This document shows positions 1 through 45,767 of a stretch of DNA of 45,767 nucleotides, in pieces. The position numbers were made by a program, and so were the translations under genes. Positions within the stretch are counted from its first letter, which is position 1. Each line of letters opens with the position of its first letter. The notes beneath the pieces are model-generated. The model saw nothing but the letters and a program-made list of their open reading frames with translations, did not search any database and was not told the DNA's origin. The DNA is taken from IMG/VR virus record IMGVR_UViG_3300046169_000113, positions 1 through 45,767 of that record; one strand, given 5' to 3'. This DNA is from a virus.

Positions 1-23
1 AGTCTAAACTGACAAAAAAGCTA

Positions 24-52
24 TTTACAGAACACAATTTTCTGCATACAAA
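24..52 (+). promoter_or_regulatory. Candidate sigma-70-like promoter of the primase operon
   Basis: TTTACA at 24-29 and TACAAA at 47-52 are separated by 17 bases, about 40 bases upstream of the first start codon at 95. The layout matches the candidate promoter in front of terS. It lies at the window edge, so upstream elements cannot be seen. Confidence 0.4.
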
Positions 53-94
53 TGGAATCCTAGTCACCTTAAGAACAGTAAAACCTATACAATC

Positions 95-448
95 ATGCCG
101 CAACAATTCTTTGGAGGAGATGGAAAATCTCTCGCTACTGCTTCACGTCTACCTATAAAAAACTTCACACAGCTTGTCGATGAAGTCTTAAATGTTCCTG
201 CTACAATAAACGTCAGCAAACAAAGATATTTAAGCCTTTCGGCTGACGAGCAGAATAAGCTTAAGCAAGTTGCTTACATCGTACCTTGTACATTTGTGAC
301 CGACCATTCAAAACGGCGGTATGAGTTTGCGAAAGACTTTTCGTTGATCTGTTTAGACATTGACAATTCAGATGCGGCGAGGCCGTACTATTCTGACGCC
401 GGCTACTTTAGAAGCTCAACTAGACCCTTACAATTTTGCTGTGTATGA
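95..448 (+). CDS. Primase-helicase fragment 1 (N-terminal primase-like part)
   Basis: This is the first open segment of the broken primase-helicase. The coding sense runs to about 395, ending in the acidic LDIDNSDAARPYYSD stretch resembling the catalytic acidic strand of VirE_N/BT4734-like primase domains. The residues after that are out-of-frame filler. The start at 95 follows an A/C-rich leader with no Shine-Dalgarno sequence. Confidence 0.6.
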   Translation: MPQQFFGGDGKSLATASRLPIKNFTQLVDEVLNVPATINVSKQRYLSLSADEQNKLKQVAYIVPCTFVTDHSKRRYEFAKDFSLICLDIDNSDAARPYYSDAGYFRSSTRPLQFCCV

Positions 449-701
449 GACGGCGAGTTCTACAGAAGAAAAACCGAGAATCCGGATCATAGTAGAAGCC
501 GACTCAATTCCTGTAGATAGCTACCGCACAACCATTTCGATGATTGCGGCCCAGATTGGGCTTCCGGCTTTAAACAGCGAATCGAAGGTCGCGGTGCAGC
601 CAATGTATTTGCCATCTATTTTCCATGGCGACGACCCTGATTTTGATCACCCTCTTATCCATTTTAGGAAAGACGGTAGAGCTTTTAAAAATCAGATTTA
701 G
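360..701 (+). CDS. Primase-helicase fragment 2
   Basis: This continues fragment 1 in the next frame. Coding sense resumes at about 395 with an ATLEAQLDPYNFAVYETAS-like stretch and ends near the TTTTAAAAA run at 682-691. Sense then continues in the original frame (DLEQDHNEVQTEKR and onward) to the next fragment. The first residues of this segment are not part of the natural protein. Confidence 0.55.
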   Translation: MTIQMRRGRTILTPATLEAQLDPYNFAVYETASSTEEKPRIRIIVEADSIPVDSYRTTISMIAAQIGLPALNSESKVAVQPMYLPSIFHGDDPDFDHPLIHFRKDGRAFKNQI

Positions 702-820
702 AGCAAGACCACAATGAGGTTCAGACCGAAAAACGGGTAGTCGTCAATCACTTTAACAATCCGCTAGAGTTTCTTAAAGCTCCTGTTGAAGAAATTAGTT
801 TAGATGTAGCAAAAGGAGCT

Positions 821-1294
821 TTGTACAAGTTAGACCCGGATATGATTTACCAACAATGGCTCGAGGCTGCGTTTGCGTTGCGCCATCAGTTTTTCGGTGA
901 GCAAGAAGACGAAGCTTATGAAATGTTCGACGAGTGGTCTAGCCAAGGTGAAAAATATAAAGGTTCAGAAGATACACTCGCAAAATGGAAAAGCATAAAA
1001 CCTCACGCTGCAGGTCGCAACCCTGTGACAATCAGAACTCTGCTTTTTAAAGCGCAAGAAGCCGGCTGGGATAGCCACGAAGTCATCAAGAAATGTTTCG
1101 ATTCTACCAAACTTTGGATTATGACTCAGGCTAAAGACGAAAGGCAGCTCATGAAAGAAGGGCCTGTCCGGGTCGCTGCCACTCCGCTTCAGACTGCTTC
1201 AGAAGAAGAGTCGCTTCTCAACATGCTTATTGACCGGTGCAAAAAAGAATTTGGTTGTCGTGTTTCGATGACTACGATGAAAAAAGGAGCTTAA
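821..1294 (+). CDS. Primase-helicase fragment 3 (PriCT-like domain)
   Basis: The segment carries a PriCT-type domain: YQQWLEAAFALRHQF, a WSSQGEKY core, a KWKSIKPH stretch, then TIRTLLFKAQEAGWD. This domain links the primase and helicase halves in phage and plasmid primases. The frame is open from about 695, so the natural coding sense begins before 821. It is lost near the run of A at 1280-1285, after which sense continues in frame 0 (…WTKGLCYVAEANEFF…). Confidence 0.6.
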   Translation: MYKLDPDMIYQQWLEAAFALRHQFFGEQEDEAYEMFDEWSSQGEKYKGSEDTLAKWKSIKPHAAGRNPVTIRTLLFKAQEAGWDSHEVIKKCFDSTKLWIMTQAKDERQLMKEGPVRVAATPLQTASEEESLLNMLIDRCKKEFGCRVSMTTMKKGA

Positions 1295-1722
1295 AAATGC
1301 CAAGCATCAGATTAATTCGAAGAAGCAACAAAAAAGTGATGTCCAAAGTTGGACAAAAGGCTTATGTTATGTCGCAGAGGCAAATGAGTTTTTCCGACAA
1401 TCAACCGGGAGAGCGTATGAGTCCCTGAAAGCACGGACAACAGGTTCGGCCGTTTCTTAACTGGTTCAGAAAGTGATCCGGAAAAGGAAGTTCTTAGTAC
1501 AAATGGTGACACATTAGAGAACGCTCGGCCTGTTGTCCGTGCCCGGGACTATCTTCTTAATTTACTAAAAATTCCAGAAGTCTACACCTTACGCCTTATG
1601 ACCCTAGAAATCCGAATGACGCTAGAATCTTTTCGCGTGACGGAGTCAAGTACATAAACACTTACGTCAGGTCGTACCCTGAGCCAAAGCCTGAAGACTC
1701 CGAAGAAGCAGGTGAAATCTTT

Positions 1723-2250
1723 TTGCACCACCTCAAACACTTGATTGCCGAACCCGAATACGTCAGTGTCCTCATGGACTTCTTGGCTTACCACGTACAA
1801 TTCCCAGGCCACAAAATCCGTTGGGGCGTTTTAATGCAAGGTTGCCAAGGTTGTGGTAAAACTGCAATCGCTCAAGCTATGCAGGTCGTCCTTGGTCGCA
1901 ACCACGTCAAATCTGTGGACGCTTCAGTTCTTTTAGGTAGTAGCTTTAATGATTGGGCTAGCGGAGCGCAGATTGTAACCTTAGAAGAGATCCGGGTTGC
2001 TGGCAAAAACCGGTACGAGGTTATGAACAAACTCAAACCCTGTATTTCAAATGATGTGATTAGTCTAAACGAAAAATTTGAAAGCGTCAAGAACATTGTT
2101 AATGTGACTAACTATCTAATGTTCACAAATCACAAAGACAGTTTAGCTTTGACTGACAGCGAGCGGCGGTATTTTGTACTCGAAAGCCGGATACAGACAA
2201 AGGAGCAGATCAAAAGCTTTAGGAGAAAACTACTTCAAAGAATTTTTTAA
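1723..2250 (+). CDS. Primase-helicase fragment 4 (SF3 helicase core)
   Basis: The segment carries the superfamily 3 helicase core: Walker A GCQGCGKTAIAQ, then QIVTLEEIRV as Walker B, then NYLMFTNHKDSLALTDSERRYFVL containing the sensor Asn and downstream Arg residues. Helicases of this D5-like class unwind DNA at the phage fork. Coding sense in this frame starts earlier, at about 1591. It ends near 2215, where the C-terminus moves to another frame. Confidence 0.7.
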   Translation: MHHLKHLIAEPEYVSVLMDFLAYHVQFPGHKIRWGVLMQGCQGCGKTAIAQAMQVVLGRNHVKSVDASVLLGSSFNDWASGAQIVTLEEIRVAGKNRYEVMNKLKPCISNDVISLNEKFESVKNIVNVTNYLMFTNHKDSLALTDSERRYFVLESRIQTKEQIKSFRRKLLQRIF

Positions 2251-2689
2251 AATGCTGAGCTTAAAAGCAGGTGGGCTAAGGCACTTCTTTGAGACGTGGG
2301 AAATCGACGACGACTTTGATGCCAATGGCCACGCTCCTTCAACGACGTATCTAGAATCGCTAGTCGAGGCCAGTGCTGGAAATGATGTGGCAATTGTCAG
2401 AGAAATCCTAAGAGATGCAGACAATCCTCTTGTGTCGCATAAAATCGTCATCTTAAAAATGCTTGACGCCGCCGTAGAATTAGAAGGCCACGGCAAAATA
2501 AAGCCACAAAGGTTGTCTGCTATATTAGACGAAGAAGGTCTATTTAAATATAAAAGGATGAGGCTAAACAAAGAGAGGTACACGGTTTTCATAGGCAAAA
2601 AGTACTCTCAAGACGCGGCGGCACTCGCAAATCTGGCTGAGGAATACATGCAAGAAAAAATAAGTAGAGAAGAAATTGACTTTTTCTAA
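2174..2689 (+). CDS. Primase-helicase fragment 5 (C-terminal domain)
   Basis: From about 2215 this frame continues the helicase with ALGENYFKEFF, an alpha-helical region and a basic C-terminal wing-like part around KYKRMRLNKERYTVF. It ends with an acidic tail. The residues before about 2215 are a shadow of fragment 4. The stop lies directly upstream of the first copy of the repeated promoter-leader. Confidence 0.6.
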   Translation: MYSKAGYRQRSRSKALGENYFKEFFKMLSLKAGGLRHFFETWEIDDDFDANGHAPSTTYLESLVEASAGNDVAIVREILRDADNPLVSHKIVILKMLDAAVELEGHGKIKPQRLSAILDEEGLFKYKRMRLNKERYTVFIGKKYSQDAAALANLAEEYMQEKISREEIDFF

Positions 2690-2700
2690 TACTTTTTTAG

Positions 2701-2774
2701 TTTTTAGTGTTTACTTTGCCAAAAAACCCGCTAAAGTCAAAATTGTCACCAACTAATAACTACTAAGAACTATT
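2701..2774 (+). promoter_or_regulatory. Repeated promoter-leader, copy 1
   Basis: TTTACT at 2710-2715 and TAAAGT at 2732-2737 are separated by 16 bases. A leader follows containing GTCACCAACT and ending ACTACTAAGAACTATTATG at the next gene. This is the most divergent copy of the seven: the -10 is weaker and the upstream inverted-repeat arm is missing. It probably drives the operon from 2775 onward. Confidence 0.65.
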
Positions 2775-3023
2775 ATGAAATCACCAAAAGCCAAAGACGC
2801 GATTCTTGCAGAAATCGAAGACTTTATCAATTCACGAGGTGTTGAATCTTTACGAGTAACAGATTCAGAAGGAGGGTATCGGAAGTTCCTGATCATTAAC
2901 AAATTCGCTTATATCTCGGCTGCGATGAACGAAGCTTACGAGCTTTTCCCTTCAATGTGCGCCTCGTCGTTAGCACCGTCAGTGCAAGGACTACAAGAGC
3001 TAGTTAAGATCGAAGTTTCTTAG
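2775..3023 (+). CDS. Hypothetical protein, 82 aa
   Basis: A small soluble protein with no family I recognise. The N-terminal half is charged and helical (AILAEIEDFINSRGVESLRV), followed by a probable beta segment (GYRKFLIINKFAYIS). It is the first gene after promoter-leader copy 1. The start is fixed by the leader, which ends at this ATG as in the other copies. The endolysin gene follows 12 bases later, so the two are probably cotranscribed. Confidence 0.65.
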   Translation: MKSPKAKDAILAEIEDFINSRGVESLRVTDSEGGYRKFLIINKFAYISAAMNEAYELFPSMCASSLAPSVQGLQELVKIEVS

Positions 3024-3035
3024 AAAGGACCACGC

Positions 3036-3473
3036 ATGAAAGCTTACTTTTTCTTTCTCTTTCTTTTATCCGTCTTATTTTTTTGTGTGGCGGCTCCGCT
3101 TTATTTTACTCAAATTGAATTTGTCGCAACTACTTTAATTCTAGAAGCTGGTGGAGAATCAGATCCGAGGGCGATGTACGCCGTAAACGAAGTCATACAC
3201 GAAAGAGCTAAACTCAGAGGACTTTCTCCAAAAGGTGTATGCTTGCAGCCAAAACAGTTTTCATGCTGGAATAGTCCGTGCATAGACTCTATAATATGTA
3301 GAGCTAAATCTCATCCTAAGTATAAACAAGCTATGTTAATAGCGATGAAGCCGCGCACAAACTATACGCTAGGCGCAGATCATTTTGAGCGGTACGACAT
3401 AACTCCATACTGGGTCAGCTCTATGACTAAAACCGTACAAATCGGCAACCACATTTTTTACCGTAGCAAATAA
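3036..3473 (+). CDS. SleB-type cell wall hydrolase (endolysin) with N-terminal signal anchor
   Basis: Residues 1-24 form a strongly hydrophobic segment after MKAY. The rest matches the SleB/Hydrolase_2 family of peptidoglycan lytic enzymes: LILEAGGESDPRAMYAVNEV with the catalytic-type Glu, a QFSCW motif, then GADHFERYDITPYW and IGNHIFYRS. The likely role is host lysis. The N-terminal hydrophobic stretch suggests Sec export as a signal-anchor-release or signal-peptide endolysin, which would not strictly need a holin pore. It sits in the early-gene operon, about 18 kb from the holin-like gene. Four to five cysteines in the mature part could form disulfides after export. Confidence 0.85.
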   Translation: MKAYFFFLFLLSVLFFCVAAPLYFTQIEFVATTLILEAGGESDPRAMYAVNEVIHERAKLRGLSPKGVCLQPKQFSCWNSPCIDSIICRAKSHPKYKQAMLIAMKPRTNYTLGADHFERYDITPYWVSSMTKTVQIGNHIFYRSK

Positions 3474-3484
3474 CTATACCAACC

Positions 3485-3964
3485 ATGACCACTACAGAAC
3501 TAACTAAAGAACACAATAACTACGCGAAAAGCTTAGGGCAACCTGAAGTTAAAAAGTTTCGCGATAAAGCAACTGCGCTGCGACGTTTAGCGTCTATTAA
3601 AAAACAAGCAGAGAATATGGCAAACCGTAAAAAAGAGAAAACTCCTGCGCCAGGCAGACCAGCCAAAAAAGGCCGTAAAATGCGCCTTGTTTTTGCTCCT
3701 CAGCAAATCTCTAAGATGCCGCGTGAAGGCACTTTGTCTTACACAGTACTGCAAGCCTGCTTTGATGGGGTCAAGTTTAGTGCGTTAGAAAAAGTAGTAG
3801 CTGATTGGCATAAAGAAAAAGGCAACTTTGACAAACTGAAATGCTCAACAAGATACTTTACTTGCAAAGCGATCCAAAATCTTGCAAAGCTAAACGGCTT
3901 CGGCTTTAGGCAAAGCGTATCAGCCGGCGAAATTATTATTCAAGCTTACGAAATGGAGGACTAG
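3485..3964 (+). CDS. Hypothetical basic protein, 159 aa, possibly DNA-binding
   Basis: I do not recognise the family. The first 65 residues are very rich in Lys, Arg and Ala, with a PGRPAKKGRKMR patch like an AT-hook or nucleic-acid-binding tail. The remainder is compact and mixed (EGTLSYTVLQACFDGVKFSALEKVV), resembling a small winged-helix or HTH domain in composition. It begins after an AACCATG context and lies just before a 59-aa gene. A DNA-binding or regulatory role is inference from charge only. Confidence 0.6.
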   Translation: MTTTELTKEHNNYAKSLGQPEVKKFRDKATALRRLASIKKQAENMANRKKEKTPAPGRPAKKGRKMRLVFAPQQISKMPREGTLSYTVLQACFDGVKFSALEKVVADWHKEKGNFDKLKCSTRYFTCKAIQNLAKLNGFGFRQSVSAGEIIIQAYEMED

Positions 3965-3967
3965 CCA

Positions 3968-4147
3968 ATGAGCTCTGTAATTTTTGTCAAAGGAAAAGAC
4001 TTGAAGCCCGGTGATGTGGTGCAACTTGTTAACAAAGCCACGCTACAAATCAACAAAAATGACACTAAGCGGGAAGTCGTAACTTGCGTAGCAGGTAAAG
4101 AAATCTCATACTCACCTTACCACACTTTCAAAATTGTTAAACCATGA
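3968..4147 (+). CDS. Small protein, 59 aa
   Basis: The reading frame starts ATGAGCTCTG at 3968 and ends with TGA overlapping the next gene's ATG (ATGA at 4144-4147), a typical translational coupling. The product contains DLKPGDVVQLVNK, a short beta-barrel-like pattern seen in small phage proteins of unknown role, and ends TFKIVKP. The four-base overlap and continuous coding sense support it as a real gene. Confidence 0.6.
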   Translation: MSSVIFVKGKDLKPGDVVQLVNKATLQINKNDTKREVVTCVAGKEISYSPYHTFKIVKP

Positions 4148-5115
4148 ACAAACTACTTGACGACGTATCAGAATTCCATACAAAATTTGGGCTGCAACAA
4201 CACCACAAAGCCCGGTTTTTATCTAAAGAAGAACACTCATTTGCACTAAAAGCCTTACGAGAAGAATTTGACGAATGGGCCGACGCTTGTGCAGTTGGTG
4301 ATCTTGAAGGCCAACTTGACGCATTGATTGACCTAATTTATTTCGCTTTAGGGCGTGCCCACATCCAAGGGTTGCCTTTTGATGAGGCCTGGAATAGGGT
4401 ACACACCGCCAATATGTCTAAAGTGAGGGCTAACAAAGCTAGCGATTCGAAAAGAGGTTCTAAGCTAGATGTAGTTAAACCTGAAGGCTGGAAAGCTCCT
4501 GAGTTTTCTGACCTTTTATCGCATAGCAGTTTTATTCATAGCGACCCTAAATTTATTATTGTTGAAGGCTGCGACGCTTTAGGTAAAACAACTTTGGCTA
4601 ATCGATTAGCGAAGCATTACGATGCCGCATATTGGCACATGACTTCTACAAAAAACCTATCGCCAAAGCAAACCGTGCGTGATTACTTTCAAAACGCTTT
4701 AGACAATGTTGCAGAAAACTTAGCTAACGGAAAAAGCGTAGTGCTAGACCGCTTTTGGCCATCTGAGTTTTGTTACGGCTCAGAACTTAGAGGAGTCAGT
4801 TTAACCGATGTCAGTGAAATCGCAGAAAAATGCGCCAACCTAAATCCTCATTTTGTTTTTTGCTTTCATCTTTCCGGACAAAATATGGCTTTAAAGCAGC
4901 ATAAAAAGAATGTAGATCTTGACCATCCTTACGATGACGAACTGTATCTACGAGTTTACCAAAACTATATAGATCTTTTTGACCAACAAAGCAGACTCGC
5001 TAAATTTTTTCCGAACAAGATTGTCACAAAATACTTTTTCGAATCTGAAATTTTTGAAAAGTCATTTCAGAATTTTATCCCATACTTACAAGGACGCCTT
5101 TATGAGCAAATATAG
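4144..5115 (+). CDS. MazG-like pyrophosphohydrolase fused to a deoxynucleoside monophosphate kinase
   Basis: There are two domains. Residues about 1-115 are an all-alpha MazG/PRA-PH-like NTP pyrophosphohydrolase: REEFDEW near residue 40 and DALIDLIYFALG near 59-70 supply the EExxE and ExxD-type metal ligands. From about residue 135 a P-loop kinase begins: FIIVEGCDALGKTT (Walker A), then a VVLDRFWPSEFCYGSEL stretch like the DR(F/Y) motif of thymidylate and dNMP kinases. Such a fusion could remove a canonical dNTP and phosphorylate a modified dNMP. It overlaps the TS-family gene by 14 bases. The substrate is not readable from sequence. Confidence 0.8.
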   Translation: MNKLLDDVSEFHTKFGLQQHHKARFLSKEEHSFALKALREEFDEWADACAVGDLEGQLDALIDLIYFALGRAHIQGLPFDEAWNRVHTANMSKVRANKASDSKRGSKLDVVKPEGWKAPEFSDLLSHSSFIHSDPKFIIVEGCDALGKTTLANRLAKHYDAAYWHMTSTKNLSPKQTVRDYFQNALDNVAENLANGKSVVLDRFWPSEFCYGSELRGVSLTDVSEIAEKCANLNPHFVFCFHLSGQNMALKQHKKNVDLDHPYDDELYLRVYQNYIDLFDQQSRLAKFFPNKIVTKYFFESEIFEKSFQNFIPYLQGRLYEQI

Positions 5116-5902
5116 CAACACACATAAAACAGACTCCGTTTGGCTTTCTACGCTACACCGGCTTCTGCAAGCGAAGAAAACTAGTCCAAGAAACTTTGAA
5201 ACTAGGGAAATAATCAACCACACTTCAGTAGTTGACATGTCAGATCCTATAGTGAAAATCAAAGCACGCAAAATGAACTATACTTTCATGTATGGAGAAG
5301 CTTATTGGATTCTTTGGGGCAGTAACATGGCACAAGACATTGTTCCTTACTGTAAGCCTATCGCAAAATTCTCTGATGACGGCGTCCGGTTCGATGGAGC
5401 TTATGGCCCTATGGTTGTACAGCAAATCAGATATTGTGTGGACTGCCTTAATTCTGATCCTCTTAGTCGGCAAGCAGTCATGTCAATATGGAGGCCTAAC
5501 CCAAGACCAAGCAAAGATATACCTTGCACAGTGTCGTTGCAGTTTTTAATTAGAGACGGCAAAATACACTGCATCGCCAATATGAGATCTAGCGACATCT
5601 GGCTGGGTTGGGTTTACGATGTTTTTAACTTTAGCTGCGTTGCAAACTACATCCGCTTGAGCCTAAGCAATAGCGATTCTATTAGCTTAGGCAATTTATA
5701 CCTAAACGCGGCAAGTCAGCATTTGTACGAATCTGACGCTGAAAAAGCTCAAAAAGTGATTGATTCTTTTTCATCTGACACGATTCATCCGGTTTTAAAC
5801 CCTCTCACGTGGTCACAAGAACTCCCTTCAGACTTTCATCAAGATCTTAAAGACTTAAGAGATGGCAACACGCACTCATCTTTGTATCATGAACAGAATT
5901 AG
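5102..5902 (+). CDS. Thymidylate synthase-family enzyme, probable deoxypyrimidine (dCMP) hydroxymethylase
   Basis: The protein has 266 aa from the ATG at 5102, which overlaps the upstream stop. It has the TS-family catalytic Cys in IPCTVSLQF (about residue 142), the phosphate-binding MRSSDIWLG (Arg about 162), and a QHLY motif downstream. At the TS position that reads Asn in FNIA (Asn177 in E. coli), this protein has Asp in YDVF (about residue 173). In this superfamily that Asn recognises dUMP, while T4 dCMP hydroxymethylase carries Asp there and prefers dCMP. The His of PPCH is Thr. Product 5-hydroxymethyl-dCMP, or methyl-dCMP, is therefore likely. An unusual dUMP enzyme remains possible. 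Confidence 0.75.
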   Translation: MSKYSNTHKTDSVWLSTLHRLLQAKKTSPRNFETREIINHTSVVDMSDPIVKIKARKMNYTFMYGEAYWILWGSNMAQDIVPYCKPIAKFSDDGVRFDGAYGPMVVQQIRYCVDCLNSDPLSRQAVMSIWRPNPRPSKDIPCTVSLQFLIRDGKIHCIANMRSSDIWLGWVYDVFNFSCVANYIRLSLSNSDSISLGNLYLNAASQHLYESDAEKAQKVIDSFSSDTIHPVLNPLTWSQELPSDFHQDLKDLRDGNTHSSLYHEQN

Positions 5903-6302
5903 CAAAATTGAATACGCTTTAGAAATCGCTAAAGTCTGTGCTTTGAGGTCAGAAGATCCTCATAGAAAAGTTGGCGCGGTTGGCTTATCAAAAGACGGCA
6001 GAATAGTTTCAACCGGCTACAACGGATTAGCGCCTGGTAAAGAAGTCAGTGAGTCGTTTTGGCTAGACCGCGCTGGGCGACTTCCATACGTTATCCACGC
6101 CGAGGCTAATATGTTAGCTAGGTGTAAACTAGGAGAAGTGCACTACGTCGCTTGCACGCTATCTCCGTGCGTAGAATGCATGAAGCTAATGATTGCGCAT
6201 GGCATAAAAGAAATTTACTACATCGAAGAATATGAAAGAGACACAAAAGCATTTGATCTCGCCAAATTTTACGGCATCACACTGATGCAAATTGCTAACT
6301 AA
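5889..6302 (+). CDS. dCMP deaminase-family zinc enzyme
   Basis: The protein has 137 aa and the cytidine/dCMP deaminase signature: HAEAN (about residue 70, His ligand and catalytic Glu) and SPCVECMKLM with two Cys zinc ligands. DPHRKVGAVG near the N-terminus is typical of dCMP deaminases. It converts dCMP to dUMP. I chose the ATG at 5889, which overlaps the upstream stop by 14 bases; an in-frame ATG at 5862 would add nine residues. It completes a nucleotide block with the TS-family enzyme and the kinase fusion. Confidence 0.85.
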   Translation: MNRISKIEYALEIAKVCALRSEDPHRKVGAVGLSKDGRIVSTGYNGLAPGKEVSESFWLDRAGRLPYVIHAEANMLARCKLGEVHYVACTLSPCVECMKLMIAHGIKEIYYIEEYERDTKAFDLAKFYGITLMQIAN

Positions 6303-6318
6303 ACAACTAAATACAACC

Positions 6319-6728
6319 ATGTCACTAGAATCAGAAATCAAAAAATTGCGTGAAGTTATAGCAGAAAACACTGCGACAAACCTCCAACTTCTGGACGCTA
6401 TTTCTCAGTCCTCTAACCAGGCTCAAACGCTACAAAAGGTCGAAGAAAAGGTCGAAGAAAAGGTCGAAGAAAAGGTCGAAGAAAAGGTCGAAGAAAAGGT
6501 CGAAGAGAAGAAAAGGTCGAAGAAAAGGTCGAAGAAAAGGTCGAAGAAAAGGTCGAAGAAAAGGTCGTAACTTTAGGAGATATTAGAGCTCTTGCCAGAG
6601 TACTAATCAAAGCAAACAGGTCGGACGAAGTTCGAGGCGTATTGGCTAAATTCGGGGCTGAAACACTTTCAGAAATCGACAAAAAAGATTACGCCGATGT
6701 GGCTAGTATGATTGAGAACTTAGGCTAA
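6319..6728 (+). pseudogene. Coiled-coil protein with 12-bp repeat tract; frame shifted by a 5-bp duplication
   Basis: The gene starts at 6319 (MSLESEIKKLREVIAENTATNLQLLDAI). It then has VEEK units encoded by the 12-base repeat GTCGAAGAAAAG. Inside the tract one unit carries an extra GAAGA near 6503-6512, so the frame moves to KKRS units and stops at 6568-6570. Removing the five bases restores a protein ending VVTLGDIRALARVLIKANRS, then LAKFGAETLSEI, with a stop at 6726-6728. That C-terminal block resembles a short domain common at the ends of phage replication-associated proteins. This may be a true phase-variable state, a mutation or a sequencing or assembly error. Confidence 0.65.
6435..6566 (+). 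repeat. Minisatellite of 12-bp units (GTCGAAGAAAAG), about ten copies
   Basis: Near-perfect tandem units encode V-E-E-K in the first frame. One internal unit reads GTCGAAGAGAAGAAAAG, five bases longer, which converts downstream units to K-K-R-S in the frame being read. Twelve-base units keep the frame when copy number changes, so only an irregular indel such as this one changes the product. Confidence 0.85.
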
Positions 6729-6730
6729 TC

Positions 6731-7945
6731 ATGAAGGACATTCTACAAATATCGCCATCAGCTTCGTCTAGGTGGCTTAAGTGTACCGCAAGTCCTAAAT
6801 TTATCCTTGAAAACAAAGACAAGATTGTAGACGAGGACAATTCATCGGTTTACGCAGAAGAAGGTACACTAGCTCATGACTTAGCCGCCGAATCTTTACT
6901 GGTGGGATACGACTACGGATCTTTTGAAGACAAAGAAATGGCTGAGCACGTTAAAAATTACTGCGACTATGTAAAGTCAATGCGAAAGCCAGGAGATAAG
7001 ATCTACGTTGAAGCTAAGCTGCAGCCTTGGTATCTTTCTTCGGACGAAAGGTATCGCGGCAAGGATATTGCTCACGTCACCCATGGCTACTCTGACTGCA
7101 CAATACTAGGCGCAAATCGGCTTGTCGTTATTGACTTTAAGTACGGTGCCGGCATTTCAGTTGGCGCGTTTGAAAATACTCAAATGACCATCTACGCAAT
7201 GTCTATGCTTTCTAAATTTCTTCGAGAAAACGTGATTGTGTTTGACGATGATGCTGAGATTGTCTTAGCTATTTTTCAACCGAGAGCCCGCGGTGAAGAA
7301 GCCGTAAGGGAATGGAAGCTTACTTGTAAAGAGTTAAGAGATTTCTCAAAAAACATTTACGAGACGGCGGCAAAAATTTTAGCTGGAAAAGACCTCGAGT
7401 TTTCTCCTTCTGAAAAAGCTTGCCGGTTCTGTGCGGCAAAACCTTTCTGCAAAGCCCATGCTGGTTGGGTCCTTAACCCATTACCTGTTGACGCTCTAGA
7501 AAAAATTGAATCTAATGAAAAAATTGAATTGCCTTCTATAGATTCTCTTAGCCTAGAAAACATAACCGCGATTTTTGAAATTTCTAAAGATCTTTCAAAA
7601 TACCTCGACTCAGTCGGTAAGCATCTTTTTAACGTCGTCAATGCAGGCGACAAAACGGCAGGCTATAAAATTGTGGAGGGACCTTCAAGACGAACTTGGG
7701 AAGATCCTGAAAAAGCTGAAAAGTTTCTTCGCCAGCGCTTCAAAAAAGATGAAGTTTTGCCACCTAAGTTAATATCTCCAAGTCAAGCCGAAAAGCTTTT
7801 TGATAAAGCTAAAAAGAAACAGCCAAACGGGTTTGAAGATCTTATTTACAAGCCTAAAGGTAAACCTCAACTTGCCAAACAAGAAGACGTTAGGCAAGAC
7901 ATTAATCACATTAATGCGAGCGAAGAGTTTGCCGAATACCACTAA
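6731..7945 (+). CDS. DUF2800-family protein (RecB/Cas4-like PD-(D/E)XK nuclease fold)
   Basis: The protein has 404 aa and matches the DUF2800 phage family. It opens with SPSASSRWLKCTASPKF, and has the nuclease-like core VVIDFKYGAGISVG (Asp and Lys of a D…(D/E)XK site, about residues 135-145). A Cys set, CRFCAAKPFCKAH (about 233-245) with an earlier Cys, is like the Fe-S cluster of Cas4/AddB-type nucleases. Its place directly before an Enc34-type SSB and a family A polymerase is the usual DUF2800-DUF2815-polA replication/recombination layout. A DNA end-processing role is inference from the fold. Confidence 0.8.
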   Translation: MKDILQISPSASSRWLKCTASPKFILENKDKIVDEDNSSVYAEEGTLAHDLAAESLLVGYDYGSFEDKEMAEHVKNYCDYVKSMRKPGDKIYVEAKLQPWYLSSDERYRGKDIAHVTHGYSDCTILGANRLVVIDFKYGAGISVGAFENTQMTIYAMSMLSKFLRENVIVFDDDAEIVLAIFQPRARGEEAVREWKLTCKELRDFSKNIYETAAKILAGKDLEFSPSEKACRFCAAKPFCKAHAGWVLNPLPVDALEKIESNEKIELPSIDSLSLENITAIFEISKDLSKYLDSVGKHLFNVVNAGDKTAGYKIVEGPSRRTWEDPEKAEKFLRQRFKKDEVLPPKLISPSQAEKLFDKAKKKQPNGFEDLIYKPKGKPQLAKQEDVRQDINHINASEEFAEYH

Positions 7946-7952
7946 TGACTTT

Positions 7953-7976
7953 AAGCTTGGCAATCCTGCCAAGTTT
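7953..7976 (+). terminator. Hairpin between the nuclease-like gene and the SSB gene
   Basis: CTTGGCA and TGCCAAG form a perfect 7-bp stem around a 4-base loop, extendable by three weaker pairs, followed by TTTATACT. It may be a weak terminator or an mRNA-stability hairpin. The T-run is short, so efficient termination is doubtful. Confidence 0.4.
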
Positions 7977-7986
7977 ATACTAACAA

Positions 7987-8050
7987 CACAAAAGCACAAA
8001 AGCACAAAAGCACAAAAGCACAAAAGCACAAAAGCACAAAAGCACAAAAG
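7987..8050 (+). repeat. Tandem repeat, eight copies of CACAAAAG
   Basis: Eight perfect 8-base units fill the untranslated region immediately upstream of the SSB gene, ending nine bases before its ATG at 8060. The unit is not a multiple of three and lies outside coding sequence, so copy-number change would alter leader length rather than protein. Perfect identity points to recent slippage expansion. Confidence 0.9.
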
Positions 8051-8059
8051 CATAATACT

Positions 8060-8611
8060 ATGAAAATACAACTGAACAACGTCCGCCTGTCATTCCCTAA
8101 GCTCTTCAAACCTGAAGGATTTAAAGGCCAAACCGGTGGTGAGAAATTTTCTGCGGCGTTTCTTCTTGACAAGGAAGAGCACGCAGAAAAAATTAAAGAA
8201 ATCAAAGAAGCCATCAAAAAAGTAATAGCTGAAAAGTGGCCTAAGAAAGCCCCTAAGCTCGCAGCCGACAAAATTTTTCTTAAAGATGGAGAAATTAAGG
8301 AGGATGAATATGATGGCTATGACGATAGCATGGTTTTTATTAACGCGTCGACAACAAAGCGGCCAGTAGTCGTAGACAAAAAGCTGACTCCTATAGTAGA
8401 AGACGATGACGTCATTTACGCGGGATGCTATGTCAATGCCACGTTTCAAATCTGGGCGCAGGACAACGACTATGGAAAGCGAATCAATGCGCAACTACGC
8501 GCTGTGCAATTTGAGCGCGATGGTGAGCCGTTTGGCGCAGCTTCAGTTGATGCTGAAGTAGAATTCGGAGCTGCTGAAGCAGAATTCGAAGATGCAGATA
8601 TTCTAGGCTAG
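8060..8611 (+). CDS. Enc34-type single-stranded DNA-binding protein (DUF2815)
   Basis: The protein has 183 aa. It begins MKIQLNNVRLSFPKLFKPEGF with GEKFSAAFLLDK, the start of the DUF2815/Enc34 ssDNA-binding OB-fold family. It continues with a VVVDKKLTPI stretch and the GCYVNATFQIWAQDNDYGKRINAQLRAVQF core. It ends with an acidic Ala/Glu-rich tail, as in many phage SSBs, which probably contacts replication partners. It lies between the DUF2800 protein and the polymerase. The start follows a tandem repeat with no Shine-Dalgarno sequence. Confidence 0.85.
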   Translation: MKIQLNNVRLSFPKLFKPEGFKGQTGGEKFSAAFLLDKEEHAEKIKEIKEAIKKVIAEKWPKKAPKLAADKIFLKDGEIKEDEYDGYDDSMVFINASTTKRPVVVDKKLTPIVEDDDVIYAGCYVNATFQIWAQDNDYGKRINAQLRAVQFERDGEPFGAASVDAEVEFGAAEAEFEDADILG

Positions 8612-8620
8612 ACGTTAACT

Positions 8621-8663
8621 GCGGCAGGAGCATAAATTTTTATGTTCCTGCCGCTTAATTTTT
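8621..8663 (+). terminator. Strong Rho-independent terminator after the SSB gene
   Basis: A 16-bp stem is formed by 8621-8636 and 8639-8654 (GCGGCAGGAGCATAAA against its complement, with one G-T pair) and a 2-base loop. It is followed by TTAATTTTTA. It lies 10 bases after the SSB stop. Downstream replication genes must then rely on read-through or another promoter. Confidence 0.8.
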
Positions 8664-8667
8664 ATAG

Positions 8668-9067
8668 TATGGGCCGCAAAAAGAAAAATGGACAGAAGAA
8701 AATTTATATCCTCTTTGATAGGTATAGTAGCAGCTACAGCAATACCTGCAAATAAACTATTATCTGATAGGGTTCAAATAAATAAAAACATCACACTAAA
8801 TTTTAAAACTAAAAAGATAGAACTTCACGGCAAAATCAATTTACTAGACCAACTTAAATTTTTGTCTGAAATCAACTCAAATGTCGTAAGCAAAGATGAT
8901 GATAAAACTCTTGTGAAGTGGGGCATTGTGATTTGTTCAGATTGTAACGCCACACTAATCCAATATAAGCCGATTATATATGATTCAGACACAACGCCGC
9001 CAATACCCATTCCGCGTTCTAAAACTAACTTCCTCAATCAGTAAAACTTATGGGCCGCAAAAAGAAA
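8668..9067 (+). repeat. 19-bp direct repeat bracketing a small inserted gene
   Basis: TATGGGCCGCAAAAAGAAA occurs at 8668-8686 and 9049-9067, 381 bases apart. Each copy provides an ATG for an MGRKKK start. The second copy begins the 54-aa gene; the first opens a short frame of 28 codons and is followed at once by the signal-bearing gene. The pattern fits insertion of a 381-bp segment with duplication of, or recombination across, the 5' end of the MGRKKK gene. Confidence 0.7.
8688..9044 (+). CDS. Hypothetical exported protein with a Tat-like signal peptide, 118 aa
   Basis: The N-terminus MDRRKFISSLIGIVAATAIPA is a twin-arginine-like signal (RRKFI, then a hydrophobic core and an AxA-like site), so the product is probably exported by the Tat or Sec system. 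The mature part is short, with a single CSDC pair and a Pro-rich end (TPPIPIPRSK). I recognise no family. It sits between two copies of a 19-bp direct repeat after a strong terminator, so it looks like an added moron gene. A membrane-anchored role in exclusion or envelope change is conjecture. Confidence 0.55.
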   Translation: MDRRKFISSLIGIVAATAIPANKLLSDRVQINKNITLNFKTKKIELHGKINLLDQLKFLSEINSNVVSKDDDKTLVKWGIVICSDCNATLIQYKPIIYDSDTTPPIPIPRSKTNFLNQ

Positions 9068-9214
9068 TCAGGCTTTAAGCCTAAAAAATACGACAAGTCG
9101 ATGACTGACCTTAAGCGTTTAGTTGAGCAAGGTGAAAAGCACTTTTGGCGCAAAAGAGGCCGGAAAGCACCCTCTACTACTTTCGACGTCGGCAAAGAAA
9201 AATACGAAAAATAA
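9050..9214 (+). CDS. Small basic protein, 54 aa
   Basis: The frame starts MGRKKKSGFKPKKYDKSMTD and ends with TAA overlapping the polymerase ATG (TAATG), a coupling arrangement. It is rich in Lys and Arg and could bind nucleic acid or the polymerase. Its first 18 bases are repeated at 8669. No family is recognised. Confidence 0.5.
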   Translation: MGRKKKSGFKPKKYDKSMTDLKRLVEQGEKHFWRKRGRKAPSTTFDVGKEKYEK

Positions 9215-11223
9215 TGCCAACAACTATACACATAGACTTTGAAACTTATTCCGAGTGCGACATAAAGCTGGGGGCTTACAGATATGCCGCCGACAGTTCG
9301 ACCGAAATACTGATGGCGGCTGTTGCATTAAACGACGGCGAGCCTTACGTTTGGGTGCCTAACCAATATGGCCAGTCTGACTCAGAAGCCATCCAGATTA
9401 TGGAGATGTGGGAAGATGAAAGCGTCGAAGTTTATGCACACAACGTGACATTTGAAATAGCCATTTGTGAATACCTCCTAGAAAAATCAGTAGGCGTCGT
9501 GAAGCCTAAAATCCATCAATGGAGATGCACAATGGCGATGGCTATGAAAGCCGCTTTACCGGCTAGCCTTGACAAAATCTCTAAAGAGCTTCAACTCGTC
9601 GAGCAAAAAGACAGCACTGGGAAAAGGCTCATCAATTTTTTCTCAAAGCCTACTAAAAAAGGCCCCCATTTCAGAAATACCCCCGAAGAGCACCCTGAAA
9701 AATTTCTTCAGTTTATTGAATACTGCCGCCAAGACGTAAAAACTGAAATGGAAGTCGAGAAGTGTTTGCGGCCTTTCAGCCTAAAAAATATGGACTTGAA
9801 AGCTTTCCAGTTCACAAATCGAACAAATCTTAGAGGAGTGCCGGTAAATGTTGAAGCTCTGCAGCATGCCCAAAAAATTATTGATAGCGTAAACTCTGAC
9901 CTCGAAAAAGAGTTTGTTGAAATAACGAAGCTTAGACCTTCTCAAAATGTCGCACTAAAAAACTTTTTCGTTGAGCACAGTTATCCTTACCAGTCAATGG
10001 ACGTTGAGCATACCGGAAAAGCGCTTAGCGACACTGTTTGGTGCAAAGATAAAAAACTCATAAGGGCTCTACGTATACGGAGAAAACTAGGATTTGCCGC
10101 CGTCAAAAAAGTTACATCTATGCTTAAATGCGCTTGCCCTGACGGCTATGTTAGAGGGACTCTAAAGTACTACGGGGCGTTTAGGACAGGGCGTTGGTCC
10201 GGAAGTCTTATTCAAACACAAAACTTTAAGAGGCCTATTCTTAAAGCTAAAGACAACGCTCATGCTTACGAGATGATTTGCAATTTAGAGCCTAGAGAGA
10301 ACATAGAAATGATGTATGGTGATTGTTTTGAGACCATTGCGTCAGTCATAAGACATTTCATTCAGCCAAAGGACGGCCGCGTTTTATTTGACGCTGACTA
10401 CGCCGGCATTGAAGCTCGCGTCGTTTGCTGGTTAGCTGGCCAAAAAGATGCTTTAGAAGAATTTGAAAAAGGTCAAGATTCTTACATAAAAATGTGCCTT
10501 AAGATTTTTCCAGGGACTACTGAGCAGGAGCAACTTGACGCTAAGAAAAGAGACGAAAGCACAATCGAACGCTTTGTAGGAAAGCAAGCAGTTTTGGGCT
10601 GCGGGTTCGGCATGGGAAAAGATAAGTTTAAAATAACTTGCGAAGGCTACGGCCAAAGTTTAGATGAAGAACTTTGCGCTAGAGCGGTCCAAGCGTACAG
10701 GTCAAAATACAGCAAAGTCGTTTCACTTTGGTACGCTTGTGAGCACGCGGCTAGATCGGCAATAGCAAAGCCAGGCATTACGTTTAGAGCGGGCAAGCAT
10801 TTGACCTACACTGTCGTCAAAGTTTCTTCTATTCTTTTTCTCGTCTGCAAATTACCTAGTGGTCGGGCTTTAGTCTACCCTAGACCAAAGATTGAAAACA
10901 CCGGAAAGTTTGGGGATGAAATTACATTTTATGGACCTAGGCCTAAGGGCGGTTGGGGTAGAATAGGAACCTTCGGCGGCAAGCTTGTAGAAAACTGCAC
11001 GCAAGCCGTTGCAACTGACATAATGGCTTTTGGCTCTTGCAATTCAGAGCAATCGGGTTATTGCATTAGCACACTTATCCACGACCAAGGGTTGGCGATA
11101 GCTTACCCAGAACTTGGCCAATCTATCGAGCAATTTTGCTCTTTATTATCTGAACTTCCTGAATGGGCTAAAGGGTTGCCTGTATTAGCTGAAGGAAAAG
11201 TGACTAAATACTATGTAAAATGA
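9214..11223 (+). CDS. polA-like: Family A DNA polymerase with 3'-5' exonuclease domain
   Basis: The protein has 669 aa from the ATG at 9214. The N-terminal exonuclease has HIDFETYSE (motif I, Asp and Glu), YAHNVTFEIAICE (motif II) and a YCRQDVKTEMEVE segment (motif III). The polymerase domain has GAFRTGRWSGSLIQTQNFKR (like the RxxS…QNxP region, with Lys-Arg), LFDADYAGIEARVVCWLAG (motif A, catalytic Asp), a KQAVLGCGFGMGKDKF finger helix (motif B) and LIHDQGLAIAYP (motif C, HDQ rather than the usual HDE). It is the phage-type polymerase without a 5' nuclease. It replicates the genome with the primase-helicase and SSB. The preceding 54-aa gene overlaps its start. Confidence 0.92.
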   Translation: MPTTIHIDFETYSECDIKLGAYRYAADSSTEILMAAVALNDGEPYVWVPNQYGQSDSEAIQIMEMWEDESVEVYAHNVTFEIAICEYLLEKSVGVVKPKIHQWRCTMAMAMKAALPASLDKISKELQLVEQKDSTGKRLINFFSKPTKKGPHFRNTPEEHPEKFLQFIEYCRQDVKTEMEVEKCLRPFSLKNMDLKAFQFTNRTNLRGVPVNVEALQHAQKIIDSVNSDLEKEFVEITKLRPSQNVALKNFFVEHSYPYQSMDVEHTGKALSDTVWCKDKKLIRALRIRRKLGFAAVKKVTSMLKCACPDGYVRGTLKYYGAFRTGRWSGSLIQTQNFKRPILKAKDNAHAYEMICNLEPRENIEMMYGDCFETIASVIRHFIQPKDGRVLFDADYAGIEARVVCWLAGQKDALEEFEKGQDSYIKMCLKIFPGTTEQEQLDAKKRDESTIERFVGKQAVLGCGFGMGKDKFKITCEGYGQSLDEELCARAVQAYRSKYSKVVSLWYACEHAARSAIAKPGITFRAGKHLTYTVVKVSSILFLVCKLPSGRALVYPRPKIENTGKFGDEITFYGPRPKGGWGRIGTFGGKLVENCTQAVATDIMAFGSCNSEQSGYCISTLIHDQGLAIAYPELGQSIEQFCSLLSELPEWAKGLPVLAEGKVTKYYVK

Positions 11224-11531
11224 TGAACAAACGCAAACCTAGCCGCACGCAAACCACTAACGCCAATTTGGCAGAGCTCTTAACAAACTCGAACGGTAGG
11301 GTCTCTTTTAAAGATGCGCAAAGACTAAGGCCTCATCTAACTTCATACACAAAGCTTGCTGAGCTTTTAATGATCGACCCACCGAATGGACCTTCTGAAA
11401 AAGATCTTGAGCATTTGCTAGTTTTAGAATTAGGAGGCCAAAAAAGAAAAAACGTAATAAAGAAAATCGTTGGCCGCATGCTTTCCTTAAGAAGAAAGAA
11501 AATCTACGAGGCGATCGGCTTAGAAGCGTAA
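11220..11531 (+). CDS. Hypothetical protein, 103 aa
   Basis: A basic, mainly helical protein starting at an ATG that overlaps the polymerase stop (ATGATG). It contains SFKDAQRLRPHLTSYTKLAELLMID and a Lys/Arg-rich C-terminal helix (GGQKRKNVIKKIVGRMLSLRRKK), suggesting nucleic-acid binding. The family is not recognised. Overlap with the polymerase and abutment to the VRR-NUC gene place it in the replication operon. Confidence 0.65.
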   Translation: MMNKRKPSRTQTTNANLAELLTNSNGRVSFKDAQRLRPHLTSYTKLAELLMIDPPNGPSEKDLEHLLVLELGGQKRKNVIKKIVGRMLSLRRKKIYEAIGLEA

Positions 11532-11819
11532 ATGACTGAATCAGAGCTTGAGAAGAAAGCTAAAAAATACGCCGAATCGAAAAATTGCCTTTTATGGAAA
11601 TTTGAATCCCCATCAAATGCCGGCGTACCGGACAGAATTTTAATTGCCCCTAACGGAATAGTGGCGTTCATTGAGTTTAAGTCACCTAAGCTTAAGAATC
11701 TTAAAGCTAGACCTCTGCAACAATACAGAATATCGCTGCTAAACAAAAGAAAAATCAGAACTCTTTTGACTAAGAGCTTCGAAGAAGTAAAAGAATTTAT
11801 AGATGAAATATGTACCTGA
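11532..11819 (+). CDS. VRR-NUC domain nuclease
   Basis: The protein has 95 aa and is essentially one VRR-NUC domain. SPSNAGVPDRILIAPNGIVAFIEFKSP contains the PD…(D/E)XK catalytic set (Asp of VPDR, Glu and Lys of EFK). QQYRISLLNKRK follows, matching the family's Q…L region. These stand-alone nucleases are common in phages next to an SNF2-type helicase, exactly as here, and may act on branched DNA. The gene abuts the previous stop and overlaps the helicase by 17 bases. Confidence 0.88.
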   Translation: MTESELEKKAKKYAESKNCLLWKFESPSNAGVPDRILIAPNGIVAFIEFKSPKLKNLKARPLQQYRISLLNKRKIRTLLTKSFEEVKEFIDEICT

Positions 11820-13206
11820 CCCTGCCCAAAAAATTGGCGAAAGTCTTCTAAGAGATAAAAGCCACCAAGGCAAAGGCTTGTTTATGGGGTGCGGCCTCGG
11901 AAAAACGGCTACTTGCTTAAGCGTCGTCTCCGAAAAGCTACTCGACTTAGAGATTAGAGGTGTGTTAGTTCTTTCACCTCTCAGAGTAAACAATATGAAT
12001 TGGCCATTCGAGCATCTAAATTTCGAAAACTTTTCATGGATGCGAGCTGTTAACCTAAGAACTAAAGAAGGCTGGCAAGCATTAGAAGAAAAATCAGCGC
12101 ACATTTACTGCATCAACTACGAAAGCTGCCACAAAATTATTGACTTCCTGAAAGGCAAACAGGTTAAAAACTGGCCTTTTGACGCTGTTATATTTGACGA
12201 GCTGACTTTTTTGAAAAATCCGAAGTCTAAAACCGCAAAGCTTTTAAGGCCGTATGTGTTTAAGCTAAAACACCGTTGGGGTTTGACAGGTACCCCTAAC
12301 CCTAACTCTCTACTAGAACTTTTTGGCCAGATTAGAATGTTAGATAAGGGCGAAGCCTTAGGTAAATCGTTTAGCGCTTTCCGTAGCCGATACTTTGAGG
12401 CTTTAGATTACCATAAAAGAGACTGGCAGCCTTTGCCCTGGGCTGAAAAAGCGATCAAAGAAAAAATCGAAAGCTTTTGCGTTATGCTTTCCACAGAAGA
12501 CTATATAGACTTGCCGGACATTCAGGAAATTGATTACGAAATCGAATTACCATCCGAACATAGAAGCCTTTATAAGAAACTCGAAAAAGATCTTTTTGCT
12601 TTGCTAGATGAAGATTCTGGTGATTACGCTTTTGCCCCAAATAAGGCGGTGTTAAAAGACAAGCTCTTGCAAATTACGAGCGGTTGCCTTTATTCTCTAA
12701 CAGAAAACGATGACCGCACGGCGCAGTTTTTACACAACTCTAAAATAGACGCTGTAAAAGCTATCAAAAAGAAAGAAAAATCTCCCCTACTGGTTTTTTG
12801 TAATTTTATTGAGGAGCAAAAAAGACTTCTTGAAGAGTTACCAGGTTCAATCGCAATATCTTCAGCCAAAACTCAAGAGCAACAGAAAAACTTAGAGAGG
12901 CAATGGAATAGCGGCAAGATTCCATACCTCGTGTCTCATCCGAAATCAGCTGCCCATGGTCTTAACCTACAGCACGGCGGTAGTACAGTTGTCTGGACTA
13001 CTCCGACGCATTCTGGCGAGTACTACGGACAAGGAAATAGGCGCGTAGCGCGTAAAGGTCAGAAGTTTCCTCCTAAAGTTTACAGAATTTTGTGTAAAAA
13101 GACGGTCGATTTTGCTGTAGTAGATTCACTAAGAAAAAAGAAGCTTGGTGAGCTCGCGTTAGCTGAGTCTTTAAAAGCATACAAAAATACTTTAAAACTT
13201 TTTTAG
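11803..13206 (+). CDS. SNF2-family DNA helicase/translocase
   Basis: The protein has 467 aa. Motif I is GCGLGKTAT (about residues 29-37), motif Ia VLVLSPLRV, motif II FDELTFLKN (DEXX-like Asp-Glu, about 132), motif III WGLTGTPNPN, and motifs V-VI AAHGLNLQHGG and QGNRRVARKGQ. This is the compact phage SNF2-like helicase usually paired with a VRR-NUC protein, here encoded just upstream with overlap. Probable roles are fork remodelling or recombination. Its stop is followed directly by promoter-leader copy 2. Confidence 0.9.
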   Translation: MKYVPDPAQKIGESLLRDKSHQGKGLFMGCGLGKTATCLSVVSEKLLDLEIRGVLVLSPLRVNNMNWPFEHLNFENFSWMRAVNLRTKEGWQALEEKSAHIYCINYESCHKIIDFLKGKQVKNWPFDAVIFDELTFLKNPKSKTAKLLRPYVFKLKHRWGLTGTPNPNSLLELFGQIRMLDKGEALGKSFSAFRSRYFEALDYHKRDWQPLPWAEKAIKEKIESFCVMLSTEDYIDLPDIQEIDYEIELPSEHRSLYKKLEKDLFALLDEDSGDYAFAPNKAVLKDKLLQITSGCLYSLTENDDRTAQFLHNSKIDAVKAIKKKEKSPLLVFCNFIEEQKRLLEELPGSIAISSAKTQEQQKNLERQWNSGKIPYLVSHPKSAAHGLNLQHGGSTVVWTTPTHSGEYYGQGNRRVARKGQKFPPKVYRILCKKTVDFAVVDSLRKKKLGELALAESLKAYKNTLKLF

Positions 13207-13280
13207 TTTTTATTGTTTACAAGTAGCAAAAAGCATCTATAGTCAAAATCGTCACCAACCAATAACTACTAAGAACTACT
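13207..13280 (+). promoter_or_regulatory. Repeated promoter-leader, copy 2
   Basis: TTTACA at 13216-13221 and TATAGT at 13238-13243 have a 16-base spacer containing TAGCAAAAA. The shared leader ends ACTACTAAGAACTACTATG at the gene at 13281. The left arm of the inverted repeat seen in later copies is absent. It probably drives the 13.3-17.7 kb operon. Confidence 0.75.
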
Positions 13281-13598
13281 ATGGAAACAGACTACAAACC
13301 TGGACAACTATTGACTTTAAAAGATTGCCACAAAGAGCGCCTTAAAAATGGTAACGCTACAATCCCTGACTTTATAAAAGTTTTAGGGTCCGATCTTTCA
13401 CCCTCTAAGACTTTGAGAGTGCAATGCTCTTACATATCAAGGCTTGACTATATTTCAGACTTTCATCAAACGTGGGATGCGCCTATTTCAGAATTGCGCA
13501 ATTTAACTGAGCCGCTAAGCTGTTTTAAATGTGACAAAGTAGGTCGGCGCGGAATTAAAACACGTGGGTTTAGTGTTAGCAGCGAACCGCGCATTTAA
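13281..13598 (+). CDS. Hypothetical protein, 105 aa
   Basis: A soluble protein of unrecognised family, first gene after promoter-leader copy 2, which fixes the start. It begins METDYKPGQLLTL and has a CFKCDK pair in the C-terminal third. Eighteen bases of it (13438-13455, encoding part of SRLDYI) recur in the following short gene, marking a local recombination event. Confidence 0.6.
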   Translation: METDYKPGQLLTLKDCHKERLKNGNATIPDFIKVLGSDLSPSKTLRVQCSYISRLDYISDFHQTWDAPISELRNLTEPLSCFKCDKVGRRGIKTRGFSVSSEPRI

Positions 13599-13848
13599 AA
13601 TCTATGAACGTGCGAAAAAATAACAAGGGAGGCTGGTCAATATCTGTCAACGGCCGGCTAGTCGGAAACTATATAACAAGGCTTGACTATATTTTATGCT
13701 TATCAATCATTATTGCTCTTATAGCTATGAAATTAGCATATGTTTAAAGTATTTTAATTCCATTTAAAACCTATGAACGTGCGAAAAAATAACAAGGGAG
13801 GCTGGTCAATATCTGTCAACGGCCGGCTAGTCGGAAACTACATAACAA
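13592..13848 (+). repeat. Direct duplication of about 87 bp, offset 169 bases
   Basis: The region around 13592-13679 recurs at 13761-13848 with very few mismatches. It covers a CATTTAAAA leader and the first part of the 53-aa gene. Between the copies lies the divergent membrane-helix tail. High identity indicates a recent event. Confidence 0.85.
13604..13747 (+). CDS. Chimeric small membrane protein, 47 aa
   Basis: The first 25 or so codons nearly duplicate the start of the gene at 13773 (MNVRKNNKGGWSISVNGRLV). The sequence then switches through RLDYI, whose 18 bases match 13438-13455 upstream. It ends in a single hydrophobic helix (LCLSIIIALIAMKLAYV), a likely transmembrane segment. It looks like a by-product of duplication and recombination. 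It may be an unexpressed relic or a new small membrane protein. Confidence 0.4.
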   Translation: MNVRKNNKGGWSISVNGRLVGNYITRLDYILCLSIIIALIAMKLAYV

Positions 13849-13934
13849 AGAAGAGTGCTCAAGCCGTCGCTGATCTTAGCGTCGTTTCGCCTGGTGCGCT
13901 CCGCGAGTTTTTCGCTAAAAACTTCGGAGAATAA
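13773..13934 (+). CDS. Small protein, 53 aa
   Basis: This is the intact copy of the duplicated gene: MNVRKNNKGGWSISVNGRLV, then SAQAVADLSVVSPGALREFF. The last part resembles a short HTH-like or DNA-binding segment, but I recognise no family. It ends four bases before the AAA+ ATPase gene, so it is probably cotranslated with the modification operon. Confidence 0.55.
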   Translation: MNVRKNNKGGWSISVNGRLVGNYITKKSAQAVADLSVVSPGALREFFAKNFGE

Positions 13935-13938
13935 AAAT

Positions 13939-14796
13939 ATGGAAGCAGGAGACTTAGTTCAAGTTAAAGTCAATGGCGAAATCGTCAGTGCGATTTTTCA
14001 AGATTGGAGGCCGTGCGGCAAATACGCGGTCGTGCTTTTCGGCGACAAAAGGATTTACCGGAAGCCAATAAATAGTTCTAATTTTAGTGCAAAGCCGGCG
14101 CAACAAAGTCTTTATCACATTAACGAAAGATTTGAATTTATAGAAAACATTGTCGACATGGTTGCTTTAGGGGAAAGTAAGTCGGCAATTATCTCAGGCA
14201 GCGGTGGGCTCGGAAAGACCTACACAGTTCTCGGACGTTTACATAAAGCTGGCTTTCAAGAAGAAATTGACTACAAAATGGTCAAAGGTTTTACAACGCC
14301 AAAATCTTTATATAGGCTGCTATTTACAAACCAAGACAAGATCATAATTTTTGACGACACGGATAGCGTGTGGCAAGACCAGACAGCTGTTTCATTACTC
14401 AAAGGTGCTTTAGATAGCTACGATGTAAGAAAGCTCTCATGGATGACTTCAAGAGGAGATGACGGAATTCCTGAAACTTTTGAATTTAAAGGAAAAATCA
14501 TTTTTATTTCTAACTTACCGCTTTCTAAACTAGACCAAGCCGTACTAAGCAGAGCTTTGTACGTAGATGTCAGCATGTCTCCTCAAGAAAAAATTGACCG
14601 CATCAAGTTTATTTCACCGAAAATTCGCCCAGAGATAGATGGGCAAGTCAAAAAAGAAGTGCTTGATTTCTTAGAAGTTAAAGCCGACCAGATTGGTGAC
14701 TTGAACATACGCACTTTTTTGAAAGGTCTAGAGATAAGACTTTCCGGAAATTCTAATTGGCAACAAATGTTTGACTATATGGCAACAGCATTTTAA
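13939..14796 (+). CDS. AAA+ family ATPase
   Basis: The protein has 285 aa from ATG 13939; an upstream in-frame start at 13855 would overlap the preceding gene and is less likely. Residues 1-45 look like a small beta domain. The AAA+ core has Walker A GSGGLGKTYT (about 86-95), Walker B KIIIFDDTD (about 135-143), sensor 1 IIFISNLPL and an arginine-finger-like LSRAL. Similar stand-alone phage ATPases bind DNA or load partners, but no specific role is established here. It begins the tight four-gene operon and may remodel DNA for the modification enzymes (inference). Confidence 0.75.
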   Translation: MEAGDLVQVKVNGEIVSAIFQDWRPCGKYAVVLFGDKRIYRKPINSSNFSAKPAQQSLYHINERFEFIENIVDMVALGESKSAIISGSGGLGKTYTVLGRLHKAGFQEEIDYKMVKGFTTPKSLYRLLFTNQDKIIIFDDTDSVWQDQTAVSLLKGALDSYDVRKLSWMTSRGDDGIPETFEFKGKIIFISNLPLSKLDQAVLSRALYVDVSMSPQEKIDRIKFISPKIRPEIDGQVKKEVLDFLEVKADQIGDLNIRTFLKGLEIRLSGNSNWQQMFDYMATAF

Positions 14797-14799
14797 ACT

Positions 14800-15822
14800 A
14801 TGAGCAAAGACAAAATACTTTTAGCGGGAGTTTTGCAAAATCCTCCTACGCGACTAACTTCTCACAATGCAGGATGGACGTATGTTCTTAAAAGCATGGC
14901 TGAGCATAAATACGGCTCTACTGTGGAAGTCGCGAAAGGGGGTGAACATTGGGCGGATTTCGACCGAGTCATTTTGACTGAAGGGGTAAATTTTAGAGCC
15001 GGCACTTGGAATTTATTCGGGGGAGTTTCTGAAGCACTAAAGGCGAGAGTTAGAACTTTTAGGTGGGCGAAAGATTCATGCCTTTTTGTCGACACGATTG
15101 CCCAATGCCCAGACTACAAAGATCTAGCCCTCAAAAGAAACTTAGAGCCTTTTGCGTTAGACGGAAAAATCGATTCTAAGACAACATGGGATTTTATCCC
15201 AGCCGCTAAAACTTTTGTGCTAGGAGACTCGCACAGCTTGTCAGTATACGAGCCTGGTGCAAACATACGCAGGATGGATGGCAAAACATTGCACGGAGCC
15301 CTAAAAATCGGCCTTGAAAACTTAATTCCTTTACGCCATGATCCTTACGAAAAGCTCGTGTTGTATTTTGGAAACATCGACTTACGCTTCCACATCTGCA
15401 AATTCACTGATCCTTTGAAAGCGATTGACACTTTGCTTAAACATTTGCTTTGGCAGGTTGAAGCTTTGATTGTTTTAGGGTATTGTGAAGCTGTAAAACT
15501 TGTCATGCCTCTACCTATTGAGACAGAAGATCGCAAAATACCAAAGTCAGGACAATATAAAGGGCATAATTTTTTAGGCTCAGCTGAAAATCGTAAAATG
15601 CTCCGCCGATATTGGGTAAGTAAGTGCAAATCTATCTTTAAAAAACTAAGAAAGTCTGGGCAAGTCCATTTAGAAGAGTGGGACCACCTAAAAGTAGACG
15701 ACGAAGGCTTTTTACTTCAAAGCCAAATGGAAGCTAAGCAAAGTGTCCATTTGGCACCTTGCTCCTATTCTACTACGTTTGTAAATTACATTCTTCAGCA
15801 CGTAATCAATGAAAACAACTAA
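14800..15822 (+). CDS. SGNH-hydrolase-like protein of unknown function, candidate DNA-modification enzyme
   Basis: The protein has 340 aa in two parts. Residues 1-125 form an alpha/beta region with TEGVNFRAGTWNLFGG and no recognised family. From about 138 it has SGNH-like blocks in order: VLGDSHSL (candidate nucleophile Ser144), YFGNIDLRFH (Asn192, a GxND-like block) and SVHLAP (His317, the block V His). SGNH enzymes cleave or transfer acyl groups. It lies 3 bases after the ATPase and overlaps the next gene by 14, so it should share a pathway with the transferase and PLP enzyme. Acylation or deacylation of a modified base is a hypothesis. Confidence 0.6.
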   Translation: MSKDKILLAGVLQNPPTRLTSHNAGWTYVLKSMAEHKYGSTVEVAKGGEHWADFDRVILTEGVNFRAGTWNLFGGVSEALKARVRTFRWAKDSCLFVDTIAQCPDYKDLALKRNLEPFALDGKIDSKTTWDFIPAAKTFVLGDSHSLSVYEPGANIRRMDGKTLHGALKIGLENLIPLRHDPYEKLVLYFGNIDLRFHICKFTDPLKAIDTLLKHLLWQVEALIVLGYCEAVKLVMPLPIETEDRKIPKSGQYKGHNFLGSAENRKMLRRYWVSKCKSIFKKLRKSGQVHLEEWDHLKVDDEGFLLQSQMEAKQSVHLAPCSYSTTFVNYILQHVINENN

Positions 15823-16753
15823 ATACTACGACGACTTTCTGCAATACTTCTCTAAAGCAAAGCTTTTAGAGGAAGGTAAACACCCTGTCGGTGATCCCCT
15901 CATGGATACGGTTCCCATCTATGACTGCGTCCATCGGAGATGTGCCGGGTTCAGCAATGTGCTTGAGGACATAATGCGTAAAGGCAAAATGCATTTGATG
16001 AGAGGAAAAACTTTTAAGGAAACTCTGACCGTGTTTTTGATTCACAGGCTAACCGGATCCGGTGCAAGTTTTGAGCATGACCACGGCTATAGGAATTCTT
16101 GCATCTTTGACATGCTAGAGTCGTGCCAGAATTCATCCGAGTGGGTGGATTTTCTTATCACATACAAAAAGCCAATGTTTACTACTTTGGGAAATCAGAC
16201 ACCACTTTTCCCAAAGCCGGAGCCTCCGTACAAAAAAGGTAGTCAAGTCTATTTTACAAAATACCTTGAGCCGATTGTTTCAGACTTTGCAGATTTTTTA
16301 GATTTGCTTGGCCAGTCAAGTATTTGCGATGCAGTTGATTTCTGCTTAGACTGGCATAAAAGAAACGGCATAAAAAGGTTCCTGTTTGTTTTAACGGCGT
16401 TTGTGATAGATGTCGCTGAGTATTTTCCGGAAAAAGTGAATCCGGATTCAGATGTATATTTAGGAAAAAACTCCATAGAGGCTTTAGAACTGATTTTCGG
16501 TCACCGTTTCAAAAGCCAAAAATTACACGACGTTGCCATCAGGCATTTAATTAAAGCGACCGGCTCAGTCAATACTCCCTACGATATGGAAGACGTTGTC
16601 TGCGACTACATACGTTACGTCGAAAACTACCTACCGAAAAAAGGCTACGAAGAGCACAAAGAGTCGCTTTTAAATAACTCTTTAGTAAAAGATCACCCTA
16701 AAGGCCGGCAATTTTCAGACATCCTTGGATCAATCGTAAACCATGGCTCATAA
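15809..16753 (+). CDS. aGPT-PPlase/amino-acid:DNA transferase-like protein (base hypermodification)
   Basis: The protein has 314 aa, largely helical. The RLTGSGASFEHDHGYRNS segment (Arg80 onward) and the downstream FVLTAFVIDVAEYFPEKVNP region resemble the alpha-glutamyl/putrescinyl-thymine pyrophosphorylase families described in phage hypermodification loci. Those proteins replace an activated hydroxymethyl group on a DNA pyrimidine with an amino acid or polyamine. The assignment is from remembered motif shape and context, not a search. Overlaps of 14 and 11 bases with its neighbours tie it to the SGNH-like and PLP genes. No separate hydroxymethyl-pyrimidine DNA kinase is evident in the window. 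Confidence 0.5.
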   Translation: MKTTKYYDDFLQYFSKAKLLEEGKHPVGDPLMDTVPIYDCVHRRCAGFSNVLEDIMRKGKMHLMRGKTFKETLTVFLIHRLTGSGASFEHDHGYRNSCIFDMLESCQNSSEWVDFLITYKKPMFTTLGNQTPLFPKPEPPYKKGSQVYFTKYLEPIVSDFADFLDLLGQSSICDAVDFCLDWHKRNGIKRFLFVLTAFVIDVAEYFPEKVNPDSDVYLGKNSIEALELIFGHRFKSQKLHDVAIRHLIKATGSVNTPYDMEDVVCDYIRYVENYLPKKGYEEHKESLLNNSLVKDHPKGRQFSDILGSIVNHGS

Positions 16754-17669
16754 CAACCATACGAAAAGCTTAAGAAATCAAGACTTAGACAACTTCTGCA
16801 GAGAAGACTACCTCGCTATGTGCCGAGGTTTTCAGTCTAGTTTTGATATTCCGACCGTAAAAACTTTTTTGCTCGAGGACGGCAGAAAAATAAACGTGGT
16901 AGACGAGAGCGAAATAGCTGTAGGATCCAAGTGTAGATTTGGCGAAATGTTGATAAAAAACTGCCCGCACAAAACTATTGTCTACGTCCAGCCAAGATTC
17001 GGGTTTGCTGGCATATCCTTAACCTGGCTTTGCAAACAGTACAAGAAAAAACTGGTCCTTTTTATGCCGTCATCTAAAAAAGTCAGTGAACACCAGGCTT
17101 GGTGCATAGCTAACGGTTGCGAGCCTCATTTCTATAGAATAGCCGCAATGCCCAATCTTAACAAAATTGCGAAAGAGTGGGCTGACCAGAACAAAGCCTT
17201 TTTTGTACCGTTAGGCCTCAGGCATCCTCAAGTAACAGCCGCGGTAGTTAACACATGCGAAAGTTTGCAATCCGCTGGGCACAATCCTGGCGCTATCTGG
17301 TGTGCAACCTCTACTGGTGTACTTAATAGAGGACTTCAAATCGGCTTCCCGGATTGCCAGCTTCATGGCGTAGCGGTCGCTAGAAATATTAAAGAAGGCG
17401 AAAAAGGCGCATCAACTCTTTTCTCGTACCATAAAGCTTTCCAGCAGTCTGTCGCGTCTAAAGTTTTTTCACCTTTCGATTCTTGCGACAATTACGATTT
17501 AAAAGCTTGGGATATTTGCTGCCAGTATGCTGACGACGGAGACTACTTCTGGAATGTTGCTGGCAATCTAAGGTTAAAGCAAGATTTTGTAAATAGCATC
17601 GCGTCGAAAGTCGATTCTTATAGAGACTGGGGAGAAATTAAAGACCCACAGCGTAGTCTCTTTTTATAA
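16743..17669 (+). CDS. PLP-dependent enzyme, fold type II (tryptophan synthase beta/ACC deaminase-like)
   Basis: The protein has 308 aa. VVDESEIAVGSKCRFGEMLI resembles the PLP-lysine segment of fold II enzymes, with candidate Lys63. It continues with an FGFAGISLTWLCKQYKKKLVLFMP substrate-domain pattern, and CATSTGVLNRG (about 187-197) resembles the phosphate-binding loop. It is shorter than typical metabolic members. As the last gene of the modification operon it may act on an amino acid attached to a base, for example by decarboxylation, elimination or replacement; this is inference. Its last 32 bases overlap the convergent fibre gene. Confidence 0.65.
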   Translation: MAHNNHTKSLRNQDLDNFCREDYLAMCRGFQSSFDIPTVKTFLLEDGRKINVVDESEIAVGSKCRFGEMLIKNCPHKTIVYVQPRFGFAGISLTWLCKQYKKKLVLFMPSSKKVSEHQAWCIANGCEPHFYRIAAMPNLNKIAKEWADQNKAFFVPLGLRHPQVTAAVVNTCESLQSAGHNPGAIWCATSTGVLNRGLQIGFPDCQLHGVAVARNIKEGEKGASTLFSYHKAFQQSVASKVFSPFDSCDNYDLKAWDICCQYADDGDYFWNVAGNLRLKQDFVNSIASKVDSYRDWGEIKDPQRSLFL

Positions 17670-18246
17670 AAAACGCTATGTCGTAAACGCTAAGATTGGC
17701 GTTAGAGATTGACGAGTCGATCATAATTTTTGCCCCGTTAGCTACAAAAGTTGCATCAGCAAAAATTGGAAAGCTGACGCTAAATTCGTGTACCGTACCA
17801 GTGCCTTTAGTCATCGGAAAAAGATGCTGGATAATGTAGTTTGGCGTTGCGGTTCCGTCGTCAATTCGTAAATCAAAGTAAGCACTTGGTGTTGTAGTTA
17901 CGGCTTTAAAATCTGCGCGTAAAGTGTAAACGTCCCCAACAGTTGCAGCGTTTATTCGATTCGAAGACCATAGCGAGTGTGAGGAGCCTGCTGCATTTTT
18001 CGGTGCGTACGTTGTAACTGTTCCAGAACCAAGTTCGTCATTAGTTAATTGTACGATTGTGTTATTTACAGACAGCATAGAAGACGACGTGTAATTAGAG
18101 TCTTTTAAATAAACCCACCCGACGCCGGAAGCATCTCTTATTGTCATTTTTCGAGAAGCTGGTGTGTTTGTTTCTACTTCTATAAGAGCCGTCGATCTAT
18201 CGACCGAAGTCTCTGAAGGTAAATCTCCAATTGTATTGTCTGCCAT
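17638..18246 (-). CDS. Tail fibre or tail-tip accessory protein, 202 aa
   Basis: A Ser/Thr/Asn-rich beta-type protein beginning MADNTIGDLPSETSVDRSTALIEVE, a common opening in phage fibre or attachment proteins. The remainder reads like a jelly-roll or carbohydrate-binding domain (DVYTLRADFKAV, YFDLRIDDGTATPNYI, HEFSVSFPIFADATF). It follows the TipJ-like gene by four bases, at the end of the late operon. Its 3' end overlaps the convergent PLP gene by 32 bases. A receptor-binding role is likely but not proven. Confidence 0.6.
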   Translation of the reverse strand: MADNTIGDLPSETSVDRSTALIEVETNTPASRKMTIRDASGVGWVYLKDSNYTSSSMLSVNNTIVQLTNDELGSGTVTTYAPKNAAGSSHSLWSSNRINAATVGDVYTLRADFKAVTTTPSAYFDLRIDDGTATPNYIIQHLFPMTKGTGTVHEFSVSFPIFADATFVANGAKIMIDSSISNANLSVYDIAFFIKRDYAVGL

Positions 18247-18250
18247 TTTA

Positions 18251-20812
18251 TTAGTCTACTAGTGTTATTCGTCTGTCTCCTGAGACCGTTACTCGATTGG
18301 ATTGAGTCTCATTCGCGTTTGCTGCAGTGACTCGAACGCCACCGCTGATCAATTCTTGAGCGTACTCCCAAGCTCCTTGCCCTGTGTTAGACCCTGCGAC
18401 CCGGACGTATAGGTTGTCACTTAAAACTTCAAGCTCAATAAAAGTTGACTCAGTGATAGCTGCCGTCACCCACTGATCTTCTTGTGCGTTCGCAATACCT
18501 ACCGTCTGAACAATAAACTGAGTTGCACCAGCAGTAGAGTTCCAAGAAATTCTGTAAGTTGACCCAGCAATGTTGAAAATCTCAATTCCTGAAATAGTAG
18601 GCAACGATGGAGTTGGATAAAAAGAACCAGTCTCTCCTATAGGTGGAGCGGAAGCATTATCGTAATCGAACACAGTGTCATCATAAACTAACGCGGTCAC
18701 TTCTACAACGTCTTCATCTGGTAACTTTCTCAACCCGGTTATGTCATAATCTTTACCAAACGCTGCTGCTTCTCCAAGCATAAAGATAGGTAAAGAGGCC
18801 CCAGCATAAATTGAAACATTCTGATCTACAGCAGACGCAAGTTCGATTGTTGATGTCGTAGCGTTAGTTGTCGACACCGTGTAAACAGCGTTTAGGTAGC
18901 CGTCGCCTGAGGCTATAAATATCCTGTAGTCCTTCCCAGCTTCCAAAATAACTTTTTTAGAAAGCTCTATAGTTAATCCATCAAAACTTATAGACTCGAC
19001 CAACCCGCTATCAGTTCCTTCTATGCCAAACGTTGGAAAATCAATCCGGATTCTGTCACCATACGACACGTAAAAGCCTTCTAAGCCAGTCTTAAAAGTG
19101 ACTTCTTCTCTCCTTTTCTTTTTACTAGCAAGCATGTACATGCCTTCGCGGTATGCTAGATCTCTATTAGTAACGCCGACCAAAGTTACTGTCTCTGAGT
19201 TAACAACTGGAACGCTTGGAAAAGAGCATAGCACAGTCTCAACTTTCCATGTTGCGGTGTCTAAATACTCAACTAGAATGCTATCGTATTCTTCAACCTT
19301 TTTCAGGTCGATATTCATTTCGAAACTACCCTCAACAATTCTGTCAGGTGTCACGATATGGTTGACTAGAGGCTTTGGCTTTTCTCTATGAATGTAAATT
19401 TTTGACGACCCATCTAACAACGGTACACCTCTAAACGACCGAGCTATAGTTTTCAAAGCTTCCCAAACGGTTATTTTAGTGTCAAAAATGTTGTCGAACG
19501 TTATGCCTTCTGAATCGAGTTCATTCGCTAAAGCTACTAAACTTTCTAGGTCAAGAATATCGTCTGATAAATTAGCCCCATAATTAGCTCTCACTACGTC
19601 GCAAAACGCCCATATTGGATTTCTAGTAGCTGTTTCGCTGCTCCACGTTTGGTTGTTTAAATCATACACAGGCAATTTCCGCGTAGCCGTAAAGTTAAAC
19701 TTTTTGGAAGACTGGTCATTCAAATTCGCAGTTGCTCGAATTTTAGTAGCAAACATTGTCAATTCGCCAAATTCTCCAATGTTTGGCAAAAAAGCAACCA
19801 AGCTTTCCCACACTACTTTATCTTGAATCGACGTGCTTGTTAACGAATTATCGATGCGTCTACCTCTGACTTCATACCGACCAAGAGGCACGGTTGAGCT
19901 AAAAGTTTTTCTAATTGGCGTAACCGTTGCCGCTGTAACCGTCTCATAGATCAGGCTATTCCAAGATGAGATTGGCAAGCCTGCGTTGTCAATTTCTCTG
20001 TAATCAAAGTCAACCGTAACGGACTGATTAACTACGTTGCCACTACTGTTCTGCTCAAACAAGCCTGAAGGAAACACTACGTCGATAGAAATTAGATTTG
20101 CTTGAGTCCCTGCGTCATTCGCGACAGCAGTAAAAAATCCAACGTATGCGGCTTGATTAGGGCCGTATAGCTCAAGATTGCTTACTTCCGAAGATGTCTG
20201 CACGTTATCTCTAAACAACGTAACCTGCCCGTTCGGTTGAATTAACTGCGTCTCAACTCCCTGAAAATTTGTCAAAGGGGTGTCTTCAATAAAGCCTGTC
20301 GGCGCAGTTATATGGCCGTGAGTAAGGCAATAAAGTGAGTATTGAAAAGAATCATTATTTATGTATTGGTCGTACGGCTTTGAGGCATAGCTAGGCCAAT
20401 GACGAAAATAGCCATAGCATGATTCAATCGGCTCGTTGAGTTTGATCTGATTTGTTTGCCCACGTAACGAAAAAACCGGGTCAGGTTCTGCAACAACCGG
20501 TATGACTGGGTTCGGGACGCTTTGTGATAAAGCGATTGACACAGCAACGACAGCTATAACGATTGAAATCACAGCAGCAACTATGGTACCTTCAACTTTG
20601 TTGCAAAAATACACGGTGCAGCCGCCGATTGGTTTATCCCAATCTTTTTCTTCTACAACTTTTCCGTCGACTGATACTTCAAGCTTTACAGGAAATTCTT
20701 TTACTCCTGCTTGCACCAGAAGCTCCCAAAACGACAAACCGTCTTCAAATTCCCAAGACTTAAAATCTTTAAGAGGCTCAATTGGGTTTTTTATTTGGAT
20801 TAGTTCAACCAT
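18251..20812 (-). CDS. Tail tip protein, TipJ / lambda J-like
   Basis: The protein has 853 aa. The N-terminal about 70 residues resemble a small beta-grasp domain, followed by a hydrophobic helix (GTIVAAVISIVIAVVAVSIAL). The central part has LRGQTNQIKLNEPIESCYG and IWAFCDVVRANYG, the hallmark regions of phage tail-tip J proteins. The C-terminal part carries fibronectin-like beta repeats (PTISGIEIFNIAGSTYRISW…). It forms the central tip that contacts the host and delivers DNA. It overlaps the NlpC/P60 gene by eight bases, the usual K-I-J order. Confidence 0.88.
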   Translation of the reverse strand: MVELIQIKNPIEPLKDFKSWEFEDGLSFWELLVQAGVKEFPVKLEVSVDGKVVEEKDWDKPIGGCTVYFCNKVEGTIVAAVISIVIAVVAVSIALSQSVPNPVIPVVAEPDPVFSLRGQTNQIKLNEPIESCYGYFRHWPSYASKPYDQYINNDSFQYSLYCLTHGHITAPTGFIEDTPLTNFQGVETQLIQPNGQVTLFRDNVQTSSEVSNLELYGPNQAAYVGFFTAVANDAGTQANLISIDVVFPSGLFEQNSSGNVVNQSVTVDFDYREIDNAGLPISSWNSLIYETVTAATVTPIRKTFSSTVPLGRYEVRGRRIDNSLTSTSIQDKVVWESLVAFLPNIGEFGELTMFATKIRATANLNDQSSKKFNFTATRKLPVYDLNNQTWSSETATRNPIWAFCDVVRANYGANLSDDILDLESLVALANELDSEGITFDNIFDTKITVWEALKTIARSFRGVPLLDGSSKIYIHREKPKPLVNHIVTPDRIVEGSFEMNIDLKKVEEYDSILVEYLDTATWKVETVLCSFPSVPVVNSETVTLVGVTNRDLAYREGMYMLASKKKRREEVTFKTGLEGFYVSYGDRIRIDFPTFGIEGTDSGLVESISFDGLTIELSKKVILEAGKDYRIFIASGDGYLNAVYTVSTTNATTSTIELASAVDQNVSIYAGASLPIFMLGEAAAFGKDYDITGLRKLPDEDVVEVTALVYDDTVFDYDNASAPPIGETGSFYPTPSLPTISGIEIFNIAGSTYRISWNSTAGATQFIVQTVGIANAQEDQWVTAAITESTFIELEVLSDNLYVRVAGSNTGQGAWEYAQELISGGVRVTAANANETQSNRVTVSGDRRITLVD

Positions 20813-21197
20813 GTTTATGTGTATAGAAAATAATGTTGTCGTATTCTTGACGAATTGACCTCATGCTTTCAACTATGACTAATTTTGCGCCTCTAGAAGA
20901 ATGCAAGATAGCTCCTTCGTCTAGATAAATGCCTACGTGATTAAGAAATTTTCCTTGGCCCATTAGCGCAAGGCATTTGTTAGACGGAAGACTTTGCTTA
21001 ATCCAGTCTGCTGCGTTTTCTGGAGATGTGGCAGCTTTGTACGCTTGCTTAGTGTTTATACTCTGTGTTGGTAAATCTTTTAATTGTATGCCGAGGTGGC
21101 GTTTGTAGAAATCCATCACTAAGCCCCAACAGTCATAAGCATCTGGACCTCTTGCTCCTGACTTCCAAGGTTTACCCAAATAGCATAGATATGACAT
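20805..21197 (-). CDS. NlpC/P60-family tail assembly/tip peptidase
   Basis: The protein has 130 aa. The catalytic Cys is in DAYDCWGLVMDFY and the His in LNHVGIYLDEGAILH, in the order and spacing of NlpC/P60 enzymes. Tail-tip members cleave peptidoglycan during entry or assembly (lambda K-like). It lies directly between the DUF1833 protein and the TipJ-like protein, the conserved siphophage order. Confidence 0.85.
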   Translation of the reverse strand: MSYLCYLGKPWKSGARGPDAYDCWGLVMDFYKRHLGIQLKDLPTQSINTKQAYKAATSPENAADWIKQSLPSNKCLALMGQGKFLNHVGIYLDEGAILHSSRGAKLVIVESMRSIRQEYDNIIFYTHKHG

Positions 21198-21201
21198 ATC
21201 T

Positions 21202-21726
21202 TTATGAATTTCCTAGCGCGTTAAATCTGTCTCTAGTATATTTCTCAGTCAAGAATTTTAGATTTACGATGTCGACAAAAGAGGCTCTGCCTGTCACCTT
21301 AAAAAGATCAATTTTTGCTTGAGAAAGAGTTAAACTTAGTGGGCTAGATGTAAGCGGTTGAGAGGTATCAGAAGCTAGAAAAGTCCTGTATTTAACTGTT
21401 GCAACTTCGTCGTAGTTTCTACAAGCTTCAAAAAACTTCCCAATGCGTAAGTCTACGTTATCAAATTCAACAGTCAAAGCCGTGACACCTTGGTCGTCTT
21501 GAGAAGGTGGTTGAAGCCGAAAACCTGACGGCTCAAAAGTTACAGTCTGAGAATTTTCTAATGTAAGCTCGTAAGGCTGTGTCGCTCGCACTAAATAATA
21601 AGGGCCTAAAGCAGAATCTAAATTTTGCGAAGGATGTACAATTTCAATAGTCTGAAGAAACACATCTGCTGCTCTAGCTCTAGCATAAGCTTCTTTTGCG
21701 GATTGCGTTAAACTAGAGTCAGGCAT
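21202..21726 (-). CDS. DUF1833-like minor tail protein
   Basis: The protein has 174 aa. FLQTIEIVHPSQNLDSALGPYYLVR with FEPSGFRLQPPSQDDQGVTALTVEFDNVD is the pattern of the DUF1833 phage family, located next to NlpC/P60 tail genes (lambda L-like position). It is probably a tail-tip hub component. It ends four bases before the NlpC/P60 gene. Confidence 0.75.
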   Translation of the reverse strand: MPDSSLTQSAKEAYARARAADVFLQTIEIVHPSQNLDSALGPYYLVRATQPYELTLENSQTVTFEPSGFRLQPPSQDDQGVTALTVEFDNVDLRIGKFFEACRNYDEVATVKYRTFLASDTSQPLTSSPLSLTLSQAKIDLFKVTGRASFVDIVNLKFLTEKYTRDRFNALGNS

Positions 21727-21746
21727 AATGCTTTACAGCTACCACG

Positions 21747-21944
21747 TTATTTCTTCGGAGTGTCTTTTGCTTTTCCAACGTTTAGTGCAAGCCATTCGAC
21801 GATCTTGTAAATTTTGCCTACAATTGCGTCATCTTTTGGCGTGGGGGTCATAGCCGTAACTAGACTAGCTAATGTGACTAATGAAGTCAAAATCGCAACA
21901 ATTTCAGTTGCGTTGTTGATAAGGAGTGCGATTATTTCTTTCAT
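21747..21944 (-). CDS. Holin-like small membrane protein, 65 aa
   Basis: It has a hydrophobic N-terminal helix (about residues 8-32, IVAILTSLVTLASLVTAM) followed by a polar TPTPKDDAIVGKIYKIVEWLALNVGKAKD tail, an architecture common to small phage holin-like proteins. The basic C-terminus ends PKK. With the coiled-coil membrane protein upstream it forms a possible lysis pair, while the endolysin is encoded 18 kb away. Holin function is inferred from size, topology and tail pattern. Confidence 0.6.
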   Translation of the reverse strand: MKEIIALLINNATEIVAILTSLVTLASLVTAMTPTPKDDAIVGKIYKIVEWLALNVGKAKDTPKK

Positions 21945-21966
21945 TTATGCTACGTAGTTGTTATTG

Positions 21967-22386
21967 TTATTCAGGAACCAATTCAAGCATGCTAAATTTC
22001 GCTTTTATTTCATGCTGAAGACCTACAAGTTCTTTTATGTCTTTGGCCATTTCTAGCTGATTTGTGTGGCTAGTGTCAAACGCCTGTTGCAACACTGCTA
22101 TTTTAGTGCTATGCTCTCTTAAAATGTCGGCTTGCTTATCGTCGGTCTTTTGGATTAACTTTAGAACCTCAGCAATGCTTTGCTGCTCGTCATTTATCTT
22201 GGAAGCTATGTCTGCTTTAGTGTCATCTAACCTTCTAGAAACGCTCTCAAGTTCTTTTTGAATTGACGGCACAGCTTCTTTAAGCTGTTGGGTAGTCGTA
22301 TAAGTTCCTTTAACTAAAAAACCTCCCGCAGCTAAGCACAGCCAGCTAGCGCCTATAGCGCACGGAACTATGAGCTCTTTTTCCAT
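21967..22386 (-). CDS. Membrane-anchored coiled-coil protein, possible i-spanin
   Basis: The protein has 139 aa. The N-terminal segment IVPCAIGASWLCLAAGGFLV is a single membrane anchor. Residues about 35-130 are a long heptad-rich coiled coil (LKEAVPSIQKELESVSRRLDDTKADI…). This topology matches inner-membrane spanins, which help disrupt the outer membrane in Gram-negative hosts, and it sits next to the holin-like gene. I see no clear o-spanin lipobox gene nearby, so a plain coiled-coil tail-associated protein is the alternative. Confidence 0.55.
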   Translation of the reverse strand: MEKELIVPCAIGASWLCLAAGGFLVKGTYTTTQQLKEAVPSIQKELESVSRRLDDTKADIASKINDEQQSIAEVLKLIQKTDDKQADILREHSTKIAVLQQAFDTSHTNQLEMAKDIKELVGLQHEIKAKFSMLELVPE

Positions 22387-22393
22387 GTCGCGC

Positions 22394-22516
22394 TTAAATC
22401 CGATACTTCTTTTTCTTTAGCTTCACTCTAATTGCTTTTTTCTTAGCAAGGAGCGTTTTCTTTCTCGCACGTCTTTTTGTTAGTTTTGCTTTAGCCATAG
22501 CTGTAGGTTTTATCAT
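22394..22516 (-). CDS. Very basic small protein, about 40 aa
   Basis: A Lys/Arg-rich short frame (MIKPTAMAKAKLTKRRARKK and on to KLKKKKYRI). I chose the ATG at 22516, because the longer start at 22588 would overlap the preceding gene by about 50 bases; the ATG at codon 7 is also possible. It fills the gap between two late genes with no overlap at its 3' end. The function is unknown and it may be non-functional. Confidence 0.35.
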   Translation of the reverse strand: MIKPTAMAKAKLTKRRARKKTLLAKKKAIRVKLKKKKYRI

Positions 22517-22535
22517 CGTTTTGTGAAAATGTAAA

Positions 22536-22967
22536 TCACGTTTGATTTGCAGCAATTGCCGCCTGGATAATTTGATTGAGCGCGGCATCTGTAAACACCG
22601 CCTCGCGTGATGTCAACGATTGCGCCGATACGCTAATGCGCGTCGATACGCTGTAAGGATTAGTGGCTGGCAACATAATTGATACGCCAGTTGTCCGCGG
22701 AAAAATGTTGCCAATGATAAGGACTTCGCCGTCTTGGTCTGGTGGTTGTATTCTCCACCCCAAATCGGTGCGCAGGAAAAAATAGGGACTGACTTCTTGT
22801 CCGCTTCCGATGTCGTCGCCGCCAATCGTTTCAAATGCTGGTTCATATTTTAGGTTGTCGCCAGTCGTTGCCCACGTCTTCCAGTCGCTGTAAAAATCGA
22901 TCTCGGCATTATAGCTGCCGGTACTTGGCAAAATTATCCGCTTGTTGGCTCCGTCAAATGTTACCAT
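22536..22967 (-). CDS. Tail appendage protein, 143 aa
   Basis: It begins MVTFDGANKRIILPSTGSYNAEIDFYSDWKTWATTGDNLKYEPAFETIGGDDIG. The YSDWKTWA…DN…YEP(A/P)FE pattern is shared with the N-terminal part of the 442-aa protein upstream (YSFLKEEWRND…LQYEPPFEQM). That marks both as members of the same appendage family. Its role in host attachment is inferred from location in the fibre cluster. It overlaps the next gene upstream by 14 bases. Confidence 0.6.
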   Translation of the reverse strand: MVTFDGANKRIILPSTGSYNAEIDFYSDWKTWATTGDNLKYEPAFETIGGDDIGSGQEVSPYFFLRTDLGWRIQPPDQDGEVLIIGNIFPRTTGVSIMLPATNPYSVSTRISVSAQSLTSREAVFTDAALNQIIQAAIAANQT

Positions 22968-23340
22968 TAGATTGTCCCTCGTAAAATTCTATCCTAGCAA
23001 TAATCATTTGCTTTAACTCGTTTAGTCGATCTTGCAAATCGTTTATCTCCTTTTCTATTTGCTCGCCTTTTTTGAGCATATTGTGACGGCTCTCAACCAT
23101 ATCGGCCACCCCGGACAGATCGCCATCCTTTACGCTATCAATAGCCATCGCACGCAGCTGATTGCCTGATGAGTTAATCCGCAAATTAATGACCGCCGCT
23201 TTGCGCAATTCTTCATGCGTTTTTTCGGCCATCGGCGTGATAAATGACCGATTAATATTGCGACTAAACGCAAATTTAAGCTCGTCTGGCAAATGAAGCC
23301 AGACGTCTTCTAAAATGTCTGCGGGCCTTGTGTATCTCAT
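22954..23340 (-). CDS. Coiled-coil protein in the tail appendage cluster, 128 aa
   Basis: A largely helical protein. The first half (RYTRPADILEDVWLHLPDELKFAFSRNINR) resembles a small globular domain. The second half is a coiled coil (LKKGEQIEKEINDLQDRLNELKQMII). It overlaps both neighbours by a few bases. It might be an appendage assembly chaperone or connector; the family is not recognised. Confidence 0.55.
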   Translation of the reverse strand: MRYTRPADILEDVWLHLPDELKFAFSRNINRSFITPMAEKTHEELRKAAVINLRINSSGNQLRAMAIDSVKDGDLSGVADMVESRHNMLKKGEQIEKEINDLQDRLNELKQMIIARIEFYEGQSNGNI

Positions 23341-25226
23341 GGATTGCTATAATTTCTATCGACTCGCTGACCAATTGGCAAGGTCAGATTTTGGCTAGTG
23401 TCAACGCCGTTCAATCGTTGGTATTCGTAGCCAAGCGCATGCACTACAATATCAACGCTTGACTCGCTTGTAGTTGTTGCAAATGTGGTGCCGCTGTTCT
23501 CGACGCCGTCAATTTCAGTCGTTGTGCCTGATTGGTAAATTCTGATTTCTGAATTAGCCTTTAATCCTGTTAGCGTTAATTCTGTAACAGTTATTGTGCC
23601 AGCGCTATCTGTTGCTGCGCCAACAATTAAACCAGCGTTTAACTGTGATATTGTGCCTGTTGTCGTAATGTCTCCAGTGTATGTGCAACCGTCAACAATC
23701 ATATCCCAATCATCTAAATCAAAAGAGTTTCCAGTGCGGACTAAATCCTCGCCATACTGCATTTGAGCGCCTTGAGCTAATTGATACTGGTAATAATCAT
23801 ATAGCTTTTGAGTGTTAGCATCTTGAGTGATTGTCACGGTTTCAGTAGCAAAATTTAATGATATGCCAGTTATTGCAGCTGCTGCTGCACCTACGTCCAC
23901 CCTTTGAGAGTTTACCAATAATCGTAACTCTTGCTTAATTGGCTCACTAACTGCGCTTTGGAAATCCAAATAAACGTAGCCGTCTAATCTAATGCGTATA
24001 TCGAAAGGGGCTTTATTCGTGCTTGTATTTCCGTGAGGTCTATCAAAAAACACAGCGTTAATAATATCCACCGCACCCGATGCGCTAGTTTTAATTGAAT
24101 CCTGGATAGCATTTGCGTTGTCATAAACAGCAACTTTAGCGCCTGTCAATCCAGTGCCACTAGCATCTGCTATTGTGTAGTTAATGGATTTTGCCTGTTT
24201 ATAATTGCCTTTTGTATGCGTGATTTTGTTGTCCGCAAACGTAGTGCAATCAATGTATGTAAACAATAGCGCAGATTGAGCACCAGATGAATCAATAATA
24301 TTAGTGTTAGAATCTGCAAAAGTTACGTTAGAAAAAATACCTTGGAAATTTTGAAATGCTTTGATTGCGGTATTGTTTTGGTAAAAAAACACGTTGTTAA
24401 TAGGTCGAGTAAATGTAGCCCCCAAAGACCAAGCGACAGTACCAGATATGTTACCGCTAAATCTAATATCTGCCAACTCTGATGCTGGTGAGTACAATCT
24501 CCCTCCCATTGGGCCATCTGCTATGGTACCAATAATTCTAATAGGCCCAGGACTCCGTATAAAGGGATTAAAACCATTACCAAAAGATTCTATCAAGCAT
24601 CCGTAAAAATTTAATATAGGCCCAGAATTATTATTTACGCTTTGATTAGTAAACACTAACGTGTTATTAGAAAACTCAAACTGTATGCTGCAACCCCCAA
24701 TAGTTTCTACGCTATTATTGGATTCACCGCCTATTAAACGTCCAAATTGTAATGCACATCCATTATCGATTGGATACGTTTGGATATATCCTCCACCAGT
24801 TTGAGTGGATTGAGTGCTCAAAGAAATATCTACATCGGCAACAAAAGCACCGTTTTTTAATTCAAAATCTCGATCAATCATTTGATAGCTTCTGCCGTTG
24901 CTTCGCATAACCGTGTCAGACAAAGCTGTGTCAATCTCCGCACAATTCGTAGATATAACAAAATCTTCACCACTAGCAGGGGCAGAGCTAAAACCGCCAT
25001 CGCTAACCGTTACAGTTGACGCTGTTGCAGATTCTATAAATCGTATTTCCCAGTCAGCAGTTGCTGATCCATTTTTCCACATTAAAAAACGACCAGCATC
25101 ACCACTAGCAGGTGCATCTCCTGAGCTATATTGTATTACTGTTGTTGTGTTTCCACTACCTGCCGTAAAGCTCTTATAAGCTCCATCTATAACTATTCTT
25201 TGGCTAGTTGCTGTGATTGTTGCCAT
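23337..25226 (-). CDS. Large tail appendage protein with probable beta-helix, 629 aa
   Basis: The Ser/Thr/Asn/Gly-rich central part (about residues 130-340) has repeated short beta strands like a beta-helix adhesin or depolymerase. The C-terminal about 100 residues end LPIGQRVDRNYSNP and match the end of the upstream 442-aa protein, indicating a shared C-terminal domain. It overlaps the next gene by four bases. It is probably a receptor-binding or decoration protein of the tail. No catalytic residues can be named. Confidence 0.65.
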   Translation of the reverse strand: MATITATSQRIVIDGAYKSFTAGSGNTTTVIQYSSGDAPASGDAGRFLMWKNGSATADWEIRFIESATASTVTVSDGGFSSAPASGEDFVISTNCAEIDTALSDTVMRSNGRSYQMIDRDFELKNGAFVADVDISLSTQSTQTGGGYIQTYPIDNGCALQFGRLIGGESNNSVETIGGCSIQFEFSNNTLVFTNQSVNNNSGPILNFYGCLIESFGNGFNPFIRSPGPIRIIGTIADGPMGGRLYSPASELADIRFSGNISGTVAWSLGATFTRPINNVFFYQNNTAIKAFQNFQGIFSNVTFADSNTNIIDSSGAQSALLFTYIDCTTFADNKITHTKGNYKQAKSINYTIADASGTGLTGAKVAVYDNANAIQDSIKTSASGAVDIINAVFFDRPHGNTSTNKAPFDIRIRLDGYVYLDFQSAVSEPIKQELRLLVNSQRVDVGAAAAAITGISLNFATETVTITQDANTQKLYDYYQYQLAQGAQMQYGEDLVRTGNSFDLDDWDMIVDGCTYTGDITTTGTISQLNAGLIVGAATDSAGTITVTELTLTGLKANSEIRIYQSGTTTEIDGVENSGTTFATTTSESSVDIVVHALGYEYQRLNGVDTSQNLTLPIGQRVDRNYSNP

Positions 25227-26554
25227 TATGGATTACTATAGTTTCTCTCAAATGGTGCAACTAGCGATATATTTTGCCCGGTTGCGCGTGTGATTGTGGC
25301 GTCTGCAATAACGTGCTGCGCCTGGTCGAGTCCCATTGCAACAACCTTGACCGCTGCATCAGTGCCCGCCGTGCGGCCGCCTTGCGTGTTTTCGTCATAA
25401 GCAAAATCAAACTCAACCGATGCCGCGCCGCTGACTGTGCCGCTAATGTCGGTGCCGCTGTTGTCGTCTACCAGAATCGCGCTTGCAGTGCCAAACCCTG
25501 AGTTAAAAAACATGCGGTAAATTGCTGCCGTATCGCTTTGCAAGTTGGCATTAAATAGAATCGTACCAGTCGCAAGGAATGGGAATGTGCGCTCGGTGCC
25601 GCCGGTGTCCGTAAATACTAAATTGTTACGATCCGTGCTTTGGTAATCGTCAATTGCAACGCCCTGAGTTGTTTTTAGCGTATCGCCCTCAAATTTGAGC
25701 AAATTATTTGCAAGCTGTCCGACCTGCGACCCAGCGCCCGCGTCAATGTCGCTTGATTGCCGCAAGCTGTACTGCACAAATTCGTAAATCTGTTGAGTCG
25801 TGCCGCTGTTGCCATCCACTACAATATTGAAATTGTAGCTCGTGCCGCCGATTGTGCGAGTCGTTGCGCCGTAAGTGGTGCTCATGCCAGTGTACGGCGC
25901 TGTCGTTGCAATTGTGGAGTCAGACGCGCTAATTTTACTGTCTACCGCCTCCGCAAGTGGGAAGCGATTTGCAATGTAATTAAGCGCCGTCAATCCAATG
26001 CTGGTTGATGTCGCGCTCGCGTATGTTTTGCCCTGCGACCTAATGTAGACCGTCAGCGTATTGCCGCGCTTGTCAAAGTTGCCGTTGCTAGCGTTTCCGT
26101 AAGTTTGGATTGCTTGATTGATTGGCCCGGTAAAATCAAAATCCGTCTTGGCTGTATCGCTGCTGAATGCGTAGTATGCAGTGCTTGTGGCGTCTATGTT
26201 GCCCAAACTAATAACTCCCATGTACTCGCGTTTTAACACGCCGTTTTGATCAATTTCACGCCATCCACAATTCCGCAGTAAATTGCGGGTTGTGTCGTTT
26301 GCTGGTTCCCATCCGTTTACCCATTCAAACTGTTCAGGCGTAATCATTTGCTCAAATGGCGGCTCATATTGTAAGCCCACATTATTGCTTGGATCGTTAC
26401 GCCATTCTTCTTTAAGAAAACTATAAAATGCCTGCCCATCAACGCCATCATCTGACAAATTGCCAGCGACGTTAAGCGCAATCGTTTTTGCAGTTGTATT
26501 GATTGTGACCTCTGTGCCCTGGTTGAGGTCGTCCGGGTCGATAATTAAAGCCAT
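25226..26554 (-). CDS. Tail appendage protein, 442 aa
   Basis: The N-terminus MALIIDPDDLNQGTEVTINT, with FLKEEWRNDPSNNVGLQYEPPFEQM, is a conserved opening of an environmental-phage appendage family as I recall it. The body is beta-rich and the C-terminus ends APFERNYSNP, paralogous to the 629-aa neighbour. It overlaps both neighbours by one base, so the cluster is one transcript. GC is visibly higher here than in most of the window. Confidence 0.65.
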   Translation of the reverse strand: MALIIDPDDLNQGTEVTINTTAKTIALNVAGNLSDDGVDGQAFYSFLKEEWRNDPSNNVGLQYEPPFEQMITPEQFEWVNGWEPANDTTRNLLRNCGWREIDQNGVLKREYMGVISLGNIDATSTAYYAFSSDTAKTDFDFTGPINQAIQTYGNASNGNFDKRGNTLTVYIRSQGKTYASATSTSIGLTALNYIANRFPLAEAVDSKISASDSTIATTAPYTGMSTTYGATTRTIGGTSYNFNIVVDGNSGTTQQIYEFVQYSLRQSSDIDAGAGSQVGQLANNLLKFEGDTLKTTQGVAIDDYQSTDRNNLVFTDTGGTERTFPFLATGTILFNANLQSDTAAIYRMFFNSGFGTASAILVDDNSGTDISGTVSGAASVEFDFAYDENTQGGRTAGTDAAVKVVAMGLDQAQHVIADATITRATGQNISLVAPFERNYSNP

Positions 26555-27069
26555 TACGAATAATTGATTGAGATTAATTTGTTCTGTGTTGAGTAGCCAA
26601 AAGTTTTGACGGTTGCCACGTAGTCAGGAATTGCCCCAGACAGAGTGACGGATTGCAAATAAATGCCGTTGTAAGCTAGCGTTTTTGTGATCGTGCCGCT
26701 TGGCGTTGCATATTGCACCGACTGCAGCTTGTCGCCGTCGTAGGTAAACGTTGCCGGGTACTTTTTGAGATTTTTCGATATTGTCTCAAATGTTTCTACC
26801 CATGTGGTCCGGCCTACGTCGGCGTCTATTGTAACGGATGCCGCGCTTTGTATGGTGATTGTCGCCGTTGCAAGTGTCTCTGCTATTGTGACAGGTGCTG
26901 CAATCTCTGGCGCTGCTAGCATGGCCGCTCTGAGCGTTGTTGTTTCGCCGTCAATAGTGACCGGAATTTCGACTGTCTGCGAGCCTGAAGTTGCTATAGC
27001 TGCGTCTAAATTTATAGCCGCAACCGTTACTGGCACACTGACTTCAATATCTGTCACTTCTGCACTCAT
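26554..27069 (-). CDS. Tail appendage protein, 171 aa
   Basis: The N-terminal half is Ala/Thr/Val-rich with repeating TV..A…T pattern, suggesting a beta-stranded or fibrous segment. The C-terminal half (WVETFETISKNLKKYPATFTYDGDKLQSVQY…) is a compact beta domain ending KLISINYS, reminiscent of the RNYSNP ends of its neighbours. It is located between fibre genes. The function is otherwise unknown. Confidence 0.55.
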   Translation of the reverse strand: MSAEVTDIEVSVPVTVAAINLDAAIATSGSQTVEIPVTIDGETTTLRAAMLAAPEIAAPVTIAETLATATITIQSAASVTIDADVGRTTWVETFETISKNLKKYPATFTYDGDKLQSVQYATPSGTITKTLAYNGIYLQSVTLSGAIPDYVATVKTFGYSTQNKLISINYS

Positions 27070-27431
27070 TTCGTTACATCGTCATAAACATAAATGTTGC
27101 CTTTAATGTACGTCGTAGGACCTTCCCCAGTCCCATAGAATTCAATATCATACAGCCATTTCCCTACCTCAGAAAAGCCGTTCGCAATCACTGGGATTGA
27201 AATAACCCAAGTCGTAGGATTGTCGATTAATATGGGTGCATCCGGAGACTGCCCACTATCACTATCTAACGTAAGCACAGTATTGCCTAACCTGAACTGC
27301 ATACGCACTCGGGCAAGAGTAACGGACGGCTGACCGCCCGCAATTGTAATAGGGCCAATTGATGTAATCCCTTTCCACTGGTCTCCGCGTATTACCCCTG
27401 GCAGAGTCAATTCCTGTCTATAGTCACTCAT
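27066..27431 (-). CDS. Tail-associated beta protein, 121 aa
   Basis: It begins MSDYRQELTLPGVIRGDQWKGITSIGPI and continues with strands and a Trp-rich stretch (TTWVISIPVIANGFSEVGKWLYDIEFYG). It resembles the small N-terminal base-plate domains of fibre-associated proteins in siphophages, but I cannot name a family. It overlaps the next gene by four bases and abuts the S74 fibre gene. Confidence 0.55.
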   Translation of the reverse strand: MSDYRQELTLPGVIRGDQWKGITSIGPITIAGGQPSVTLARVRMQFRLGNTVLTLDSDSGQSPDAPILIDNPTTWVISIPVIANGFSEVGKWLYDIEFYGTGEGPTTYIKGNIYVYDDVTK

Positions 27432-28996
27432 TACGCATTTTCTAATTGTTCAACCCTAGCTTCTAGTGCTTCAATTTTAGCTACGGCTTCTTGGAGGGCT
27501 TTGGTAAGCAAAGGTACAAGTTTGGCTTGGTCAATTCCTTGGTAGTCTGGGACTTCACGAGTTCCCATTTCGGCAGGAGTCACTTCGTTGCCTTCTTCGT
27601 CAAGTACAGCAGGAACTACTTCGTAATCTTCGGTAGTCATTGCATCCTTGGTTCCAGTAACGGCTTCTGGGACTACCTCCTGTGCTTCATGAGCAAGAAA
27701 ACCATCTACACGAGTGCCGTCAGAAATCCAGCGGAAGTTGCAAGGTTTGAGAGATTTTAAACGATCAATGCCTCCATCTATTTCGACAATATCTTCTTTG
27801 AGGCGGTAGTCGGAGGATGTAGAATATACAGTAGAATTTCCGTCTGAATTAATGAAACCAACCTGTCCATTTGGGTTGTGGAATGTTATTTGGTTTGAAG
27901 GATTTGTCGTATTCTTTGAGAGGCGAATTCCACCAGTATTGTTGTACTTAAAAGAATTTCCATCGTACAACCCATTCCCATAATTAGTAGATCCAAGTAA
28001 CAATCGACCACTGCTATCAATCCGCATGTATTCAGTTGCATCTGTAGTATTAACAACTCTGAAATTACCATTTAGGTTGTCAATCTGCACAGTATCATAT
28101 CCTGCAGAAGCAAGAAGTAACTGCCCTCCGTCAGAACCGCCATTGTCTATAAGTATGTCTCCAACAACTTTTACTTGACCATTGTTACTAATCCGCATCC
28201 GCTCGGAACCATTTTGAGAAAATACTGTATTGCCAGTCCCTGCGTTTTCAAAGACAAAATCGGAATTACTTCCTGTGTGCTTAATTATACGAGCATCATA
28301 ATCTGGATTAGTAGCATCAGTGCTATGGAAGTCTACATAAGCTGGTCCGTTTCCGCTGACTCCATTATTTATCTCTAAGCCAACCCCCCCGTTGGTTCCA
28401 TTTGAGGGTAAGGCGTGACTCCCACTTGTATTCCAAGTAGGCCCACCTGAGCTAAGTTTGGCGGGAGTAACACCACCGTCTTTAACTTGCGTAGCACCGC
28501 CAGAAGTTTCTAAAGTGACGTTGTCTAAAGTAACAAACGCTGTCGAAGCTGCGGCGGCTGCGGCACTTGCTGCAGCGTTATTCTCAGACGTTAAAGCTGC
28601 TGCGGCTGAAGCTGCTGCGGCGTCAACTGAAGGTTGAAAGTTAAAGATTAAATCTAAATCACCTGACGCAACATCTGCGGCTAAAGAATTTGCCGCATTC
28701 CCTGTAGAAGAAGACGTAAAGTCTTGTGTGGCTAAATACAGAGCATTGCTGTAATAAACCATTTTGCCGCCTGCGTAAAAAGTGCTTTCAGCGTATTCTC
28801 CGCCTGCATAATTCTTTGCTAAAAAGTCTGCAACCATTTTATTGAGGCACGGAAAAGTTCCTCCGGTAGTTGTGACTGTGCCAGTCGGCCCTCCGTTGAT
28901 AAATTGGTCAAGCTTACCGTTAAGACTTTGAGTTTCGGTAAGCTCTGTTTGTAGAGAGGCAACTGCTGAGTTTACTTGTTCTGTAAGTGTTGGCAT
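27431..28996 (-). CDS. Tail fibre with C-terminal peptidase S74 chaperone domain
   Basis: The protein has 521 aa. The N-terminal part has an Ala-rich coiled-coil segment (AAAASAAAALTSENNAAASA), followed by beta-repeat shaft sequence (LEINNGVSGNGPAYVDF…). The C-terminal about 130 residues are an intramolecular chaperone auto-processing domain: SSDYRLKEDI carries the catalytic Ser and Lys, and DGFLAHEAQEVVPEAVTG follows. This domain trimerises the fibre and then cleaves itself off, giving the mature fibre. It ends with a coiled coil (EALEARVEQLENA). Confidence 0.9.
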   Translation of the reverse strand: MPTLTEQVNSAVASLQTELTETQSLNGKLDQFINGGPTGTVTTTGGTFPCLNKMVADFLAKNYAGGEYAESTFYAGGKMVYYSNALYLATQDFTSSSTGNAANSLAADVASGDLDLIFNFQPSVDAAAASAAAALTSENNAAASAAAAAASTAFVTLDNVTLETSGGATQVKDGGVTPAKLSSGGPTWNTSGSHALPSNGTNGGVGLEINNGVSGNGPAYVDFHSTDATNPDYDARIIKHTGSNSDFVFENAGTGNTVFSQNGSERMRISNNGQVKVVGDILIDNGGSDGGQLLLASAGYDTVQIDNLNGNFRVVNTTDATEYMRIDSSGRLLLGSTNYGNGLYDGNSFKYNNTGGIRLSKNTTNPSNQITFHNPNGQVGFINSDGNSTVYSTSSDYRLKEDIVEIDGGIDRLKSLKPCNFRWISDGTRVDGFLAHEAQEVVPEAVTGTKDAMTTEDYEVVPAVLDEEGNEVTPAEMGTREVPDYQGIDQAKLVPLLTKALQEAVAKIEALEARVEQLENA

Positions 28997-29511
28997 TATG
29001 TGTAATCTTGAGGTAAAGTCGTATTGATGAAAGGCTCTAAGTTGCTGTTATAAATTTCTAAACTATTTGGCAACTTAAGTAAATCCTGAACTGCGTCACC
29101 TTCATCTTCAAGCAACTCAAAAACTTCTTCTCCTCTTAAATAATTTTGATCTAAGAGTAAAGCTTTAAAGCTAACGGCAAACGTGCCCACACCTTGGTGT
29201 TTAAAACTGTACTCGCCATTTATAGGAGTCGCTTCAAAAGATTGTAGCCCTCCACCATCTAAATAGAGGTCAATATTGAAATTAAGAGAGCCATTTGAAA
29301 GTGTGTAATTCCACCAACCCTGAAAATACGAAAAGTCAAGCTCTTCTAGCTCTAGAGTTATAGAAGCCTCTCGGCGTAAGTCGTTAAAATTATTTCTTTG
29401 CCTAAATAGCCCAGAAGCAAATCGTGTAGATGTCACTCCGCTAGTCTTCTTACCTGAAAAAGATAACGAAGGCTTTGGGAATTGAGAAGGAAAATCAATT
29501 GAAGCTGCCAT
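28996..29511 (-). CDS. Minor tail protein (lambda M-like position), 171 aa
   Basis: It has an alternating beta pattern with LELEELDFSYFQGWWNYTLSNGSLNFNIDLYLDGGG and EYSFKHQGVGTFAVSFKALLL, resembling small tail-tip proteins encoded directly after the tape measure. It lies four bases after the tape measure gene. The next tip genes are displaced by the fibre-lysis cluster. Exact family not confirmed. Confidence 0.6.
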   Translation of the reverse strand: MAASIDFPSQFPKPSLSFSGKKTSGVTSTRFASGLFRQRNNFNDLRREASITLELEELDFSYFQGWWNYTLSNGSLNFNIDLYLDGGGLQSFEATPINGEYSFKHQGVGTFAVSFKALLLDQNYLRGEEVFELLEDEGDAVQDLLKLPNSLEIYNSNLEPFINTTLPQDYT

Positions 29512-29514
29512 AGT

Positions 29515-32130
29515 TTACCTCGCCGCCCTGCGTAAGTTGTAAGAATTTTCTACTGATTTGGCTACTTGGCCAGATCCGGTTCTAAATTCTTGAGAAAGTT
29601 CACTTTTGGCTCTTCGTACCGAACGGTTGACCGCGATGTTGATTATCCGCTGTTCTTTAGTTTCTTCCTCTTCTACGCTTTCAACTTCTGAGCGGTCGAT
29701 TCCGATGAAATTAATAACTGTACTCTTGTTTGAGCCGCCTAAAGAATTTCGCGTGTCCAGGTTTGATGATACTCTTACAGGGCCTTGTACAAGTTCTGGG
29801 CCTGCTTCTCCAACAAGGCCAACCTGCCCAGCCGGGATATTTCCGCCATAAGCAAAAGACCCGGCGTTAGTTGAGGCTATCGCTTGAACATTAGCTAATC
29901 CTGCCGCGATAGCAGCACTTGCTGCAGCAATACCCAAAGCAGGGCCAACGATTGGAATTCCCGCTAACGCCGCGTAAGCTGAAGTCGCTGATTCGTAAGT
30001 TTTAATTGTGGTGTTGGCAATTGCGCCAGCTTTATAAATAGCTGACATTTCTCTGTTGCCTGTTTTAGCTAATACTAATAGATTCTGCTGGAAGTCGTCA
30101 AAGGCAGCAACTGAATCGCTCCATCTTGCTATTTGCGCTTGCTTACTTTGTTGCTCAGTCTGTTTTTCAAGTCTGTCAAGAAGCTTTTGCTTTTCAAGCT
30201 CTGTTGTTCTAGTATCAGCAAGAATCAGCTCTCTACGATTTTTGTACGAAGCTCTGATCTTTTCTTCCTCAGTCATTAACGACTCAGCAACAATGTCAAA
30301 TTTTGCTAGCTCCGATTCACGTAAAGCTTCAAGCTCCGCAGTAGATTCACTTTCTAAAGCAGCGAGTAAGTCCCTTCTGGCTTCCGAGCTTGCTTCCGTG
30401 TTATCTAGAACAATCTGCTTTCTGGCCTCGTAGCTTTGCTGGATTAACTCTTCTTCGGTCAAGAGAGATTTTCTGACCCTGTCTAAATTTTGAGTTCTAG
30501 CACTTTCTTCAGCCTGTTTTTGAGCTTTTTCCAGCTCTGCTTTTTTCTCGGCTGCTGCCTTGCTAAGTTCTACTTCTTTTTCTAGCGCCGCTTCGAGAAA
30601 ACTATCAGCCCTAGCTTGGAAGCTCTGCAATGTTTGTTGTCTTTCTTCAAGCTGTTCTCTTAAAAGATTAGTGTTCGCTTTTATTTCTTCAGGCGATAAG
30701 TCGTATTCTACTTTCCTACGGCCTTTAGTCACACCCGTAGTTTTAGGATTTGCGATCTTTTCTTCTAAGGCAGCAATTTCTTCTTCTACTTGCTGAAGCT
30801 CGGCTGTTATTTTTTCCCTAGAAGTTTCACCTAAAATTTGCTCAAGCCGCTGCTCTAAAAGGGATTTTCTTTCTTTAGCTTTTTGCCGCGAAGCTGCACC
30901 CTTTCCACTACCTTCTATAGCTTCGTCAAGCTTATTTATCTCACTTACTATTCCGGAGACAGACGAGGGTAAATCGTCAGAAGACAAAGCGCGAACAAAG
31001 TCAGTAGCGGCCTGTGTAGCTGATCTGAGGGACTCAGTTAGGCCAAATTTTTCATTTAAACTCAAGACAAGCTCTTCAACTGACGACTGTAAGATTTTAA
31101 GGTCTCCAGAAAGGTTGTCTGCCATTACGTCAGCCATTTCTTGAGCCCTTCCTTCAGACTCTTTCATAGCTTGGCTTAAATCTGAAAGTTTAGCTGTTTG
31201 ACTCGTTAAAGCTAAAATTGCTGGAGCCCCTCTATCACCAAAAATTGTAAATGCGTCGGCGGCAGAAAGACCCGCATCGGCTAGCTTTTGGACAATGTCT
31301 TGCAGTTTGTTTGTCAGTGGATTAACTTGGTCTAGAGAAATGCCGTAATTTTGCAAAGCCGCCGTAGCCGCTGGAGATGCATTAGCTAGCTCAGATATGA
31401 CTCTTCTTAGACCAGTGCCAGCCATTGTGCTTTGAAGTCCTGCATCAGAAAGAACTCCCATCGCTGCGGCTGTGTCTTCTATGGAAATTCCTAATGAAGC
31501 TGCGACAGGGGCCACGAACTTCATTCCTTCTCCAAGTTGAATAACGCTGGTGTTAGAACTACTCGCTGCAGCTGCTAGAACGTCAGCAACGCGTGCAGAT
31601 TCATCGGCTCGCATGTTAAAACCAGATAAGACATTCGAGGCGATGTCAGCAGCCTCACCAAGTTCAAGTGCTCCGGCTGTTGCTAAACTAAGCAAGCCAG
31701 GCATAGCAGAAATAATTTCGCTAGTCTCAAAGCCTGCCATGCCAAGAAACTTCATTCCTTCTGCAGCTTCCGAAGCTGAGAATCTTGTAGTAGCTCCAAG
31801 GGATCTAGCTGCTCTAGCCATATCGGCCATTTGTGATGCGCTAGACTGCGTTACGGCCTCAACCGATGAGAGAGTTTCTTCGAAATCTCTACTTGTCTGT
31901 ACTGCAAAAGCTGCAGCTTCACGCAATGTGCGAAGCGCGATGTAGGCGCTAACGGCTGCTGCAGAAAAAGCTGCAAGTTTTTTACCTGATTTTGAAAAGC
32001 CTCCGCCTAAATTATCAGCGCCTCTTTGCGCTCGAACGGCTTCATTTTCTAGGTTGTCAAGCCTGTCTGAAGCTTTCTTTACTGAATCCGATTTGACGGA
32101 AAGAGTTAGACTGGCGAGTTCGTCGAACAT
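29515..32130 (-). CDS. Tape measure protein
   Basis: The protein has 871 aa. The N-terminal 370 residues match the TP901/PhageMin tail tape measure core (SNVLSGFNMRADESARVADVL, then QLGEGMKFVAPVAASLGI). A long coiled-coil Glu/Lys/Ala-rich middle follows, with a hydrophobic segment near 730-760 (IPIVGPALGIAAASAAIAAG). It sets tail length and crosses the host envelope during injection. It starts directly after the GT chaperone extension, as in other siphophages. Confidence 0.92.
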   Translation of the reverse strand: MFDELASLTLSVKSDSVKKASDRLDNLENEAVRAQRGADNLGGGFSKSGKKLAAFSAAAVSAYIALRTLREAAAFAVQTSRDFEETLSSVEAVTQSSASQMADMARAARSLGATTRFSASEAAEGMKFLGMAGFETSEIISAMPGLLSLATAGALELGEAADIASNVLSGFNMRADESARVADVLAAAASSSNTSVIQLGEGMKFVAPVAASLGISIEDTAAAMGVLSDAGLQSTMAGTGLRRVISELANASPAATAALQNYGISLDQVNPLTNKLQDIVQKLADAGLSAADAFTIFGDRGAPAILALTSQTAKLSDLSQAMKESEGRAQEMADVMADNLSGDLKILQSSVEELVLSLNEKFGLTESLRSATQAATDFVRALSSDDLPSSVSGIVSEINKLDEAIEGSGKGAASRQKAKERKSLLEQRLEQILGETSREKITAELQQVEEEIAALEEKIANPKTTGVTKGRRKVEYDLSPEEIKANTNLLREQLEERQQTLQSFQARADSFLEAALEKEVELSKAAAEKKAELEKAQKQAEESARTQNLDRVRKSLLTEEELIQQSYEARKQIVLDNTEASSEARRDLLAALESESTAELEALRESELAKFDIVAESLMTEEEKIRASYKNRRELILADTRTTELEKQKLLDRLEKQTEQQSKQAQIARWSDSVAAFDDFQQNLLVLAKTGNREMSAIYKAGAIANTTIKTYESATSAYAALAGIPIVGPALGIAAASAAIAAGLANVQAIASTNAGSFAYGGNIPAGQVGLVGEAGPELVQGPVRVSSNLDTRNSLGGSNKSTVINFIGIDRSEVESVEEEETKEQRIINIAVNRSVRRAKSELSQEFRTGSGQVAKSVENSYNLRRAAR

Positions 32131-32131
32131 G

Positions 32132-32475
32132 TTATTTTTTCAAATCTACTTCTTTCCTAACGCGGTCAATGTCCATTAAAGCTTGCACTTCGTCGGGCGA
32201 AATTTCTGTTTTTGTGATACTTATCCAACTTTTGATTTCTGAAAATGATAAGTCTGAACCAGTGAATAGCTTGCAATAATATGACCAAATGTAATAAAGC
32301 TCTTGCGGCAGTTCTGCAGCATTTTGTAGTTCTTTAGGTTTTTTGCCTGTAGCTTTCCAAACTTGGTTGAGGTGAGTTCGCTTTGATTGAGTTGAGCCGT
32401 CTCCAAATTGCTGTAATTCAAATTCTGACCTTGCGAACTTTAAGAGGTCTTTGACGGCTTCACGAAAAAATTTTT
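32132..32475 (-). CDS. Tail assembly chaperone C-terminal extension (gpGT-like), reached by -1 frameshift
   Basis: On the minus strand, an open frame begins in the -1 frame at the run AAAAATTTTTTC near the end of the 32440-32877 gene and continues to a stop at 32132-32134, just before the tape measure. Its sense is EAVKDLLKFARSEFELQQFG, then an LPQELYYIWSYYCKLF stretch and RVRKEVDLKK. It has no start codon of its own where expected. Two classic slippery heptamers overlap at the site: AAATTTT and TTTTTTC. This matches the conserved G/GT frameshift of long-tailed phages. Confidence 0.75.
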
Positions 32476-32877
32476 AGGCTCTCCAGCGTGCGAGTCAACT
32501 GCTGATTTAATGTTGGGAGCTTCTTTAAACAACTGAATCACATTGGCTTCGTTACATTCCTCTTTTAGGGACCAGTCTGCAACGAGAGATGCGATAAGTT
32601 CTAGGCGATTCTTTTCTCTACCTTCGTAATCTGGCTTAAACTTTTTGCCTAAAGCTTCTTTTTCCTGTTTTTCTTTCTGGAGAATTAAAACTAAAGAAAG
32701 GTTGGCTTTAGCTTCAGCTTTACGGAAAGCGTCGCTGTTCACACCTCGGATCAAAATCCAATGGCTAGTTTTTGTTCCGTCTGGAGTTTCAAGATACATC
32801 CGCGACCCTTCGTTAGAAGGGCCACGGGTATAGAAATCTGCCATAGACATTTCCATGTCTTCTTTTTGGTTAGGCAT
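32440..32877 (-). CDS. Tail assembly chaperone (gpG-like)
   Basis: The protein has 145 aa, mostly helical and charged, between the tail tube and tape measure genes. It contains SHWILIRGVNSDAFRKAEAKANL and LVADWSLKEECN, typical of tail chaperones that coat the tape measure during assembly. Near its end the slippery run AAAAATTTTTTC allows a -1 shift into the frame at 32132-32475. The start overlaps the tail tube stop by eight bases. Confidence 0.8.
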   Translation of the reverse strand: MPNQKEDMEMSMADFYTRGPSNEGSRMYLETPDGTKTSHWILIRGVNSDAFRKAEAKANLSLVLILQKEKQEKEALGKKFKPDYEGREKNRLELIASLVADWSLKEECNEANVIQLFKEAPNIKSAVDSHAGEPKNFFVKPSKTS

Positions 32878-33799
32878 CAGTGCGAGTGATTTTAATGTTG
32901 GTTGCTTCGGTAGAATCGAAAATAGCTTGGAAAGGCAGGTTTGTCTGAATGTTGCTTTGACCTGTCGCGTCAGCTTGGCCGCCTGTGTATTTAATCTTTG
33001 GGACTAAAAACGTGTACTTGTTTCCAGCCGGGTCTTCTAATTCAAACTCGAGGCTTGATACAGTTTCGTCTAAGAACTTTTCAATCAAGCTAGAGTCGTC
33101 AAAGTAAGCACCGATTGAGCCGGTTAGGTTAGACCGTCCATTGCCGTGCTGACTCGTGCTATCACTGAAAACGCTATACCTAGGTTCTAGGCCATTGTCC
33201 CATGACAGTGTAATTTCTGTCACTGTTGCAATAGTTACTCCGTTTTCTTTAACGAATCCGGTAAACCCATCAAACATCTCTGTTGTCGTAGGCGAGCTAA
33301 ATGTTGGCGTGCCGAATGCGGTTAAATTTTGAAGTGGCGAAAGATCTTTGCCTAAAAGGCTAAACGTGCCAGTCACAGGGTCTTCAGCATTTACGGTCAA
33401 GTTGAACGAATTAACTTCGCAACCGGTAAAAAGTTGATAAGGTTTAGCAGCTCCGTCAGCAATGTCACTAAAGTGGCGCAGTACTGAGAAGGAGCGGCGT
33501 GTAGTTCCTGCTTTAAGAACGTCAGCCGTCCAAGTACCTTGCGCCATAGCTTCAAGCATATCGTCAAAAGATTCGTAAGAAAGCTCAAAGCCGACATCGC
33601 CCGAAACTGAGCGGATGCCGTGACGGTGGTCGCGTATTTGCCGGTCAGGGTTAAGCTCGTCGCTAGTTTTTGCTCCTTTAGTTAAGCCTAAAGTTACCGA
33701 GGTGTGCCGTAAATCCGTAAACGTCGGATTGGATGTAGGTGTTACTCCGTAAGTTGATTCTTGTACGTATGATAAGTTGTGTCGAGATGAGTCAGCCAT
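32870..33799 (-). CDS. Major tail tube protein
   Basis: The protein has 309 aa. It has the phage tail tube pattern: LSYVQESTYGVTPTSNPTF, TDLRHTSVTLGL, KTSDELNPDRQIRDHRHG, then a beta-rich body with TCEV-like and Ig-like strands. It forms stacked hexamer rings of the tail. It is encoded between the tail terminator and the chaperone genes, in the standard order. The length suggests an added C-terminal domain. Confidence 0.85.
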   Translation of the reverse strand: MADSSRHNLSYVQESTYGVTPTSNPTFTDLRHTSVTLGLTKGAKTSDELNPDRQIRDHRHGIRSVSGDVGFELSYESFDDMLEAMAQGTWTADVLKAGTTRRSFSVLRHFSDIADGAAKPYQLFTGCEVNSFNLTVNAEDPVTGTFSLLGKDLSPLQNLTAFGTPTFSSPTTTEMFDGFTGFVKENGVTIATVTEITLSWDNGLEPRYSVFSDSTSQHGNGRSNLTGSIGAYFDDSSLIEKFLDETVSSLEFELEDPAGNKYTFLVPKIKYTGGQADATGQSNIQTNLPFQAIFDSTEATNIKITRTDA

Positions 33800-33814
33800 G
33801 TCATTTTTTGTAGG

Positions 33815-34258
33815 TTAAATATTTCTTGTAAGTTCAGATCGAAAAGTGATTGTTACAGATTTTGTAAAGAAATTTTCGAAAGGACGCCCACCGGACATTC
33901 CAACTGAAAGGATTTTAACTTGTTGCGCGTTCCTTGTAAACACTTTGCCAGCATAAAATCTTTGTCTAAATTTGTCTAACCAAGTGTCAAAGAAACTTAA
34001 GCCAGAATTTTTTGCGGTATTTAGGTCAACCTGCAAAAACCCAATCATCGTGTCGCGGCCGCCTTGTCCTAAAGTCGAAGGCTCTGGAGTCCCTCCGCTG
34101 AACGTGACTTTGAACCAGTCTTTTTTCGTTTCGTGGTCAAATAGAGTGTTTTCCCACTGCACAAGTCCGTCTGCCCCGCTAGAAGTATCCACAGAATTTT
34201 CGTCTAGTAAGTCTTTTACAGCAGACACTAATGCAATTTCTACGTCTGAATCAGCCAT
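33815..34258 (-). CDS. Tail terminator-like protein
   Basis: The protein has 147 aa. DVEIALVSAVKDLLDENSVDTSSGAD with GFLQVDLNTAKNSGLSFFDTWLDKFRQRFYAG is the fold pattern of siphophage tail terminators, which cap the tail and join it to the neck. Position between the gp10-like neck protein and the tail tube supports it. It overlaps the neck gene by eight bases. Confidence 0.7.
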   Translation of the reverse strand: MADSDVEIALVSAVKDLLDENSVDTSSGADGLVQWENTLFDHETKKDWFKVTFSGGTPEPSTLGQGGRDTMIGFLQVDLNTAKNSGLSFFDTWLDKFRQRFYAGKVFTRNAQQVKILSVGMSGGRPFENFFTKSVTITFRSELTRNI

Positions 34259-34655
34259 ATTTAGATTTTAGTTTTTGTGCAATTCTTACGGCGTTGATTC
34301 TCACCATGCCTTGAGGCGCTTGCTTTGAGTGTTTATCGAATTCTATGCGGGCGGTATAAGGTAGACTGTTTGTTAGGAATACAGACGCAGCTTTTCTGTT
34401 TATTTTAAGATTGCGAATATGCTTCTCTATGTTCGCCGTTGTTTTTGAGCCAGTCGGGTCAATGACTTCAACAGTTTTCTTTTTTGGCTTATAGCTAGAA
34501 ATTACCCAATTCCCTCTAAGCCTACCAGTGTCGACCGGTGTGTCTCTAATTACTGACGTAAACAAAGCTAAAGCAATTTGCTTAAAAGCGCTTTCGTATG
34601 AAGCCATTGACTTTTCGGCCCAAGTTTTTATGTCAGTTGCAAAAGTTTGTGGCAT
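34251..34655 (-). CDS. HK97 gp10-like neck/tail completion protein
   Basis: The protein has 134 aa. VIRDTPVDTGRLRGNWVISSYKP is the signature of the HK97 gp10 family of tail completion proteins; SLPYTARIEFDKHSKQAPQGMVR follows with the conserved Y…E…S pattern. It joins the head-tail interface. It overlaps the adjoining genes by one and eight bases. Confidence 0.85.
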   Translation of the reverse strand: MPQTFATDIKTWAEKSMASYESAFKQIALALFTSVIRDTPVDTGRLRGNWVISSYKPKKKTVEVIDPTGSKTTANIEKHIRNLKINRKAASVFLTNSLPYTARIEFDKHSKQAPQGMVRINAVRIAQKLKSKYG

Positions 34656-35116
34656 TACGTCAAATTTTTGATGGCCGCACTTAGAGCGTCTGGGTCACTA
34701 AGCTGTAAATTTTTTATGGTAGACACGTCTTTTGTCGAAGGAGTCAAAAGAAAATAAAAGATCAAAGAAGTAGTGCTTGGGACGACTTCAGCTAAGCTTT
34801 TTATGTCGTAGTAGCTTCCGTTAAAAATTACTAAGTGATCTGTTTCAACCTTAAAAGCGATGCCTTTTGAAGACGCTAAAAGGTAAAGCGCTTGCTTTCT
34901 AAGTGAGTCTGGTAGCGTTACGTTCTCAAATGCCGAGCTAACACTTTGGGACTTTGGGACTCTGACCATAAAAGTGGTCGCTGAGTCTGTAAAAGAGATT
35001 GAGTCTGACCTTAGGACTGGGTCAGACTCTGTTTTGCATTCTACGATGACGGACTTTAGGCCAGCCTCCGCAATTGCATTAGATGCGTCATTCTGAATCT
35101 GCGTGTAGTCAATCAT
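34655..35116 (-). CDS. Probable head closure/head-tail connector protein, 153 aa
   Basis: A mixed alpha/beta protein beginning MIDYTQIQNDASNAIAEAGLKSVIVECKTES. Its place between the DnaT-like adaptor and gp10-like protein is that of a head-tail stopper in siphophages. The family was not recognised by motif, so the call rests on position and size. Confidence 0.55.
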   Translation of the reverse strand: MIDYTQIQNDASNAIAEAGLKSVIVECKTESDPVLRSDSISFTDSATTFMVRVPKSQSVSSAFENVTLPDSLRKQALYLLASSKGIAFKVETDHLVIFNGSYYDIKSLAEVVPSTTSLIFYFLLTPSTKDVSTIKNLQLSDPDALSAAIKNLT

Positions 35117-35610
35117 GACCTTGTGACAGACACTGTCCTGAAAGTCGCCCTAAGAAGCGGCTTTAGAAAAGCTTCTGCTTTATTGAATCGGCGCTGCACG
35201 GTTGAAGATCCTGAATCGCTGTACTCAGTTTCAATAGGACCAACTTTTTGACGTATGATTTGTTGGCCCGAACCTGTAGCTTGTAAGTCTCCGCCAATAG
35301 CGTCGAATGCTAGCTGACACTGAGCTTGTATAAGCTCAACTGGAATGGCTCCACTGTCAAAATAGTCGTTGTCTATGTATACATGCTCGCGAGGCCATTG
35401 AAGAGCCTGGTCGTCATTTTTCTTGTGACCCCTGAACTTATCTCTGAAAGACTCGATGTAATCCACAGCTTTTATCAGCAATGCTTCCATTTCCTCGGTT
35501 TTCTCAGGAAGGGTCAACCTTCTCAAAGACGCATAGTCTTTAAGATTTTGAACCGAAGCATAGGATTGTGCTCCGGCTACGACTGAACCATCTTCAATTA
35601 CAAGCGACAT
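35113..35610 (-). CDS. Head-tail adaptor (DnaT-like phage family)
   Basis: The protein has 165 aa. It begins MSLVIEDGSVVAGAQSYASV and continues IKAVDYIESFRDKFRGHK, then QWPREHVYIDN and IPVELIQAQCQLAFDAIGGDL. This A-x-S-Y-x-S…WPR…IP…A pattern defines the DnaT-like head-tail connector family of siphophages. It attaches to the portal ring. The annotation ssDNA-binding DnaT sometimes given to this family is misleading here. Confidence 0.8.
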   Translation of the reverse strand: MSLVIEDGSVVAGAQSYASVQNLKDYASLRRLTLPEKTEEMEALLIKAVDYIESFRDKFRGHKKNDDQALQWPREHVYIDNDYFDSGAIPVELIQAQCQLAFDAIGGDLQATGSGQQIIRQKVGPIETEYSDSGSSTVQRRFNKAEAFLKPLLRATFRTVSVTRS

Positions 35611-35612
35611 TG

Positions 35613-35921
35613 CTATGCAAGCTCCTCATACTTCTTCTTAATTGTTGCAGGCTTGGCGTTAGGAGAAATTTTTACTCCGGCAGCTTTTAGGGCTTGCTCC
35701 ATTTCTTCAAGACTTAACTCTTTTTTGCCAGCCTCACCGAGTAGATCTTCCTCAAGACCTTCTGGATCTGGGTAGCGAGATTGGAAAAATGCTTTAATTT
35801 CTGCTGCATGCTTTTTGCTAAAGTTTCCAGCTTTCTTTTTTAGTTGCGCTTGCTGCAAAACAGTCGCTTCGTCAGGTTGTAGCATAAAGCCTACAGGTGC
35901 TCCAAATTCATTTCTTTTCAT
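35613..35921 (-). CDS. Small head-region protein with HeH/LEM-like C-terminus, 102 aa
   Basis: A charged helical protein. The C-terminal segment SLEEMEQALKAAGVKISPNAKPATIKKKYEEL is a helix-extended-helix (HeH/LEM-like) motif found in small phage head or rho-N-type proteins. It lies between the capsid terminator and the adaptor. A capsid-associated or DNA-binding role is possible. Confidence 0.6.
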   Translation of the reverse strand: MKRNEFGAPVGFMLQPDEATVLQQAQLKKKAGNFSKKHAAEIKAFFQSRYPDPEGLEEDLLGEAGKKELSLEEMEQALKAAGVKISPNAKPATIKKKYEELA

Positions 35922-35952
35922 GATAGTTATTTTGTAGTGTAGAATCAGTTAG

Positions 35953-35994
35953 AAAAATAGGGGAGGCAAAGATTTGCGGTCTCTACCTCCCCTA
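35953..35994 (-). terminator. Rho-independent terminator after the major capsid gene
   Basis: On the minus strand TAGGGGAGG and CCTCCCCTA form a perfect 9-bp stem around a 19-base loop, followed by TTTTTCT. It lies just after the capsid gene stop. Partial termination here would raise capsid transcripts over those of the downstream tail genes. Confidence 0.75.
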
Positions 35995-36003
35995 CAACCA
36001 TGC

Positions 36004-37011
36004 TTAGACGTTAACTTCTAAGAAAGCTAGTGGAATGTTTTTGCGCTCAATTACTCGATCCCAATTCGAGGCTGCACGCAGTTCAGCTAATGTGAAGCTT
36101 TGGCCGGATGGAGTGCCGATATGCTGGAAGCCGCCTGGATGCAGCAACCAAGTTTTGCGAGTCCAGAATTCTTCTTCACCGCCGCCGTTGCCAGACTTGG
36201 CACTGCGCTCAATTTCTAGCGGTACTTGCGGAGAACCTTCTCCGTAAGCAAAAGCTCCTGCACCAAAAAGGATGCACAGATATTTGCTAGAGTTGCTTCC
36301 GGCTGTTACAGGAAGGCCATCGTCGATGACGATACGCAAACCCTTGTAAGCCCGGTAAAGAAGTGTGCCGTCGCTGTTACGAACGTCCTCAGCCTCATTA
36401 TTGTCAACCATCGTGTGATAAACGGCAGAGTGCATAGCTACAACTGATAGCGACTCAAAAGCGTCACCTAGCGAACCAATAACTGCAGAGTTAAAGTTTG
36501 CAAGGCTGAACTTATTGGCACTTGTTGGAGACGATACATCCGAATAAGCTGTGTAGACCATGTCACCGCTGTCATTAGCGACGTTGTCTGTTAATACGCC
36601 TTGAGCAGCAGCGATCAAACGGCGTTGCCATTGGCGTTGCCAGTAAGTGTCAATGCGGTTGCGAACGTGTTGCAGAGCTTCTGCTCCCATGGTCAACTCG
36701 CTGACAAGGTCTTTTGCAGCGAATCCTTTATTCATGTAAGCGATCCGATACTTTTGACTTGCTTGACTGACTTTGTCAGTTCCTGCTTCAGTGTCAGAGT
36801 CATTTGAGTAGTTGGGCTCAGAAGAAGCGTTGATGTCAGTCCAGAAAGGAAGTTCACCTGTTGCGCTAGGAGAATTTGCAAATTCGTTAAGTTGTGGCGA
36901 GTTTACGATAATTCCGGATTGGTAAAAAGCAGTCGTTTCAGGCGAATTGACCGCTGGTAGATCTTGATAGACTTCGATGTCAATGACATCTGATAATGTT
37001 ACTTTAGCCAT
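36004..37011 (-). CDS. Major capsid protein
   Basis: The protein has 335 aa. It begins MAKVTLSDVIDIEVYQDLPAVNSPET and has the GELPFWTDINASSEPNYSND and RIAYMNKGFAAKDLVSELTMG pattern seen in a HK97-fold capsid family that lacks a cleaved delta domain; a separate scaffold gene follows upstream. The C-terminal part has RKTWLLHPGGFQHIGTPSGQS. Its terminator and position after scaffold support the call. No Shine-Dalgarno sequence precedes the start. Confidence 0.85.
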   Translation of the reverse strand: MAKVTLSDVIDIEVYQDLPAVNSPETTAFYQSGIIVNSPQLNEFANSPSATGELPFWTDINASSEPNYSNDSDTEAGTDKVSQASQKYRIAYMNKGFAAKDLVSELTMGAEALQHVRNRIDTYWQRQWQRRLIAAAQGVLTDNVANDSGDMVYTAYSDVSSPTSANKFSLANFNSAVIGSLGDAFESLSVVAMHSAVYHTMVDNNEAEDVRNSDGTLLYRAYKGLRIVIDDGLPVTAGSNSSKYLCILFGAGAFAYGEGSPQVPLEIERSAKSGNGGGEEEFWTRKTWLLHPGGFQHIGTPSGQSFTLAELRAASNWDRVIERKNIPLAFLEVNV

Positions 37012-37050
37012 TTGCTATTCTAATTTTGTGAGTGTGAATTTTGATTGATT

Positions 37051-37776
37051 TTAGTTAGAATCAGAATCTCTCCACTTCCGGTAAGCGTCGTCTCCGTACT
37101 TTCTTTTGAAAGCAACTTTCTCGGCCGGGGAAGCTTGTGAAAATTTCTGTTGTCCGGCACCGCCGCTCTGACTACCGTGCGCACCGCCACCATTAGCCTT
37201 ACTGCCTACTATAATAGCTCGAAAACGTGGATTTGTAAAAAATTCTTTTTGCAACTCTTCTACAGTCAGAGCAGAAGGAGTTCCGTCCTCGTTAAGCACA
37301 CGAGTTTTGGCTCCTGCGTCTGTTACTTCAGAGCGTAACCGCTTCTCGATGTGAGGTAGTAAAATTTCAGCATTTTCTCCAGCTAGCCCATTAGCCATAG
37401 TGCGCGCAGTAGCGCCAACTGTTTGATGCTGAAGCGCTTGCTTGTAAGTGCTTAAACTTTCATCTAGATTGTTTTTAAGCTGGTCGTATTTACTTTGCCA
37501 AGATTTCTCAATAGCTTCGATGTCACCTTTGTCACGCGCGTCTTTTTCAGATTGCTCTGACAGTTGTTGCTTAAGAGCTTTCAGTTCTTCTTCAGCCGAC
37601 GCAGCTCTCGCTTCCGCAGATTTTCGAGCATCTTTTTCGTGTTCTTTTGCTCTTTTTAGAGCGCCGGCGTCGTCATCTTCAATCTTAAGATGAAATTTGT
37701 CGTCCGCCTTCTTTTCATACAAGAGACGAAAAGCTTCGTCAACTTGGTCTAGTGATTCGATTACTTTTTTCAGCAT
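37051..37776 (-). CDS. Capsid scaffolding protein
   Basis: The protein has 241 aa. The N-terminal half is a charged coiled coil (AKEHEKDARKSAEARAASAEEELKALKQQL…). The C-terminal part is Gly/Ser/Gln-rich, then ends in a basic region (AEKVAFKRKYGDDAYRKW). This is the usual composition of phage scaffolds that direct capsid assembly. It lies directly before the capsid gene. Confidence 0.75.
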   Translation of the reverse strand: MLKKVIESLDQVDEAFRLLYEKKADDKFHLKIEDDDAGALKRAKEHEKDARKSAEARAASAEEELKALKQQLSEQSEKDARDKGDIEAIEKSWQSKYDQLKNNLDESLSTYKQALQHQTVGATARTMANGLAGENAEILLPHIEKRLRSEVTDAGAKTRVLNEDGTPSALTVEELQKEFFTNPRFRAIIVGSKANGGGAHGSQSGGAGQQKFSQASPAEKVAFKRKYGDDAYRKWRDSDSN

Positions 37777-37798
37777 GGTTGCATTTAGTGTTGGTTAG

Positions 37799-38875
37799 TT
37801 ATAAGCCAGCCTTCTCAAAAATTGAAGGCTCAGCTGCTCTCATTTCTTTCAGCGTCATCGGCTGAAAATTCCGGTCAAGTTGCAAAGCAGAAAATTTTTC
37901 CGCCGATAAGCCTCCGTCCCGTAAAAGTTTTGCTCTCGTTTTTCCGATTGCGTCATTTTGAAAAGATGCGCTTTGCTTTTTTAGCCACGAATAGTACGTC
38001 TCATTCGAACTAACTGGCCCAACTTTAGAAGCTCTGGTTGCATCTTCATTAAGAAATTGAAACTCTTCTTCAAGTTCTAGAATAGTAGTTGATCGGCATC
38101 CGATATGAACAGGCGGCCTTGGGCCTTTACCAAGCTCAAATACTTTACCGTCAAGAGACCTGCAAACCGCAGTCGTTCGGCTGTCTAAAGTTGCGACGTA
38201 TCGGTATTTTTGACCTAAGCTTTTGTTGGCTTTCCATACAGCCATTCTAGATTCTGAAGCCATGTGTTGCACAGAAGTTCTTGCTACAGCTTCTGCTTGT
38301 CTGCGGCTCACCCCTTCAACAAGACCGTCTTTGAATTTATTAGCTTTGGTGCCTCTGATTTCTCTGACGAATTGACTAGTTGTTCTGCCTTCTACCCAAG
38401 CTCTTCTGGCAGAATTCTCGACTTTCAAAATTGTCGACCTTTGCCACTTCTTGACAAACGGTTCAAGTAGCTCGCCAGTTGCACTTAGTGGGGATTTTAG
38501 AGCACCTAAGTAAACAGCTTCAGCTTTTGGTAGCTTGATTTTTCTCGAATACGCGTCTTTGAGTTCTGAGTCTAGAGATCTTACCTCAAATCCAGACTCG
38601 TACTCTGAAATCTCTCTCAAAGATTTGACAAAATCCTCCGAGCTTTTAGTTAGAATCTTGTCCTGCTTTTTGCGCAATTTGCCGAGAAACGACTTTAACT
38701 GCCTCGCGTTTAATTCACCTAAGTTTGAAACTTCAAGCTCCCCTACGGTCTCCTGGATTGCACGAGTCAATGCATCGATTGAGCTAGAGAATTCCCGAGC
38801 TTTTTGAGTTTTCAGCCTCTCAAGAAAAACCTGGTGCCGCGTTGCGATTTCGCTTAGAGAATCTCCTGATGGCAT
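37799..38875 (-). CDS. Minor head protein, Mu F-like (SPP1 gp7-like)
   Basis: The protein has 358 aa. The C-terminal half contains the phage Mu F-like domain: RRQAEAVARTSVQHMASESR, YRYVATLDSRTTAVCRSLDGKVF, and PPVHIGCRSTTI, with conserved Cys and His residues. It is a minor head protein bound at the portal and involved in early infection. It overlaps the portal stop by one base. Confidence 0.88.
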   Translation of the reverse strand: MPSGDSLSEIATRHQVFLERLKTQKAREFSSSIDALTRAIQETVGELEVSNLGELNARQLKSFLGKLRKKQDKILTKSSEDFVKSLREISEYESGFEVRSLDSELKDAYSRKIKLPKAEAVYLGALKSPLSATGELLEPFVKKWQRSTILKVENSARRAWVEGRTTSQFVREIRGTKANKFKDGLVEGVSRRQAEAVARTSVQHMASESRMAVWKANKSLGQKYRYVATLDSRTTAVCRSLDGKVFELGKGPRPPVHIGCRSTTILELEEEFQFLNEDATRASKVGPVSSNETYYSWLKKQSASFQNDAIGKTRAKLLRDGGLSAEKFSALQLDRNFQPMTLKEMRAAEPSIFEKAGL

Positions 38876-40398
38876 TATTCGTCTTCGTTACTTACTTCAG
38901 ACTCGTTTGAACCAATACCTCTATTCATTAGCTCGTCGTCGTTAGCATCTCGCCACGTCTCTAGATCGTGAAACGCTAGCCCTCCTTTTCGAAATTTCTC
39001 TCGCATTTCTTCGTCGTCAATCGCACCGGCCATCCAACTTGCAACAATTGCAGATTGATCTTGTGGTGTTAGATTGTGGATTTCAAAATCTTTATTGAGT
39101 AAAAAGTAAGTGTTTTCTGGGTCGAATTCTTGGCCTAGAAAGTCCGAAAGAAAACCTAGCGCTGAAGTGTAAGCAGAAGAAACATTTTCGGCAGCCATTG
39201 AAAGAACACTCGTCTCGGATGCTTCTTGCATAGTAGCGTCTTTGGCCGTACGTTGCACTGTCACAGACTCAATAAGTTTTGCACCTAGCTTTACCATCTG
39301 TTCTTCTTTGTGCCTCATAGCATCGAAAGACCAGTTTGAAGGGTTAGGTTGAATAAGCCCAGCATTGCCACCTTCCGGAAGTACTAGCAAAGAGCGACTA
39401 CCAAGTTGGATGTTGTCACCTAAAATTTCTTTGGCCCACTCTTCGCCAATACCAGAAACGTATGGAGTTGGCTGGCCTGTGATGAAAACCGCTTCTTCGT
39501 AATCAGCAGAATTCCGGTAGTGTGCCATATTCAACGAAGCTATGTCATACAAAGGCGGGTTGTCAATCTGAGGATCGTTGTTGTTTGACCCAATAAAAGT
39601 AAAAGGTATGTAGTCAAAAGTTGTTCCGTCTTGCTTAGTCGGAGCTCTTTCTTCTTCGACGGTAACAAATTCTCCTTGTTTTTCGTCAAACTTGTAAACC
39701 TCGACCGTGTAAATTCCTTCATCTCTTAGTCTAAGCGCACGCCAATTCTTTTCCGTTTTATGCTCAAACTCAGATTTTTCAACTGTAGCGTCTTCTTCTA
39801 TTACAACCAAGCTCAGACGACTTTCAGAGCCAACGGCTTTAGTCCTCCAATTTATGATCTGCTTAGGGTTGTAGCAAACTATGACAGGTCGCATTCCTTG
39901 CTCCTCGATAGCTTGTACGCTTATCTCACCCTCAGCTTTAGGAAAATCTACTAACAAACCTGCGCGGCCTTTACCAATAACGTGGAAAAGAGCCTTCTGG
40001 GATTGCTGGAAAATTGTTACACCAGATCCGTCAATGTCCGCTGCTATTTTTCCGAAGTCACTTAGTTGAGTCTCTAAAACCGGGTCAGTCCGAAAAACTT
40101 GGCCCTGGAGGCCGTTAATCGTGCGCTTAGTCACAGAGTAGAAAACCGCTCTTTGTAAATACGAATCATATCGAGCGACATTCTCGACTGAGCTATCTAC
40201 CTTAAAAGGCACTGGAGCAGGTAAATACTTTTGGCGTTTGTCTTTTACAGGACGCTCACCGGAGATGGCGTCGTCAATTAGATCCCAGTCGGGCAGAATT
40301 TCCTCGAACTCGGGAAGCTTGTAGCCGACGCCTTTATTTAAGGCAGGGTTTTCAACTACTAGATTCGGATTTGTTTCATTTATAGTTTCGTGAGACAT
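38875..40398 (-). CDS. Portal protein (DUF4055 family)
   Basis: The protein has 507 aa. The DUF4055 portal pattern is visible in KVDSSVENVARYDSYLQRAVFYSVTKRTINGLQGQVFRTDP, VCYNPKQIINWR and DYIPFTFIGSNN. MRHKEEQMVKLGAKLIES and DFLGQEFD follow in the C-terminal half. The dodecamer is the DNA entry channel. The gene lies one base after terL and leads the head module. Confidence 0.9.
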   Translation of the reverse strand: MSHETINETNPNLVVENPALNKGVGYKLPEFEEILPDWDLIDDAISGERPVKDKRQKYLPAPVPFKVDSSVENVARYDSYLQRAVFYSVTKRTINGLQGQVFRTDPVLETQLSDFGKIAADIDGSGVTIFQQSQKALFHVIGKGRAGLLVDFPKAEGEISVQAIEEQGMRPVIVCYNPKQIINWRTKAVGSESRLSLVVIEEDATVEKSEFEHKTEKNWRALRLRDEGIYTVEVYKFDEKQGEFVTVEEERAPTKQDGTTFDYIPFTFIGSNNNDPQIDNPPLYDIASLNMAHYRNSADYEEAVFITGQPTPYVSGIGEEWAKEILGDNIQLGSRSLLVLPEGGNAGLIQPNPSNWSFDAMRHKEEQMVKLGAKLIESVTVQRTAKDATMQEASETSVLSMAAENVSSAYTSALGFLSDFLGQEFDPENTYFLLNKDFEIHNLTPQDQSAIVASWMAGAIDDEEMREKFRKGGLAFHDLETWRDANDDELMNRGIGSNESEVSNEDE

Positions 40399-40399
40399 T

Positions 40400-41890
40400 T
40401 TACGTTGAGTGCTTAGCTTTTAGACCTTTGTAGCGGTTTTTGACGAGTGAAAGACATTTGTACCGCACTTCATCATAAAGGTGATCTTCGGCGTCGGTGT
40501 CAACGTCTTCTGGGTCATTTTCATCTCTTGGTAGTACTGGTAAAAGGTCGAATGATGCTGTGCAATTTTCGCAGAAAAAGATGCCTGGTCCTTCACCGCT
40601 TAAAGAAGCTTTTAACCTATCTCGGAGCAATTGTAAACCATTCTTGCGTGACCCTTTGCTTTTATCTGACTTAAGCCACTTGACTTTTTTCTTTTCCATT
40701 TTGGTGGCAACACAGTCGACGGACTTGTCGTCATTAGAAAAGATGGAGCTGTCCGCAGGTCCGGCTACGGCTTTTGACTTAACCCAACCTTGCTCTACAA
40801 GCTGCCTTTCTCTTTTTGCAATCCCTTCGGCCACTTCTTCAGATCCTAGTTTTAAACCAGCATTGGTGCCAGGCCCTCCTTTTGATCCATACCACTCTGC
40901 GATCCTAATCAAAGTGCCTTTTGGCGGGCAGAATCTTTTGCCGGAAGGATAATCTTTAGAAGGTGGAAAACGGACTTCTTCACCGTTAGCTTCTGCCCAC
41001 CAACCCACAGAAAAAGGTTTTGAAGAGCCCCAGTCAAACGAGCGGTCGATTTTCCAATTAGAAGGGATTTTGAACCTGGGTAGACGTAAGATGTCGCTAT
41101 CCCAAACGTCGTCCAGGGCACCGCCTGCGACAATGTTCCAATCACCATCTTTCATAGCCGCAACTAAAGCCGGATCGCCTAATCCTTCTAGACGGTCTAA
41201 GTAGTCAGGGTCGTTTTTCAAAAGCGTCGGATTGTCGCTAACTTTCGCAGGAATGTATTGCCTCAACATACCACCTTCTTTTTTAGGCGTCCTATTTACA
41301 GAAAGAGGTGGTGCGTAGGTCACAAATGTTTTTCTGACCCAGGTATGGCCTATGCCGCCTGGATTCGATCCGCAAAGAGCTAAAGGTAGTCTTGCTGACC
41401 AGTCTTCAGGTACTTGCAAGCCACCTAACCGGCACCGAGCTCTCAAATACCGGTAGATGCTTTCATTGAAGTGTGTAAGCTCATCAATCAATAAGACGTG
41501 AATCTCAGCTCCTTGATATTTGAACTTATCTTTTTCGTGTTGGCAGTGGCACAACCAGATTCTCGATTTGTTCCATTTGAACTCTAGGTAGTTTTTGCTC
41601 CCATTGTACTGGACTAAATCTTGGTCCATCCAATTGGCCAACATTTCCGGAAATGATCCAGGGCCTGTCATGTGGTTTTTGACTAGGTCGTCTGAAAGCC
41701 TACGAAAAAGGTAGACTTGGAGTCCGTCAATCAGACAACAAAGGTAGATTGCGAGCGCTCGCATTAAATGGCTTTTTCCGCCACCGGCAGCACCGCCATA
41801 CAAAATTTCGTTAGCGACAGACTGAAAAGCGACAGACTGTTGCCGGTGGAGCCTTAAATTGCATTCGTTTGAAGGTGGAGAATCAATCAC
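40400..41890 (-). CDS. terL: Terminase large subunit
   Basis: The protein has 496 aa. Walker A is GGAAGGGKSHLM (about residues 32-43) and Walker B is VLLIDELTHF. The C-terminal RNase H-like nuclease has the Asp of RSFDWGSSKP, the Asp of GPADSSIF and the Asp residues of TDAEDHLYDE. It packages and cuts DNA. The start is GTG (no ATG before it), placed eight bases after a -10 element, so the mRNA may be almost leaderless. It is separated from terS by an antisense island of small genes. Confidence 0.93.
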   Translation of the reverse strand: MIDSPPSNECNLRLHRQQSVAFQSVANEILYGGAAGGGKSHLMRALAIYLCCLIDGLQVYLFRRLSDDLVKNHMTGPGSFPEMLANWMDQDLVQYNGSKNYLEFKWNKSRIWLCHCQHEKDKFKYQGAEIHVLLIDELTHFNESIYRYLRARCRLGGLQVPEDWSARLPLALCGSNPGGIGHTWVRKTFVTYAPPLSVNRTPKKEGGMLRQYIPAKVSDNPTLLKNDPDYLDRLEGLGDPALVAAMKDGDWNIVAGGALDDVWDSDILRLPRFKIPSNWKIDRSFDWGSSKPFSVGWWAEANGEEVRFPPSKDYPSGKRFCPPKGTLIRIAEWYGSKGGPGTNAGLKLGSEEVAEGIAKRERQLVEQGWVKSKAVAGPADSSIFSNDDKSVDCVATKMEKKKVKWLKSDKSKGSRKNGLQLLRDRLKASLSGEGPGIFFCENCTASFDLLPVLPRDENDPEDVDTDAEDHLYDEVRYKCLSLVKNRYKGLKAKHST

Positions 41891-41898
41891 AGGCCATA

Positions 41899-41927
41899 AG
41901 TATAAAACAAGCGCGCAAAAAAGTAAA
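41899..41927 (-). promoter_or_regulatory. Promoter for terL, nearly leaderless
   Basis: On the minus strand TTTACT (41927-41922) and TATACT (41904-41899) are separated by 17 bases. The GTG start at 41890 is only eight bases beyond the -10, so the transcript would begin at or just before the start codon. The spacing differs from the repeated early promoter (N16). Confidence 0.6.
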
Positions 41928-41937
41928 TTAATTAGCG

Positions 41938-42020
41938 TTTTTGCTAAAATAAGTGTTTACATCTAGCAAAAAGTATCTATAGTCAAAGTTGTCACCAACT
42001 TATAACTACTAAGAACTATT
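41938..42020 (+). promoter_or_regulatory. Repeated promoter-leader, copy 3
   Basis: TTTACA at 41956-41961 and TATAGT at 41978-41983 have a 16-base spacer. TTTTTGCTA (41938-41946) and TAGCAAAAA (41964-41972) form a perfect 9-base inverted repeat around the -35. The leader ends ACTACTAAGAACTATTATG at 42021. Confidence 0.85.
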
Positions 42021-42194
42021 ATGAAAATCACAGCCACAAAACTCCAAGAAGAGATGAAAACTAAGTCCAAACGCCGACTGTGGGCTATTTACCACAAGCA
42101 TTCTGCCGGATCAACCGCTCGTTATCTTCGCCCTGAGCGCTCTAAAGCTCGCCACGAAGCAGCTTGGGCTGAAATTACGCGTCGCGCAAAATAA
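42021..42194 (+). CDS. Small basic protein, 57 aa
   Basis: It starts at the ATG closing promoter-leader copy 3: MKITATKLQEEMKTKSKRRL and on to RHEAAWAEITRRAK. It is Lys/Arg-rich and probably helical. No family is recognised. Expression is supported by the promoter and the exact placement of the start. Confidence 0.65.
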   Translation: MKITATKLQEEMKTKSKRRLWAIYHKHSAGSTARYLRPERSKARHEAAWAEITRRAK

Positions 42195-42213
42195 TAACAA
42201 ACCAATAACTACT

Positions 42214-42498
42214 ATGACAATACAACAACTAATTGAAACTCTAGAAGAAATTAAAGAGCACGTAAGTGAAGATGCGGAGGTTCGCTTTGCGAGCCAACCG
42301 TCGTGGCCATTCGAGTACAGCATCGCCGATGCGTACTTTTTAAATATGGACGCGCGCTTAGACCTCGCGCACCAGAATCATGGGGACTACTTTAAAGATA
42401 TAGATGAAATCAAAAAGGAAAAAGACGTGGTTTACCTTGAAGAAGGAAGCCAAATTGGATACTTACCTGGAGAAGCGAAAGAGCTAATCGGTTGGTAG
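42214..42498 (+). CDS. Conserved small protein of unknown function, 94 aa
   Basis: It contains a VRFASQPSWPFEYSIADAY segment and the C-terminal VVYLEEGSQIGYLPGEAKELIGW, a pattern I recall from a small protein family common on phages and plasmids, with no established function. It begins after an ACTACTATG context without its own promoter, so it is cotranscribed with the 57-aa gene. It is followed by a strong terminator. Confidence 0.75.
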   Translation: MTIQQLIETLEEIKEHVSEDAEVRFASQPSWPFEYSIADAYFLNMDARLDLAHQNHGDYFKDIDEIKKEKDVVYLEEGSQIGYLPGEAKELIGW

Positions 42499-42523
42499 TA
42501 CTAAGCATTGATCTTTAAGACAA

Positions 42524-42556
42524 GGGGCTCATCTAAATGGTGAGTCCCTTTTTTAT
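42524..42556 (+). terminator. Rho-independent terminator 1 of the cassette island
   Basis: GGGGCTCATC and GGTGAGTCCC pair over 10 positions (two G-T pairs) around a 5-base loop, followed by TTTTTTATTTT. It closes the transcript of the 42021-42498 genes, right before promoter-leader copy 4. Confidence 0.85.
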
Positions 42557-42562
42557 TTTAAG

Positions 42563-42645
42563 TTTTTGCTAAAATAAGTGTTTACATCTAGCAAAAAGTA
42601 TCTATAGTCAAAGTTGTCACCAACTTATAACTACTAAGAACTATT
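42563..42645 (+). promoter_or_regulatory. Repeated promoter-leader, copy 4
   Basis: The inverted-repeat arms are at 42563-42571 and 42589-42597, TTTACA at 42581-42586 and TATAGT at 42603-42608. The leader ends at the ATG 42646. By eye it is identical to copy 3 from the left arm to the start codon. Confidence 0.85.
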
Positions 42646-42903
42646 ATGAAAAAGCCATATATAACAATCAAACAATTCGCACAAATCGCTAAAGCGTTTT
42701 TGACTATTCAACGCTCATTAATACCGCATGAAAGTCATAAATCTCGCGTTGAGACTTTCATGACGTGGACCGGAAAAGACATGGTGACAGAGTTTGTCGC
42801 AAAAAACACTAGCAGAACCGGTCAGTTAGATCCCTCGCTCGATTATCAGTCGGTGTTGGAAGAAGTTGAAGAAGCTCTCCGCGAGATGACATCCAGAGCC
42901 TGA
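42646..42903 (+). CDS. Cassette small protein A, 85 aa
   Basis: It begins MKKPYITIKQFAQI and contains ETFMTWTGKDMVTEFVAKN. It is paralogous to the next cassette gene: the first seven residues and the FMTWTG(K/Q)(D/N)M core are shared. It is acidic and helical in the C-terminal part. No known family. Promoter and terminator flank it exactly. Confidence 0.75.
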   Translation: MKKPYITIKQFAQIAKAFLTIQRSLIPHESHKSRVETFMTWTGKDMVTEFVAKNTSRTGQLDPSLDYQSVLEEVEEALREMTSRA

Positions 42904-42920
42904 TTTGATCTTTAAGACAA

Positions 42921-42953
42921 GGGGCTCATCTAAATGGTGAGTCCCTTTTTTAT
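42921..42953 (+). terminator. Rho-independent terminator 2 of the cassette island
   Basis: Second identical copy of the GGGGCTCATC/GGTGAGTCCC hairpin with its T-run, 17 bases after the stop of cassette gene A. It lies directly before promoter-leader copy 5. Confidence 0.85.
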
Positions 42954-42959
42954 TTTAAG

Positions 42960-43042
42960 TTTTTGCTAAAATAAGTGTTTACATCTAGCAAAAAGTATCT
43001 ATAGTCAAAGTTGTCACCAACTTATAACTACTAAGAACTATT
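42960..43042 (+). promoter_or_regulatory. Repeated promoter-leader, copy 5
   Basis: The left inverted-repeat arm is at 42960-42968, TTTACA at 42978-42983, TATAGT at 43000-43005. The start is at 43043. Identical to copy 4. Confidence 0.85.
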
Positions 43043-43285
43043 ATGAAAAAGCCATATATTACCGAAGAGCAGCACCACGAAATCGTGTATAAATTTCACG
43101 ACGTAGACTACCCTCTCAACAAAGAAGCCATCGAGAACTTCATGACGTGGACCGGCCAAAACATGATTGACGATTTTATCGCAGAAAACTGCGGCGAGAA
43201 TTGGATAGAAGTTGAAAAATTTCTTGATGAAGCCAATCTGATTTACAATAAAGTCAAAGAAGATCTTATTAAAATGTTTTGCTAA
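43043..43285 (+). CDS. Cassette small protein B, 80 aa
   Basis: It is a paralogue of cassette protein A: MKKPYITEEQHHEIV, then ENFMTWTGQNMIDDFIAEN. It is acidic overall. Its last codons (TGC TAA) lie inside the left arm of the next promoter's inverted repeat, and no terminator separates it from the next gene, unlike the two cassettes before. Confidence 0.75.
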   Translation: MKKPYITEEQHHEIVYKFHDVDYPLNKEAIENFMTWTGQNMIDDFIAENCGENWIEVEKFLDEANLIYNKVKEDLIKMFC

Positions 43286-43358
43286 AATAAGTGTTTACAT
43301 CTAGCAAAAAGTATCTATAGTCAAAATTGTCACCAACTTATAACTACTGAGACATATT
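43277..43358 (+). promoter_or_regulatory. Repeated promoter-leader, copy 6
   Basis: TTTACA is at 43294-43299 and TATAGT at 43316-43321, with N16 spacing. The left arm (43277-43284, TTTTGCTA) overlaps the stop of cassette gene B. The leader differs slightly at its end (ACTACTGAGACATATTATG). Confidence 0.8.
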
Positions 43359-43631
43359 ATGAAAACACAAACACTTATTAAACGAGTACAATCTTGCTTC
43401 GACAAGGAGGATGCCTTGGAAAAGAGACTTGAAATGGCCGAATATCGCGAACGGCCTACTAAACAAATTAAAAACGCTATTGCCAGCAACTTGAGTACCG
43501 AGAATGGATACTTGGAAGAATTAGCACGCAGAGAGCACAACGGAGAAGCGATAGATTATGGCCGTTTTTACAGCGTAGCGGATATGGTAGCGGAAACAAT
43601 TGACGAAATGAAATTCCAAGGTGAACTATAA
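43359..43631 (+). CDS. Small protein, 90 aa
   Basis: It begins MKTQTLIKRVQSCFDKEDAL and is helical and charged. It has a KRLEMAEYRERPTKQIKNAI stretch whose MAEYRE string is also present in the DenV-type protein downstream (HLMAEYRELPR), possibly coincidence. It is driven by promoter-leader copy 6. No family recognised. Confidence 0.65.
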   Translation: MKTQTLIKRVQSCFDKEDALEKRLEMAEYRERPTKQIKNAIASNLSTENGYLEELARREHNGEAIDYGRFYSVADMVAETIDEMKFQGEL

Positions 43632-43656
43632 CATAAGCACACAAACCAAACCTACT

Positions 43657-43740
43657 ATGAACACAAAGCACGACGCCACACCACACCCTAACGATGATTT
43701 GATTAACAGCGACTTGTTAGCTTTTGTTAATTCTCTTTAA
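43657..43740 (+). CDS. Very short protein, 27 aa
   Basis: ATG at 43657 follows CCTACT, the same start context as neighbouring genes, and reads MNTKHDATPHPNDDLINSDL to a stop at 43738-43740. It lies between two better supported genes without overlap. Expression is uncertain. Confidence 0.3.
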   Translation: MNTKHDATPHPNDDLINSDLLAFVNSL

Positions 43741-43764
43741 AGCACGCAAGTACAAATAACTACC

Positions 43765-43908
43765 ATGAAAACAATCACAATAGACACACAATGCCAGAAA
43801 AGCATAGCACAAGGGGAAAAGAGAAAAGCCAAACTGGGAAATGCTGGATATGAGCTAATCCATTCATTCGGTGATTCACGATTTGTGACTTTATTGTACG
43901 AAAAATAA
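43765..43908 (+). CDS. Small protein, 47 aa
   Basis: It begins MKTITIDTQCQKSIAQGEKR and ends SFGDSRFVTLLYEK, an alpha then beta pattern. The start has an ACTACCATG context, and the stop is 15 bases before the DenV-type gene. No family recognised; continuous spacing supports it as a real gene. Confidence 0.5.
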   Translation: MKTITIDTQCQKSIAQGEKRKAKLGNAGYELIHSFGDSRFVTLLYEK

Positions 43909-43923
43909 CTACTAAGAACTACT

Positions 43924-44337
43924 ATGACTCGTATCAATTTAGTGTCTTCGTCTTCGTTGTCAGGTAAACACCTGATGGCGGAGTACCGCGAGCTGCCTCG
44001 CATTTTTACAGCGGTTCTCAAACTACAACGCTCCGGACTTAAGCCGAGCGATGTCTCTATGCCAAAAAAATATAAGCTAGGCGCCGGCCACAACAAGTTT
44101 TTCTATAACAAATGTGGATGGCTCAAAAACCGGTATAGTGATCTGTGTGCTGAACTTCTTGTCAGGAAATATGATCTAAATCTGGATATGTTTAACGACA
44201 TAATGGACGCAGCAGACACAATAGCGGATGAGTGGTGCGGTACATTTGAGCCGGATCCTGAGGACTTCTACTTGAATTTCGCTAGACTCGCTAAAAGGTC
44301 AGGCATGGATCGGGTTATTAGTGAACTGCAGTCATGA
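43924..44337 (+). CDS. denV-like: Pyrimidine-dimer DNA glycosylase, T4 endonuclease V-like
   Basis: The protein has 137 aa, about the size of T4 DenV. MTRINLV supplies the N-terminal Thr2 whose amino group is the nucleophile. HLMAEYRELPRIF places Arg22, Glu23 and Arg26 at the same positions as T4 DenV; Glu23 is the catalytic acid. YKLGAGHNKFFYNKCGWLKNRY follows in register. It excises UV-induced pyrimidine dimers in phage or host DNA. It has the ACTACTAAGAACTACTATG leader but no promoter of its own directly upstream. Confidence 0.95.
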   Translation: MTRINLVSSSSLSGKHLMAEYRELPRIFTAVLKLQRSGLKPSDVSMPKKYKLGAGHNKFFYNKCGWLKNRYSDLCAELLVRKYDLNLDMFNDIMDAADTIADEWCGTFEPDPEDFYLNFARLAKRSGMDRVISELQS

Positions 44338-44349
44338 AATTATTTTAAG

Positions 44350-44432
44350 TTTTTGCTAAAATAGGTGTTTACATCTAGCAAGAAGTGTCTATAGTCAGGA
44401 TTGTCACCAACTTATAACTACTAAGAACTACT
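44350..44432 (+). promoter_or_regulatory. Repeated promoter-leader, copy 7
   Basis: The left arm is at 44350-44358, TTTACA at 44368-44373, TATAGT at 44390-44395. The right arm is mutated (TAGCAAGAA) and a few other bases differ, so it is an older copy than 3-5. The leader ends ACTACTAAGAACTACTATG. A remnant of the cassette terminator's T-rich tail precedes it. Confidence 0.8.
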
Positions 44433-44753
44433 ATGAAATTACTAAAAGCATATCGCAACCTAAAAACTCAACTCGTAAATAGCTTAGGCGTAACAGAGTC
44501 TGAGGCTCACAAGCGGATTTTAACACAAATACGCGCACACAAATTCGACAAGCGCCACTGCTGTAGCATCAACAAAATCACAAAAAACACCGGCATCCGG
44601 AAACACTCTTCAAACTCTGACCTATACGCGGCGGTCAAAATCGGTGCTAAGCGTCATGTTTTTAACAGTAACTCTTGGGTAACTAAGCAAACTGCCATAA
44701 AACGCGCTAAACGCTTGCAAGCAAACATCGATAGCGGATTTTCTAAAGTTTAA
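44433..44753 (+). CDS. Hypothetical basic protein, 106 aa
   Basis: It is driven by promoter-leader copy 7. The protein is strongly basic (RILTQIRAHKFDKRHCCSINK; AIKRAKRLQ) and may bind nucleic acid. Its stop overlaps the convergent terS stop by a few bases. No family recognised. Confidence 0.65.
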   Translation: MKLLKAYRNLKTQLVNSLGVTESEAHKRILTQIRAHKFDKRHCCSINKITKNTGIRKHSSNSDLYAAVKIGAKRHVFNSNSWVTKQTAIKRAKRLQANIDSGFSKV

Positions 44754-45160
44754 GACTCTTCACTGGTAAGAGTGATATTGATTACAGGGGACTTGCCTTT
44801 CAGGGTAAGTTCCCTTTCGCTTTCATGGTTGTAGCCTTTCACCTTGCAAAGCTGTGTGAGCGCTCCTACGCGACTAGACCCGCTTTCCATAATATCATTC
44901 GCTTCTTTCCATAGGAGCGATTCTACGCGACTCTTGGTGATCAGAGATGACTTTTCGGACTCATCCATCAATTTCCGTATTTCTTTCTGTACGTCTGAAA
45001 GCCTGAGAAGCTCTTCGGCGATCTTCTTAGCAGTTTTTCTACCAGGTCTTAGGTTGGCTCGGTAAACGGCCGCGACAGGATTAAAGTCAATGACGTATTC
45101 CTGCGCAAAAGCTTTTACGCCTTCAGACCCAGGCCATTCTTTCGATCCGTAATGTGACAT
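44750..45160 (-). CDS. terS: Terminase small subunit (Terminase_2 family)
   Basis: The protein has 136 aa. KAFAQEYVIDFNPVAAVYRANLRPGRKTAKKIAEELLR is the N-terminal HTH of Terminase_2 proteins, which recognises the packaging site. DVQKEIRKLMDES follows, then a helical oligomerisation part and a C-terminal VINITL strand. It works with terL, encoded 2.9 kb away. A TTTACA-N17-TACAAT promoter ends six bases before its ATG. Confidence 0.88.
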   Translation of the reverse strand: MSHYGSKEWPGSEGVKAFAQEYVIDFNPVAAVYRANLRPGRKTAKKIAEELLRLSDVQKEIRKLMDESEKSSLITKSRVESLLWKEANDIMESGSSRVGALTQLCKVKGYNHESERELTLKGKSPVINITLTSEES

Positions 45161-45767
45161 TGCTCCATTGTATTACGCGCCGAGCATCTTGTAAAGTGAA
45201 AGTTTTTACTCGCGCGTGACACGGATTTTTCCGCATGGAGGAGACAGGTCGATAGATTCCAAACTTCCAAACTAAGAAACTTCCAAACTATCCCACCTGC
45301 TAAAAATTCCATTTGAGACCGGTTCCATAAATTTAAATTTTTCCCACTCCCAAAGGTTACTCTAAAATTGTTCTGGACTTATGGACTTATGACCGACAAA
45401 AACTATTTGACCATAAGTCCATACTTTTCGTCCAGTCCTTATATATATATGAAAAATTAAAAATGCGGTTTTAGTTGACTTCATTCCCCCTCTTAATATG
45501 TTAGGGACTTATGGTCAGTGTGGACAATGTTGACAACCGGTACCCTCCAGAGCTGACCATACTTTTTCATTCTCAAAAAAAGTAGGGACAAAATGCGGTT
45601 TTCGCAAAATTTCACCTCAAATGCAAAACTAATTTAGTACCGGCTAAAACTAATTTAGTACCGAAAAACGAGAAAACTGCTTAACTGGATTCTGACCAAA
45701 AACCTCGTTTTGACCACAAGTCCACAAGTCCACAACAATTCTAGGTCGACCCTTAAACAAAAGAAAA
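45161..45767. other. Non-coding, repeat-dense region; candidate origin, operator or packaging region
   Basis: No credible gene. It holds the terS promoter and several repeat families. TTCCAAACT occurs three times at 45257-45289. GGACTTATG occurs on either strand (45375, 45383, 45412 inverted, 45505), with variants CACAAGTCC at 45715 and 45723. An 18-base direct repeat ending TTTAGTACCG lies at 45625-45642 and 45646-45663. AAATGCGGTTTT occurs at 45461 and 45591. There is an AT-rich stretch ATATATATAT at 45441-45450. Iteron clusters beside an AT-rich run suggest a replication origin; regulator binding or packaging signals are alternatives. Confidence 0.55.
45167..45195 (-). promoter_or_regulatory. 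Promoter for terS, nearly leaderless
   Basis: On the minus strand TTTACA (45195-45190) and TACAAT (45172-45167) are 17 bases apart. The ATG at 45160 begins six bases after the -10, so transcription would start at about the start codon. A GGAG directly after the -10 lies too close to be a normal Shine-Dalgarno site. Confidence 0.6.

Follow-up and report, generated by a model that had tools for sequence, protein, structure and literature searches.

Does the compact run of genes at positions 13,855-17,669 of this viral DNA encode a pathway that hypermodifies a DNA base, and which base would that be? The window, i.e., the whole stretch of 45,767 nucleotides that was analyzed, carries there four open reading frames (ORFs) on the same strand:

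13855..14796, + strand: AAA+ ATPase of the T4-type phrog_1250 family (E=1.4e-49), a neighbour and not a core member
14800..15822, + strand: SGNH-fold protein of 340 aa, by predicted fold, Foldseek PDB matches and conserved residues
15809..16753, + strand: P314, an all-helical protein of 314 aa with a predicted fold like that of amino acid:DNA transferase and 5-hmdU DNA kinase helical proteins
16743..17669, + strand: fold-II PLP enzyme (phrog_7093, E=3.9e-33)

The tight packing described by an earlier, sequence-only reading is indeed present, with a gap of 3 bp between the AAA+ and SGNH genes and overlaps of 14 bp (SGNH/P314) and 11 bp (P314/PLP). No close DNA relatives of the region were found among phages. 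One contig, L002, keeps all four genes in unchanged order, the last three at 83-95% protein identity, and relatives of P314 are encoded in 393 viral stretches; the four ORFs are thus real genes. The first of them may start at GTG 13855 or, likelier, at ATG 13939. It had been counted as part of the operon, a membership that was ruled out because its family, phrog_1250, is general in T4-type phages (1263 phage records) and the gene was not found in other cassette loci.

The SGNH fold proposed for the second product was confirmed by its predicted structure. The AlphaFold model (pTM 0.84) matches PAF-acetylhydrolase/SGNH esterases of the PDB in Foldseek (prob 1.00, E down to 7e-5), and the motifs GDSHS with Ser144 (15229-15231), GNID with Asn192 and SVH with His317 are present. 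Among 28 sequences, S144, D194 and H317 are invariant and Asn192 nearly so; the usual catalytic Asp of DxxH is not conserved. The assignment of the last product to the fold-II PLP enzymes is borne out by both Pfam and PHROG. Its family, phrog_7093, includes gp52 of phage M6, the PLP enzyme in the route to 5-aminoethyl-dU, and comparison with the gp52 family by hhalign (97%, P=9e-11) shows it to be a remote relative of this protein. The candidate Schiff-base lysine, Lys63, lies in GSKCR (16929-16931) and is invariant. M6 gp52 is known to act on a DNA-bound adduct.

P314 is more elusive, as it exhibits no significant Pfam or PHROG match, and neither these collections nor hhalign provided a sequence-level link to ADDT or HMUDK_hel, an identity that is therefore unsupported at this level. 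This null is weak because the ADDT and HMUDK_hel profiles fail to find each other by the same hhalign comparison. The predicted model of P314 (pTM 0.82) matches ADDT-domain, aGPT-PPlase1 and HMUDK-helical proteins in BFVD, with prob 1.00 to several members, TM of about 0.43-0.59 and 11-13% identity. Its fold similarity to proteins named ADDT reaches E=6e-18 and 1e-4, with no match to Pfam PF18724, and its best PDB match, a DNA glycosylase, is not significant (E=1.4). The models thus point to a helical fold shared with aGPT-PPlase, ADDT and HMUDK_hel. The likeness to aGPT-PPlase and transferases claimed for 15809-16753 stands for the predicted fold and not for sequence profiles; likewise, the check set beforehand against aGPT-PPlase/ADDT found nothing by profile search and matches by predicted structure.

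SGNH, P314 and PLP genes form a real and widely conserved cassette, so far undescribed, and are found together in 62 of the 79 viral contigs with a P314 relative that were retrieved. Gene order varies, with four arrangements on one strand and one further contig where the PLP gene lies on the opposite strand. In 32 contigs, seven genes recur as a set: dCMP hydroxymethylase, dCMP deaminase, TMK-like kinase, dUTPase_2-like protein, SGNH, P314 and PLP. SGNH is fused to P314 in one contig, L028. Some contigs present P314 without SGNH or PLP within the fragment available. No match to P314 was obtained by tblastn against phages, and its copies in cellular sequence are restricted to three MAG contigs.

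Which base is concerned is best approached through the nucleotide genes at 4.1-6.3 kb, which had been proposed, rightly as it appears, as the source of a hydroxymethyl base:

4144..5115, + strand: fusion of a MazG-type pyrophosphohydrolase (PF01503, E=2e-15) and a thymidylate-kinase-like dNMP kinase (PF02223, E=4e-8)
4979..5902, + strand: TS-family protein with a dCMP-hydroxymethylase signature, by alignment to T4 gp42, M6 gp58, SPO1 gp29 and E. coli ThyA
5862..6302, + strand: dCMP deaminase (PF00383, E=1.5e-17; phrog_174, E=3.5e-38)

The kinase domain of the fusion also matches TIGR00041 (E=3.9e-14, under that model's own cut-off), and the fusion would remove dCTP and phosphorylate hm-dCMP. 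The TS-family protein, with a likely ATG start at 5102, retains the catalytic Cys and carries Thr at E. coli TS position 147 and Asp at 177 (codon 5618-5620). This Asp177 and Thr147 pair is found in 60/60 scorable TS-like copies of the cassette group, window included, whereas M6 gp58 and SPO1 gp29 carry Asn where these copies have Asp. In TS-family enzymes, Asp goes with C substrates and Asn with U substrates (PMC5175136), and a dCMP-type hydroxymethylase is a feature of phages containing 5-hydroxymethylcytosine (5hmC; PMC5175136, PMC6400193). Asp177 is also the mark of contigs with modified cytosine, which combine TS, PRA-PH and dCMP deaminase domains (PMC8670742), a set that the window shares. 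Since the linked hydroxymethylase has the dCMP signature, the substrate is probably 5hmC rather than thymine, and the thymidine pathways initially taken as model for the base do not fit (PMC5175136, PMC8670742).

The conservation of the cassette, its fusions and folds and its linkage to nucleotide genes back the central proposal of base hypermodification by an SGNH protein together with a PLP enzyme and a helical protein of transferase-like character. The stated lack of a hydroxymethylpyrimidine-DNA kinase holds: neither the window nor 24 related records, of which some are fragments, gave a match to 5-hmdU DNA kinase (PF18748, PF18723). We lean towards a cassette that hypermodifies 5hmC in viral DNA, whose hydroxymethylated cytosines probably receive a small group derived from an amino acid, much like modified thymines in a few other phages. 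The genes, their conservation, linkage and fusions, the folds and the dCMP signature are established here; DNA as the target, each catalytic step, their order and the added group are inferred. In such a pathway, the MazG domain would remove dCTP, the TS-like enzyme would convert dCMP to hm-dCMP and the kinase domain would lead to hm-dCTP, and hence to 5hmC in DNA. SGNH and P314 would then act jointly on the hydroxymethyl group: P314 would bind DNA and present the base, and the SGNH serine would activate the hydroxyl by acyl transfer, replacing the pyrophosphorylation by 5-hmdU DNA kinase. Attachment of an amino acid would follow, and the PLP enzyme would decarboxylate or otherwise trim it, like M6 gp52, leaving on cytosine an aminoalkyl-type modification that would stop host nucleases. 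This exact order of steps is tentative. A role of the SGNH protein as activating acyltransferase is possible at best, as it lacks the usual catalytic Asp, and it might alternatively add or remove an acyl group late. Further points against this pathway are the missing profile link of P314 to ADDT or HMUDK_hel and its lack of a significant PDB match, the contigs whose available fragment has P314 but not SGNH or PLP, and the Aeromonas phages, where SGNH lies near sugar genes and comes without P314 or PLP in the representatives searched.

It is also conceivable, although we consider it rather unlikely, that the SGNH protein itself modifies 5hmC, as an O-acyltransferase or as an esterase editing an acyl or sugar group, with P314 helping it to bind DNA and the PLP enzyme providing or adapting an amino acid donor. 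The Ser and His retained in the SGNH fold, the fusions of this protein to helical domains, its occurrence in Aeromonas and Tenacibaculum phages where neither P314 nor PLP accompanies it, and the UDP-galactopyranose mutase near it in phiAS4 would all suit such a role. However, the PLP enzyme is tied to P314 in the contigs and resembles an enzyme known to act on a DNA-bound adduct, and no acyl-donor gene was seen.

Others may prefer thymine/5-hydroxymethyluracil (hmU) as the target, as in M6 and ViI, with hmU formed by deamination of hm-dCMP. dCMP deaminases may act on hm-dCMP too, which would give hmU, and many contigs have the dCMP deaminase gene in linkage with the cassette; the relationship of the PLP enzyme to M6 gp52 and the ADDT/HMUDK_hel-like fold of P314 point the same way. 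This reading is nevertheless distinctly unlikely, given the C-type Asp/Thr of all linked hydroxymethylases that were scored, the Asn of the M6 and SPO1 enzymes and the lack of a 5-hmdU DNA kinase match in the window and its 24 related records, some fragmentary; moreover, dCMP deaminase domains co-occur with modified cytosine as well (PMC8670742). Finally, metabolism has many SGNH proteins and fold-II PLP enzymes, but a cassette that produces a small molecule or alters RNA or protein, its hydroxymethylase linkage being incidental, is highly improbable, as this linkage recurs across differently ordered loci and P314 has the predicted fold of DNA-modification proteins.

The closest comparison for a cassette acting on 5hmC is Pseudomonas phage M6 (5-aminoethyl-dU), where gp51 is the ADDT, gp52 the PLP enzyme, gp53 a radical SAM protein and gp54/gp55 the 5-hmdU DNA kinase. 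The two systems have in common PLP enzymes from one broad family, a helical protein of ADDT/HMUDK_hel fold and a TS-family hydroxymethylase. Unlike in M6, the hydroxymethylase of the window is dCMP-type and not dUMP-type, P314 is unmatched by PF18724 or PF18723, and the cassette has neither kinase nor radical SAM neighbour and adds an SGNH protein. To our knowledge, phage 5hmC carries either sugars or carbamoyl as decoration, and thymine is the only base on which groups derived from amino acids have been described. The cassette would bring such groups to cytosine and add a route that needs no kinase. It could also explain DNA protection in some phages without sugar-adding enzymes, and its enzymes would be new tools for 5hmC labelling. 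At its widest, and this is doubtful, it would represent a second branch of DNA hypermodification with amino acids, directed at cytosine and present in hundreds of uncultured viruses, where 5hmC is activated for replacement by an amino acid through an SGNH serine enzyme instead of a kinase and a PLP enzyme trims the product.

The supply genes resemble T4-type 5hmC synthesis (gp42, gp56, gp1) by their hydroxymethylase signature, dCTPase-like and dNMP-kinase-like domains and dCMP deaminase, but decoration would rely on SGNH, P314 and PLP instead of sugar transfer by glucosyltransferases. A 5hmC carbamoyltransferase is known from phage metagenomes (PMC8670742), and there also 5hmC decoration goes with genes for TS, PRA-PH and dCMP deaminase; the enzymes are however unrelated, and a carbamoyltransferase was rejected as decorator since none is present in the window. 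One binned MAG encodes one on a separate contig.

Aeromonas T4-like phages 44RR, 31 and 25 encode gp42 and gp56 but no glucosyltransferase, and similarly combine an SGNH homologue with a gp42-type hydroxymethylase (PMC2993671). SGNH is a candidate gene for what, if anything, decorates 5hmC in these phages. Relatives of 44RR carry SGNH plus the gp42-type Asp enzyme, and neither P314 nor PLP was found in the Aeromonas representatives searched (44RR2.8t.2, phiAS4, avDM4). SGNH is fused to another domain in 44RR2, where that domain is weakly similar to HMUDK_hel/phrog_2396, and in AS4, and stands alone in phage-25-type genomes such as phiAS4. The SGNH genes of Aeromonas phages adjoin sugar genes.

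The sequence-only reading described a candidate four-gene operon for DNA base hypermodification; the genes are real, and their wide spread and probable association with cytosine make them more interesting than first stated. The virus record spans 45,767 bp, and the four genes lie on one strand at 13855-17669, with a 3-bp gap followed by overlaps of 14 and 11 bp. They are listed here below the separate TS-family gene:

4979-5902, TS-family protein; Asp aligned with Asn177 of E. coli TS and with Asp179 of T4 gp42, Thr next to the catalytic Cys on its C-terminal side
13855 (or 13939)-14796, + strand, AAA+ ATPase
14800-15822, + strand, SGNH protein
15809-16753, + strand, helical protein P314
16743-17669, + strand, fold-II PLP enzyme

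The order of all four is identical in a close relative, L002. The AAA+ gene, first counted in the operon, is a phrog_1250 member. Since it finds matches in 1263 phage records, a good number from T4-type phages, and is absent beside the other three in other contigs, it was dropped from the core cassette as a general phage gene. This AAA+ protein (window 13855-14796; L005:9390-10367), frequent in T4-type phages, is commonly labelled thioredoxin.

A P314 alignment used as query found relatives in 393 viral stretches, of which the best 80 were examined; one being the close relative of the window, the counts rest on 79 contigs. Within the DNA examined, SGNH, P314 and PLP occur together in 62 of the 79, and 54 of these 62 also carry a TS-family gene. 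The order SGNH-P314-PLP is found on one strand in 43 contigs, many closely related and thus not independent; one further contig has this order but an inverted PLP gene. The reordered sets, from different phage groups, are P314-PLP-SGNH (14), SGNH-PLP-P314 (3) and P314-SGNH-PLP (1). A seven-gene set (dCMP deaminase, dUTPase_2-like, SGNH, P314, PLP, TMK-like kinase, hydroxymethylase) is present in 32 contigs. A search seeded with PLP returned the close relative and six loci, each with all three genes, and locus L028 encodes SGNH and P314 as a single fusion protein. An HhH-GPD DNA glycosylase-like gene lies directly before P314 in L074, L081 and L086, and upstream of P314 but before SGNH in L073 (6101-6865), with no PLP in view. 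In L097, a C5-cytosine methyltransferase (12354-13562) immediately follows SGNH, and a DUF1599 (Nmad1)-like gene precedes the hydroxymethylase.

Thymidine had served as the model for the base, which the TS-family protein argues against. Its Asp/Thr pair, found in 60/60 scorable copies from the window and cassette contigs, is that of T4 gp42, whereas M6 gp58 (of the thymidine-hypermodifying Pseudomonas phage) and SPO1 gp29 have Asn at both positions. Asp at position 177 (E. coli TS numbering) has been linked to cytosine substrates (PMC5175136; PMC6400193), and in a metagenome study contigs with modified cytosine had Asp177 and co-occurring TS, PRA-PH, dCMP deaminase and MafB19 deaminase domains (PMC8670742). 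Because the window holds this signature and the same four domains, we read 5-hydroxymethylcytosine (5hmC) as the putative substrate.

The PLP enzyme belongs to phrog_7093, which includes M6 gp52; profile comparison with the gp52 family gave 97% (P=9e-11), and besides the lysine motif both have YD-K-W/WN near the C-terminus. M6 gp52 is said by Lee et al. to decarboxylate a DNA-bound amino acid. Elsewhere (L003:2326-4764, L017, L004:6375-8693) a PLP domain is associated with ParB and an N6/N4 DNA methyltransferase, inside one such protein in Erythrobacter phages ZS04 and R6L and as separate genes in Microcystis phage Mae-JY30, possibly another PLP-linked DNA modification.

P314 had been called aGPT-PPlase/transferase-like, which its predicted structure bears out and sequence profiles do not. 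The model (pTM 0.82) is helical throughout. No significant match was found in Pfam, PHROG or NCBIfam, nor for the model in the PDB. In a viral structure library, the first matches were its own relatives, one named amino acid:DNA transferase (ADDT), followed by an ADDT-named protein (E=1e-4, TM 0.57) and, likewise at 11-13% identity, by aGPT-PPlase1 and by helical proteins of the 5-hmdU DNA kinase from Lucky3, phiRSL1 and PhiW-14, all three phages. Profiles of P314 matched neither ADDT nor HMUDK_hel, the helical domain of that kinase, which says little since these two families miss each other by the same method. A second helical family, P330, is likely a remote paralogue by profile alignment (hhalign probability 71%, P=3.7e-5). 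Undescribed so far, it lies near P314 in 29 loci (L073:9139-10152 and 28 others) that span several phage groups, some without SGNH or PLP in view.

The SGNH assignment was confirmed by the predicted model (pTM 0.84), which matched PAF-acetylhydrolase and other SGNH esterases in the PDB (probability 1.00). Ser144 and His317 are invariant and Asn192 almost invariant, whereas the Asp typical of the fold has not been kept. Of the 43 phage records that encode the protein, most belong to T4-like phages of Aeromonas, among them 44RR, 31 and 25. These three have genes 42 and 56 without glucosyltransferases, and further modification of 5hmC in such phages was a question left open by a 2010 review (PMC2993671). 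The representatives 44RR2.8t.2, phiAS4 and avDM4 carry a canonical TS and a gp42-type Asp enzyme; P314 and PLP were not found in these three. At the Aeromonas loci L016:2724-4906 and L005:4372-5895, SGNH is adjoined by a UDP-galactopyranose mutase and a 358-aa protein (phiAS4) or by a galactose transporter (44RR2); a sugar may be involved there.

On the best reading, hm-dCTP would be synthesised and incorporated into DNA, SGNH and P314 would together target 5hmC, and the attached amino acid would then be trimmed by the PLP enzyme, a predicted chemistry that would resemble known hypermodification pathways in part. In 44RR2, SGNH is fused to a C-terminal part weakly similar to HMUDK_hel (E=0.0036) and phrog_2396 (E=0.0013). 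Fusions of SGNH to helical proteins mirror the way 5-hmdU DNA kinase pairs a kinase with a helical part, and the analogy suggests SGNH as a putative activator in place of the kinase; alternatively, SGNH could be a final acyltransferase or an editing esterase. The hydroxymethyl-pyrimidine DNA kinase noted as missing was indeed not seen, none of the known 5-hmdU DNA kinase type being found in 25 records, fragments included. Tested for the two defining features of the thymidine pathway, dUMP hydroxymethylase and 5-hmdU DNA kinase, the cassette showed neither and is therefore not classed there. M6 gp54 (L019:21686-22249) is labelled terminase small subunit in its record and in phrog_800, yet matches the 5-hmdU DNA kinase model PF18748.
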